From Bacteroidota bacterium (lineage in GTDB: Bacteria > Bacteroidota > Bacteroidia > AKYH767-A > 2013-40CM-41-45), in the NCBI GenBank assembly GCA_003389385.1, contig QQVM01000018.1:1-41044 (forward strand): a DNA stretch of 41,044 bases, written 5' to 3'. The position numbers and the translations under genes are program-made. Position 1 is the first letter of the stretch. The number at the start of each line of letters is the position of its first letter. Of this stretch, positions 1-41,044 are shown one piece after another. Under the pieces are notes generated by a model. That model was not told the origin of the DNA and ran no database searches. It saw nothing but the letters and a program-made list of their open reading frames with translations.

Positions 1-1887
1 CGATACCATATTTTCTACTGGCTTTATTGCCTTTCCTTTGTTTTTCCACACCGAATAATACCATCTGTAAGCCCAACTGTTGATATTTCCGGCATATGTT
101 TTCAGCAGCTGGTTAGAAAAGTACTTTCTGTGATCTTGTTCCTGAAAAATTTCATTTAATAATCCGGCATTATACTGTGCCTGAAATTCATTCATATTAT
201 AATCAAAGTACTTCCAGGCTCTGCTCCAGCTTGCCCAGCCCCATGGATGACAAAGTCTGGAAAAATAGTATGAGCCCTCAAAGTTGAATTTTTTTCTCTG
301 GATGTAATTGCTTCCGTTTATGTGAAATATCGAGTGGTCATCTCGGTATTTTTCCAGCATCTGGGCAGAAAACCTGAAGAAGTCGGCATCTGCAATGCAG
401 TCGTCTTCCAGAATGATACCTTCTTTCACCGACTTAAAAAACCAGGTAATTGCACTGCTGACAGCTACCTGTGTGGATAAATTCTCATCCCGGTACAGCT
501 TGTGAATCTCACATTCCCAATCTATCTCTTCAATAAGTTCTCTTGTTTGCCTGCATAAGCTGATATCTTCTTCATTGTTTTTTCTGGGTCCGTCTGCAGC
601 CACATACAAGACTCTGGGTTTAATCTGCCTGAGCTTGTCGAGAGATTGTTTGGTAAGCTTAGGCCTGTTGAAAATCAGAAATAGAATAGGAACATGAAAG
701 CGTTTGCTGTCATTCTTCTGCTTTTCAAATTCACGTATGATAGAAATAAAATTGTTTGCATATTCACTTTTGCGAGAATCAATGATGGCTTTGGCCGAAT
801 TCTCAAGTTCAATATCCGGACCCTCCTGAGAATTAGTCCAGCAGTTTTTCATTTTTTCAGCGAGGTCTGTGGGGTCATTTCTTTTAAAGTATGTAACCTT
901 TGGCGGGTTTTGCTCCTTGTGTACGTCTATGTCGGAAAGTATGCATTGCTTTCCAATAGATTTGCATTCTTCAACTGTGGTGCTCCATCCTTCAAATAAG
1001 GAAGGATTGAGTACTGCAATGGATTGTCTGATCAGCATATAAACATCAGAATGTTCAACAAGACCTAAAATGTGAACCTGACCTTGTAGTCCAAGTCTGA
1101 CAATTTTCTTTTCAAGTTCCTGGTAATGTTCTTTGTATCTGTAATCAGTCAGGTTCCCCGTACAAACAACTGTGGCTTCAATACCTTCGTTCTTCAGTTT
1201 GTGCAGGGCTTGAAAAACCAATTCGTGATTCTTGTGTCTCCAGAACTGATTAGGCAGATAGAAGAACTTGGATGGAATTCCATACTTCTGCATGAGGTAT
1301 GCCGGATCGCTTTCCCAAATTCCTGAAGGAACATTTGCGACAAAATTTGATATCCTGCATTTGTCAGCATAGTCTGGCTCAAAGTTTTTCAGGTCTTTGA
1401 GTGCATCACGGCTGCTGAGGATGATAATGTCTGCCTGTCTGATTCCTCTTCTGAATTTTTGATTTCTTTCTTCAAGTTGCTGTTCAGTAAATAGCTCAGG
1501 CAAGTGCAAATGCTGAAAATCAGGAATCCAATATAGTTTTATCAGCTCATTACCGGCATAAAGGTGAGCCTGGTTATTAGTGAAAATTACATTTAATCTG
1601 TCACCTTTGAACTTTTCCAGTTTTCTGTTGAGCTTCCTGTTGTATCCATACAGTAACATGGAAAACTTATAGCGAATTGAATTAAGAGCTCTGAAAAGGG
1701 GAGAAGCGAGAATATTCAACTTCCCTTCCTTACCCGAACTATCTTTGATCTCATCCAGATTGTTAACAAGGATCACGCGAATGTCGTCCCTTGTTATAAG
1801 AGCGTCAATAAGATTGGAAATATATGTGATCCCGCCGGTCCATGATTTACCACCCATCACCGGAAGGATGATGTTAATCCTGTGCAT
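1..1887 (-). CDS. Two-domain glycosyltransferase: GT4 fused to a GT2-like domain (3'-truncated by window edge)
   Basis: An open frame starts at the ATG at 1885-1887 and stays open for 629 codons to the left edge, so the C-terminus is missing. An in-frame TAG five codons upstream fixes this as the first ATG. Residues about 1-385 read as a GT-B glycosyltransferase of the GT4 type: an N-terminal Gly-rich segment (GGKSWTGGITYIS) and the nucleotide-sugar motif LFEGWSTTVEE near residue 300, which has the EX7E spacing. From about residue 396 a second domain begins (VPILFLIFNRPKL). It has a DGPRKNN segment, an EDD metal-binding-type triad near 492 and WGWASWSRAW near 550. These match the free-standing protein at 3728-4639 motif for motif. 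The protein probably adds two sugars, or adds one and binds another, during cytoplasmic glycan assembly. The gene overlaps the upstream SDR by 14 nt and is the last visible gene of its operon. Domain calls come from motifs only; donor and acceptor are unknown. Confidence 0.85.
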   Translation of the reverse strand, partial: MHRINIILPVMGGKSWTGGITYISNLIDALITRDDIRVILVNNLDEIKDSSGKEGKLNILASPLFRALNSIRYKFSMLLYGYNRKLNRKLEKFKGDRLNVIFTNNQAHLYAGNELIKLYWIPDFQHLHLPELFTEQQLEERNQKFRRGIRQADIIILSSRDALKDLKNFEPDYADKCRISNFVANVPSGIWESDPAYLMQKYGIPSKFFYLPNQFWRHKNHELVFQALHKLKNEGIEATVVCTGNLTDYRYKEHYQELEKKIVRLGLQGQVHILGLVEHSDVYMLIRQSIAVLNPSLFEGWSTTVEECKSIGKQCILSDIDVHKEQNPPKVTYFKRNDPTDLAEKMKNCWTNSQEGPDIELENSAKAIIDSRKSEYANNFISIIREFEKQKNDSKRFHVPILFLIFNRPKLTKQSLDKLRQIKPRVLYVAADGPRKNNEEDISLCRQTRELIEEIDWECEIHKLYRDENLSTQVAVSSAITWFFKSVKEGIILEDDCIADADFFRFSAQMLEKYRDDHSIFHINGSNYIQRKKFNFEGSYYFSRLCHPWGWASWSRAWKYFDYNMNEFQAQYNAGLLNEIFQEQDHRKYFSNQLLKTYAGNINSWAYRWYYSVWKNKGKAIKPVENMVS

Positions 1888-2821
1888 TGCTTTTAATTTC
1901 AGCTAGAGCCTCGGCCAATGCCTGTTCTACGCTGTGTTCTGGTTTCCATCCCGTCATTCCTTTCGCCTTACTGATATTCGCCTTTTGATTTTTACGGTCA
2001 TTTTTCCTCATTCTGGCGGGATCCTGAATGACTTCAATTTTATGTCCGTGAATTTTTCCAATGATTTTTACCAGATCCAATACGCTGTATTCTTCAGGTG
2101 AGCCAAGGTTAAAAACTTCATAAGCTTTTTCATGCGAACAGGTTCCTGTACGGAATATCCCCATCGCTGTATCCCTGACATGAATGTAGCTTCTCTTCGT
2201 ATCCAGATTTCCCAGACTAATGCTTACCGGTCCGTCCTGAAGCTGATCGAGAATGTCTGGAACAAGATGCCTGTTTGTCTCCCTAGGGCCGATGGTGTTA
2301 AAGATTCTGCATGAGACTCCCTGAAAGTGATTCCTCCTGACATGCATTTCCAGTAGATTTTCAGCAGCAAATTTTGAAATAGAATAGACATCTATTGGAG
2401 TTGCCGGAGTGCTGTCTTCCAGTAGCTCGCTGAAATCAGTTGAATACACGGCACCTGTTGAAGCCAGAACAACTTTCTTCACGCCTGATGCCTTGGATGC
2501 CATGAATACATTTTCTGATCCGCTGATATTTATTACAATAGCTTTGGCAGGTTCATTCTCGCAAGTAGGAATATGATGCAGAGCTGCCAGATGAAAGACG
2601 ATTTCAGGTTGAAACCTGATCATGATATCACTAATGGCAGCGTAATCCAGTATGTCAGCTTCTGCAACTTCCAAATTGGGATTATCATTCTGCAGGAAAT
2701 CTGTTCTTCCCAAACTGAAATTGTCTATCACACAAACCTTGAAGGCATTGGCAAGAAGGATGTCTGATAAATGAGAGCCGATAAAACCCGCTCCACCGGT
2801 GATTACTGCTTTTTTCATCAT
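1874..2821 (-). CDS. NAD-dependent epimerase/dehydratase (extended SDR), nucleotide-sugar modifying
   Basis: This is an extended short-chain dehydrogenase that should act on an NDP-sugar in the cytoplasm. The mature start has the Rossmann motif GGAGFIGSHL within the first 20 residues. The catalytic pair lies in YSISK, followed by the AAENLL helix usual in UDP-glucose 4-epimerase and dehydratase relatives. The frame stays open upstream to 2917, but that would add 32 residues overlapping the upstream methyltransferase and preceding the Rossmann strand. I therefore place the start at the paired ATGs at 2816-2821, giving 314-315 residues, normal for the family. The gene lies 28 nt after the methyltransferase stop and overlaps the next gene by 14 nt. 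Epimerase, dehydratase and reductase roles cannot be separated by eye; 4-epimerase or 4-reductase is most likely. Confidence 0.85.
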   Translation of the reverse strand: MMKKAVITGGAGFIGSHLSDILLANAFKVCVIDNFSLGRTDFLQNDNPNLEVAEADILDYAAISDIMIRFQPEIVFHLAALHHIPTCENEPAKAIVINISGSENVFMASKASGVKKVVLASTGAVYSTDFSELLEDSTPATPIDVYSISKFAAENLLEMHVRRNHFQGVSCRIFNTIGPRETNRHLVPDILDQLQDGPVSISLGNLDTKRSYIHVRDTAMGIFRTGTCSHEKAYEVFNLGSPEEYSVLDLVKIIGKIHGHKIEVIQDPARMRKNDRKNQKANISKAKGMTGWKPEHSVEQALAEALAEIKSNAQD

Positions 2822-2849
2822 AAAAGGCCAGTTCTGAGCCCCGGTAAAA

Positions 2850-3728
2850 TTAATTTTTAATACTGATAAAACTATACATCCGGCCCGGAATTCTGCGTTC
2901 ATCTTTAGCACTTCCAAATCTCAGTCGGTTGATTTGTCTGTACAGATTATTTAAGAATTTAAATCTTGCCTGATTCGGTGATTTTTTGCGGAATGCTGCA
3001 TTAAGCTGAAAATCAAGTTCTGTTTCCATAGTCTTTGTATCATGTTTTTTATGCGGAGAGTGGTTGATAGCAGATTCCCAATAAGTGTACACTTTGACAA
3101 TTTTGAAGCCGGCAGCTTTCAAGGTGGATGTGTATTCTGCCAATGTATACGCATTTTCTCCTCCGTAAAATTTATGAAATGGGTGTGAGTCTAGGAAATC
3201 CTTCTTGTCAGTATCATTAAAAATCACATGATCCCTCAGATTCAACATGTATCCATCCTTCTTGAGCACTCTGTAGCATTCTGAAACAAACTTGCCGAGG
3301 TCTGCCGCATGATGAAGGCATTGTCTGGTGTGGATTATATCGAATCTGTCATCATCAAAAGGCAACATTTCTCCGCTTGCATTGACTACATCCAATCGGG
3401 AAATGCCAAGACTATTTTTTAATTTTTCTACAGCGCCAGTTCCGGTTTCGTCACTTTTGTCGGGTTCAGCGGCAGTGACAGTGTATCCTTCCATCGCGAA
3501 CGCGCAGGCACTGATTCCGTTTCCGCTGCCAAGATCAAGCAGACTGTTTTTTCTGCCGGGTAGGTTTTGCAGGAGCTTCAATGTTTCTTGAAACTCTTCT
3601 GAATTCCGAAATCTATTCAAGTTGTCCTGAAGGTCAGCTGTGAGATATGAATCGAATATAATTTGACTATATGCCGGATCTCTCCTGAGTTTCAATATTG
3701 TTTCTTCCCAAGTCATTTGATTTTCCAT
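2850..3728 (-). CDS. Class I SAM-dependent methyltransferase
   Basis: This 292-residue protein has a standard Methyltransf_11/25-type core. Motif I is LDLGSGNG at residues 64-71 and an acidic SAM-ribose position follows in AAEPD (86-90). Next come FDIIHTRQCLHH and an ECYRVLKKDGYML segment, the usual post-motif strand and helix. The C-terminal third is basic and does not match anything I recognise. Its first base overlaps the stop of the upstream glycosyltransferase (TAATG), which implies translational coupling in the polysaccharide operon. The likely role is O-methylation of a sugar or glycan end, but the substrate cannot be read from the sequence. Confidence 0.85.
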   Translation of the reverse strand: MENQMTWEETILKLRRDPAYSQIIFDSYLTADLQDNLNRFRNSEEFQETLKLLQNLPGRKNSLLDLGSGNGISACAFAMEGYTVTAAEPDKSDETGTGAVEKLKNSLGISRLDVVNASGEMLPFDDDRFDIIHTRQCLHHAADLGKFVSECYRVLKKDGYMLNLRDHVIFNDTDKKDFLDSHPFHKFYGGENAYTLAEYTSTLKAAGFKIVKVYTYWESAINHSPHKKHDTKTMETELDFQLNAAFRKKSPNQARFKFLNNLYRQINRLRFGSAKDERRIPGRMYSFISIKN

Positions 3729-4639
3729 TAGCTTCCGAAAATGCGCGTTAATTTCATTCCAAACCTGTCCGTGATGGAAGGATTATAAAACCGTTTCAGG
3801 GATTTCTCGAGCCCTCTTTGTATTTCCGGATTTAAGTCGATAGTTTCAGGAAATTTATATTCGTTGTTGCCTTTTCCACGTAATTTCATTCTGGGATACA
3901 TGGCAGCTGAATTATAATGTGCACCACTACCTTCCATTCCCTCATTGATGATGTATGAACTGGAAGGGTAGAGTGATAGACCCTTATTTAAGAAAACAGA
4001 TGCATACCAACGTATGGCCCATGAATCGGATTTGCCAGCCAGTGTGTGCTTCAGCAGATGGAAGTATGGATATGCTCCATTCATATCGAATTTTTCCTCA
4101 AGCTTTCTTTCAGTGATTATATCGTGCAACTGTTGTGCATTTCTGTTCATCTGCTTCCATGCACGGCTCCAAGTGCTCCAGCCCCAGCAAAAGACCGATG
4201 GAGATAAAAAATACTCAGGCCATTTGTTCCTGTGAGGAAACATGAAACCACAGGTTTGCATCACCTTTTCTTCGTGCTTATAGCGCTCTAATGCTGCATT
4301 TGAGTATTTTAAAAAAGCAGGATGGCAAACCAAATCGTCTTCCATGACGATCACTTTTCCGAATTTGTCAAGGCATTCATCAAGTCCATCCGAAATTGAT
4401 GCTGATAGGCCTTTGTTTTTCTCTTGCCGGATTATTTCTTTTTTACCTTTAAAATCGAAATCCGATACAAGAGTTTGTACTTTATTCGTCAAGATTTTAT
4501 CAGCATCAGATTTAGGACCATCCGAAAAGATGATTAGAAGAGTGTCTTGCGCACCATCACAATTGTTTAATGCCTCCAATGCTTTTTTAGCATGGTCTGG
4601 TCTGTTATAAACGAACAATGCGACAGGTGCCGTTTTCAT
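3728..4639 (-). CDS. GT2-like nucleotide-diphospho-sugar transferase
   Basis: A 303-residue glycosyltransferase with a GT-A style fold. It opens with VALFVYNRPDH (about 6-16), has SDGPKSD near 39-45, the EDD metal-binding triad at 100-102, and the family hallmark CWGWSTWSRAW at 151-161, followed by SDSWAIRWYASV. The same series of motifs appears in the C-terminal half of the fusion protein at 1-1887, so the two are paralogous domains. Such proteins are common in O-antigen and capsule loci, but donor and acceptor are undefined. The start overlaps the asnB stop by four nucleotides (ATGA), and the stop overlaps the downstream methyltransferase start by one, so the three genes are translationally coupled. 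Confidence 0.85.
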   Translation of the reverse strand: MKTAPVALFVYNRPDHAKKALEALNNCDGAQDTLLIIFSDGPKSDADKILTNKVQTLVSDFDFKGKKEIIRQEKNKGLSASISDGLDECLDKFGKVIVMEDDLVCHPAFLKYSNAALERYKHEEKVMQTCGFMFPHRNKWPEYFLSPSVFCWGWSTWSRAWKQMNRNAQQLHDIITERKLEEKFDMNGAYPYFHLLKHTLAGKSDSWAIRWYASVFLNKGLSLYPSSSYIINEGMEGSGAHYNSAAMYPRMKLRGKGNNEYKFPETIDLNPEIQRGLEKSLKRFYNPSITDRFGMKLTRIFGS

Positions 4640-6519
4640 GCGAACTGGTTTTTATTGTTCAGCCACCAGGTTAAGTGGACAGAAGGCCAAAGTAGTGAAG
4701 CCTCGTAAAAGCTATCGTTCTGCCCATTGATGAATGCTGTCCATTTTTGCTTTAATTTCTTTCCGTCAAAATACTCAGATTGTAAATAAGTATCAGAATT
4801 TATGACAGACTCCATGAATGATTTCAGATCACCCTTAAACCATTCAACCATTGGAGCATTGAATCCAAGTTTATTTTTATCAAGCCTTGTACTGTCAGGA
4901 ACAATGCCTTTCATGGCTTCTCTTAAAACCAGCTTAGTGTAACCTTTGCCTGTTTTGGAATCCTGGGGTAATGAAAACAGAAATTCTACCACGCGATAAT
5001 CCATAAATGGCATCCTGCATTCAACCCCGCTTGCCATGGAGCATCTGTCAAACTGGTTCAGAATGGCCGGGAGCGGACTGGTGAAAAATTGTCTGTACAG
5101 ACTCAGATCGAAGGGATCACTGAAATACCGCTCTCTTCTTGCTGGAGGAAGCTCTTCGTTAATACGGTCTGAAATATCAATCAGTTTGCCTCCTTTCAAT
5201 TTGGTACGAGCAGAGTCTTTCATCAGATTCCACAGAATGGTTCTGGAAAGTTTTTTGGAACTCCATTGCGGACTTTCTCCCTGACTGGCATATACATTAT
5301 AGACATCCAGCATTCTCGGAATATTGAATCTTCTGAAAGCAGAAAGAAATGCAGCCTGAAGACAATTATATCCTCCGAGCATTTCGTCAGGACCTTGCCC
5401 GTCGAGTGTTACTTTAAAACCTGCAGATGATATTGATTTATATAGTTGCCATATTGGTATAAATGCCATTGAATGCATTGGTCCGTCGCAGGCTTTCATG
5501 GCTGATTCAAGCATACTTGTGTCGGGAGACAAAATGTCAACAATGTTTAGTGTGTTTCCTACTGAGCGGCTCAGTGCTTCCGCTTTTTTTCGCTCATCAA
5601 TCTGGCTACCCGGAAATGAAGCGATGAAGCTCTCATGGGCATAGTGTACAAATCTGCTTTCCTGCGGATCTGTTTTTATTTGATGCAGGAGACAGGTAAT
5701 GCTGCTGCTGTCAAGTCCGCCAGATAAACATGTAGCAATTTTGACGTCACTTCTCAGCCTCAGTTTACAAGAATCTGATAGTAATTCCTGCAATTCAATG
5801 GCCTGATTGCTAAGAGTCGAGGGAGTTTCTCTGTGTTTAAGGTCGTACCATCTGCGTGGCATAAAATCTTCAGCGCTGATCCTGATTCGGTATCCTCCGG
5901 GAAGTGCTTTCACATTCTTTAAGTAAGTACTTTCCGAGCCATGGTATTCAAAACCTGCTTGTGCTATACTTTTCATTACGGCAGTATCCGGCTCAGCAGC
6001 GCTTCCAAGCAAAGAATGAATGGTTTTAATTTCTGATGCGAAAAAAAACTCTCCATTATTATACTTATAGTAGAGAGGCTTGATTCCAAATCGGTCACGT
6101 GCGAGAAAAAGGTTCTTTTCTTGCGTGTCGTAGATTGCAAAGGCCCACATGCCATTGAACTTGTGCAACATGGCTTCACCCCATTCACGGAATGAGGCAA
6201 GAATCACTTCGGTGTCTGTTTCTGTTCTGAATAAATGTCCTTTGGATTCAAGTTCTATTTTTAATTCAACAAAATTGAAAATCTCGCCGTTATGAATGAT
6301 CACATATCTGCCATCATGACTGATCATTGGCTGATTTCCTTCCGCCCTCGGATCAAGGATTGAAAGACGTCGATGTACAAAAAGTAAATTGCCTGTTTCA
6401 TTGTGCCAGGTTCCTATACCATCAGGTCCTCTGTGTTGTAATGCCCTGTCAATTCTGTGAATGTTGTTATTGTCCACAGACTTTCCATTTGTATTGAATA
6501 TTCCTGCAATTCCGCACAT
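4636..6519 (-). CDS. asnB: Asparagine synthase-like glutamine-dependent amidotransferase
   Basis: A 627-residue class B asparagine synthetase homologue. Cys2 follows the initiator Met (MCGIAGIF) and is the N-terminal nucleophile of the glutaminase domain. RRLSILD and HNGEIFN support the same domain, which covers about 1-210. The synthetase domain has the ATP pyrophosphatase loop SGGLDSSS near residues 264-271 and LDGQGPDEMLGGY near 375. In asparagine synthesis the enzyme makes Asn from Asp, Gln and ATP. Inside a polysaccharide operon, homologues are usually thought to amidate a sugar carboxylate such as a uronic acid, and I infer that here. It lies 3 nt after the GT2 stop and overlaps the downstream gene by 4 nt. 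A true housekeeping asparagine synthetase remains possible. Confidence 0.92.
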   Translation of the reverse strand: MCGIAGIFNTNGKSVDNNNIHRIDRALQHRGPDGIGTWHNETGNLLFVHRRLSILDPRAEGNQPMISHDGRYVIIHNGEIFNFVELKIELESKGHLFRTETDTEVILASFREWGEAMLHKFNGMWAFAIYDTQEKNLFLARDRFGIKPLYYKYNNGEFFFASEIKTIHSLLGSAAEPDTAVMKSIAQAGFEYHGSESTYLKNVKALPGGYRIRISAEDFMPRRWYDLKHRETPSTLSNQAIELQELLSDSCKLRLRSDVKIATCLSGGLDSSSITCLLHQIKTDPQESRFVHYAHESFIASFPGSQIDERKKAEALSRSVGNTLNIVDILSPDTSMLESAMKACDGPMHSMAFIPIWQLYKSISSAGFKVTLDGQGPDEMLGGYNCLQAAFLSAFRRFNIPRMLDVYNVYASQGESPQWSSKKLSRTILWNLMKDSARTKLKGGKLIDISDRINEELPPARRERYFSDPFDLSLYRQFFTSPLPAILNQFDRCSMASGVECRMPFMDYRVVEFLFSLPQDSKTGKGYTKLVLREAMKGIVPDSTRLDKNKLGFNAPMVEWFKGDLKSFMESVINSDTYLQSEYFDGKKLKQKWTAFINGQNDSFYEASLLWPSVHLTWWLNNKNQFA

Positions 6520-6522
6520 ATA

Positions 6523-7404
6523 TCACAATCCGGTTAGGGCATGAAAGTAATACCTTACAAGACCTTTGGGTTTTACCTCGAATTTATTTCTAAAAACCCT
6601 GATCAGTCTTTTGATGATGGAAAACTTTTGATTCATGCTAAGGCGGACTGACTTTGAAATATATGAAAAATATTTCGCTGCATGGCGCTCATATGAGTAT
6701 CGTTCATTTGAGCGAATAATTCCTTCTTTGATATACCTGGCTGTTCTTTGTTCATTGCTTTCCTTTCGTTCAGCTCTGATACCTAATCCCGGAACAGCAA
6801 GATGCCTGATATGTCCGCAAACAGCCATATGAAAAATCAGCAAATGGTCGAATCCAATCACTTGCTGAAACGGTATCTCCCTGGCCCATTTCGTTCTCAT
6901 TATTCCGTAGGTAGCAAAACAGCTAAATGTATTATTTGCCACCTTTTCAAGTGCATCCAGTTTTTGCAATCCTGATGTATCTAGATCATCTTCCAGTTTT
7001 GAACTTCCGTATTCGGTTTTGCCGTTTTCATTCAACTGTAAACAATCCGGATAAATGAGTGAGATGCTTTCGTCTGAATCTAGCTTGCTGATTGCCTGGT
7101 TCGGGTAGTCAGCAAATAGTATGTCATGTCCCCCTAGCCACATAAAATATTCAGTTTCACATTGCTGTACCAGGTTGCGGAAATGTTCTATCACCGGAAT
7201 TTTCTCATCACGCAGGAGCAACTTGATTCTGTTGTCACCTTCACAAATGGATTTGATGATTTCCCTGCTTCGGTCAGAAGATGCATTTTCAGATACCACA
7301 AGACATACTTCATCGGAAAGTGCTGTGATTGCAGACTTCAGTGTCTGCTCAATGAATTTTTCTTCGTTATGAACTGGAACCGCAATGGTTAAGCGTGGGT
7401 GCAT
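6523..7404 (-). CDS. Glycosyltransferase family 2
   Basis: A 293-residue inverting GT-A glycosyltransferase. It begins TIAVPVHNEEKFIEQTL (residues 6-22), the classic GT2 first strand. VVSENASSD at 36-44 carries the nucleotide-binding Asp. WLGGHD (89-94) stands at the DXD position, with Gly-Gly-His-Asp instead of the usual DDD or DAD. The C-terminal part is basic (KSVRLSMNQKF, IKRLIRVFRNKF), suggesting peripheral contact with the membrane. It should add one sugar to a lipid-linked glycan in the cytoplasm. It lies 5 nt from the upstream CmcI-like gene and 3 nt from asnB. The specific sugar is unknown. Confidence 0.87.
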   Translation of the reverse strand: MHPRLTIAVPVHNEEKFIEQTLKSAITALSDEVCLVVSENASSDRSREIIKSICEGDNRIKLLLRDEKIPVIEHFRNLVQQCETEYFMWLGGHDILFADYPNQAISKLDSDESISLIYPDCLQLNENGKTEYGSSKLEDDLDTSGLQKLDALEKVANNTFSCFATYGIMRTKWAREIPFQQVIGFDHLLIFHMAVCGHIRHLAVPGLGIRAERKESNEQRTARYIKEGIIRSNERYSYERHAAKYFSYISKSVRLSMNQKFSIIKRLIRVFRNKFEVKPKGLVRYYFHALTGL

Positions 7405-7409
7405 TCGCT

Positions 7410-8147
7410 TCAGTGTACTCTTTTTAAATATCCGTCTGGTGCGACCGTAATCAAAAGTTTGTTTTGAATTTCGTAGTCGATAATGAAATCATCTGCAGAC
7501 TTCAAATACTCATGAACTGCAGTTTTAGGATTATTACCGCGTGCCCAGGGTCTGTCATTGTATGTGTCTGCCGGTAAGTCTTCCACAATCGTGTCAAATA
7601 CTACAAGATAGTTTTCTTTGCTGACAAAGCCACTGTACAATTCAAGCTCCTTAAGTACATGCTCATGAGTATGATTGCTATCCAGCACTACCATGATGCT
7701 CTGTTTTCCAAGTGTATGTTCTCTTACTTTCCCGAGTGTCTCTTCACTTACTGATGAACCTTCGATCAGTTTGATTCTCCTGAACATAGGATGCTTTTCA
7801 ATTTCCTTCCTGTTATGTTCCCTGATGTCTATATCAATGCCAAGCACTTCACCATTTCCGCATAGTTCAAGCAGTGATGCATAATAAATCAGTGAGCCTC
7901 CATGTGCAATTCCGGTTTCTATTATAAGGTCAGGTTTGGTTCTCCAGATGATTTCCTGCATGGCTATCATGTCCTGTGGATATTGAATCACAGGTCTGCC
8001 CATCCAGGTGAAATTATAGGAGTATTTTGCTTCTATACTTGCATTCATGAAACTGCTGGCTGTGCGCAGAAGTTCATGATTTGATTCCTGCTCTTTAATC
8101 CTCTCGCTTCTTTCAACTTCAAACTCTCTGACTTTGTTTGTTTCCAT
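7410..8147 (-). CDS. CmcI/cephalosporin hydroxylase-family methyltransferase
   Basis: This 245-residue protein matches the CmcI family (PF04989), Rossmann-fold proteins that include rhamnosyl O-methyltransferases. WMGRPVIQYPQDM (48-60) is followed by LIIETGIAHGGSLIY (74-88), which is SAM motif I, then LGIDIDIREHN (102-112) and VVLDSNHTHEHV near 153. The last of these carries the Asp/His pair expected to bind a metal. The name cephalosporin hydroxylase is historical; in glycan loci, methylation of a sugar hydroxyl is the likelier activity. The gene lies 4 nt downstream of the methyltransferase at 8152-9243 and 5 nt upstream of a GT2, so it belongs to the same transcript. Confidence 0.87.
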   Translation of the reverse strand: METNKVREFEVERSERIKEQESNHELLRTASSFMNASIEAKYSYNFTWMGRPVIQYPQDMIAMQEIIWRTKPDLIIETGIAHGGSLIYYASLLELCGNGEVLGIDIDIREHNRKEIEKHPMFRRIKLIEGSSVSEETLGKVREHTLGKQSIMVVLDSNHTHEHVLKELELYSGFVSKENYLVVFDTIVEDLPADTYNDRPWARGNNPKTAVHEYLKSADDFIIDYEIQNKLLITVAPDGYLKRVH

Positions 8148-8151
8148 TCTG

Positions 8152-9243
8152 TTAGATTGACTCTATTCTGATTTCCGGATTGTTGACTGTTTTAATTATT
8201 TCTTCCAGGTAGTTCTCATTCATCACAAGTATGTGATCGGGCTTCTCAGCCTGAACGGCAACAGGTGCATAAATAGGGTGACCTGTATGTCCGATATACT
8301 TTCCCTGTTTGAGAGGATTGATATCCACCACATAATCAAAGTACTTCTTTCCGCCATCGAAAAGGTTCAGAAAGGTGGAGCCTTTTCCTCCTGCACCCCA
8401 AATAATTTTTCTTCCTGGAATGCCTATGATTGAATTAAACCTGTGGTTCAAATCTGAGAACAATTGTGTGTACTTTCCAGCATCATCATTCAGTTTTTTA
8501 ACTTCATCCGCATTTTTCAAAACCGACAGGTTCGCAACTAGATATATGTATTGACCGCCGAATAAATCACCTGTTTCACATAAGGTAAAGAAATTGCTAA
8601 GGGAATGAACTGTGAAATAGTTGCAATGCTCATAAAATATATCCCAAACAGCTTGTTTGTTTGCAATCCACTCGAAAGTGGGGACTTCTATGTAAATTTT
8701 TGCAGATGAATTTGCTGACTCTGCTATTTCTTTCAGGAACAACAAAGGATCCGGTATGTGTTCCAGAGTGTGCCTTAGTATGATGAATTCCGCATTCAGG
8801 TTTCTGTGGCTTTTACCAAAATATTCCTTGACAATCTCTTTGCTTTCTCCTTCATAAGCCGGATCGAATCCTGTGATGTTGTACCCATCCGATCTTAGCA
8901 TTTCAAAAAAAGTTCCTTTGCCGCAACCTATCTCTACTACCTTAGAGTTCTTGTCAATGTGTTTTTCTGCAATCTGCTTCACTTCTAAAAGATGCTCATG
9001 GAAAACAGGGGAGTGGCCTTGCTCATTTTGGTAGTCGGTACTGTAGTCCAACAGCGACGAGTCGAATTCCGCATTGAATATAAATCCGCTTGCAGCACAA
9101 TGCATAAGCTGCATATTCCTGCATTGTGCGGTCTTGGCAGATTCTGGATCAGGATAAACTACATTCTGAAAGACAGGAATGTCCGGACTTGAATAGATTT
9201 CAGTCAGCCTGGAGGGATCAACAAATGAAGGAATGTATTTCAT
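8152..9243 (-). CDS. Methyltransferase with C-methyltransferase-like C-terminal domain and no zinc site
   Basis: A 363-residue protein laid out like NDP-hexose C-methyltransferases: a short N-terminal module, a SAM-binding core with VVEIGCGKGTFFEML (102-116) and RHTLEHIPDP, then a second Rossmann-like domain starting IIWGAGGKGSTFLN (about 284-297). The segment IFYEHCNYF resembles the YHEHYSYLS active-site region of the paralogue at 12142-13368. The N-terminal module lacks the CxxC...CxxC zinc site of that paralogue; I see only isolated Cys41 and Cys49. It overlaps the upstream SDR by 4 nt and so is coupled to it. It may be a divergent C- or O-methyltransferase acting on a free NDP-sugar. The core assignment is firm, the reaction is not. 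Confidence 0.82.
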   Translation of the reverse strand: MKYIPSFVDPSRLTEIYSSPDIPVFQNVVYPDPESAKTAQCRNMQLMHCAASGFIFNAEFDSSLLDYSTDYQNEQGHSPVFHEHLLEVKQIAEKHIDKNSKVVEIGCGKGTFFEMLRSDGYNITGFDPAYEGESKEIVKEYFGKSHRNLNAEFIILRHTLEHIPDPLLFLKEIAESANSSAKIYIEVPTFEWIANKQAVWDIFYEHCNYFTVHSLSNFFTLCETGDLFGGQYIYLVANLSVLKNADEVKKLNDDAGKYTQLFSDLNHRFNSIIGIPGRKIIWGAGGKGSTFLNLFDGGKKYFDYVVDINPLKQGKYIGHTGHPIYAPVAVQAEKPDHILVMNENYLEEIIKTVNNPEIRIESI

Positions 9244-10094
9244 TTCCTCATAAGATTTTCAGCCTTGGAATTATCTCCCCAGAATTCAAGTGGTTCATAG
9301 TCATTGTAAGGATATCGTCCAAAGTTAAGTTTAATTTCCTGATTCTGTCTTGAAGAAACATATTCTTCAATCATACTTCTAAGCCTGACCGGATTTCCGC
9401 TACAGCAGTTGTATATCCCTGCCGATAAAGGATGAACTGAGATTTTATAAATCAGTTCGGCCATTTTTTCTACCCGCAGATAATCTCGCAATTGTTCTCC
9501 TCCGCTCAAATCAATTTCTTTTGCTCCTTCCGCAATTTTTCTGTCCAACATGGGAAAGAGTGAATTCTTGTTTTGGCCTTCTCCGTACATGTAGAATAAA
9601 CGAAGCCATACAAAATCGAATTTCATTTCTTTTGTTAAATCCTGTAACTTAATTCGTAATAAATTCTTTGCTTTGCCATATTCAGTCACAGGCTGAGGAT
9701 TCAATTCTTCATTCAGCTTTCCAGACTGTAAACCGTATTCAAAACAAGTTCCTGTCACTGCAACTTTTTTTAATCCGTTCGAAACCAGATTGCGGATAAA
9801 AGAAAATTGTAACGGAAGGTTGCGTTCAGTATGTACTTTGCCCATGTAATCAGGCAGACCTTCCCATGCCAAATGTATCATGAGATCTGGTTCGCCAAAC
9901 AACTTGAACAGGTTTTGGTCAAGGGTTTCATCACTGATTGTAAAAGGAATGTGCAGGTAGTTATTTTTTGTGTCGATCAGTCCGCCCATGTTCCTGGAAG
10001 TACTGATTATTTGATGATTATCATTCTGAATGATGGCATGCTCAAGCACATGACTTCCGATAAATCCGCTGGTACCTGTAATCAGTATTTTCAT
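9240..10094 (-). CDS. NAD(P)-dependent sugar epimerase/reductase (SDR)
   Basis: A 284-residue extended SDR. The Rossmann glycines are G7, G10 and G13 (ITGTSGFIGSHV), and the catalytic pair is Y139 and K143 in TEYGKAK. VTGTCFEYG (113-121) stands where the active-site Ser/Thr strand lies. Proteins of this kind reduce or epimerise 4-keto NDP-sugars. One attractive role is the final 4-keto reduction of the CDP-sugar made by the rfbF/rfbG cassette at 12142-15765; that is inference. It is the first gene of the nine-gene minus-strand operon and shares ATGA with the next gene. The start is the only Met before the Rossmann motif. Confidence 0.87.
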   Translation of the reverse strand: MKILITGTSGFIGSHVLEHAIIQNDNHQIISTSRNMGGLIDTKNNYLHIPFTISDETLDQNLFKLFGEPDLMIHLAWEGLPDYMGKVHTERNLPLQFSFIRNLVSNGLKKVAVTGTCFEYGLQSGKLNEELNPQPVTEYGKAKNLLRIKLQDLTKEMKFDFVWLRLFYMYGEGQNKNSLFPMLDRKIAEGAKEIDLSGGEQLRDYLRVEKMAELIYKISVHPLSAGIYNCCSGNPVRLRSMIEEYVSSRQNQEIKLNFGRYPYNDYEPLEFWGDNSKAENLMRK

Positions 10095-10306
10095 CCTGTT
10101 ATTATAACAACTTGAAAAATAGCCAAATAACTGGTTTTAATTTGAGATTGACTTCGATAAAATTATCAAAAAAATCTGTTGGACCTTCTTTATAATTCGA
10201 ACCCGTCCTTTGTTATGTCAATGCTTCAATATCAGTGCAATCATTTGTGATTTACTCCACTTTCACTGAAAAATTTTACATACAATTGCAGCATATTTCT
10301 TGAAAA

Positions 10307-11230
10307 ATGAGTGATCAGAGTAAGGATTTTAATGTGACTAGTTATGATATGCACAGAAGGCGTTTTGATGCCCGTCAGGACTTTGAGAGACTTGAAACCT
10401 GGAAAAATAAAGACACAGTTGATTTTTGGAGACATGAAAGAATGTACTCCTGCCTGCTGCCGTTTATCGGAAATAATCCGGATGCCCGTTGGCTGACTGT
10501 CGGGGACGGAAGATATGGCACCGATGCCAATTACATTGTGAGTTCTGGAGCTAAGAATGTCCTTGCCACCGATATCTCTGAGACAATGCTCAGGAAATCA
10601 TGTGAAGACAATTTCATTCCTGAGTACAAGATTGAAAATGCCGAATCACTTAGTTTCGATTCAAATTCATTCGATTATGTTTTGTGCAAGGAAAGTTATC
10701 ATCATTTTCCAAGACCGATGATCGCGCTTTACGAAATGCTGCGTGTGGCAAGAAAAAGTGTGATTCTGATTGAACCGCAGGATCAATACATCCTTGATCC
10801 GGGAAAAATGAAAATCATTACTTTGATGAAGGGCGCTTGGAAAACTTTTAAAAAGGCAATGACCGGAAAAGCAGAATCGCACAATGAGAACTATGAAGAG
10901 TCCGGCAATTATGTGTATTCAATTTCGAAACGGGAGATTGAAAAAGTTGCACTTGGATTAAACTATGAAGTTGTCAGCTTCAAAGAGCTCAATGATCATT
11001 ATGTGGACGGCGTTGAATTTGAAAGCAAAAGTTCAGACGGCCCTCTTTACAAAAAAGTGCTGGAAGGAATTTCACACAAGGATAAAAGGACCAGATTAGG
11101 TCTGCAACCGGCTGACATACTTATAGCCATGATTCATAAGGAAAGACCGGCTGACTGTATACTTAGTGAACTTACGAAAGCAGGATTTAGTCATGTTTGG
11201 TTGTCACGAAATCCTTATATCCGGTCCTGA
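10307..11230 (+). CDS. Class I SAM-dependent methyltransferase with variant motif I
   Basis: A 307-residue protein with a Methyltransf_11-like core: WLTVGDGRYGTDANYI in place of the usual GxGxG, then ATDIS (acidic end of strand 2), AESLSFDSNSFDYVLCKESYHHF, and EMLRVARKSVILIEP. The C-terminal 100 residues hold no motif I recognise. It is the first of two plus-strand genes in a region otherwise read leftward, and it is divergent from the operon starting at 10094. The most likely role is modification of the glycan or of a precursor. The SAM fold is well supported; the variant VGDGRYG loop leaves actual methyl transfer less certain. Confidence 0.82.
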   Translation: MSDQSKDFNVTSYDMHRRRFDARQDFERLETWKNKDTVDFWRHERMYSCLLPFIGNNPDARWLTVGDGRYGTDANYIVSSGAKNVLATDISETMLRKSCEDNFIPEYKIENAESLSFDSNSFDYVLCKESYHHFPRPMIALYEMLRVARKSVILIEPQDQYILDPGKMKIITLMKGAWKTFKKAMTGKAESHNENYEESGNYVYSISKREIEKVALGLNYEVVSFKELNDHYVDGVEFESKSSDGPLYKKVLEGISHKDKRTRLGLQPADILIAMIHKERPADCILSELTKAGFSHVWLSRNPYIRS

Positions 11231-11272
11231 AATATTACACATTTGATATAAACGATTATAGTAGAATAGTAA

Positions 11273-12139
11273 ATGAATAGCATGCATAACAAGGACGAAA
11301 GCGAACTGCTGGCCATTGGAAAATTGCTCTCAAACCAGCAGCTTATGATGCAATCTGATTCGATTAATGATTTTGAATTTAAAATATTCAGTCAGTACGG
11401 TGACGACGGAATTATTCAGTACCTGATTAGAAATCTGAACATACAGAATGAAACTTTTATAGAATTCGGCGTTGAGGATTACTCAGAATCGAACACACGT
11501 TTTCTTATGATGAATAACAACTGGACAGGATATGTGCTGGACGGTTCAGCAGAAAATATTAAAGCCCTTGAATCCAGGAACTGGTTGTGGAAATACGATC
11601 TTCGTTGCAAGGCAGTCTTCATTGACCGGGATAATATCAATGCACTTCTTGCAGATTCTCACTTTACTAATATTGGAATACTCAGTATAGATATTGACGG
11701 AAATGATTATCATATTTTATCTGCATTGGATCTTTCGATGTTGAACCCTGCCATTCTCATTGTTGAGTACAACAGTAATTTCGGAATGGAACGCTTTATT
11801 TCCATACCATATCAAAAGGATTTTAACCGGACCCAAGCGCATTTCAGCAATTTATATTGGGGAGCATCACTATCTGCCTTGACTCATGAGGCAAAGGCAA
11901 AGGGATATTCTCTGGTTTGTTGTAACAATGCAGGAAACAATGCTTATTTCGTGAGAACAGATTTGATCAATGATAAGGTGAAAATTGCTGATGTGGACAA
12001 GGCTTATCGCATTTCCAGATTCAGGGAAAGCAGAGATCACCGAGGAAAGCTAACCTATCTGAGATCGGATGAAAGAATGGAAGCGATCAGAGGCCTGGAT
12101 GTGATTAACACCCTCACAGGGACAACAGAAAAATTGTAA
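11273..12139 (+). CDS. FkbM-like methyltransferase-fold protein of polysaccharide loci
   Basis: A 288-residue protein with no clean hit by eye. It shows SQYGDDGIIQYLIRNL, then FIEFGVEDYSESNTRFL, which fits a motif I strand and loop, WTGYVLDGS at the end of strand 2, and ILSIDIDGNDYHIL at the strand-4 position. This order is that of FkbM-type SAM-dependent methyltransferases, often found beside glycosyltransferases. It follows the upstream methyltransferase by 42 nt and ends only 2 nt from the convergent stop of the C-methyltransferase gene. The start at 11273 precedes two further Met codons within five residues (MNSMHNK), so the start is uncertain by a few codons. Acceptor unknown. Confidence 0.7.
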   Translation: MNSMHNKDESELLAIGKLLSNQQLMMQSDSINDFEFKIFSQYGDDGIIQYLIRNLNIQNETFIEFGVEDYSESNTRFLMMNNNWTGYVLDGSAENIKALESRNWLWKYDLRCKAVFIDRDNINALLADSHFTNIGILSIDIDGNDYHILSALDLSMLNPAILIVEYNSNFGMERFISIPYQKDFNRTQAHFSNLYWGASLSALTHEAKAKGYSLVCCNNAGNNAYFVRTDLINDKVKIADVDKAYRISRFRESRDHRGKLTYLRSDERMEAIRGLDVINTLTGTTEKL

Positions 12140-12141
12140 AC

Positions 12142-13368
12142 TCAGAATATTTTCAATTTGGGAATCGCTGTGACAAATTTTGCGTTCCAGTCACGTACAT
12201 ATTCCAATTCTTTGCTGATTTCATCTGAAATATTCCAAGGCAGAATTAATATGTAATCGGGCTGTTCTTCCCTGATTCTTGAAGGATGGGAAACCTCAAT
12301 TCTGCTTCCGGGAAGAAACTTGTTTTGCTTGTGTGGTGATGCGTCACAGACAAATGAAACCAGATCGCTTGTTATACCGCAATAATTGAATAGTGTATTT
12401 CCCTTTGCGGCAGCACCGTAAGCGCAGACTTTCTTTCCTTTTTTCAGAGCCTCTTGTAAAAAATCGATAAGATTTACTTTCACTTCCATGGTTTTGTCAG
12501 CGAAAGAGGAGTAATAATTCATAGAGTCTATTCCTAGAGAAATTTCATTCTCATAAATCTTCTTGGCTCTGTCAGATAAAATGAGCGAAATATTTTCTGA
12601 GTGACATGCGTAAACTCTCAACGATCCGCCGTGAGTGGGTATTTCTTCCACATCAAATATTTTCAGGCCGTGTCTTTCAAACATTTGTTTTACGCAAAAC
12701 AAAGACAAGTAAGAATAATGCTCATGATAAATTGTGTCAAACTGGTTTTCCTCTATCATCCGGCACAAATGAGGAAACTCCATAGTGATGACTCCGGAAT
12801 TTGCAAGGGCAATCTTAAGTCCGGCAATGAAATCATGAATATCAGGTACGTGGGCAAGCACATTGTTTCCGATTAGAAGATCCGCATGTTGTCCTGCTTG
12901 TGCCATTCGCTTAGCCTTTTCAGCGGTGAAGAATTCAACATCAGTCGGAATTCCTTTTTGAATAGCAACCGCTGCAGTATTTGAAGTAGGCTCGATACCC
13001 AGGACGGGAATATTTTTTTCCTTAAAATACTGAAGAAGGTAGCCGTCATTCGATGCTATTTCAGCAACAAATGATTTTTCATCAAGATTGAATTTTCCTG
13101 CTGCCATTTCACAGTACTCTTTTGCATGCCTGAGCCAGCTGCTTGAAAAGGAGGAGAAGTACACGTAGTCCCTGCTGAAAATTTCCCTGCTCTTCTTGGT
13201 CTCAGGAATCTGAACCAAAAAGCACCTTTCGCATATGTAGACTTTCAGAGGATAAAATGCTTCAGGATAATTCAGTTCTTCCTTACTGAGGAATGAATTT
13301 GATGGAGGCGAAGTGCCCAGGTCAACCAGAACCTTATCTGAAATTTGTCCGCAGTTTCTGCACTTCAT
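12142..13368 (-). CDS. NDP-hexose 3-C-methyltransferase, three-domain type
   Basis: A 408-residue protein with the complete architecture of TylC3/TcaB9-type sugar C-methyltransferases. The N-terminal zinc module has C3, C6, C46 and C49 (PF08421 pattern). The SAM core has AEIASNDGYLLQYF (102-115). The family active-site sequence is IYHEHYSYLS near 213-222. The C-terminal Rossmann domain starts at CAYGAAAKGNTLFN (PF08484). These enzymes add a methyl branch at C3 of a 4-keto-6-deoxy nucleotide sugar. The gene overlaps the RmlC-like epimerase by 4 nt and lies directly downstream of rfbF-rfbG, so the expected substrate is CDP-4-keto-6-deoxyglucose or its 3/5-epimer. It is the last gene of the PKD-wzm-wzt-CDP-sugar block. 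Confidence 0.9.
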   Translation of the reverse strand: MKCRNCGQISDKVLVDLGTSPPSNSFLSKEELNYPEAFYPLKVYICERCFLVQIPETKKSREIFSRDYVYFSSFSSSWLRHAKEYCEMAAGKFNLDEKSFVAEIASNDGYLLQYFKEKNIPVLGIEPTSNTAAVAIQKGIPTDVEFFTAEKAKRMAQAGQHADLLIGNNVLAHVPDIHDFIAGLKIALANSGVITMEFPHLCRMIEENQFDTIYHEHYSYLSLFCVKQMFERHGLKIFDVEEIPTHGGSLRVYACHSENISLILSDRAKKIYENEISLGIDSMNYYSSFADKTMEVKVNLIDFLQEALKKGKKVCAYGAAAKGNTLFNYCGITSDLVSFVCDASPHKQNKFLPGSRIEVSHPSRIREEQPDYILILPWNISDEISKELEYVRDWNAKFVTAIPKLKIF

Positions 13369-13916
13369 AGGGGGTATGACTTTTTCCTTTCGCTTAACAA
13401 ATTAAAATTCATATCCCGGTCGGATATAACAGCTACCTCACAAGGAAGTGTCAATTTTATCGCAGGGTCATCGTATCGCAAGCCATCTTCAGCAGAAGGA
13501 TTGTATTCTGCACTATGAAGGTATGCCATTTCTGTATTGTCTTCCAGAGTAATATATCCGTGTGCCATTCCTTGCGGTATCCACAGCGCATTCGGCACAT
13601 CTTCATTCAAATCGAATGAACAGTGTCGGAGGTAAGTAGGGGAGTCTTTTCTCAGATCAACTACATAATCCATTACACGGCCTCTGATACACCTTACAAG
13701 CTTGATTTCTCCGAAAGGTGCATGCTGAAAATGAAGCCCTCTCCATGTCCCTTTCTTGGGATTGATCACATGATTATGCTGAATGAAATTTGCGATCAGA
13801 CCGGCATCTTTAAAAACAGCTGATGAATATGTGCGAAAAAACTGACCTCGTTTGTCTTCAGCTATGATATATTCGATTTGGAACAATCCTTTAATTTCGC
13901 TTTCAGAGAATCTCAT
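13365..13916 (-). CDS. RmlC-like NDP-4-keto-6-deoxyhexose 3,5-epimerase (probably on a CDP-sugar)
   Basis: A 183-residue cupin of the dTDP-4-dehydrorhamnose 3,5-epimerase family. The catalytic base is His62 in WRGLHFQH and the acid is Tyr132 in MAYLHSAEYNP. DKRGQFFRTY and LWIPQGMAHGY are also family signatures. It sits between a CDP-glucose 4,6-dehydratase (4-nt overlap upstream) and a 3-C-methyltransferase (4-nt overlap downstream), so I infer that it epimerises the CDP-linked ketosugar before or after C-methylation. A second family member at 26078-26632 lies next to wzc and differs around the catalytic Tyr (FLYKVTRYYHP), so the two likely use different substrates. Confidence 0.88.
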   Translation of the reverse strand: MRFSESEIKGLFQIEYIIAEDKRGQFFRTYSSAVFKDAGLIANFIQHNHVINPKKGTWRGLHFQHAPFGEIKLVRCIRGRVMDYVVDLRKDSPTYLRHCSFDLNEDVPNALWIPQGMAHGYITLEDNTEMAYLHSAEYNPSAEDGLRYDDPAIKLTLPCEVAVISDRDMNFNLLSERKKSYPL

Positions 13917-15004
13917 GACTGCCAGATCAGATTTTTATGTTTGGCATCTTCAATGTAATTGTAAAATACAATGGAAGAAGTGTCGGCTCCATTCACAAAG
14001 TACTCTTTGTACCAGTTGATTGTTTGCCTGACAGCATCCTCCAATCTCCAAACCGGACTCCAATGCAATTCTGTAGCTGCTTTTGAGCTGTCAAGAAAAA
14101 TTGCCGGGGATTCATGAAGTGACATCAGGGGATCTTTTTCCCATCGTATATCATTCCAAATTTCTTTAGACAAATCAGCAATTCTTTCTACTTCCCTGCA
14201 GTCTGTATAATCTGGTCCGAAATTCCAGGCTGATGCAAAATGAGAATTGCCCTCCAGAAGTTTTTGACCAAGTAGAAGATATCCTGATACAGGTTCCAAC
14301 ACATGCTGCCAAGGCCTGATGGCGTGAGGGTATCTGATTTGAGTGACTGCACCTGAGGAAGCCGCCTTCACAAGATCCGGTATCAGGCGGTCTGCTGCCC
14401 AGTCACCTCCGCCAATTACATTGCCTGCGCGCACAGTAGCCAAAGAAAATGAATTGCCTGGCAAAAAAGAATTTCTGTATGATGCGGATATTATTTCAGA
14501 ACATGCTTTTGATGCACTGTACGGATCATGACCTCCCAATGGATCATTTTCACTATATCCTATGGAATCTGCAGAATATTCATAAACCTTATCGGTAGTT
14601 ACATTAATGACTGCTTTTACGCTTTCGCATTTTCTTGCTGCCTCGAAAAGATTCAGAGTTCCGATCGCGTTCACTTCGTAAGTAAGCAATGGGTCGGCAT
14701 ACGACTTCCTTACAAGCGATTGCGCTGCAAGATGAAAGATAATATCAGGTTTTATATTCCTGATGGAAGATTCCAGTTTGCTTCGGTCTCTTACATCTGA
14801 AAAAAGCGTAGTGTAATCAAGCTTCATCAGCTCAAAAAGAGAAGGTTTGGTAGGAATATCAACAGAAAATCCGTGAACTTTCGCTCCGAGTTTTTTTAAC
14901 CAATAGGCTAGCCAAGCTCCTTTGAAACCGGTATTGCCGGTTATCAAAACGTTCAGCCCGTAATATATGCCTGAAAACTGTCTCCTTAATCCCACTTCTT
15001 CCAT
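13913..15004 (-). CDS. rfbG: CDP-glucose 4,6-dehydratase
   Basis: A 363-residue extended SDR that converts CDP-glucose to CDP-4-keto-6-deoxyglucose. The loop TGNTGFKGAW (22-31) is diagnostic for this dehydratase, as against the GGAGFIG loops of other sugar SDRs. TTDKVYE (136-142) and Y162/K166 in YSASK complete the active site. It lies directly downstream of rfbF with a 19-nt overlap and overlaps the epimerase by 4 nt. No other Met occurs before the Rossmann loop, which supports the start despite the long overlap. Pairing with rfbF makes this one of the most secure functional assignments in the window. Confidence 0.94.
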   Translation of the reverse strand: MEEVGLRRQFSGIYYGLNVLITGNTGFKGAWLAYWLKKLGAKVHGFSVDIPTKPSLFELMKLDYTTLFSDVRDRSKLESSIRNIKPDIIFHLAAQSLVRKSYADPLLTYEVNAIGTLNLFEAARKCESVKAVINVTTDKVYEYSADSIGYSENDPLGGHDPYSASKACSEIISASYRNSFLPGNSFSLATVRAGNVIGGGDWAADRLIPDLVKAASSGAVTQIRYPHAIRPWQHVLEPVSGYLLLGQKLLEGNSHFASAWNFGPDYTDCREVERIADLSKEIWNDIRWEKDPLMSLHESPAIFLDSSKAATELHWSPVWRLEDAVRQTINWYKEYFVNGADTSSIVFYNYIEDAKHKNLIWQS

Positions 15005-15765
15005 TTGGCTTTGTTAGAATTCCAGATATTCTCCAATTCGATCTTGTCTCTCATTGCATCCATGCATTTCCAGAACCCTCCATATTTGTATGCCACCAGT
15101 TGTCTGTCCCTGGTCAGATTGTTCATTGGCTCATCTTCCCACATTTGTATGTCAGCATTATCATCAAGATAATTGAATACTTCCGGTTTCAGCACAAAGA
15201 ATCCAGCATTGATCCAGCGTCCGTCTCCTTTGGGTTTTTCCTGGAATTCGGTGATCACATTCTGACTGTCGATTTGCATTCCGCCGAATTTACCTTCCGG
15301 CTGAACTGCTGTGATGGTGGCAATTTTTCCATGCGACTTGTGAAACTCCGCAAGCGATGCCAAATTCATATCAGTCAGCCCGTCTCCATAGGTCAGCATA
15401 AAATCTTCATCACCGATATATTTTCTGACTCGTTTCAATCGTCCTGCTGTCTTGGTATGTAAACCGGTGTCTACTAGGGTGACTTTGAAAGATTCAGTGT
15501 TTGAAGCGTGAACATCAACCTGGTTGTTTTTCAGCTCGATGCTGATATCAGAATTATGCATGAAATAATGCATAAAATATTCCTTGATCACATATCCTTT
15601 GTACCCCAAACAAATAATGAAATCATTAAAGCCATAATGCCCGTATGATTTCATGATGTGCCACAATATTGGCTTGTCTCCAAGCTCAATCATGGGCTTG
15701 GGTTTGAGATGCGACTCTTCCGTGATGCGTGAACCGAGTCCGCCGGCGAATATTACTACTTTCAT
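14986..15765 (-). CDS. rfbF: Glucose-1-phosphate cytidylyltransferase
   Basis: A 259-residue nucleotidyltransferase making CDP-glucose from CTP and glucose 1-phosphate. VIFAGGLGSRITEESHLKPKPM (residues 4-25) has the nucleotide-binding GGxGSR signature with the family's Thr-Glu-Glu. Further on are LTYGDGLTDMNL (catalytic acidic residues), QPEGKFGGM and INAGFFVLKPE. Length matches RfbF/DdhA (about 257). It starts the CDP-sugar cassette 9 nt after wzt, and its end overlaps rfbG by 19 nt. CDP-glucose is the committed precursor of 3,6-dideoxyhexoses and related sugars. Confidence 0.95.
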   Translation of the reverse strand: MKVVIFAGGLGSRITEESHLKPKPMIELGDKPILWHIMKSYGHYGFNDFIICLGYKGYVIKEYFMHYFMHNSDISIELKNNQVDVHASNTESFKVTLVDTGLHTKTAGRLKRVRKYIGDEDFMLTYGDGLTDMNLASLAEFHKSHGKIATITAVQPEGKFGGMQIDSQNVITEFQEKPKGDGRWINAGFFVLKPEVFNYLDDNADIQMWEDEPMNNLTRDRQLVAYKYGGFWKCMDAMRDKIELENIWNSNKAKWKKWD

Positions 15766-15774
15766 TTTTGTTGC

Positions 15775-17007
15775 TTATTCCTTGTCGAACCTCCAGTCAA
15801 GTTGCGGCCTGATCACTCCAGGTATATGCTGACGGAAGTCAGATTTTCTTTTCTCGATATTTTCAATTACTTCAAAATTCAATGCGTCCTGAACGTAAAA
15901 ATGTACCGTTACATTCGCAAGCGTCGACAAAGCTATGCCAACATAATAAATTCCCTGATTGAGCAGGTTCGGGGGAATCCACATGGCAGTTTTATAAATT
16001 CCGGTTTCCGAGGTGTTCAAGTCGAATTCAGGATGACTTACAAAAACATATTCTCCCTTGTTTGTAAAGATATGAATATTGGGTACGAGTTTCTGTCCGC
16101 CTTTCTTTACTTTAAACCTGAATTCAACCCCGATGCTCTCGTCCAACTCAATATGATCAATCGTATTCAGTGATTCATCCATAAGTCTGGCATCCATAAG
16201 TTGTGCGATTTCGTCTCCGGTGGGAGGCACATTATCTGCCCAATTTCTGTAGCATGAATTCTCGGACTCTCCCTTGAGGTATTGGTCAACGATTGATTCT
16301 GTCTCTCCAAATCCGGCAATTTCACCGTTTCTTATCAACACCGATTTATGACACAAGGTCGTGACTGCGTTCATATTATGACTCACAAAGATGACTGTCC
16401 TTCCACTATGGGCGACTTCGTCCATCTTGCCCATGCATTTCCTTTGAAACTCTGCGTCGCCTACGGCAAGGACTTCATCAATTATTAAAATCTCCGGTTC
16501 CAGAAATGCTGCAACAGCAAATGCCAGACGTAACTGCATCCCGCTTGAGAAATGCTTGAGCGGTGTGTCGAGAAATCTCTCCACTCCGGCAAACTCCACG
16601 ATTTGATTGAACTTCGCCAGAATCTCCCTACGCTTCATTCCTAATATGGAACCATTCAGAAATATATTTTCTCTTCCAGTAAGTTCAGGATGGAAACCAG
16701 TGCCTACTTCAAGCAGACTTGCGACTCTTCCTCTGCAGATGATTTTTCCTTCGGAAGGAGGAGTGATCCTTGAAAGTATTTTCAATAAAGTTGATTTACC
16801 TGCACCGTTTTTGCCTATGATGCCAATGGTCTCTCCGGCCATTACATCGAAAGTCACATTTTTTAAGGCCCAAAATTCTTCGGAAGAACTGGTCTTGTGC
16901 AAAGTGAGTATGCTCAGAATTTTATCACGGAAGGTCAGGTATGGCTGCAACTCATGCCTGATCTTAAATTTTTTGGATATGTTCCTGATTTCTAAAATTG
17001 GTCTCAT
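15775..17007 (-). CDS. wzt: ABC transporter ATPase for polysaccharide export with C-terminal glycan-binding domain
   Basis: A 410-residue Wzt/TagH-type ATPase. The Walker A loop GKNGAGKST is near 73-81, the ABC signature reads HFSSGMQLRLAFA, and Walker B is EILIIDEVLAVGDAEF. From about residue 255 the protein extends into a beta-rich region typical of the Wzt C-terminal carbohydrate-binding domain. In O9a-type systems that domain reads the modified non-reducing end of the finished chain. Here that could couple export to the methylations encoded nearby, which is inference. The start overlaps the permease stop by one nucleotide, and rfbF follows after 9 nt. Confidence 0.93.
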   Translation of the reverse strand: MRPILEIRNISKKFKIRHELQPYLTFRDKILSILTLHKTSSSEEFWALKNVTFDVMAGETIGIIGKNGAGKSTLLKILSRITPPSEGKIICRGRVASLLEVGTGFHPELTGRENIFLNGSILGMKRREILAKFNQIVEFAGVERFLDTPLKHFSSGMQLRLAFAVAAFLEPEILIIDEVLAVGDAEFQRKCMGKMDEVAHSGRTVIFVSHNMNAVTTLCHKSVLIRNGEIAGFGETESIVDQYLKGESENSCYRNWADNVPPTGDEIAQLMDARLMDESLNTIDHIELDESIGVEFRFKVKKGGQKLVPNIHIFTNKGEYVFVSHPEFDLNTSETGIYKTAMWIPPNLLNQGIYYVGIALSTLANVTVHFYVQDALNFEVIENIEKRKSDFRQHIPGVIRPQLDWRFDKE

Positions 17008-17873
17008 CAGGCTAGATCTGCAAAATAATATTCAGTTTTTCTGAAGTACAGCATTCCTGCAATCAGCAGAACCACTGAAAATAACAAGCCTCTTGTCATT
17101 AACATGAAATCCATCTCTGCGCCACTCACTGCCGCCCTGAAAATGTCAAGAGCTGTGGCTAGCGGATTCAGCAGAAGGATGTCGAGGAGTATCCCTTCAG
17201 GGATAATGCTTACGGGATAAATCACAGGCGTGAGGAAAAGTAGAATTTGTATGAAAAAAGGTATCACATATCTGAAATCCCTGTACTTGACATTGAGCGC
17301 AGCCAGCAAACTTCCAAGACCAAAGGTGGTGAATAGCACTATGCAAAGACTTATTGGCAAAACTATTATCATCGAGAGCCATGATATTTCCATTGGATAA
17401 ATAAAGGTCAGAATAAGAAAAAGTACAAAAGAAATGCTGAAGTCTACAAGCGTGGATAGTACAGATGATATGGGAATGATTATTCTCGGAAAGTAAATCT
17501 TCTTGATAATATTGGCATTACTTACCATGCTGTTTCCGGCATTAGCCAAACCACTTGCAAATACATTCCAGAATATAAGGCCGGAAAATACAAATGCAGG
17601 GTAGGGCATTGACAGTTCCTTCTGTCCAATGATTCTCGAAAAAAACAAGGTGAAGATTAGCATCAGCAAAACAGGCTGAAGTATTGCCCAACTCGCACCA
17701 AGAACGGTCTGCTTGTATTTGATCTTAATATCCCGCCAGACGAAAAAATAAGTCAACTCTCTGAACAACCACAATTCTGAAAAGTTCAAATGAATCCGCG
17801 AACGTGGTTTTATTTCGTATTCCATAGATTTACGACCTTCAACAAAGCTAAGCTTTAAATCAGATTTACCCAA
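17007..17873 (-). CDS. wzm: ABC transporter permease for polysaccharide export
   Basis: A 288-residue ABC-2 type permease of the Wzm/TagG family. After a cytoplasmic segment with RDIKIKYKQTVLGASWAILQP (the conserved amphipathic stretch) come about six hydrophobic segments, the first LLMLIFTLFFSRIIG and the last near LLFSVVLLIAGMLYF. With Wzt it moves an undecaprenol-linked glycan across the inner membrane. The frame opens at 17873; a second Met at residue 17 (ending 17825, MEYEIKPRSRIHL) is an equally reasonable start because the first 16 residues are not family-like. It lies 46 nt after the PKD protein gene and is coupled to wzt. Confidence 0.92.
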   Translation of the reverse strand: MGKSDLKLSFVEGRKSMEYEIKPRSRIHLNFSELWLFRELTYFFVWRDIKIKYKQTVLGASWAILQPVLLMLIFTLFFSRIIGQKELSMPYPAFVFSGLIFWNVFASGLANAGNSMVSNANIIKKIYFPRIIIPISSVLSTLVDFSISFVLFLILTFIYPMEISWLSMIIVLPISLCIVLFTTFGLGSLLAALNVKYRDFRYVIPFFIQILLFLTPVIYPVSIIPEGILLDILLLNPLATALDIFRAAVSGAEMDFMLMTRGLLFSVVLLIAGMLYFRKTEYYFADLA

Positions 17874-17919
17874 GATGATTGCTTATCCGCCTGATGTTTA
17901 CTTTAATGCATATCAGGGA

Positions 17920-20900
17920 TTATCGTGGAATGCTGCTTTTGACAATTTGTCTGAGCGATTTGTCATCACGAAAATTTGTTCTGATATAGTACAAGCCTTC
18001 ACTCAACTCTTCTATGTTCAGTTTGATTTCCAGCAATCCTTTTGAAGTTGTGCCTTTAAATAATTCCTTTACCAGTTTCCCGGTCTGATCCAGGAGGTCA
18101 ACATTCAGAAAATCCTGGAATGGAATGATTAACCGAAGTGTCAGTTGATCTGTGAAGGGATTCGGATAAGGGTTGATTGTCACCAGTCCACTGCTTCTGC
18201 TGAAACATTTTTCATTGTTTTCAGGGACATCATCTGTCTCACCGTTCGGATCACTCGCTTTTATACAGTAATAAGAAAACCTGGAACCGGGAGAAACAAA
18301 AAACGATGCATGAAACGTATACCACTGGATTCCGCCTGTGCCATTGGGCAGGAGTGATGTGAGTTTTTCTCGTACGATTGATCCGTCCTCAAGTCTTGCC
18401 TCCAGATTCACTTCTGATATTTCTCTTGTGCCGAGATTTGCGATCCTTGTGACTACATGAAAATAGTTTCCGCTTAAATATGAGGAATCACCCGTAATGG
18501 CGATGTCAAGCACAGGACGTATAACGTAAATTTTCTTTGTGCTTGTGTCTCTGCAGCCTTGCGGACTGGTTACAATCTGTGTAATGGTAAACAGGCCGGT
18601 ATCCTGATACATGTACAGTGGAGCTTGATCTGTGCTGCCTCCTGTACCGTCGCCAAAGTCCCAAACGTATGTGTTTCCATTGATGGATAAATCAGTGAAC
18701 TGTACATCCAATGGAGGGCTTCCAAATTGCGGATTGAAAGTGAAACTTGAAGTTGGTGGGGGATAGGATCTGATGGTGCCGTTATAATCGTCCTCACATC
18801 CTGCATCTGACCTGACAAAAAGATTAATTGCATACAATCCTGTATCAGGAAAGACAGTGACTGGATTTACAATAGTATCAATGAGGATATTATTTACTCG
18901 CCATTCGTAATAAACGATATTCCCGTTGCTGACTGTGCTGTTGTCTGTAAACTGAAATGATGTGTTTACGCATGCAGGATCCTGTACAAAAGATGCTACC
19001 GGCAATGGATTCACAAATAACAACACGGAATCTGAACTTCTGCATCCTCCGAAAGCAGTGACGGTGAGTTTAGCCTGATAAAACCCTGCGTTAGGGTAAA
19101 TATGAGCAGGCTGTTTTTGAAAACTGAAAGTGCCATCTCCAAAATCCCAGAAATATGTGCTGTCGGAAGCAGAACCTGCATTGATGAATGAAACACTGTC
19201 CCCGGCGCAAGCTGCATTGTAGCTGAATGTCACAGGTGAGCTAATGCGTACCTGAACTGTTCTTGTTATAGTATCTCTGCAACCGTAAGTGCTGGTAGAG
19301 ATTAAACTTACAAGATAAGTGCCGGGCAAGCTGAATGTATGTAATGGATCTGTAAGGATGCTGCTATTGTTTGCTCCGCTTGCAGGATCTCCAAAATTCC
19401 AGTTGTAAGCAATAATTGCTGATATGGAATCTGCCGTGCTCAGGTTTTCAAATTCCGTATCCTGTGAAGAACAAGCATTATAAAATGCAAAATTGGATAC
19501 AGGAGGCTGATAGACCGGAACATAATTAGTATCAGAATCTGTACAACCATTGACTGTAATCACGGAAAGAATCACAGGAAAACTGCCGGCATTTGCGAAT
19601 GTGTGCGATGGATGCTGCAATGTAGTTGAATCATTGACACCGAATCTCCAACTGTAAGCTTGTATTGTGTCTCCCGGTGGTGTACTTGACAAATCGGTGA
19701 ATTGGTTAGATTGTCCGAGGCAGGCATCTGTAAAAGTAAATGCCGCAACTGGACTTCCTACCACGTTGAAACTTTGCTGGACAGGAGCACTGGGGCAACT
19801 TGTAGGGGAGTAGGCTATCAGCGTAACTGTCTTGTTGCCTGGAGTGCTGAAACGATGTGTAGGATTGAATAATTCGGATGAATTTCCGTCACCGAAATCC
19901 CAACTCCATGCCGAAATTGTATCTCCGCTCACTGTGGATAGATCCTGGAAGTAAACATCGTTGTTTACACAAGCAACTGAAGGATTGAATGTGAATGATG
20001 CGCTTGGAACATTGTTGATCTTTACATCCTGCATTAATGTATCAATACACCCGTTAGCCGCAGTCACAATCAACTGCACAGAATAGGTAGCAACTCCACC
20101 TGAGTATGTGTGATTCGGATGCTGATTCATGCTGTTACCTGTATCACCAAAGTCCCACAGATAGTCTGTAATAGTTGTGTTTACAACGGTGCTGAGATCT
20201 GTAAACTGAACAGATTGTCCTACGCAGGTATTGCTGGCCATAAAAATTGCCTCAGGCCTGTCATTGATTACAATGTTCTGACTGCTTGTATCACTGCAAG
20301 CCATGTCCGAAATTACAATCTGGCTCACTGTGAATGCGCCTCCTGCCGGATATAAATAAACCGGATTTTGAAGTGTTGATGTATCTCCATTTCCAAAATC
20401 CCAGTACCAACTGCTGATATTTCCTGAACTGATTGATGATAAATCATTGAAGGGCATATCAGTCGATGAACACCCTGGAACTGTAGAAAATAATGATGTG
20501 GGGAGTGGGGAGATGATCACACTTGAAGTAATGCTGTCTGAACAACCGGCTGCTGAAAGAACAAAGAGTTGTACGGAATAAGTTCCGGTGTCTGCATAAG
20601 TATGAACTGGATTTTGATCTGTCGAAATTCCCGTGTCACCAAAATCCCAGTTCCAGCTTGCAATACTTCCTGATCCAACCAATGTAGTATCCATGAAAGC
20701 CGTTTGATCTCCCAGACAATTTCCGCTGAAAGAAAAACCGGCTACAGGATTTGAAACTACCGTTATCAGTTGTGAGCTCCTGTCTGTTAACCCTGTAGCT
20801 GATGTTGCCTCCAGAGATACTTTGTATATTCCTTCCAGCGAGAATGAAACGCCGTTTGGCAAAGAATCTGAACTCGTTGGCTGGCTCGCCTGACAACTGT

Positions 20901-21990
20901 TCCGAAAGTTTATTTTTTTCATCATGTTGTTGGTGTCGAACATGACAAATGCGAACCAGCTGCTTTGCTCTTTGTAAAGGTTTAAACACATTGGATTACC
21001 TGCTCCCATAGGAACATTTCCCTGTAAAATCGGACTGCTTCCGGGTAAACTCTGGCCGAGATTCTGAATCATCATAAAAGAGGATGAAAAGCCTACACTT
21101 ATCAAATACCAGTTGTCATTCTCATTAACAATACTGATGCCTATTGGGTTTGGAACTCCTCCATGGAGAAATCGTTCAGAAACAGGCGCATTCAACAAGC
21201 TGTTTCCAAAATTCAATTCTCTGATTTCGCTGTTGGAAAAGCAACTCACATATGCCATCCAGGTTCCGCAATCATTCGCTAAGGCTACATCAATTACTCC
21301 GGTACCGCTTACGTTATATGTGCCGGCTAACACCGGAGTGTTGTTGATGGAGTTGCCAAAGTTGTAAACACTTACTGCATTGTTGTTAAAATTTGCGACT
21401 GCCACTATGATATTGCCGGAATCATCAATCACAAGATCAATTCCTCTGGGAAGATTGAGCCCGGTAGAAGTTATCAGTGATCCGGATGTAGGTGCATTTC
21501 CCAAGCCATTCGCGAATTCAATTTTGCTCATTGTATTGGTAAAAATCCCCAATACTATGGCGTACCAGACGTTGCCTTCCTTGTGAAAGGCTATTCCGTT
21601 CGGACCACTTGTTTGTCCAAAGATGTTTCCCAAGTCGTCGATTTGCACAGGTGGATTGTCGAAACTATTTCCGAAATAATAGCGGATAATTTTATCATCC
21701 GTCCTGCTGCAGCCAAAAGCATAATGATCACTTCCGTCAACTACAGGCGTAATGGCCGATGGCGTTGCAACGTAACCTGGAACTTCATTTGTATCTGTAA
21801 CCAAAGAATCGAAATCACCTGCGCAAAAATCCCATGTGTAAGAAATGGCTCCGGTACTGAAATTGCTGAAATTGATGTTCTGTCCGGCACAATTGGATGC
21901 AGGAACAGAAAAAATCGAATTTGGACATTGAGACTTTGCTGAGACAATATATCCGCAAGTCAAAATGAACAGTATGGTTCTTTTAATCAT
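17920..21990 (-). CDS. Giant secreted PKD-repeat protein with an inserted six-bladed propeller and T9SS sorting domain
   Basis: A 1356-residue exported protein. A signal peptide occupies residues 1-20. A first PKD-type fold begins at about 23 (FSNFSTGAISYTWDF, 41-55) but is interrupted. Six repeats of 50-53 residues follow, each ending in a variant of NFGNSxxNxPV (near 106, 159, 211, 261, 311, 361), which suggests a six-bladed beta-propeller. The missing half of the PKD fold then resumes at 378-412 (VSFSLEGIYKVSLEA). About nine further PKD domains follow, most with WDFGD or a variant (WRFG, WNFG). A CARDB-like stretch near 1185-1260 precedes a C-terminal T9SS type A sorting domain beginning NPYPNPF. 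The protein should be exported by T9SS and anchored at or released from the cell surface. Its gene has its own promoter candidate and precedes wzm by 46 nt. Confidence 0.9.
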   Translation of the reverse strand: MIKRTILFILTCGYIVSAKSQCPNSIFSVPASNCAGQNINFSNFSTGAISYTWDFCAGDFDSLVTDTNEVPGYVATPSAITPVVDGSDHYAFGCSRTDDKIIRYYFGNSFDNPPVQIDDLGNIFGQTSGPNGIAFHKEGNVWYAIVLGIFTNTMSKIEFANGLGNAPTSGSLITSTGLNLPRGIDLVIDDSGNIIVAVANFNNNAVSVYNFGNSINNTPVLAGTYNVSGTGVIDVALANDCGTWMAYVSCFSNSEIRELNFGNSLLNAPVSERFLHGGVPNPIGISIVNENDNWYLISVGFSSSFMMIQNLGQSLPGSSPILQGNVPMGAGNPMCLNLYKEQSSWFAFVMFDTNNMMKKINFRNSCQASQPTSSDSLPNGVSFSLEGIYKVSLEATSATGLTDRSSQLITVVSNPVAGFSFSGNCLGDQTAFMDTTLVGSGSIASWNWDFGDTGISTDQNPVHTYADTGTYSVQLFVLSAAGCSDSITSSVIISPLPTSLFSTVPGCSSTDMPFNDLSSISSGNISSWYWDFGNGDTSTLQNPVYLYPAGGAFTVSQIVISDMACSDTSSQNIVINDRPEAIFMASNTCVGQSVQFTDLSTVVNTTITDYLWDFGDTGNSMNQHPNHTYSGGVATYSVQLIVTAANGCIDTLMQDVKINNVPSASFTFNPSVACVNNDVYFQDLSTVSGDTISAWSWDFGDGNSSELFNPTHRFSTPGNKTVTLIAYSPTSCPSAPVQQSFNVVGSPVAAFTFTDACLGQSNQFTDLSSTPPGDTIQAYSWRFGVNDSTTLQHPSHTFANAGSFPVILSVITVNGCTDSDTNYVPVYQPPVSNFAFYNACSSQDTEFENLSTADSISAIIAYNWNFGDPASGANNSSILTDPLHTFSLPGTYLVSLISTSTYGCRDTITRTVQVRISSPVTFSYNAACAGDSVSFINAGSASDSTYFWDFGDGTFSFQKQPAHIYPNAGFYQAKLTVTAFGGCRSSDSVLLFVNPLPVASFVQDPACVNTSFQFTDNSTVSNGNIVYYEWRVNNILIDTIVNPVTVFPDTGLYAINLFVRSDAGCEDDYNGTIRSYPPPTSSFTFNPQFGSPPLDVQFTDLSINGNTYVWDFGDGTGGSTDQAPLYMYQDTGLFTITQIVTSPQGCRDTSTKKIYVIRPVLDIAITGDSSYLSGNYFHVVTRIANLGTREISEVNLEARLEDGSIVREKLTSLLPNGTGGIQWYTFHASFFVSPGSRFSYYCIKASDPNGETDDVPENNEKCFSRSSGLVTINPYPNPFTDQLTLRLIIPFQDFLNVDLLDQTGKLVKELFKGTTSKGLLEIKLNIEELSEGLYYIRTNFRDDKSLRQIVKSSIPR

Positions 21991-22002
21991 ATTTGATTCT
22001 GC

Positions 22003-22057
22003 TTAACCCGCTGATACTGAAGTTTGAATCAGGTTTTGTTTCGAAAATACGGGTTAA
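22003..22057. repeat. Interrupted inverted repeat upstream of the PKD protein gene
   Basis: TTAACCCG at 22003-22010 is matched perfectly by CGGGTTAA at 22050-22057. A second, inner pair, CTGAT (22011-22015) and ATCAG (22028-22032), is nested inside. One outer arm abuts the -7 element of the minus-strand promoter candidate and the other lies in the mRNA leader 12 nt before the ATG. It could be a pair of operator half-sites or a leader stem. The 39-nt gap makes either reading tentative. Confidence 0.4.
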
Positions 22058-22073
22058 ATTAATTGATGAACAA
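22042..22073 (-). promoter_or_regulatory. Bacteroidota-type promoter for the PKD protein operon
   Basis: On the minus strand TTG (22071-22073) is followed after 21 nt by TATTTTCG (22042-22049). This fits the phylum's TTG-N17-23-TAnnTTTG pattern with one change in the -7. Transcription would begin near 22035, leaving a leader of about 45 nt before the ATG at 21990. It separates the PKD/wzm/wzt block from fcl. Confidence 0.45.
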
Positions 22074-22121
22074 TTCTTCCAGAGCAATTATTCACCATGC
22101 TGTCAACATTGTCGACTTGAA

Positions 22122-23060
22122 TCAGTACGTGACACTCACTTCATTCAGAAAGTGCTCATACGTTTTCTTCAAGCCATTCCGTAATTCGGTCTCAGGTTTC
22201 CATCCCATGCCGGTGATTTTCGTGATATCCATGAGCTTACGGTATGTGCCGTCTGGTTTTGTAGTGTTGAATGATATTTTTCCTTTGAATCCTGTGATCT
22301 CACTAATTAGCTTTGCGAGATCAGCTATGCTGATGTCTTTTCCGTAACCCACATTCACAAATTCTCTTTCATTGTAATATAACATCAGATGAAGGCAAGC
22401 TTTTGCAAGATCATCTACATACAGAAATTCTCTTAAGGGTTTTCCGCTGCCCCAGACTTCCACTTCTTCAGCACCATTTATACGGGCTTCGTGAAACTTC
22501 CTGATCAAGGCAGGAAGCACGTGAGAATTGTTCAGATCATAATTGTCGTTCGGTCCGTAAAGATTTGTAGGCATGGCTGAAATGAAATTCGCCCCGAACT
22601 GATCCCTGAAACTTTCGCAAAGCTTGATGCCGGCAATTTTGGCTATGGCATACGGTTCGTTGGTTTTCTCCAAAGGTCCTGTCAGCAAATATGACTCCTT
22701 TAAAGGCTGTGGAGCATCCTTCGGATAAATGCACGATGAACCGAGGAAAAGCAACTTCTTGGTTCCATGTTGATATGCGGAATGAATTACATTCAGCTCA
22801 ATGGCCAGATTGTCAAAAAGAAATTCTGCTCTGTAAATATTGTTTGCCTGTATGCCTCCCACCTTAGCAGCTGCCAGAAATACATAATCGGGCTTCTGTA
22901 CTCTGAAAAAATTTTCCACAGCAGCCTGATTTCTCAAATCCAGTTCTTTCGAAGTGGCCAGAATGAGGTTATTGTAACCTTCTGACTGCAGAAGTCTGAG
23001 TATGGCTGAACCTACCATCCCTCTGTGTCCTGCCACATAAATCCTGTCAGACTTATTCAT
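22122..23060 (-). CDS. fcl: GDP-L-fucose synthase
   Basis: A 312-residue SDR that epimerises and reduces GDP-4-keto-6-deoxy-D-mannose to GDP-L-fucose with NADPH. From the chosen start it shows [13 protein letters not shown] (8-20) with glycines 11, 14 and 17, FLGSSCIYP (105-113) with Cys110, and Y137/K141 in [19 protein letters not shown] holds the conserved His. The frame is open to 23126, but the first 22 residues would lie inside gmd and precede the Rossmann strand. I therefore take the ATG at 23058-23060, which overlaps the gmd stop by 8 nt. Gmd upstream supplies the substrate, so the pair is a complete GDP-fucose pathway from GDP-mannose. Confidence 0.95.
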
Positions 23061-24165
23061 GATAATTAAAAATCTTGTGTCCGCCTTCTTTGAGATATTT
23101 ATCCTTTCTGAATAATTCCAGATCACATGCCATCATTTCTTTCACCAGCGTCCTGAGATCATGCTTGGGTGTCCAACCCAGATCCTTCTTCGCCTTGCTT
23201 GCGTCACCGATCAGCAAATCCACTTCAGCAGGTCTGAAATACATAGGATCCACAGACATGACAAGCTTTCCTGTTTCCAGTTGGTAATCCTTGTTGGAGC
23301 ATTTCTTTACGTAGGCTTTCTCTTCGCTTCCTTCTCCTTTGAATTCGATTTCCACTCCGGCCTCCAGGAAAGACATTACAAGAAAATCCCTTACTGAAGT
23401 GGTAACTCCGGTGGCAATGACATAATCTTCCGGCTTGTCCTGTTGCAGCATCAGCCACATAGCTTCCACATAATCTTTCGCATGTCCCCAGTCACGCTTG
23501 GCATCAAGGTTTCCTAAAAAAACCTGATCCTGCATGCCCAGAACTATCCTTGACACGGCCCGTGTGATCTTCCTTGAAACAAATGTTTCTCCCCTTATCG
23601 GTGATTCATGATTAAAGAGAATTCCGTTTACTGCAAACATGTTGTAAGCTTCTCTGTAATTCACAATGATCCAGTAAGCATAAAGTTTGGCTACTGCGTA
23701 TGGTGATCTGGGGTAAAAAGGAGTCTTTTCTGATTGCGGTGTTTCCTGAACAAGTCCATACAGTTCAGATGATGATGCCTGGTAAATCTTCGTTCGCTCA
23801 GTCATACCGAGAAGACGAACCGCTTCAAGAATTCTCAGAGCGCCTATTCCATCCGCATTTGCAGTGTATTCCGGAGTTTCAAAACTCACCTTCACATGGG
23901 ACATTGCTCCCAGGTTGTATATTTCATCAGGCTGAACTTCCTGAATGATTCTGATCAGGTTGGTGCTGTCTGTCAGATCTCCGTAATGCAGGGTGAAGTT
24001 GATATTTTTTTCGTGAGGATCAAGGTATAAATGGTCTATCCTGTCTGTGTTAAAAAGAGAACTTCTCCTTTTAATTCCGTGAACATGATATCCTTTTTTA
24101 AGAAGGAACTCAGCAAGATATGCTCCGTCTTGTCCTGTAATTCCTGTGATAAGAGCAACTTTCAT
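23053..24165 (-). CDS. gmd: GDP-mannose 4,6-dehydratase
   Basis: A 370-residue SDR catalysing the first step from GDP-mannose to GDP-L-fucose. It has the Rossmann loop [15 protein letters not shown] (6-20), the NADP-binding Arg-rich [15 protein letters not shown] (31-45), QASSSELYG (129-137) and Y156/K160 in SPYAVAK. The C-terminal region has [21 protein letters not shown], diagnostic for Gmd. Length matches bacterial Gmd (about 370). It heads a two-gene unit with fcl and has a good -7 element (TATCTTTG) 47 nt upstream. The product could also feed GDP-rhamnose or perosamine pathways, but the adjacent fcl makes fucose most likely. Confidence 0.96.
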
Positions 24166-24211
24166 TATTTTCAGTTATCGACCGGCATATCAATTACCGG
24201 GCATGATCCTT

Positions 24212-24219
24212 CAAAGATA
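24212..24219 (-). promoter_or_regulatory. Promoter -7 element for gmd-fcl
   Basis: The minus strand reads TATCTTTG here, an exact match to the Bacteroidota -7 consensus TAnnTTTG, giving a leader of about 40 nt before the gmd ATG. I do not find a clear TTG at the usual distance upstream. Confidence 0.4.
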
Positions 24220-24284
24220 ATTAATTAATTACATTGCGACCCGGCAGCAGTATTCGCATTTTATTATTCCCTGCCCACTGTTTC

Positions 24285-24872
24285 ATGATGATTAAAAAAA
24301 TTGTATTCGCGACCAATAATCAACATAAACTCAAAGAGATCAGGAAACTCATGGGTGATTCAATTGAAATTCTTAGCCTGAAAGACATTGGCTGTGTGGA
24401 GGAATTGCCGGAGACAGGTAGAACTCTGGAAGAGAATGCCCTGCAAAAAGCACAGTATGTATATGAAAAATACGGATGGAATTGTTTTTCTGATGACTCA
24501 GGCCTCGAAGTTGATGCTTTGGGCGGCAGGCCAGGAGTGAGGTCTGCCAGATTCGCTGGTCCGCATGCTCGTTCAAAAGACAATATTGTGAAACTGTTGA
24601 CAGAGCTAAGGGAAGTCGAAAACCGCAATGCGAAATTCAGGACGGTCATAGCCTTGATCAGGAATACCAATGTGTATTATTTTGAAGGTGAAATTCAGGG
24701 CATGATTATAAAGGAGGAAAAGGGGGATGGTGGATTTGGCTATGATTCGGTTTTTCAGCCTGCTGGTTTTGAATTCACGTTTGCGGAAATGTCAGACTTA
24801 GAAAAAAATGAAATCAGCCACCGTGGAATCGCTGTCAAAGCTCTTGTGAAGTGGCTCCAGGAAAACTCCTGA
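24285..24872 (+). CDS. rdgB: Non-canonical purine NTP pyrophosphatase (RdgB/HAM1)
   Basis: This Maf/HAM1-fold enzyme hydrolyses ITP, dITP and XTP to monophosphates, keeping deaminated purines out of nucleic acids. After the start come FATNNQHKLKEI (the T/SxNxxK/RxxE nucleotide signature), SDDSGLEVDALGGRPGVRSARFAG (metal and base binding), GFGYDSVF and SHRGIAVK. The frame opens at 24234, but the first 17 residues do not match the family. I use the ATG pair at 24285-24290, giving 194-195 residues, the normal size. It is a housekeeping gene between gmd and the wecA-like gene, and it converges with the latter with one base between stops. Confidence 0.95.
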   Translation: MMIKKIVFATNNQHKLKEIRKLMGDSIEILSLKDIGCVEELPETGRTLEENALQKAQYVYEKYGWNCFSDDSGLEVDALGGRPGVRSARFAGPHARSKDNIVKLLTELREVENRNAKFRTVIALIRNTNVYYFEGEIQGMIIKEEKGDGGFGYDSVFQPAGFEFTFAEMSDLEKNEISHRGIAVKALVKWLQENS

Positions 24873-24873
24873 A

Positions 24874-25938
24874 TCAATCTGATTTTACTGCTTTGGCTGC
24901 GTAAAAAAATACGCTGAACATAAGAACAAAGTAAACTGAAAACAGAATGCTGTAAATATCCTTCCATTCCTTTAAGAACTTTTCAATGATAATTACAAGC
25001 AGTAAGGATATCAGTGTCATGAACCAAAACACAAGAGCCACTTGTCGGTCACTCAGGCCAAGATAAGCCAGCGCATGAGTAGTGTGGTCTTTTCCTCCAA
25101 TGAATGGTGAATTTCCTTTCATAATGCGGTTTATCACTACAGTTGTAGTGTCTATGATGGGCATGATGAAAACAATCAATGGAAGCAGCAGATTTTTTGC
25201 ACTGATGAGTTCTCCGGATGGTGGATCAGCATTCCAAAGATATTTGATTCCGATTGCAGCCAGAAATACTCCTAAAAACTGACTGCCGGTGTCACCCATA
25301 TACATTTTTGAAGGATGCCAGTTATAGTATAGAAATCCTGTCAGCGCCGAAATCACTCCGATCATCATCATAAAATATACAGAGTCGAATTCATGATGGT
25401 ATATCATCACGACCATGATGCATAGAATAATGGAAATGCTTACCGTAGTGGTGATGGCATCCATGTTGTCGAGCATATTCAGGGAATTCATGATGCCTAC
25501 AACCCATAATATTGTAATGATGTAGTTAAGCGGTTCCACGTAGCTCAGGGATATTTCTGAACCGGTTACCAGCAATATCACTCCGCATGTCACCTGAGTC
25601 GTGAATTTTAAAAAAGGCTGAGTGTTGTATGCATCATCCGCCAGGCCCAGTAAAAAACCCAGCATGGTAGCAAGCAGTATGCCTATGAATTCCATACTCA
25701 GAAACACCTGATTGCTGTCGAAGAATATGGAATAGGCGATTATTGAAAGGAGAAAAATGATGTAGAATGAGAATCCTCCCACGGCAGGCTTAGACTGGCT
25801 TCCCCATCGTATCACCGTGTCATTCTGATTTCTGATGCCGAGTGTTCTGACAAATTTCAGAAACAAACGGTTGATCAGAATTGAAAACAGAATACAAACA
25901 AGTACAAATACTCCGTAAACCCAAATATGATAACTCAT
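24874..25938 (-). CDS. WecA/TagO-type polyprenyl-phosphate sugar-1-phosphate transferase
   Basis: A 354-residue polytopic membrane enzyme of the MraY/WecA family that moves a HexNAc-1-phosphate from a UDP-sugar to undecaprenyl phosphate, starting glycan synthesis. Motifs: GLADDAYN (98-105, the Mg-binding Asp pair), NSLNMLDNMDA (151-161), KMYMGDTGSQFLG near 210-222, and the C-terminal HTTHAL loop seen in WecA and TagO. About ten hydrophobic segments are evident. It follows rfbC by 139 nt and has its own promoter candidate and a leader hairpin. UDP-GlcNAc is the usual substrate but is not proven here. Confidence 0.92.
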   Translation of the reverse strand: MSYHIWVYGVFVLVCILFSILINRLFLKFVRTLGIRNQNDTVIRWGSQSKPAVGGFSFYIIFLLSIIAYSIFFDSNQVFLSMEFIGILLATMLGFLLGLADDAYNTQPFLKFTTQVTCGVILLVTGSEISLSYVEPLNYIITILWVVGIMNSLNMLDNMDAITTTVSISIILCIMVVMIYHHEFDSVYFMMMIGVISALTGFLYYNWHPSKMYMGDTGSQFLGVFLAAIGIKYLWNADPPSGELISAKNLLLPLIVFIMPIIDTTTVVINRIMKGNSPFIGGKDHTTHALAYLGLSDRQVALVFWFMTLISLLLVIIIEKFLKEWKDIYSILFSVYFVLMFSVFFYAAKAVKSD

Positions 25939-25947
25939 GCCGCTGCT

Positions 25948-25964
25948 ACTGTGCTTTTCACAGT
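25948..25964 (-). promoter_or_regulatory. Leader hairpin just upstream of the wecA-like start
   Basis: ACTGTG at 25948-25953 pairs with CACAGT at 25959-25964 across a 5-nt loop. The hairpin lies in the predicted mRNA leader and ends 9 nt before the ATG, where it could hinder ribosome access. The stem is only 6 bp, so this is tentative. Confidence 0.35.
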
Positions 25965-25981
25965 ATAAGAATCAAAGTCAG

Positions 25982-26011
25982 CAAAAATATAAAATCGCAG
26001 TAAGGAGGCAA
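25982..26011 (-). promoter_or_regulatory. Bacteroidota-type promoter for the wecA-like gene
   Basis: On the minus strand TTG (26009-26011) is followed after 19 nt by TATTTTTG (25982-25989), matching TTG-N17-23-TAnnTTTG. The start of transcription would be near 25975, about 37 nt before the ATG. The -33 trinucleotide lies inside the split motif also found at 37550-37573. Confidence 0.5.
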
Positions 26012-26033
26012 GACAATTTTGCATTGTGCTGAT
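26007..26033. repeat. Split intergenic motif, copy 1
   Basis: GGCAAGACAAT (26007-26017), a 6-nt spacer, and TTGTGCTGAT (26024-26033). The same 11-mer and 10-mer recur at 37550-37573 with a 3-nt spacer. The two halves contain ACAAT/ATTGT, so a short stem can form. This copy lies 45-71 nt beyond the rfbC stop. Confidence 0.55.
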
Positions 26034-26077
26034 TTGCTTGGTGATTTTTATCAGGATTGAATTATCGTAATGGAAGA

Positions 26078-26632
26078 TTAATCCATCTCTTCCGTGTTGC
26101 GCAGGAACTCGCTCCAGGTAGGGAGCTTAAGGTCTTTCTCCGAAACCATCGCATTCTGCACTTTCCAGTCGATGCTTAATTCCGGATCATCATATCTGAT
26201 TCCACGGTCAGATTGAGGATGATAATAACGGGTAACTTTATATAGAAATACCGTATTTTCCTGAAATGAGGAAAAGCCATGTGCGAATCCTTCAGGAATC
26301 CAAAGCATTTTTCTGTTTGCTGCCGAAAGTTCTATTGAGAAATGTCTTCCGAAAGTCTTTGAGCTTTTACGTATGTCCAGTACCACGTCAAGGGCGGCTC
26401 CAGATACTACTCGTACCAGTTTACCCTGGCTGTGTGGCCACTTCTGATAATGAAGCCCCCTGATCACATTTTTAGAACTATTACTCTGATTGTCCTGGCA
26501 AAACTCAGTATCAATGCCGTAATCAGAAAAAAGTTTCATGTTGTAAGTTTCAAAAAACTCACCGCGAGGGTCCGAATGCGTTCTCGGCTCAATGATTACA
26601 ATTCCCTCCAAAGGGCCGGGCGTGAATTTCAT
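26078..26632 (-). CDS. rfbC: dTDP-4-dehydrorhamnose 3,5-epimerase
   Basis: A 184-residue RmlC cupin converting dTDP-4-keto-6-deoxyglucose to the L-lyxo isomer, precursor of dTDP-L-rhamnose. The catalytic His61 is in IRGLHYQ and Tyr131 in FLYKVTRYYHP. SDPRGEFFETY near 20-30 and LWIPEGFAHGF near 110-120 are also typical. The canonical tail YDDPELSIDW is present. It lies 28 nt after wzc and ends that operon. The other rhamnose genes (rmlA, rmlB, rmlD) are not in the window and would have to be elsewhere. It is closer to classical RmlC than the copy at 13365-13916. Confidence 0.92.
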   Translation of the reverse strand: MKFTPGPLEGIVIIEPRTHSDPRGEFFETYNMKLFSDYGIDTEFCQDNQSNSSKNVIRGLHYQKWPHSQGKLVRVVSGAALDVVLDIRKSSKTFGRHFSIELSAANRKMLWIPEGFAHGFSSFQENTVFLYKVTRYYHPQSDRGIRYDDPELSIDWKVQNAMVSEKDLKLPTWSEFLRNTEEMD

Positions 26633-26660
26633 TTTCAGTGAATAGTTTGGTAGATATGAC

Positions 26661-29075
26661 TTATTTTTTTCCTAAGCGGGCTTTGAATGCCTGCCAGGTA
26701 GTCAGTGGCTTCTTAGCCTCATCATCGTAGTACCCATAGCCGTATCCGTAGCCATATCCATATCCGTAACCGTACCCGTATCCATACCTGAAGCGAGAAG
26801 TTTCAACTCCGTTCAAAACAACTGCGAGGTTTCTGACTTTAGATTCTTCAATCAGGCGGTTGAGGTTATTGATGAACATTCGTTTAGAATACTGCGCTCG
26901 TATGATGTAAATAGGATAGTCTGCATTTTGAATTACATCAACACCATCCGTAACGATTCCCACAGGCGGAGTATCGATTATCACCACATCATATTTCGAT
27001 TTTAAATACTCAACCAGCTCAACCATTTTTCGGCTCAGGATGAGTTCCGAAGGATTTGGAGGTATCGGACCTGCTGTGATAAAATCAAGATTGGTCAGGT
27101 TGCTTTTCCTGATGCAATTGTCGGCTTCGTCTTTGCCAATGAGGATGGTACTCATTCCCTTGGTGTTTTCCACATTGAAGCCCAGGTGAATCTTAGGCTT
27201 ACGCATGTCAAGGTCAATGATCACAACTCTTTTCTCAGAAAAAGCGATTACACCGGCAAGATTAATTGCTACAAATGTCTTTCCCTCTCCTGAGATAGTG
27301 GATGTAATAGCTACCACCTTTGGACCGGGTTCATTACTTATGAATTGAAGATTGGTCCGCACCGAACGGAATGATTCCGAGATCGCGGATTTGGGATTCT
27401 TGTCAACCAATAGCTGCGAGACCGGAATTTCATTTTTATACTTTGGTATTATTCCCAGCAGCGCTGCGTCTGTATAAAGATTAATTTCATCAAGCGTGGT
27501 GATCTCATTGTAGAAAAGATATTTGACGAATATTATCAGAAAGCTGATGATGAAACCGAGCAGGAGGGATCCGGCTATCACAAGTCTTCTGTTAGGGCTC
27601 AGCGGATTCACGGCTGGCTTACCTCTTTCAAGTACGATGTTGTTAGAAATGATTCCCGCCTTGGTTATTGAAAACTCGACTTTCTTTTCTAACAGGAGCT
27701 GGTAGAACTTTTGATTGATTTCAAAAAGACGGCTTAACCTGGATAATTCGGCTTCCTGTGAAGGAAGCTTGAGAAAATTCCCTTCGAATTCCCTAATACG
27801 CTCATCGATATTATTGATTTTTTCCCTGATGGACAATCTTGCGTTTTGTATGCTCATCACAAGATTCTTTTTCTGGAAATCAATATCCTGCTCCAGAGAA
27901 ATCACAGCTGCATTCTTGTCCGTTGCAATGAATCGAAGATTGCTTCTCTTGTCTTCAAGTTCATGAATTTTGGACACTATGGAAAGTATCACCCCGTCAG
28001 AGTATGACCCTGATAAAAACGGAAGAAGACTCTCCACTTCAGAGTCAGAGGTAATGTCTCTCTCAAGCCGGTTCATCACCGCAAGCTGCAGCTGCATTTC
28101 AACTCTCTGTTCAATGAGCTTGTTGATGTGAGTCAGCGCTTCGCTGGCATTCTGCCGCGGATCAATGATCATGTTGTCTTTCTTGAATTGCTCGAGTGAG
28201 CCTTCAGAAGCCCTGAGTTCAACGTCTATCCCGGCAACAGTTTCATTGATAAAATCAAGCGACTTGATTGCACCTTCGGATTTTCGCTCCCGGTCGTATT
28301 CGTTGAATTCATCCATGATGCTGTTCACGAAATCTGATGCTTTGACGGCATTGTTGTCGTTAAACTTAATCAGTATGGTTTGTGCAACCTGATTCATCAA
28401 CACCACTGTGAGGTTTTTAAAATACCTTTCTACAAGGGTTGTGGAATTGTTAATGATAAAATAGTATGCTTCGTCTTGCAGGTTTATCTCCTGTTTCTGG
28501 ATGGCAGCCCAGTTCTGCACAGTCATCCTGAACTTCAATCCGGGAACTTTATTCCAGACATTTGTCTGGAACGCCTTCACTTTTTCTCCTTCATGTGTAG
28601 GGTATCTCAAATGAAAAACCTTCTCACTTTCAAAATCCAGGTAAAAAGGAATACTGAAAATTGCTGAATCCTCAATTTCATACTCTATGCGAAAAGGACT
28701 GCTTAGGTACATTTCATGGTCAATCACTTTGCCGTGAGCGTAATAGCTGACATCAAGCGGAAGAGCTCCGACAACCCTGCTGACAATTACACGAGACCTG
28801 ATAAGTTCCACATCCCCGGCAAGCTGATTGCTTCCCAACACTTCAAGTGCCTGGTTACTTCCAATATTCAGTACCGCATTGGCTGTGTTAACTGTTCCGA
28901 TCTTCAGAATGCCACGCGATTCGTAAATCGGCAAAGTGTATCGGAGATAAAGGAAAGCTGATGTAAAACAAATTGTCAATATGACAAATAACCAATAGGC
29001 GTTTTTCTTGGCAATTATGGAAAAAAGCTTAAAGTCAAATTCTTCGTTGAGATTGGTTATTTTTTTCTTTCCCAT
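26661..29075 (-). CDS. wzc: Wzc-type polysaccharide co-polymerase and tyrosine autokinase
   Basis: An 804-residue inner-membrane protein fusing a chain-length regulator to a bacterial tyrosine kinase. The first membrane helix is near 29-50, followed by a large periplasmic region with coiled coils (about 260-460). A Pro-rich segment (KPAVNPLSPNRR) and a second helix lie near 505-530. The kinase has Walker A (ISGEGKT, about 590-597), Walker A' (VVIIDLDMRKP) and Walker B (VVIIDTPP). Near the C-terminus a run of alternating Gly-Tyr contains 11 tyrosines, and these are the expected autophosphorylation sites. Wza and Wzc together export polysaccharide across the envelope; the gap between the two genes is one base. 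Kinase and chain-length roles follow from the family. Confidence 0.93.
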   Translation of the reverse strand: MGKKKITNLNEEFDFKLFSIIAKKNAYWLFVILTICFTSAFLYLRYTLPIYESRGILKIGTVNTANAVLNIGSNQALEVLGSNQLAGDVELIRSRVIVSRVVGALPLDVSYYAHGKVIDHEMYLSSPFRIEYEIEDSAIFSIPFYLDFESEKVFHLRYPTHEGEKVKAFQTNVWNKVPGLKFRMTVQNWAAIQKQEINLQDEAYYFIINNSTTLVERYFKNLTVVLMNQVAQTILIKFNDNNAVKASDFVNSIMDEFNEYDRERKSEGAIKSLDFINETVAGIDVELRASEGSLEQFKKDNMIIDPRQNASEALTHINKLIEQRVEMQLQLAVMNRLERDITSDSEVESLLPFLSGSYSDGVILSIVSKIHELEDKRSNLRFIATDKNAAVISLEQDIDFQKKNLVMSIQNARLSIREKINNIDERIREFEGNFLKLPSQEAELSRLSRLFEINQKFYQLLLEKKVEFSITKAGIISNNIVLERGKPAVNPLSPNRRLVIAGSLLLGFIISFLIIFVKYLFYNEITTLDEINLYTDAALLGIIPKYKNEIPVSQLLVDKNPKSAISESFRSVRTNLQFISNEPGPKVVAITSTISGEGKTFVAINLAGVIAFSEKRVVIIDLDMRKPKIHLGFNVENTKGMSTILIGKDEADNCIRKSNLTNLDFITAGPIPPNPSELILSRKMVELVEYLKSKYDVVIIDTPPVGIVTDGVDVIQNADYPIYIIRAQYSKRMFINNLNRLIEESKVRNLAVVLNGVETSRFRYGYGYGYGYGYGYGYGYGYYDDEAKKPLTTWQAFKARLGKK
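26727..26786 (-). repeat. Gly-Tyr dipeptide repeat encoding the Wzc tyrosine cluster
   Basis: Twenty codons encode 11 tyrosines and 9 glycines in nearly strict alternation, ending in two adjacent tyrosines. Glycine uses all four third bases and tyrosine both, so the DNA repeat is imperfect although the peptide repeat is nearly exact. Confidence 0.9.
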
Positions 29076-29076
29076 T

Positions 29077-29817
29077 CTAATTCTGTACGATATTAATAAC
29101 CAATAAAACAGCCGTCAGGATTCCGACAATTGGAGTCAACTGCTGGAACAGGCGTTCTTTGTATTGTGGTCCTGACTCGACATAAATAATATCATTGGAA
29201 AATACCCGCATGTCCGAGTTACGGAGCGCGTCAATGGAAGAAATATCCACAAGATGCACTTGTGGATTTCTCAGATCGCCTCTGATGATTTTTATTCTGT
29301 AGGCTTTCCCGTTAGTTGGAATTCCTCCTGATAACGCAAGTGCGTCTAGCAGTGTGGTGTTGTCACTTTCGAGAGTTACCATGTTTCCTCTTCCTCCGTC
29401 GCCCTGAAATACCAGCACCTGGCGGTTCACTACTTTTACAAGGACAAATGGCTGCTTGTAATAAACTTCATACTTCTTTTGCAGCAATTCTTCGACTTCA
29501 GAGATGGTCATGCCTCGCACATAAATCCTTCCAATCAAAGGAAGCTTTACAGCTCCGTCAGGTTCAACAATGTAATTTACAATGTGTGCCACATTCGGAT
29601 TGTTAACCGCAGTGATATCAACTAAGCGAAAGCCGTCGTTGCTGAAAATATGCAGTTCCAGCTTGTCGTTTTCTACAATCTTGTAGCTGTAAGATGCGGC
29701 TGAAACCGTGTCCTTCACGAATTGATAATCCTTAGGCGTCTGAAACATCCTGTTTGGGGCAAGAGCTCGGCAACCGAAGAGGGAAATGATGATTAATAGA
29801 GAAATTAAACTCCTCAT
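29077..29817 (-). CDS. wza: Wza-type polysaccharide export lipoprotein
   Basis: An outer-membrane polysaccharide export protein of about 246 residues. The start is placed at the ATG at 29815-29817, giving a lipoprotein signal (MRSLISLLIIISLFGC) with lipobox LFGC; an upstream ATG at 29835 would add six residues. The polysaccharide export domain (PF02563) covers about 40-125, with VNYIVEPDGAVKLPLIGRIYVRGMTISEVEELL. An SLBB-type segment follows (VLVFQGDGGRGNMVTLE, TTLLDALALSGGIP). A C-terminal hydrophobic helix (PIVGILTAVLLVINI) matches the membrane-spanning helix of Wza. It is shorter than E. coli Wza (379 residues), as is usual in Bacteroidota. wzc follows after one base. Confidence 0.92.
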   Translation of the reverse strand: MRSLISLLIIISLFGCRALAPNRMFQTPKDYQFVKDTVSAASYSYKIVENDKLELHIFSNDGFRLVDITAVNNPNVAHIVNYIVEPDGAVKLPLIGRIYVRGMTISEVEELLQKKYEVYYKQPFVLVKVVNRQVLVFQGDGGRGNMVTLESDNTTLLDALALSGGIPTNGKAYRIKIIRGDLRNPQVHLVDISSIDALRNSDMRVFSNDIIYVESGPQYKERLFQQLTPIVGILTAVLLVINIVQN

Positions 29818-29870
29818 AAATGGATATTCTGGCAAAAATAAACTATTTAATGGAAAATAAAATCCTGGTT

Positions 29871-31073
29871 TCAGCGCCTTTTCTTAGCTTTTCTTAGGAG
29901 CATCTCATAGTATTGTTTCGTGTCGGATACAAGACGTGTGTAATGAAATCTGTCGCACACGAGTTTCCAGCCGGATTGCATCATATGAGAACGTTTGTCA
30001 TCATTTTCGGTCAGTTCTAAAAGCCGTTCACTGAAAGTTTCTGGTTCAAAATCAGATGTCAGTAAAGCAGTTTCTCCTTCCAACACAATGTTTTCAATTC
30101 CGCCTACACGTGTGCTCACTATCGGCTTATTCCCTGCCTGGGCTTCGATAAGACTTACCGGCGTGCCTTCATTCAGCGAGCTGAGTGCTACTATGTCCAA
30201 TCCGGATACAACAAGGTCAATATCATGTATCCAACTGCATAAGGTTATTGTTGCCTTTGCAGGTTTATCAGGAAAATAACAATAGTCCATCCCAAGTTTT
30301 TCTGCCAAATCACTAATGTATTGCCTTTCCGGCCCGTCGCCTATAAGGAAAAAGCGGACCTTCTTCCTGCTTTTGGAATGTACCAGCTTTGCAGCTTTTA
30401 AAAAGAGTGAATGATTCTTGATCGGCACCAGCCGTCCTATGATTCCAACCGCAATTTCTTCATCTTCCAGAAGGTATTTTTTTCGGAATGCAACTCTCTT
30501 TGATTCTGTATTCTCCTGAAATTTACTCAGGTCAAATCCCAAAGGAATCACTCTCAATTTTTCCTGTTTGCAAAGTTTATAATGAATGGCCAGCTCGAAT
30601 TTTTGCTTTTCACTGATGGCTATGATGCCGCTGCTTTTCTTTGCCAGATAACGCTCAATCGCGAGAAAAAATTTACTGGATAGTTTCCCGAAGTATGAAT
30701 GAAAAACATGTCCGTGAAAGGTATGTACTACCACAGGAACTTTTTCACTGAACGCTGCAAGACGCCCGATTGTACCGGCTTTTGCAGCATGAGTGTGAAC
30801 TATATCGGGTTTAAATTCCCTGATGATCTTTTTAATCTTCCTGTATGCTTTCCAGTCTCTCAGGGGATTTAGACTTCTTTTCATCTCCGGCACATGAATA
30901 TAATCCAGCCCCATTCCTTTAACTATGAAAGCGGAACTCTCTTCTGTACTTTCCTTTTCACCGCAAACCAGAAGCGTCTCATACTCTTCAGGCATGTGTT
31001 TGGTCAGCAAAGACACATTCAATGTGGGACCGCCCAGATTAAGACGGTTGATGATGCGTAGAATTCTTGGCAC
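29871..31073 (-). CDS. Glycosyltransferase family 4
   Basis: A 400-residue GT-B enzyme. It begins ILRIINRLNLGGPTLNVSLL, the GT4 N-terminal strand and Gly-Gly acceptor loop, then has VHTHAAKAGTIGRLAAF and HTFHGHVFHSYFG near 93-130. In the C-terminal half, GIIGRLVPIKNHSLFLKAA (the conserved GRL..KN donor segment) and SSLNEGTPVSLIEAQAGNKPIV carry the EX7E motif. It should transfer a sugar from an NDP donor to a lipid-linked acceptor on the cytoplasmic face. It is the first gene of the wza-wzc-rfbC operon, 53 nt upstream of wza, and it has a palindrome and a -7 element just upstream. Confidence 0.92.
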   Translation of the reverse strand: MPRILRIINRLNLGGPTLNVSLLTKHMPEEYETLLVCGEKESTEESSAFIVKGMGLDYIHVPEMKRSLNPLRDWKAYRKIKKIIREFKPDIVHTHAAKAGTIGRLAAFSEKVPVVVHTFHGHVFHSYFGKLSSKFFLAIERYLAKKSSGIIAISEKQKFELAIHYKLCKQEKLRVIPLGFDLSKFQENTESKRVAFRKKYLLEDEEIAVGIIGRLVPIKNHSLFLKAAKLVHSKSRKKVRFFLIGDGPERQYISDLAEKLGMDYCYFPDKPAKATITLCSWIHDIDLVVSGLDIVALSSLNEGTPVSLIEAQAGNKPIVSTRVGGIENIVLEGETALLTSDFEPETFSERLLELTENDDKRSHMMQSGWKLVCDRFHYTRLVSDTKQYYEMLLRKAKKRR

Positions 31074-31091
31074 AAACTCGAATTTTCAGGC

Positions 31092-31110
31092 GTCAAATAT
31101 ACTATTTGAC
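31092..31110. promoter_or_regulatory. 19-bp palindrome overlapping the -7 element of the GT4-wza-wzc operon
   Basis: GTCAAATATACTATTTGAC has perfect 8-bp arms around TAC. On the minus strand TATATTTG (31094-31101) is an exact -7 match and lies mostly within the palindrome, 20-28 nt before the ATG. A repressor binding here would block the promoter. No clear TTG is seen at the -33 distance. Confidence 0.5.
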
Positions 31111-31251
31111 CTCTCTGCTTTAATATCTGATTTCATCAATCAATGATTTGGATTAGTCAATATCTTAATTCGCTCAAAGGGCTGAAATATAATCGTCTGT
31201 CCTTGGGTTTTCCTCCTGATAATTATTTACATTGAATCTGAAATGATTGGA

Positions 31252-31280
31252 TTGTTTATCTGTGTATTTACTTATCTTCG
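31252..31280 (+). promoter_or_regulatory. Promoter for the FKBP lipoprotein gene
   Basis: TTG (31252-31254), 18 nt, then TATCTTCG (31273-31280). Transcription would start near 31287, between the two candidate ATGs, which excludes the one at 31243 and supports 31300. Confidence 0.5.
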
Positions 31281-31299
31281 CGGCTCAAAAAAATCAATT

Positions 31300-31992
31300 A
31301 TGAACAATAAGGTATTATTATTGGCCGCCTGCTTTAGCTTGGCCACGCTTTTTTCCTGCAACGGACAAAAAGGAAAAACTCAGGTGAGTCTTAAAAATGC
31401 AGCTGACTCTGTAGCTTATGGCATCGGTGTGTCAATCGGTAGTAATATGAAGAAAGACGGACTTGATTCACTGAATCTTGATGTGATGAAAGCCGGAATC
31501 CACGCGGCTTTGAAAGGGGACAGTCTGTTGTTGACCGGTATGCAGGCTCAGGATGTGATCCAGGAATACCTCACTCAAAAGCAAAGCCAAAAGAGCGCCC
31601 GCAATAAAGAAAGCGGTCAGAAATTCCTCGAGGAAAACAAGAAAAAATCAGGTGTCATAACATTGCCTAGCGGTCTCCAATACATGGTGATCACAGATGG
31701 CAAAGGACCAAAACCTTCTGAAACTGACACAGTGGAAACGCATTATCATGGAACATTAATCGACGGAACAGTATTTGACAGTTCAGTGGAAAGGGGAGAG
31801 CCCGTTGAGTTTCCTGTAAATGCAGTGATTCCTGGTTGGACTGAAGCCTTGCAACTTATGAATGTTGGCTCCAAATGGAAATTGTTCATTCCTTCTGATC
31901 TTGCCTATGGGGACCGTCAGGCCGGCCCTGATATCATGCCGCATTCAGCTCTTGTTTTCGAAGTGGAATTGATTTCCATCAAGGGAAAATAA
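31300..31992 (+). CDS. FKBP-type peptidyl-prolyl cis-trans isomerase, lipoprotein
   Basis: A 230-residue Mip/FkpA-like foldase. With the start at 31300 it opens MNNKVLLLAACFSLATLFSC, a lipoprotein signal with lipobox LFSC. An upstream ATG at 31243 would precede the promoter. The N-terminal dimerisation domain is seen in ADSVAYGIGVSIGSNM and a long charged helix (LTQKQSQKSARNKES). The FKBP domain runs from about 115: VETHYHGTLIDGTVFDSS, VIPGWTEALQLM, SKWKLFIPSDLAYG and a final strand ALVFEVELISI. It probably helps fold exported proteins in the periplasm. A strong terminator follows 20 nt after the stop. Confidence 0.93.
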   Translation: MNNKVLLLAACFSLATLFSCNGQKGKTQVSLKNAADSVAYGIGVSIGSNMKKDGLDSLNLDVMKAGIHAALKGDSLLLTGMQAQDVIQEYLTQKQSQKSARNKESGQKFLEENKKKSGVITLPSGLQYMVITDGKGPKPSETDTVETHYHGTLIDGTVFDSSVERGEPVEFPVNAVIPGWTEALQLMNVGSKWKLFIPSDLAYGDRQAGPDIMPHSALVFEVELISIKGK

Positions 31993-32011
31993 TCAATCTT
32001 ATATCTTATAG

Positions 32012-32046
32012 AAAGCATCTCGGAAACGGGGTGCTTTTTGTTTTTT
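32012..32046 (+). terminator. Intrinsic terminator after the FKBP gene
   Basis: AAAGCATCTC (32012-32021) pairs with GGGGTGCTTT (32028-32037) using two G-T wobbles, around the loop GGAAAC. A T-rich tract runs to 32046. Confidence 0.85.
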
Positions 32047-32125
32047 CTGAGCATGCATAAAAAACACCTAAAATTTTTTGTTATTGATAATCAGAAAGAT
32101 AACACTATCTTATAATTGTTTTTAG

Positions 32126-32144
32126 TACTATGTATTGCATAGTA
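32126..32144. promoter_or_regulatory. Palindromic operator candidate for the PadR operon
   Basis: TACTATGTATTGCATAGTA has perfect 7-bp arms with a 5-nt centre. The -33 TTG (32135-32137) of the promoter candidate lies at its centre, so a bound repressor would cover the promoter. The gene for a PadR-type repressor is second in the operon, which makes autoregulation the simplest reading. Confidence 0.55.
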
Positions 32145-32166
32145 GCTTTTTATAACCATATCTTTG
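32135..32166 (+). promoter_or_regulatory. Promoter of the DUF2807-PadR-PspC operon
   Basis: TTG (32135-32137), 21 nt, then TATCTTTG (32159-32166), an exact -7 match. The leader would be about 40 nt to the ATG at 32212. Confidence 0.6.
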
Positions 32167-32211
32167 CATAACCATTTCATCATTGTTATCTAACACATAA
32201 ACACAACAGCC

Positions 32212-32844
32212 ATGAAAAGCAAATTCATCATTTCGGTTTTAATGTTTCTCAGCACAGCCTGTATTTTCAGGACAGAAGGTTCTTCTGCTGATTTTACTTA
32301 CGATAAAAAATCTCTCGCTGAGTTTTACAGTCTCAAAGTGGATGTGCCAGCCAACATTATCCTCTCTCAGTCTGATGCTGAAGAAATCAGGATTGAAGGA
32401 GAAAGGAGGGAACTGACAAAAGTTTCTTCCAATGTTGACAAAGGCACACTGATAATTTCGGGAAAGAATTCTGTTCCGCTCACAATTTACCTGTCTGTAA
32501 AAAACCTGAACAGGATTGAAGTGAATGGATCTGCCAGGGTTTTTGTAAATGGATTGCTGAACTCCGATGTCATGCTTCTAAAGGTCAATGGCAGCGGCAG
32601 TATTTCCGCCGACGTAAGAAGTCTTGCCCTAGGCTTGATAGTGAAGGGCGACGGAAAGATTTATGCAAGGGGAAGCACCGGGCGCAGTTTCGCGAAAATT
32701 ACCGGACATGGTCAAATCAGCACCACGGGCCTCAGCTCCTTCAACCATACTGAAAGTGTTATGAGGAATGAATCAGAGATTCCCGGACAAACAGAAAAAG
32801 AAAAAAAGAATTCGAAAAGACCGCTACTGCGGATTCACGAATAA
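32212..32844 (+). CDS. DUF2807 (head GIN domain) exported protein
   Basis: A 210-residue exported protein. The signal peptide (MKSKFIISVLMFLSTAC) ends in STAC, which could be a weak lipobox. From about 37 the protein matches the head GIN/DUF2807 beta-solenoid: FYSLKVDVPANIILSQSD, GTLIISGK, LNRIEVNGSARVFVNG and LLKVNGSGSISADV, with the regular Gly-Ser turns of the family. The last 35 residues are charged and Lys/Glu-rich (QTEKEKKNSKR), unlike the domain. It is the first gene of an operon with a PadR regulator and a PspC protein, a grouping common in Bacteroidota and thought to belong to envelope stress. Biochemical function is unknown. Confidence 0.85.
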   Translation: MKSKFIISVLMFLSTACIFRTEGSSADFTYDKKSLAEFYSLKVDVPANIILSQSDAEEIRIEGERRELTKVSSNVDKGTLIISGKNSVPLTIYLSVKNLNRIEVNGSARVFVNGLLNSDVMLLKVNGSGSISADVRSLALGLIVKGDGKIYARGSTGRSFAKITGHGQISTTGLSSFNHTESVMRNESEIPGQTEKEKKNSKRPLLRIHE

Positions 32845-32890
32845 TTGAAATAGAAATAATCCATGAATATTAATTTATAACTTCATAACA

Positions 32891-33235
32891 ATGGGAAGTA
32901 ATTTAGAAAATACCCAGGCTCAGATGAGAAAAGGAGTGCTTGAGTTTTGCATCCTTTCAATTCTGGCTCAGGAGGAGGTTTATCCTTCCGACATCATCAG
33001 CAGGATGAAAGAATCCAAACTGATTGTAGTGGAAGGTACTCTGTATCCTCTTCTGACCAGACTGAAAAATGCGGGACTACTGCAATACCGCTGGGAAGAA
33101 AGTAAGTCGGGCCCACCCCGCAAATACTATTCACTCACCCCTCTGGGTGATAAATTTCTTGACGAACTTCGAATTACCTGGAACGAACTGGTCGAAGCTG
33201 TCAACCTAACCACACAAAAAAAATCTGAATCATGA
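32891..33235 (+). CDS. PadR-family transcriptional regulator
   Basis: A 114-residue winged-helix DNA-binding protein. The order QMRKGVLEFCILSILAQEEVYPSDIISRMKES, then VVEGTLYPLLTRLKNAGLLQYRWEESKSGPPRKYYSLTPLG, is characteristic of PadR: the recognition helix (GTLYPLLTRL) and the wing with GPPRKYY. It is 46 nt downstream of the DUF2807 gene and shares ATGA with the PspC gene, so the three are co-transcribed. It probably represses its own operon through the palindrome at 32126-32144. The effector is unknown. Confidence 0.95.
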   Translation: MGSNLENTQAQMRKGVLEFCILSILAQEEVYPSDIISRMKESKLIVVEGTLYPLLTRLKNAGLLQYRWEESKSGPPRKYYSLTPLGDKFLDELRITWNELVEAVNLTTQKKSES

Positions 33236-35004
33236 ATAAGACAGTCACAGTAAATATCGGAGGCATCGTATTCCATATAGATGAAAACGCCTATGAAAAA
33301 TTCAGGGCTTATCTGGAATCCATACGCAGCCATTTCACCGCCGCGGAAGGCAGAGATGAAATCATGCAAGACATCGAGTCGCGTATCGCTGAAATGTTTC
33401 AGGAAAAATTGGGCGATACAAGACAGGTCATAACTCTTGATGATGTAGAACAGGTCACAAGCCAGATGGGAAAGCCCGAACAGATCACTGAAGAAAGTGA
33501 TTTTCTGAATGCTGATACACCTTATCAGCAATCTGCACCTGGAGTGAAGAAGCTTTTCAGAAATCCTGATGATAAGATTCTGGGTGGTGTGGCTTCCGGA
33601 GTAGCAGCATATTATGATTATGATGTTTCCTGGGTTCGCATCGCCTATGCTCTGATCACATTATTCTTTATGGCCTTTGTTGGTTCGGGATTCTTTTTCA
33701 TCATGCTTTATATCATCCTTTGGATTGTATTGCCTGAGGCCAAAACTACTATTGACAAACTTCAGATGCGTGGAGAACCTATCACCGTGTCCAATATCGA
33801 AAAGAACAGAAAAGAGGAGAAGGTTTATGAAAAAGCGTTTGCTGAGGATGCAAAGTCGGTAAAGAAAAAAGGAACCGCTATGGGAAGAATATTTGAAGGC
33901 ATAGGGAAGGCCATTAAAATTATATTCCTGATTCTCGGTAAGCTTGTTGCGGTGTTCTTTATCTTCATCGGACTTGTTGTCGCATTTGCAATGCTGATGG
34001 GAATTCTTGCACTGATCGGTATTCCGGGAACGCAATATCCTGAAGTGTGGCGATTGGTGTTTGATTCTAGTCAGCAGTTTTTTGTAGCATCATTCGCTGC
34101 CCTGCTGCTGATTGGAATTCCATTCCTGATGTTAGCTTATGCCGGTGTCAGAATTCTGTTTGACTACCATAAAGGACAAAGAATAATCGGATTTACAGCA
34201 ATGGGATTGTGGCTGGTCGGACTCGGAGTGTCTTTGTTTATTGGAATGCGTGTTCTGTCAAATTTCAGCGAGAAAGATCAGGTTCGCACCACTTATACAA
34301 TGGAGGAAATGAAATCCAACAAGTTGATTGTAGAAATGCACCATGATAAGAATAAAGAGAAAAATTACTTTGGGCCAAGAATCGGATTTGACCTTGAAGA
34401 TGATTTTTACCTGGAAGCAAGTGACGGCATAGTCAGATCCGGAAATGTGAAAGTTGATTTTGTAAAAAGTGAATCTGATTCCTTCGAAGTGGTGCAATTG
34501 CTATATGCAAGAGGCAAAACAAGAAAAGATGCTGTGGACAATGCATCGGGAATAAGCTACAAATTTGCGCACAAAGATTCAGTGTTAACGCTGGATCGAT
34601 TCTTCACATTTACAGATCCGAAATACCGCAGCCAGAAAGTGCAGGTACTTATAAAAATTCCTGTTGGCTCTAGTGTATATATGGATCCTTCATTGAAACG
34701 ATTTATCTACGACATTGATAACGTACAAAATGTACTTGATAATGATATGCTCGGTAAAACCTGGATCATGACAAAGAAAGGATTGTCATGCATGGATTGC
34801 GACGGGACTGAAAGGGTAGTGGGTGGCGGAAAAATTCATATCGATACCGGAGAAGACGGCACTGAAATCCGTATCGATAAAAAAGGCCTTCGTATCACCG
34901 GCCCTGACGGTGAAAAAGTAAGAATCGACAGCAGCGGTGTCATCATCAAAAGAAAAGGAGAGAAGGAGTATAGAATCACAGGAGACAATGAAGTGAGAAT
35001 CTAA
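33232..35004 (+). CDS. PspC-domain membrane protein
   Basis: A 590-residue integral membrane protein. The soluble N-terminus (1-95) is of the kind seen in Bacteroidota PspC proteins (VTVNIGGIVFHIDENAYEKF, DVEQVTSQMGKP). The PspC domain is at about 103-170 (LFRNPDDKILGGVASGVAAYY, then two helices ending IILWIVLPEA). Three more hydrophobic regions lie near 228-262, 280-310 and 320-343. The C-terminal 240 residues are soluble with beta-strand-like Gly/Asp repeats at the end (GEDGTEIRIDKKGLRITGP). PspC senses or answers membrane stress in other bacteria; here it is controlled with PadR and DUF2807. A strong terminator follows. Confidence 0.92.
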   Translation: MNKTVTVNIGGIVFHIDENAYEKFRAYLESIRSHFTAAEGRDEIMQDIESRIAEMFQEKLGDTRQVITLDDVEQVTSQMGKPEQITEESDFLNADTPYQQSAPGVKKLFRNPDDKILGGVASGVAAYYDYDVSWVRIAYALITLFFMAFVGSGFFFIMLYIILWIVLPEAKTTIDKLQMRGEPITVSNIEKNRKEEKVYEKAFAEDAKSVKKKGTAMGRIFEGIGKAIKIIFLILGKLVAVFFIFIGLVVAFAMLMGILALIGIPGTQYPEVWRLVFDSSQQFFVASFAALLLIGIPFLMLAYAGVRILFDYHKGQRIIGFTAMGLWLVGLGVSLFIGMRVLSNFSEKDQVRTTYTMEEMKSNKLIVEMHHDKNKEKNYFGPRIGFDLEDDFYLEASDGIVRSGNVKVDFVKSESDSFEVVQLLYARGKTRKDAVDNASGISYKFAHKDSVLTLDRFFTFTDPKYRSQKVQVLIKIPVGSSVYMDPSLKRFIYDIDNVQNVLDNDMLGKTWIMTKKGLSCMDCDGTERVVGGGKIHIDTGEDGTEIRIDKKGLRITGPDGEKVRIDSSGVIIKRKGEKEYRITGDNEVRI

Positions 35005-35030
35005 TCTAATCGTTCCTTTAAATTTAATTT

Positions 35031-35060
35031 AAAGCAGCCTCAATCGGGCTGCTTTTTTTA
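35031..35060 (+). terminator. Intrinsic terminator of the PadR-PspC operon
   Basis: AAAGCAGCC (35031-35039) pairs perfectly with GGCTGCTTT (35047-35055) around a 7-nt loop, followed by a T tract to 35059. Confidence 0.92.
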
Positions 35061-35270
35061 TACATACTGAAATAAGGATTTTTGCGAGCCGATTTGCAAA
35101 TTCATTCCTGCTTTTACATCTTTGATTTTGTTCAGTATGATTGTATCGCAGTCATTCAGTTTGACTACCTTATAATCTTGAATATTGCGATTTTAAGCGA
35201 AAAATGGACATTGTTAATAAGTATTGATAAATATTATTGTCAACGCAAATACACTGCGCGGAGGCAGGAT

Positions 35271-35278
35271 TATCTTTG
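35271..35278 (+). promoter_or_regulatory. recA promoter -7 element
   Basis: TATCTTTG matches TAnnTTTG exactly and gives a leader of about 45 nt to the recA ATG. No TTG occurs at the normal spacing upstream. A weaker TATCTTTA lies at 35293-35300. Confidence 0.4.
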
Positions 35279-35331
35279 ATTCCAATAAATCTTATCTTTA
35301 TTAAAGCAGCAAATTCTAAAAACTAAATACT

Positions 35332-36378
35332 ATGGCAACTGCAGAAGCAAAAGAATCAATTAAGGAAAATGTAAAAGAAAAACTGAAGGCCTTACAGCTG
35401 ACGATCGACAAAATTGAGAAGTCATATGGCAAGGGTACCATTATGAAGCTTGGAGATGAAGCAGTCGAACAGGTGGCTTCAATTTCAACCGGATCCATCT
35501 CACTTGACAGCGTACTTGGAATTGGCGGATTGCCAGTGGGTAGGATCGTTGAAATCTACGGACCTGAATCTTCCGGTAAAACTACACTTGCTATCCATGC
35601 GATTGCTAATGTGCAGAAGAACGGAGGCATAGCCGCTTTCATAGATGCAGAACATGCCTTCGACAGGTTCTATGCGCAGAAACTGGGTGTGGATCTTGAA
35701 AACCTTCTGATATCCCAGCCCGATAACGGAGAACAGGCGCTTGAGATTGCAGAAAATCTGATCCGTTCCGGAGCAATAGACATAATCGTAATAGACAGCG
35801 TCGCCGCACTCACTCCAAAAGCTGAGATTGAAGGTGAAATGGGCGAGAGCAAGATGGGCCTCCAGGCACGACTCATGTCTCAGGCACTTAGAAAACTGAC
35901 TGCCACCATTAACAGAACAGGATGCTGCTGCATATTCATCAACCAGCTCAGGGAAAAAATTGGTGTGATGTTCGGTAACCCGGAAACAACTACTGGTGGT
36001 AATGCACTGAAGTTTTATGCTTCAGTTCGTCTGGATATTCGCCGCATCGGTCAGATCAAAGACGGTGAAAACATTGTCGGAAACCGTACCAAGGTGAAAG
36101 TAGTGAAGAATAAAGTGGCTCCTCCTTTCCGCATCGCTGAATTCGACATCATGTACGGGGAAGGAATCTCCAAAACAGGTGAGATCATTGACCTGGGAGT
36201 TGATAAGGGCATCATTCGCAAATCCGGTTCCTGGTTCAGCTATAACGACACCAAGCTCGGACAAGGCAGGGACGCCGTGAAGCAATTGCTTCAGGACAAC
36301 CCTGAACTTGCCGAAGAACTGGAAGCTGCTGTGCGTCAGGTTCTGGCTGACGGTAACGCGGCTGCTCAGAAATCCTGA
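35332..36378 (+). CDS. recA: Recombinase RecA
   Basis: A 348-residue RecA. Walker A is GPESSGKT (77-84). [22 protein letters not shown] carries Walker B and loop L1, and [21 protein letters not shown] covers loop L2. The [12 protein letters not shown] strand and a C-terminal acidic domain ([14 protein letters not shown]) complete the protein. Length is normal and no intein is present. It drives homologous strand exchange and LexA self-cleavage where LexA exists; I could not identify an SOS box. A 9-bp hairpin follows the stop, just before the next gene. Confidence 0.98.
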
Positions 36379-36404
36379 TTGAACTTGATTATTTTGTAAT
36401 TTCG

Positions 36405-36434
36405 GGCCACAATTTTCAAATGAAGATTGTGGCC
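36405..36434 (+). terminator. Hairpin between recA and the TPR lipoprotein gene
   Basis: GGCCACAAT pairs perfectly with ATTGTGGCC around a 12-nt loop. Only TTCTTATGTTT follows instead of a clean T tract, and the next ATG begins 5 nt beyond the stem. It may be a partial terminator of recA, or a structure controlling translation of the TPR gene. Confidence 0.6.
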
Positions 36435-36439
36435 TTCTT

Positions 36440-37477
36440 ATGTTTCTGTACCATACACGTTTTGTCATACTGATTCTTTCCCTGATCACTGCATCCATTT
36501 GCATGACTTCATGCACTGAACGAAAAGATCCGGTAAAAGAAAATTACGTTCTTCCCATAGATTCTGCACAAGCGGAAAGTGAGCTGCGATCACTCAATGA
36601 ACGCATCAGCAAGAATCCCTCCGATGCATCGCTGTATTACAAAAGAGCTCAGATTTTTTTGAAACGCAATGTGCTTCAAACCGCATTCAATGACGCGGTG
36701 ATGGCCACCACAATCGATTCAACCCGTCCGGAATATTTTCTCCTTTTGGGTGATATCAGTTTTCGCGGACTCCAGGTTCCAAAATCAGTGAAAGCCTATG
36801 AGTCTTGCCTGAAGTTAGATCCAAAGAACATCGAAGCGAACCTAAAGTTGGCAGAAATTTATTTTTACCTGAAAGCATATACCAAGTCAGTTACTTATTC
36901 AAATGAGGTTCTCAAACTCGACCAGCGAATGGCCAAGCCTTATTTCCTGAAAGGATTTGTGTACAAAGAATCGGGTGATACCGTTAGGGCAATATCCAGT
37001 TTTCAAACTGTCACAGAGCTTGAACCGGAAAATTACGATGCTCATCATCAGCTTGGAATCATCCATGCTGCCAAAGGGGATAAGCTGGCATTACAATATT
37101 ACAACAACGCGCTCAAAGTACGGCCCAACAGCACAGAAGCATTGTACAATCGCGGATTGTTTTTTCAAGAGCACAGTGATTTTGATAAAGCCATTGCCGA
37201 CTACCAGTCAATATTGAAAATTGATCCTTCTTACACTGATGCTTATTACAACCAGGGTTTTATTGCGCTGGTAAACCGAAAAGACTACAAGACCGCGATT
37301 GATTTTTTCAGCAAGGTGGTTCAGATAGATCAGAACTACATTGAAGCTTTCTACAATCGCGGATTAGCTCATGAATACGCAGGGAATAAGAGTGCTGCCA
37401 GAGAAGATTATAACAAAGCGCTTTCTATCTTTCCTAATTACTCGCTTGCAAAAGAGGGCCTGGAGAGGATCCGATAG
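36440..37477 (+). CDS. TPR-repeat lipoprotein
   Basis: A 345-residue lipoprotein whose signal peptide ends at lipobox MTSC (Cys25). The body consists of about eight 34-residue tetratricopeptide repeats from residue 60 onward, for example ASLYYKRAQIFLKRN, AKPYFLKGFVYKESG, TEALYNRGLFFQEHS and IEAFYNRGLAHEYAG, each closed by a helix ending near LKIDP. Such proteins are protein-protein scaffolds, and the lipid anchor places this one at the periplasmic or outer membrane face. It begins 61 nt after recA, just past a hairpin, and may be read through from recA. Partner and process are unknown. Confidence 0.9.
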   Translation: MFLYHTRFVILILSLITASICMTSCTERKDPVKENYVLPIDSAQAESELRSLNERISKNPSDASLYYKRAQIFLKRNVLQTAFNDAVMATTIDSTRPEYFLLLGDISFRGLQVPKSVKAYESCLKLDPKNIEANLKLAEIYFYLKAYTKSVTYSNEVLKLDQRMAKPYFLKGFVYKESGDTVRAISSFQTVTELEPENYDAHHQLGIIHAAKGDKLALQYYNNALKVRPNSTEALYNRGLFFQEHSDFDKAIADYQSILKIDPSYTDAYYNQGFIALVNRKDYKTAIDFFSKVVQIDQNYIEAFYNRGLAHEYAGNKSAAREDYNKALSIFPNYSLAKEGLERIR

Positions 37478-37549
37478 AAGTTATGAATCGATACTTATTT
37501 GTGACATCTGACATCGAGCATAAAGTTTCGATCTGTTTTTAAGATTATT

Positions 37550-37573
37550 GGCAAGACAATGCTTTGTGCTGAT
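37550..37573. repeat. Split intergenic motif, copy 2
   Basis: GGCAAGACAAT (37550-37560), a 3-nt spacer, then TTGTGCTGAT (37564-37573), as at 26007-26033. It lies in the 140-nt gap between the convergent TPR and T9SS genes, 45-68 nt beyond the stop of the minus-strand gene. Confidence 0.55.
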
Positions 37574-37617
37574 AAATATCGAAATTTCACGACAAACTGA
37601 TTGATGAAAATGAAGCG

Positions 37618-38547
37618 TTAAGGTTTGAGTTTGTTCAATTTTACACTTCCTAACGTACGGGATTTTTTGTCTGTTAATTCGATGAAGTATGTTCCGGTTT
37701 CAAGATGTTCAATATTAATTGATTTATTTGATTCAAATCTGGAATAAAGGATGATCCTTCCCAAAGCATCATATAACTTATAGAAATGTATTTGCTCCAC
37801 GCCGGAGCCAACAACTCGTATTGAGCCTGAAGCAGGATTTGGAAAACAAAAGAACATACCTTCATTTTCCTTTTTCTGATTGAATGTGGATGAAATCAGC
37901 GTGCAAGGACCAGGACTATTGATTGGATACAATACATCATTGTCTATAGAAAAGCAGCTTAAACTGCCATTGTTATCAAGCATTGCGCTAAGCCCCTCCA
38001 GAAGTCCGTATTCACACCCGATTCCTTCTATGATTGTTCCATTCCAGAAATTATAAGGAGCAGTACCGTGACTCATGTAATGCCATCTTTTTCTATAGTT
38101 GCTTCCAATCAGTATTGAATCAATGTTCGATATGATGGCAGTATTATATTTTGCGACGAAATCCAGATAACCCTTAACTGTATCTCCGATGTTTAAGGAA
38201 AAATCGTACAGGAGCATTTCATACAAGCTGTCCTTTGGTACAAAAAAAACCTGTTGAGTTACAAGGTTGTTTCGATAAGCTCCAAGATAACCGCTTTCAG
38301 GAAGAATAGGGGCAGCATGACAGTCAAAACTACCAGTTCGCACCACTTTCTGATATATGCTAGCATTAATATTGGTATCTCCGGTAACCTGGTATTGGTA
38401 CTCATCAAACAAATTTGATTGTAAACATCCTGATGTGCCCCAGCTTATTCTCCATACAACATTCGAATCGGGTAGGGGATGATAAGCCTGACAGTATCCA
38501 GCTTGTGCAATTATTAATAAGATAATCTGAATGTGGAAGATTCTCAT
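37618..38547 (-). CDS. Secreted protein of unknown function with T9SS sorting domain
   Basis: A 309-residue exported protein. The signal peptide is MRIFHIQIILLIIAQAGYCQA with cleavage after about residue 19. The middle (25-220) has no domain I recognise; it is rich in Tyr, Asn and Gly and carries several cysteines. The C-terminal 75 residues form a T9SS type A sorting domain: FCFPNPASGSIRVVG, YKLYDALGRIILYS and LETGTYFIELTD. It should be secreted across the outer membrane by T9SS and retained or released. It lies 29 nt downstream of the DUF4239 gene, so the two are probably co-transcribed. Substrate or partner unknown. Confidence 0.87.
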   Translation of the reverse strand: MRIFHIQIILLIIAQAGYCQAYHPLPDSNVVWRISWGTSGCLQSNLFDEYQYQVTGDTNINASIYQKVVRTGSFDCHAAPILPESGYLGAYRNNLVTQQVFFVPKDSLYEMLLYDFSLNIGDTVKGYLDFVAKYNTAIISNIDSILIGSNYRKRWHYMSHGTAPYNFWNGTIIEGIGCEYGLLEGLSAMLDNNGSLSCFSIDNDVLYPINSPGPCTLISSTFNQKKENEGMFFCFPNPASGSIRVVGSGVEQIHFYKLYDALGRIILYSRFESNKSINIEHLETGTYFIELTDKKSRTLGSVKLNKLKP

Positions 38548-38576
38548 TTTGTTGTTATATGCGAAAGCTCATATTC

Positions 38577-39419
38577 TCAAGGATTAGCCTGCATCTTCTC
38601 CATGCCACCGACATTCTGTGTAATACTTGCCATTGGATAAACATCCTCCAGTAAATTTTTTATCGGCGCCGGACTCACCTGCATGCTGCTGCGGTATGGA
38701 TAATTCAGGAGCAGGAGCATTGAGAAAATCAATCCGAATACAATTCCGGTAATCGCAGTCATGATTGTTTGCAGTCGCAAGCTTCCGGTTCTTAGGAAAA
38801 ATCCGCAAACCAGTATCAACATGGTGCTGCTGTAAAACACTCCCCAAAGCATGGGTGGAATTAAAGGTTCCGCATTACGAATATGCCGTAAACGCCGGTA
38901 TTTCGCCAGCTCATTCAGGTGATGAACAAGCCGTGAATGCACAATTTCTTCCCTTGTGTTTTCAGAGTTCAGTCTGATGATATAGCCATATAGTTTGTTG
39001 AATGCCATCCATGACAATTCACTTTCCTGACCAAGTTTCATTTTGGGCCATGCATCGTTTACAACCTGTCGTGTATAATCAACCAGGAGACTTTGAATAT
39101 TTTTTTCAGTTTCAGCATCCATTCCACGGCTGTCCCGGTAGATGTTTCCCATGATGCTCGCTTCAACCCCGATATTGGATCTTTGTAATTCGTAATCTTG
39201 CCATATAGTAATTACTGCAAATCCAAGCATTACTGCCAGCAGTGTGCTGATTTGCCGGATCACGATGTTTGCCACGACATTGTCTTCGCTGCGGAAATAA
39301 AAATTATTCAGAAACTTTCGGAAAAAGAGAAGACCTCCGACTGCTAATACAATTGAAAGTAATACAATAACAAAACAAAACCTCGCAGCAGGCATTTGAA
39401 TCAATTCATATAAATCCAT
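38577..39419 (-). CDS. DUF4239 (bestrophin-like) membrane protein
   Basis: A 280-residue membrane protein. Hydrophobic segments lie near 13-35 (RFCFVIVLLSIVLAVGGLLFF), 53-68 (ISTLLAVMLGFAVITIW), 192-208 (GVFYSSTMLILVCGFFL) and 217-240 (IMTAITGIVFGLIFSMLLLL), with a charged helical region in between. This pattern of two N-terminal and two C-terminal helices, with LAVMLGFAV and a Pro-rich end (NYPYRSSMQVSPAP), matches DUF4239, a family distantly related to bestrophin channels. Its function is not established. A promoter candidate is directly upstream. Confidence 0.85.
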   Translation of the reverse strand: MDLYELIQMPAARFCFVIVLLSIVLAVGGLLFFRKFLNNFYFRSEDNVVANIVIRQISTLLAVMLGFAVITIWQDYELQRSNIGVEASIMGNIYRDSRGMDAETEKNIQSLLVDYTRQVVNDAWPKMKLGQESELSWMAFNKLYGYIIRLNSENTREEIVHSRLVHHLNELAKYRRLRHIRNAEPLIPPMLWGVFYSSTMLILVCGFFLRTGSLRLQTIMTAITGIVFGLIFSMLLLLNYPYRSSMQVSPAPIKNLLEDVYPMASITQNVGGMEKMQANP

Positions 39420-39442
39420 GATGATCTTCTTTTATTCAATAC

Positions 39443-39473
39443 CGAATTTAGGATTTTATTTTTTTTATGCAAA
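39443..39473 (-). promoter_or_regulatory. Promoter of the DUF4239 gene
   Basis: On the minus strand TTTG (39470-39473) precedes TAAATTCG (39443-39450) by 19 nt, one change from the TTTG/TAnnTTTG consensus. The ATG is 24 nt beyond the -7, giving a leader of about 17 nt. Confidence 0.45.
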
Positions 39474-39648
39474 AATGCAGGTTTTAGATTGTGTTTAATG
39501 AATTCATGAATCTTTGCAAGAGAACCCTAAGGAAGCCTGATTGAAATCCAGGATTGCCTCAATGGGTTTTTCAACCTATTTTTCATCCCGCATTGATTTT
39601 TTAATAAGAATAAAATTGACTAAATTTAATCAGTTCAAAATTTTAATC

Positions 39649-39972
39649 ATGTCATACATCATTACCAGTCCATGCATTGGTGTATGCGATACATCCTGTG
39701 TGGATGTATGTCCGGTTGACTGCATACACGGTCCTTTAAAAACTGACGGCTCCGGCTCTGAAGTGGCAGAGTTAAAGGAGAAGGAAGACGGACTGAAAGG
39801 TTTGCAGTTATTCATTGATCCTGAAACCTGCATAGTGTGCGGAGCATGCCTTCCGGAGTGTCCTGTCAATGCAATCTATGGTTCGGAAGACGAAGTGCCG
39901 GAAGAGGAGAGAGCTTCCATTAGGAAAAACTATGAGTTCTTCGGACAAACTTGTCCGCCTGAGTACATGTGA
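39649..39972 (+). CDS. Two-cluster ferredoxin (7Fe or 8Fe type)
   Basis: A 107-residue ferredoxin. The start is the ATG at 39649, giving MSYIITSPCIGVCDTSC; the frame opens at 39541, but the extra 36 residues are not ferredoxin-like. The first cluster segment is PCIGVCDTSCVDVCPVDCIHG (8-28), of the form seen in Thermus/Azotobacter-type seven-iron ferredoxins. The second is CIVCGACLPECPVNAI near 65-80. An insertion of about 30 residues rich in Glu and Lys separates them. It carries electrons at low potential; whether the first site is 3Fe-4S or 4Fe-4S cannot be decided by reading. It stands alone, with no redox partner gene nearby. Confidence 0.93.
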   Translation: MSYIITSPCIGVCDTSCVDVCPVDCIHGPLKTDGSGSEVAELKEKEDGLKGLQLFIDPETCIVCGACLPECPVNAIYGSEDEVPEEERASIRKNYEFFGQTCPPEYM

Positions 39973-40016
39973 TCTGTGAACTTTTTTACCCAACGAAGCG
40001 CGAAGGTATGGAAATC

Positions 40017-40058
40017 CGAACTCTTCACTTCGAACTCTTCACTCCGAACTCTTCACTG
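40017..40058. repeat. Three tandem 14-bp repeats
   Basis: CGAACTCTTCACT plus one variable base occurs three times in a row (40017-40030, 40031-40044, 40045-40058). The last copy runs over the stop codon of the minus-strand gene ending at 40053. There are no spacers, so this is not a CRISPR. Confidence 0.85.
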
Positions 40059-40364
40059 CTTTTCTGCGTCCACTTTCAGATTTTGCAGGATTTTAGTAGC
40101 ACTTCGGTTATTACTCATACCAAATCCGCTTACCAGAACGCCTTTTACTCCGTCTTTTGATTCGATTGCATATACAACCGATTCATCTCCTGGATCACTT
40201 TGTCCTTCGTAACGGAACACCTTACTGATCCAGAAGTTCTCGTATCGGTATACACCTTCTTCAAACTTCCTTCCATTATCTTCCAGGTTAAAGTCAATCG
40301 TATATCCCTGCTTATAAAGTTCATTCAAGGCCTCTGATACTGTTTTATATTGATAAGTTGTCAT
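40053..40364 (-). CDS. Small conserved hypothetical protein of Bacteroidota
   Basis: A 103-residue soluble protein from the ATG at 40362-40364 (MTTYQYKTVSEALNELYKQG). The frame continues upstream to 40415, but those 17 residues are hydrophobic and not part of the pattern. The body has YTIDFNLEDNGRKF, WISKVFRYEGQSDPGDESVVYAIES and KGVLVSGFGMSNN. I recall small Bacteroidota proteins of this type, sometimes labelled phosphoribosylpyrophosphate synthetase, but this one lacks any PRPP-synthetase motif and such a name would be wrong. No cysteines and no membrane segment. Function unknown. The 3' end overlaps the third 14-bp repeat. Confidence 0.75.
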   Translation of the reverse strand: MTTYQYKTVSEALNELYKQGYTIDFNLEDNGRKFEEGVYRYENFWISKVFRYEGQSDPGDESVVYAIESKDGVKGVLVSGFGMSNNRSATKILQNLKVDAEKQ

Positions 40365-40768
40365 GACAAAAGGATTATTACTAAAGATAAGAAAAAGAAA
40401 GGATTTTATTCGCATTGGAAGAGTCTGGATGCAGATTTTCTCAACAACTCATACCATCGTATATAAATGGCGGCTTATCCGATGATTCTTCTCTAATTGC
40501 TAATCATCAATTGATTTTAATTAATCGAATTGTAATAACTTGTTAGAGTTTCAAGGCTAAACATTTGGTCTGAGATTGTAATTCAGAAGGAATCCTGTTG
40601 AATCCCAGTAAAGCCCCTCCCTACAGAGCCGTCATCCTGTGGAATGGCAGTAACCCTTGCCAACTATATTGTCATCGAATTTCAATTGTTTTTTGAATGA
40701 TTTGTCTTTTCAAATCCATTTTGTTACAATTGATCATGATTTTGAACATTTAGTTTAAACTTATTTTT
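40365..40768. other. Intergenic region, no gene seen
   Basis: About 400 nt between the divergent small hypothetical and the last gene. It is AT-rich with short palindromic stretches near 40500-40540 but has no ORF of coding character, no tRNA-like cloverleaf and no clear -7/-33 promoter pair. Confidence 0.5.
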
Positions 40769-41044
40769 ATGAGATTCGCATTTCTAATTTTATTTCTACT
40801 ATTAAATAAATTTTCAATTGCTCAATCTGCTTTCGAGCGTCATTATACTTTCAATACCTGGACAAGAGGTAATACTGTTTTGGAAATTCCCGGACAAGGA
40901 TATTTTATTATTGGAACTAATGATTCATTGGCATTTGATAGTGCGGGGATTCCTCTTTCAGATTATTATCAAGGGATCATCGTAAAACTGGATTTTAATG
41001 GGGATACATTAAAGACTTTTCAGATTGGGAATGAGGACACTTTA
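40769..41044 (+). CDS. Secreted protein, N-terminal fragment (cut by window edge)
   Basis: An open frame from the ATG at 40769 runs in frame to the last base (92 codons). The first 19 residues, MRFAFLILFLLLNKFSIAQ, are a signal peptide with cleavage after SIAQ. What follows, TVLEIPGQGYFIIGTND, GIIVKLDFNGDTLKTFQIG, resembles the first blade of the beta-propeller-like secreted proteins common in Bacteroidota, which often end in a T9SS sorting domain. The sorting domain would lie outside the window. The exact function is unknown. Confidence 0.8.
   Translation, partial: MRFAFLILFLLLNKFSIAQSAFERHYTFNTWTRGNTVLEIPGQGYFIIGTNDSLAFDSAGIPLSDYYQGIIVKLDFNGDTLKTFQIGNEDTL

Follow-up and report, generated by a model that had tools for sequence, protein, structure and literature searches.

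The window analysed here, a stretch of 41,044 nucleotides from a member of the Bacteroidota (contig QQVM01000018.1), carries on its reverse strand a long gene lying directly between an fcl-like gene and a wzm-like gene. A Pfam scan took in 25 ORFs of the window, and the genes around this position are listed below; the name fcl is our assumption, taken from family knowledge and the place of the gene beside gmd.

15775..17007, reverse strand, wzt-like ABC ATPase with a Wzt_C domain (PF00005 and PF14524)
17007..17873, reverse strand, wzm-like ABC-2 membrane protein, the next gene downstream (PF01061)
17920..21990, reverse strand, the whole gene under study, 1356 amino acids: signal peptide, split PKD domain with a predicted nested propeller, nine PKD domains and a T9SS type A tail
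22122..23126, reverse strand, fcl-like GDP-fucose synthetase (NAD epimerase family), the next gene upstream (PF01370)
23053..24165, reverse strand, gmd, GDP-mannose 4,6-dehydratase (PF16363, 499.7 bits)

The 1356 residue product was divided into the following parts.

21931..21990, reverse strand, signal peptide, residues 1-20, assigned by eye, with a predicted mature start at Gln21-Cys22
21814..21930, reverse strand, first half of the split PKD, residues 21-59 (strands A, B and C, ending ...YTWDFCAGD), from profile and model
20905..21801, reverse strand, predicted six-bladed beta-propeller, residues 64-362, from model, fold comparison and repeat analysis
20755..20904, reverse strand, second half of the split PKD, residues 363-412 (strands D, E, F and G), from profile and model
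18517..20751, reverse strand, stalk of nine contiguous PKD domains, residues 414-1158, from Pfam and a PKD profile
18169..18516, reverse strand, residues 1159-1274, with no listed Pfam match
17947..18168, reverse strand, T9SS type A sorting tail, residues 1275-1348 (PF18962, 35.8 bits; TIGR04183, 27.0 and 30.5 bits, cut-off 23)

Gln occupied the column of Gln21 in 27 of 29 aligned sequences. The original prediction, made from the letters of the window, had placed a WDF motif in the first PKD domain and about nine PKD domains in the stalk; the ORF translation reads W53-D54-F55 at that position, and the stalk consists of nine complete repeats.

The first PKD domain is interrupted. Residues 22-60 alone scored 18.6 bits against Pfam PKD, covering profile positions 2-40, and the second half alone scored 12.5 bits against PKD_4, covering positions 56-81. 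When the two halves were joined, they scored 32.4 bits against PF00801 over positions 3-77 of 80 and passed the cut-off of 23.5. Unlike other PKD domains (PF00801/PF18911), and unlike the nine contiguous PKDs of the stalk, the first domain has ∼300 residues between strands C and D. The comparison was extended to 44 modules from the window and related loci; sequences that were identical, truncated (the second module of L076), broken in frame (L085) or nearly duplicate (L058) were not included. Against a profile of the protein's own nine PKDs, with any segment lacking a reported match set to -5 bits, the joined halves outscored either half in 40 of the 44 modules and outscored the N-terminal half joined to a shuffled C-terminal half in 42; in 39 modules they aligned as a single domain over the greater part of the profile.

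AlphaFold2 models were generated for the head (pLDDT 94, pTM 0.91) and for the head together with the next PKD (pLDDT 92.6, pTM 0.85), using input alignments of 21 rows and 15 rows (the window and related loci) rather than the 29-row alignment. In the model, the strands of the split PKD follow one another as they do in the intact PKD after it, the insert falling in the C-D loop; its strands A and B are shorter than in that neighbour, at only two residues each. The PKD fold had been predicted to resume at residue 378; a matching second half is present, but it starts earlier, at about residue 363-366.

Four cysteines of the head are concerned in two putative disulfides.

21823..21825, reverse strand, Cys56, directly before the insert, candidate partner of Cys366
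20893..20895, reverse strand, Cys366, directly after the insert, candidate partner of Cys56
21925..21927, reverse strand, Cys22, second residue after the presumed signal peptide, candidate partner of Cys241
21268..21270, reverse strand, Cys241, in blade 4, candidate partner of Cys22

Cys56 and Cys366 were both present in 40 of the 44 modules and both missing from the other four, none having one only (Fisher p 7e-6). Cys22 and Cys241 occurred together in 28 modules, singly in one and not at all in 15 (Fisher p 7e-11). From this co-variation we infer disulfides Cys56-Cys366 and Cys22-Cys241. A third disulfide, from the invariant Cys34, was considered and set aside: cysteines anywhere beyond the junction are found chiefly in modules without Cys22 (9/15, against 4/29 of those with Cys22, p 0.004), and the pattern was not clean enough to assign a pair.

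The complementary profile halves, the matching strand series and the co-varying Cys56 and Cys366 all favour the packing of both halves into one sandwich, as had been proposed. The propeller is, on the evidence of profiles and models, very probably nested inside the first PKD domain. It is very improbable that the two PKD halves are degenerate caps around an ordinary propeller, arranged in tandem rather than as one folded domain. Such an arrangement would fit the short strands A and B of the model and the fact that the fold comparison, described below, lies outside the PKD part; it sits poorly with the three lines of evidence just given and with the pTM of the head model.

Within the insert, the first strands of successive blades start at residues 77, 130, 181, 232, 282 and 333 in the secondary structure of the AlphaFold2 model. 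The resulting spacings of 53, 51, 51, 50 and 51 agree with the six repeats of 50-53 residues originally described. The five complete repeats resemble one another far above chance, with a mean pairwise score of 37.2 against a mean of -7.7 (sd 3.1, maximum 1.5) for 500 shuffles. Each repeat had also been said to end in an NFGNSxxNxPV-like strand; by eye the FGNSxxNxPV-like motif stands out in blades 1, 3 and 4, is degenerate in blades 2 and 5 and has been lost from blade 6, and it occupies strand C and the loop after strand C. Closure of the repeats into a ring, on which the earlier reading depended, was supported by alignment of nearly the whole of the designed six-bladed Pizza6 with model region 43-341 (247/251 residues, 2.0 A, Z 30.1) and by the strand order of the model, in which strand 44-50 is left as the fourth strand of the last blade and provides velcro closure. 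The model strand order and the Pizza6 match together describe a closed ring of six four-stranded blades, and the blade count is taken from these two sources. The top rank in Foldseek was held by the LGI1 EPTP propellers, which are seven-bladed.

The fold comparison covered essentially model residues 40-342; propeller structures fill the match list, with no PKD structure among the matches listed. The head shares its fold and its six four-stranded blades with NHL-type propellers (Pizza6, the PknD extracellular domain and TRIM NHL, Z about 27-30), and differs from them in having blades of ∼51 residues, in being nested rather than terminal and in lacking a family match above cut-off. Within residues 64-362 no match to a Pfam-A or NCBIfam family was above the cut-off, and NHL (PF01436, cut-off 20) gave 10.0 bits with the window protein and 10.8 bits with the propeller alone. 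Weak matches were found in relatives, to NHL in 2/29 (best E 0.0026) and to Lactonase in 2/29 (best E 0.11). When the single protein was searched against the sequences of solved structures, no match was credible as a relative (best E 0.07); with a profile, every match below E 0.05 lay in the second half of the split PKD and came from collagenase, protease or PKD-domain entries.

DFPase, gluconolactonase and lactonase structures were among the fold matches, at Z about 27, and these, with the polysaccharide-locus setting, are what would be expected if the head were a hydrolase or lyase with a six-bladed, NHL/SMP-30-like fold, held on a stalk and trimming exported polysaccharide. We consider this improbable. 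A shared fold is no proof of function, and column conservation across the 44 modules shows no strongly conserved acidic or histidine set in the propeller, although a conserved Asn could serve. Among the polar propeller columns that reach 50%, N, S, T, R, K and Y predominate, and D is the commonest residue only at propeller columns 85, 105, 260 and 290, at 0.52-0.66. The head would instead bind a ligand without catalysis, because the columns with the highest conservation (F, G, P, W, C and N) appear to be structural.

The tail of the protein and those of its relatives indicate export by the T9SS. At E<=0.01, 37 of 41 tails matched TIGR04183 (type A) and five matched TIGR04131 (type B), some matching both. 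The genome encodes a PorU sortase (1361 bits, over cut-off) and at least 150 type A tails. The C-terminus would be anchored to LPS by the PorU sortase, so that the N-terminal head would point outward. Both ends of the propeller chain would be threaded through one sandwich and stapled by Cys56-Cys366, and a second disulfide would join the mature N-terminus (Cys22) to blade 4 (Cys241); threading and disulfides together would hold the propeller rigid on the tip with no loose N-terminus. As a whole, the protein is best explained, with some confidence, as a stalk exported by the T9SS and anchored at the surface, with a six-bladed propeller, nested in the C-D loop of the first PKD, as its distal head; this stalked head probably binds a ligand.

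Homologues at E<=0.001 were found in at least 32 of 395 genomes of the class and at least eight of 11 genomes of the family, the source genome included; these counts are lower bounds, up to five candidates per genome having been scored in the class search and up to four in another. The nested PKD-propeller-PKD unit is a conserved family, and it is sometimes duplicated within one protein, two modules being present in L083, L076 and G380/L059. Named records supplied 19 loci, four of which were copies of loci already in the set; loci L060 and L066-L069 gave no match and enter no count. Mean column identity was 0.39 in the propeller, 0.50 in the first PKD half and 0.37 in the second. No relative was found among 62 pattern matches in viral contigs. 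Neither this conservation nor the linkage to O-polysaccharide genes figured in the original prediction.

The order fcl - propeller gene - wzm - wzt was found in the window, L037, L038, L039, L041 and Rhodocytophaga aerolata (L073). A wzm or wzt gene (>=30% identity, >=50% coverage) lay within 6 kb of the propeller gene in 15 of 44 distinct loci, a count that excludes the copies L058, L070, L071, L075 and L078 as well as wzt matches with 26% identity (L054 and L079) and a match at a distance of 6.8 kb (L079). The remaining 29 loci have neither gene within 6 kb in the stretch at hand, and this number is an upper bound because many stretches extend less than 6 kb on one side and three (L065, L074 and L076) end at the gene. 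A constant position in O-antigen clusters was thereby ruled out, and the wzm/wzt link clearly does not hold across the family. PF01061 (ABC2_membrane) occurs in all 31 whole genomes, in one to eight copies each, and is too common to serve as background; Wzt_C was therefore used, and lay within 6 kb of the propeller gene in 10 of the 31 genomes, which contain 28 Wzt_C places in total. The exporter does not require the propeller protein, since a Wzt_C gene is present in two of three same-family genomes without a listed long module match (one of these, G398, has a match to model positions 310-391).

Because a good part of the genes stand in O-polysaccharide loci beside wzm/wzt, the likeliest ligand in this linked subset would, as a tentative suggestion, be O-polysaccharide of the cell itself or a glycan resembling A-LPS. 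A rival reading, itself less likely than not, is an outward adhesin, whose nested propeller would bind a ligand from outside (other cells, glycans of plants or algae, or a matrix protein), O-polysaccharide loci merely collecting surface genes. A PKD-repeat stalk with a T9SS tail is a usual plan of an adhesin, the 29 loci with no wzm/wzt nearby in the stretch at hand are readily accommodated, and the propeller is more variable than the first PKD half, though not than the second. The repeated gene order is left unexplained by an adhesin role itself.

Binding of the cell's own polysaccharide would make the head work like PorZ of Porphyromonas gingivalis, a T9SS propeller protein which binds A-LPS (PMC8545088). 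PorZ has two seven-bladed propellers, one nested in the other (G29-L34 and Y335-T679), and its CTD is not cleaved (PMC8545088, PMC5121618). As described in passages of these papers, PorZ resembles the window protein as a T9SS-exported propeller protein with a CTD and a nested propeller, A-LPS binding being a proposed parallel; it differs in its two seven-bladed propellers and uncleaved CTD, and no PKD stalk is mentioned there. In an NCBIfam scan up to E 1, the whole window protein gave no match to the PorZ model NF052228.

Among the Foldseek matches were a PREPL chain and an apPEP chain. In prolyl oligopeptidases and PREPL a whole propeller is likewise nested within another domain, the host being an alpha/beta hydrolase, the propeller seven-bladed and the protein an enzyme. 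The integrin beta chain, an animal protein, carries an I-like head domain of alpha/beta fold nested in an Ig-like hybrid domain at the end of a stalk, and archaeal surface-layer proteins combine propeller and PKD domains in one protein, in tandem, and are not known to nest them. Searches of the open-licence PMC literature yielded no account of a propeller set inside a PKD or Ig-like domain.

Taken together, the PKD-propeller-PKD heads could represent a so far unnamed Bacteroidota family in which the subset between fcl and wzm-wzt is a stalked lectin for the O-polysaccharide of the neighbouring ABC transporter; this full combination we regard as rather unlikely. If true, it would link T9SS protein secretion to the glycan that anchors the secreted protein. 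The repeated order with O-polysaccharide export genes suggests a way into the relation between T9SS surface proteins and the polysaccharide of the same cell. The head itself would be a natural discontinuous display device, a propeller in an Ig-like sandwich, conserved across tens of diverged proteins whose cysteines co-vary where insert and host domain meet, and such a head is missed by domain libraries, as the lack of any family above cut-off in the propeller region demonstrates.

The minus-strand open reading frame at 17920-21990 encodes a protein of 1356 residues, whose signal peptide, judged by eye, ends before Gln21-Cys22. Pfam placed nine PKD stretches and a Por_Secre_tail (1275-1348) on this protein, and NCBIfam model TIGR04183 agreed on the tail (27.0 bits, cut-off 23); no Pfam family scored above cut-off on the propeller part. 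The PKD repeats are contiguous, nine of them occupying residues 414-1158, which bears out the stalk of about nine PKD domains in the original prediction.

The same prediction held that a further PKD fold breaks off ahead of the propeller and resumes past it. Residues 22-60 alone matched positions 2-40 of the Pfam PKD profile (18.6 bits), while the post-propeller segment alone matched positions 56-81 of PKD_4 at 12.5 bits, level with InlK_D3 at 13.3 bits and short of all cut-offs. Joined, the two halves scored 32.4 bits against Pfam PKD over positions 3-77 of 80, exceeding the cut-off of 23.5. This splice test was extended to 44 modules (first PKD half, inserted propeller, second PKD half) with a profile of the protein's own nine PKDs. 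Mean scores were 21.8 bits for the joined halves, 13.1 and 9.8 for each half on its own, and 12.4 when a shuffled second half followed the first; the joined score exceeded both halves in 40/44 modules and the shuffled control in 42/44, and 39/44 joined modules matched as a single domain covering at least positions 15-62 of the 82. A family profile repeatedly matched halves of ordinary PKDs in the stalks of relatives at its model positions ∼2-45 and ∼350-392.

A second AlphaFold model (residues 22-497, 15 sequences, pLDDT 92.6, pTM 0.85) extended over the following PKD, which served as internal control, and the strands of both domains are listed here.

Strands of the intact and split PKD domains (model numbering, starting at residue 22)
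Intact PKD: 398-401, 408-413, 422-428, 434-435, 441-443, 448-458, 463-473
Split PKD: 6-7, 21-22, 29-33, insert, 351-352, 360/362, 366-375, 381-391

Both domains show the same strand series, the first two strands of the split PKD being shorter than those of the intact one. In the model the insert sits between PKD strands C and D, the strand letters being our assignment. The joined score, the 44-module test and the matching strands support the interrupted and resumed PKD fold.

The reading of the six repeats as a propeller was also supported. The mean pairwise alignment score of the five complete repeats was 37.2, against a maximum of 1.5 in 500 shuffles. AlphaFold2 (residues 22-412, 21 sequences, mean pLDDT 94.0, pTM 0.91) gave six blades, whose starts fall at residues 77, 130, 181, 232, 282 and 333; the last of them would be completed by the remaining strand at model 44-50. 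Against the PDB, Foldseek gave 686 matches with E ≤ 0.001, and its top rows include chains of LGI1 EPTP, Rrp9 and Drp35, which are all propellers, that of LGI1 EPTP being seven-bladed. VIA-align ranked designed six-bladed Pizza6 structures highest (Z 30.1, 2.0 Å, 247/251 residues, model 43-341, the propeller region), followed by NHL domains, PknD, lactonases and DFPase (Z about 27-28.6).

Cys56, which directly precedes the insert, and a Cys no more than 4 residues from 366, directly after it, were both present in 40/44 modules and both absent from 4/44 (Fisher p 7e-6), while Cys22 and Cys241 occurred together in 28 of 44 aligned modules and were jointly missing from 15, with one mismatch (p 7e-11); neither value takes account of shared ancestry. 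From this co-occurrence we infer two disulfides: Cys56-Cys366 would staple the entry of the insert to its exit, and Cys22-Cys241 would link blade 4 with the N-terminus of the mature protein. Cys34 was found in 44/44 modules, without an assured partner.

The propeller, the PKD domain and the stalked T9SS surface protein are each known, and the protein described here is a stalked T9SS surface protein that is unusual for its discontinuous head. A whole propeller in the PKD C-D loop is named neither in Pfam-A nor in NCBIfam, and no description of one was found in searches of the open-licence PMC literature.

At E ≤ 0.001 the propeller query matched 32/395 genomes of the class and 8/11 of the family, own genome included, where it found one place. 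A 29-row profile (E ≤ 1e-5) matched 14/395 genomes of a phylum draw, with 4 candidates scored per genome; among these candidates, 8 of the 14 genomes had a module-length match and the others a PKD half only. A scan of named genomes yielded 19 loci, including Rhodocytophaga aerolata and Marivirga aurantiaca, 4/19 being contigs already in the locus set. Two modules occur in single proteins at L083, L076 (the second broken off at the contig end) and G380/L059, so duplication involves the entire nested unit. In L046:8394-12344 (a 1317-aa frame) the module starts near residue 290, behind an N-terminal region that is LamG-like by eye, so the nested head can occur inside other proteins. The module gene of L085:7881-10516 is apparently broken, leaving one open frame of 281 residues and another of 581. 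The contig L074 (WAPZ01000727.1, 5288 bases), titled Candidatus Heimdallarchaeota archaeon, also carries a module with PKDs; its short length and Bacteroidota-type protein point to misbinning. In a same-family genome otherwise free of module matches, G398:C5:14097-14360 matched model positions 310-391 (last blade and second PKD half), possibly a diverged or partial module. In a same-order genome, G393:C69:80823-80942 gave a PKD-half match inside an open frame listed at 24595 aa, a possible giant surface protein.

Among 41 C-termini scanned (E ≤ 0.01), T9SS type A tails were found in 37/41 and type B in 5/41. The T9SS export route is a heavy investment of the window's own genome, which encodes PorU; at least 150 type A tail matches were counted in its 3.36 Mb (150 of 252 candidates scored). 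A further type A tail protein (309 aa, 37618-38547, minus strand, Por_Secre_tail 40.7 bits) lies in the window.

The propeller gene lies within one long surface-polysaccharide locus (1874-31073), in the order Poly_export, GNVR/AAA, Glycos_transf_4, gmd, fcl, propeller gene, wzm, wzt, nucleotide-sugar genes, glycosyltransferases and methyltransferases. The locus also encodes two RmlC-like epimerases, two Methyltransf_14 proteins, a rhamnosyl O-methyltransferase and an asparagine synthase. Alongside its ABC-type exporter, the cluster contains a Poly_export/GNVR pair. The order fcl, propeller gene, wzm, wzt is found again in L037, L038, L039, L041 (with a 956-base gap ahead of wzm) and R. aerolata (L073). 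L042 and L063 have wzm-wzt immediately after the propeller gene and L087 has wzt alone there; in L072 the pair is divergent, 0.4 kb away. Counting the window, 15/44 distinct loci have wzm or wzt no more than 6 kb from the module gene. Across 31 whole genomes Wzt_C occurs in 28 places in total and is missing from 11/31; comparing these places with gene positions, it lies within 6 kb of a module gene in 10/31, and chance is an unlikely cause of the proximity in this subset. Seven of the 15 linked loci belong to the window's own family, and therefore represent fewer events than loci. Evidence against the link comes from the 29/44 loci without wzm or wzt within 6 kb in the sequence covered, which for many was less than 6 kb on one side, and from the presence of Wzt_C in 2/3 same-family genomes for which no long module match was listed.

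Computation supports the export tail, stalk, nested head and conserved seam of this protein. It would be anchored C-terminally to LPS by PorU, with the head (residues 21-412) pointing outward from the cell and the propeller ring binding a ligand. Binding is favoured over catalysis because the conserved columns of the modules are mostly structural-looking. PorZ consists of two propellers and a CTD, and its ligand is the phosphorylated branched mannan of A-LPS (PMC8545088); one of its propellers is inserted within the other (PMC5121618). PorZ is a precedent for binding of own polysaccharide, a resemblance in working and not in membership. For the subset in polysaccharide loci, the most economical ligand would be the cell's own O-polysaccharide.
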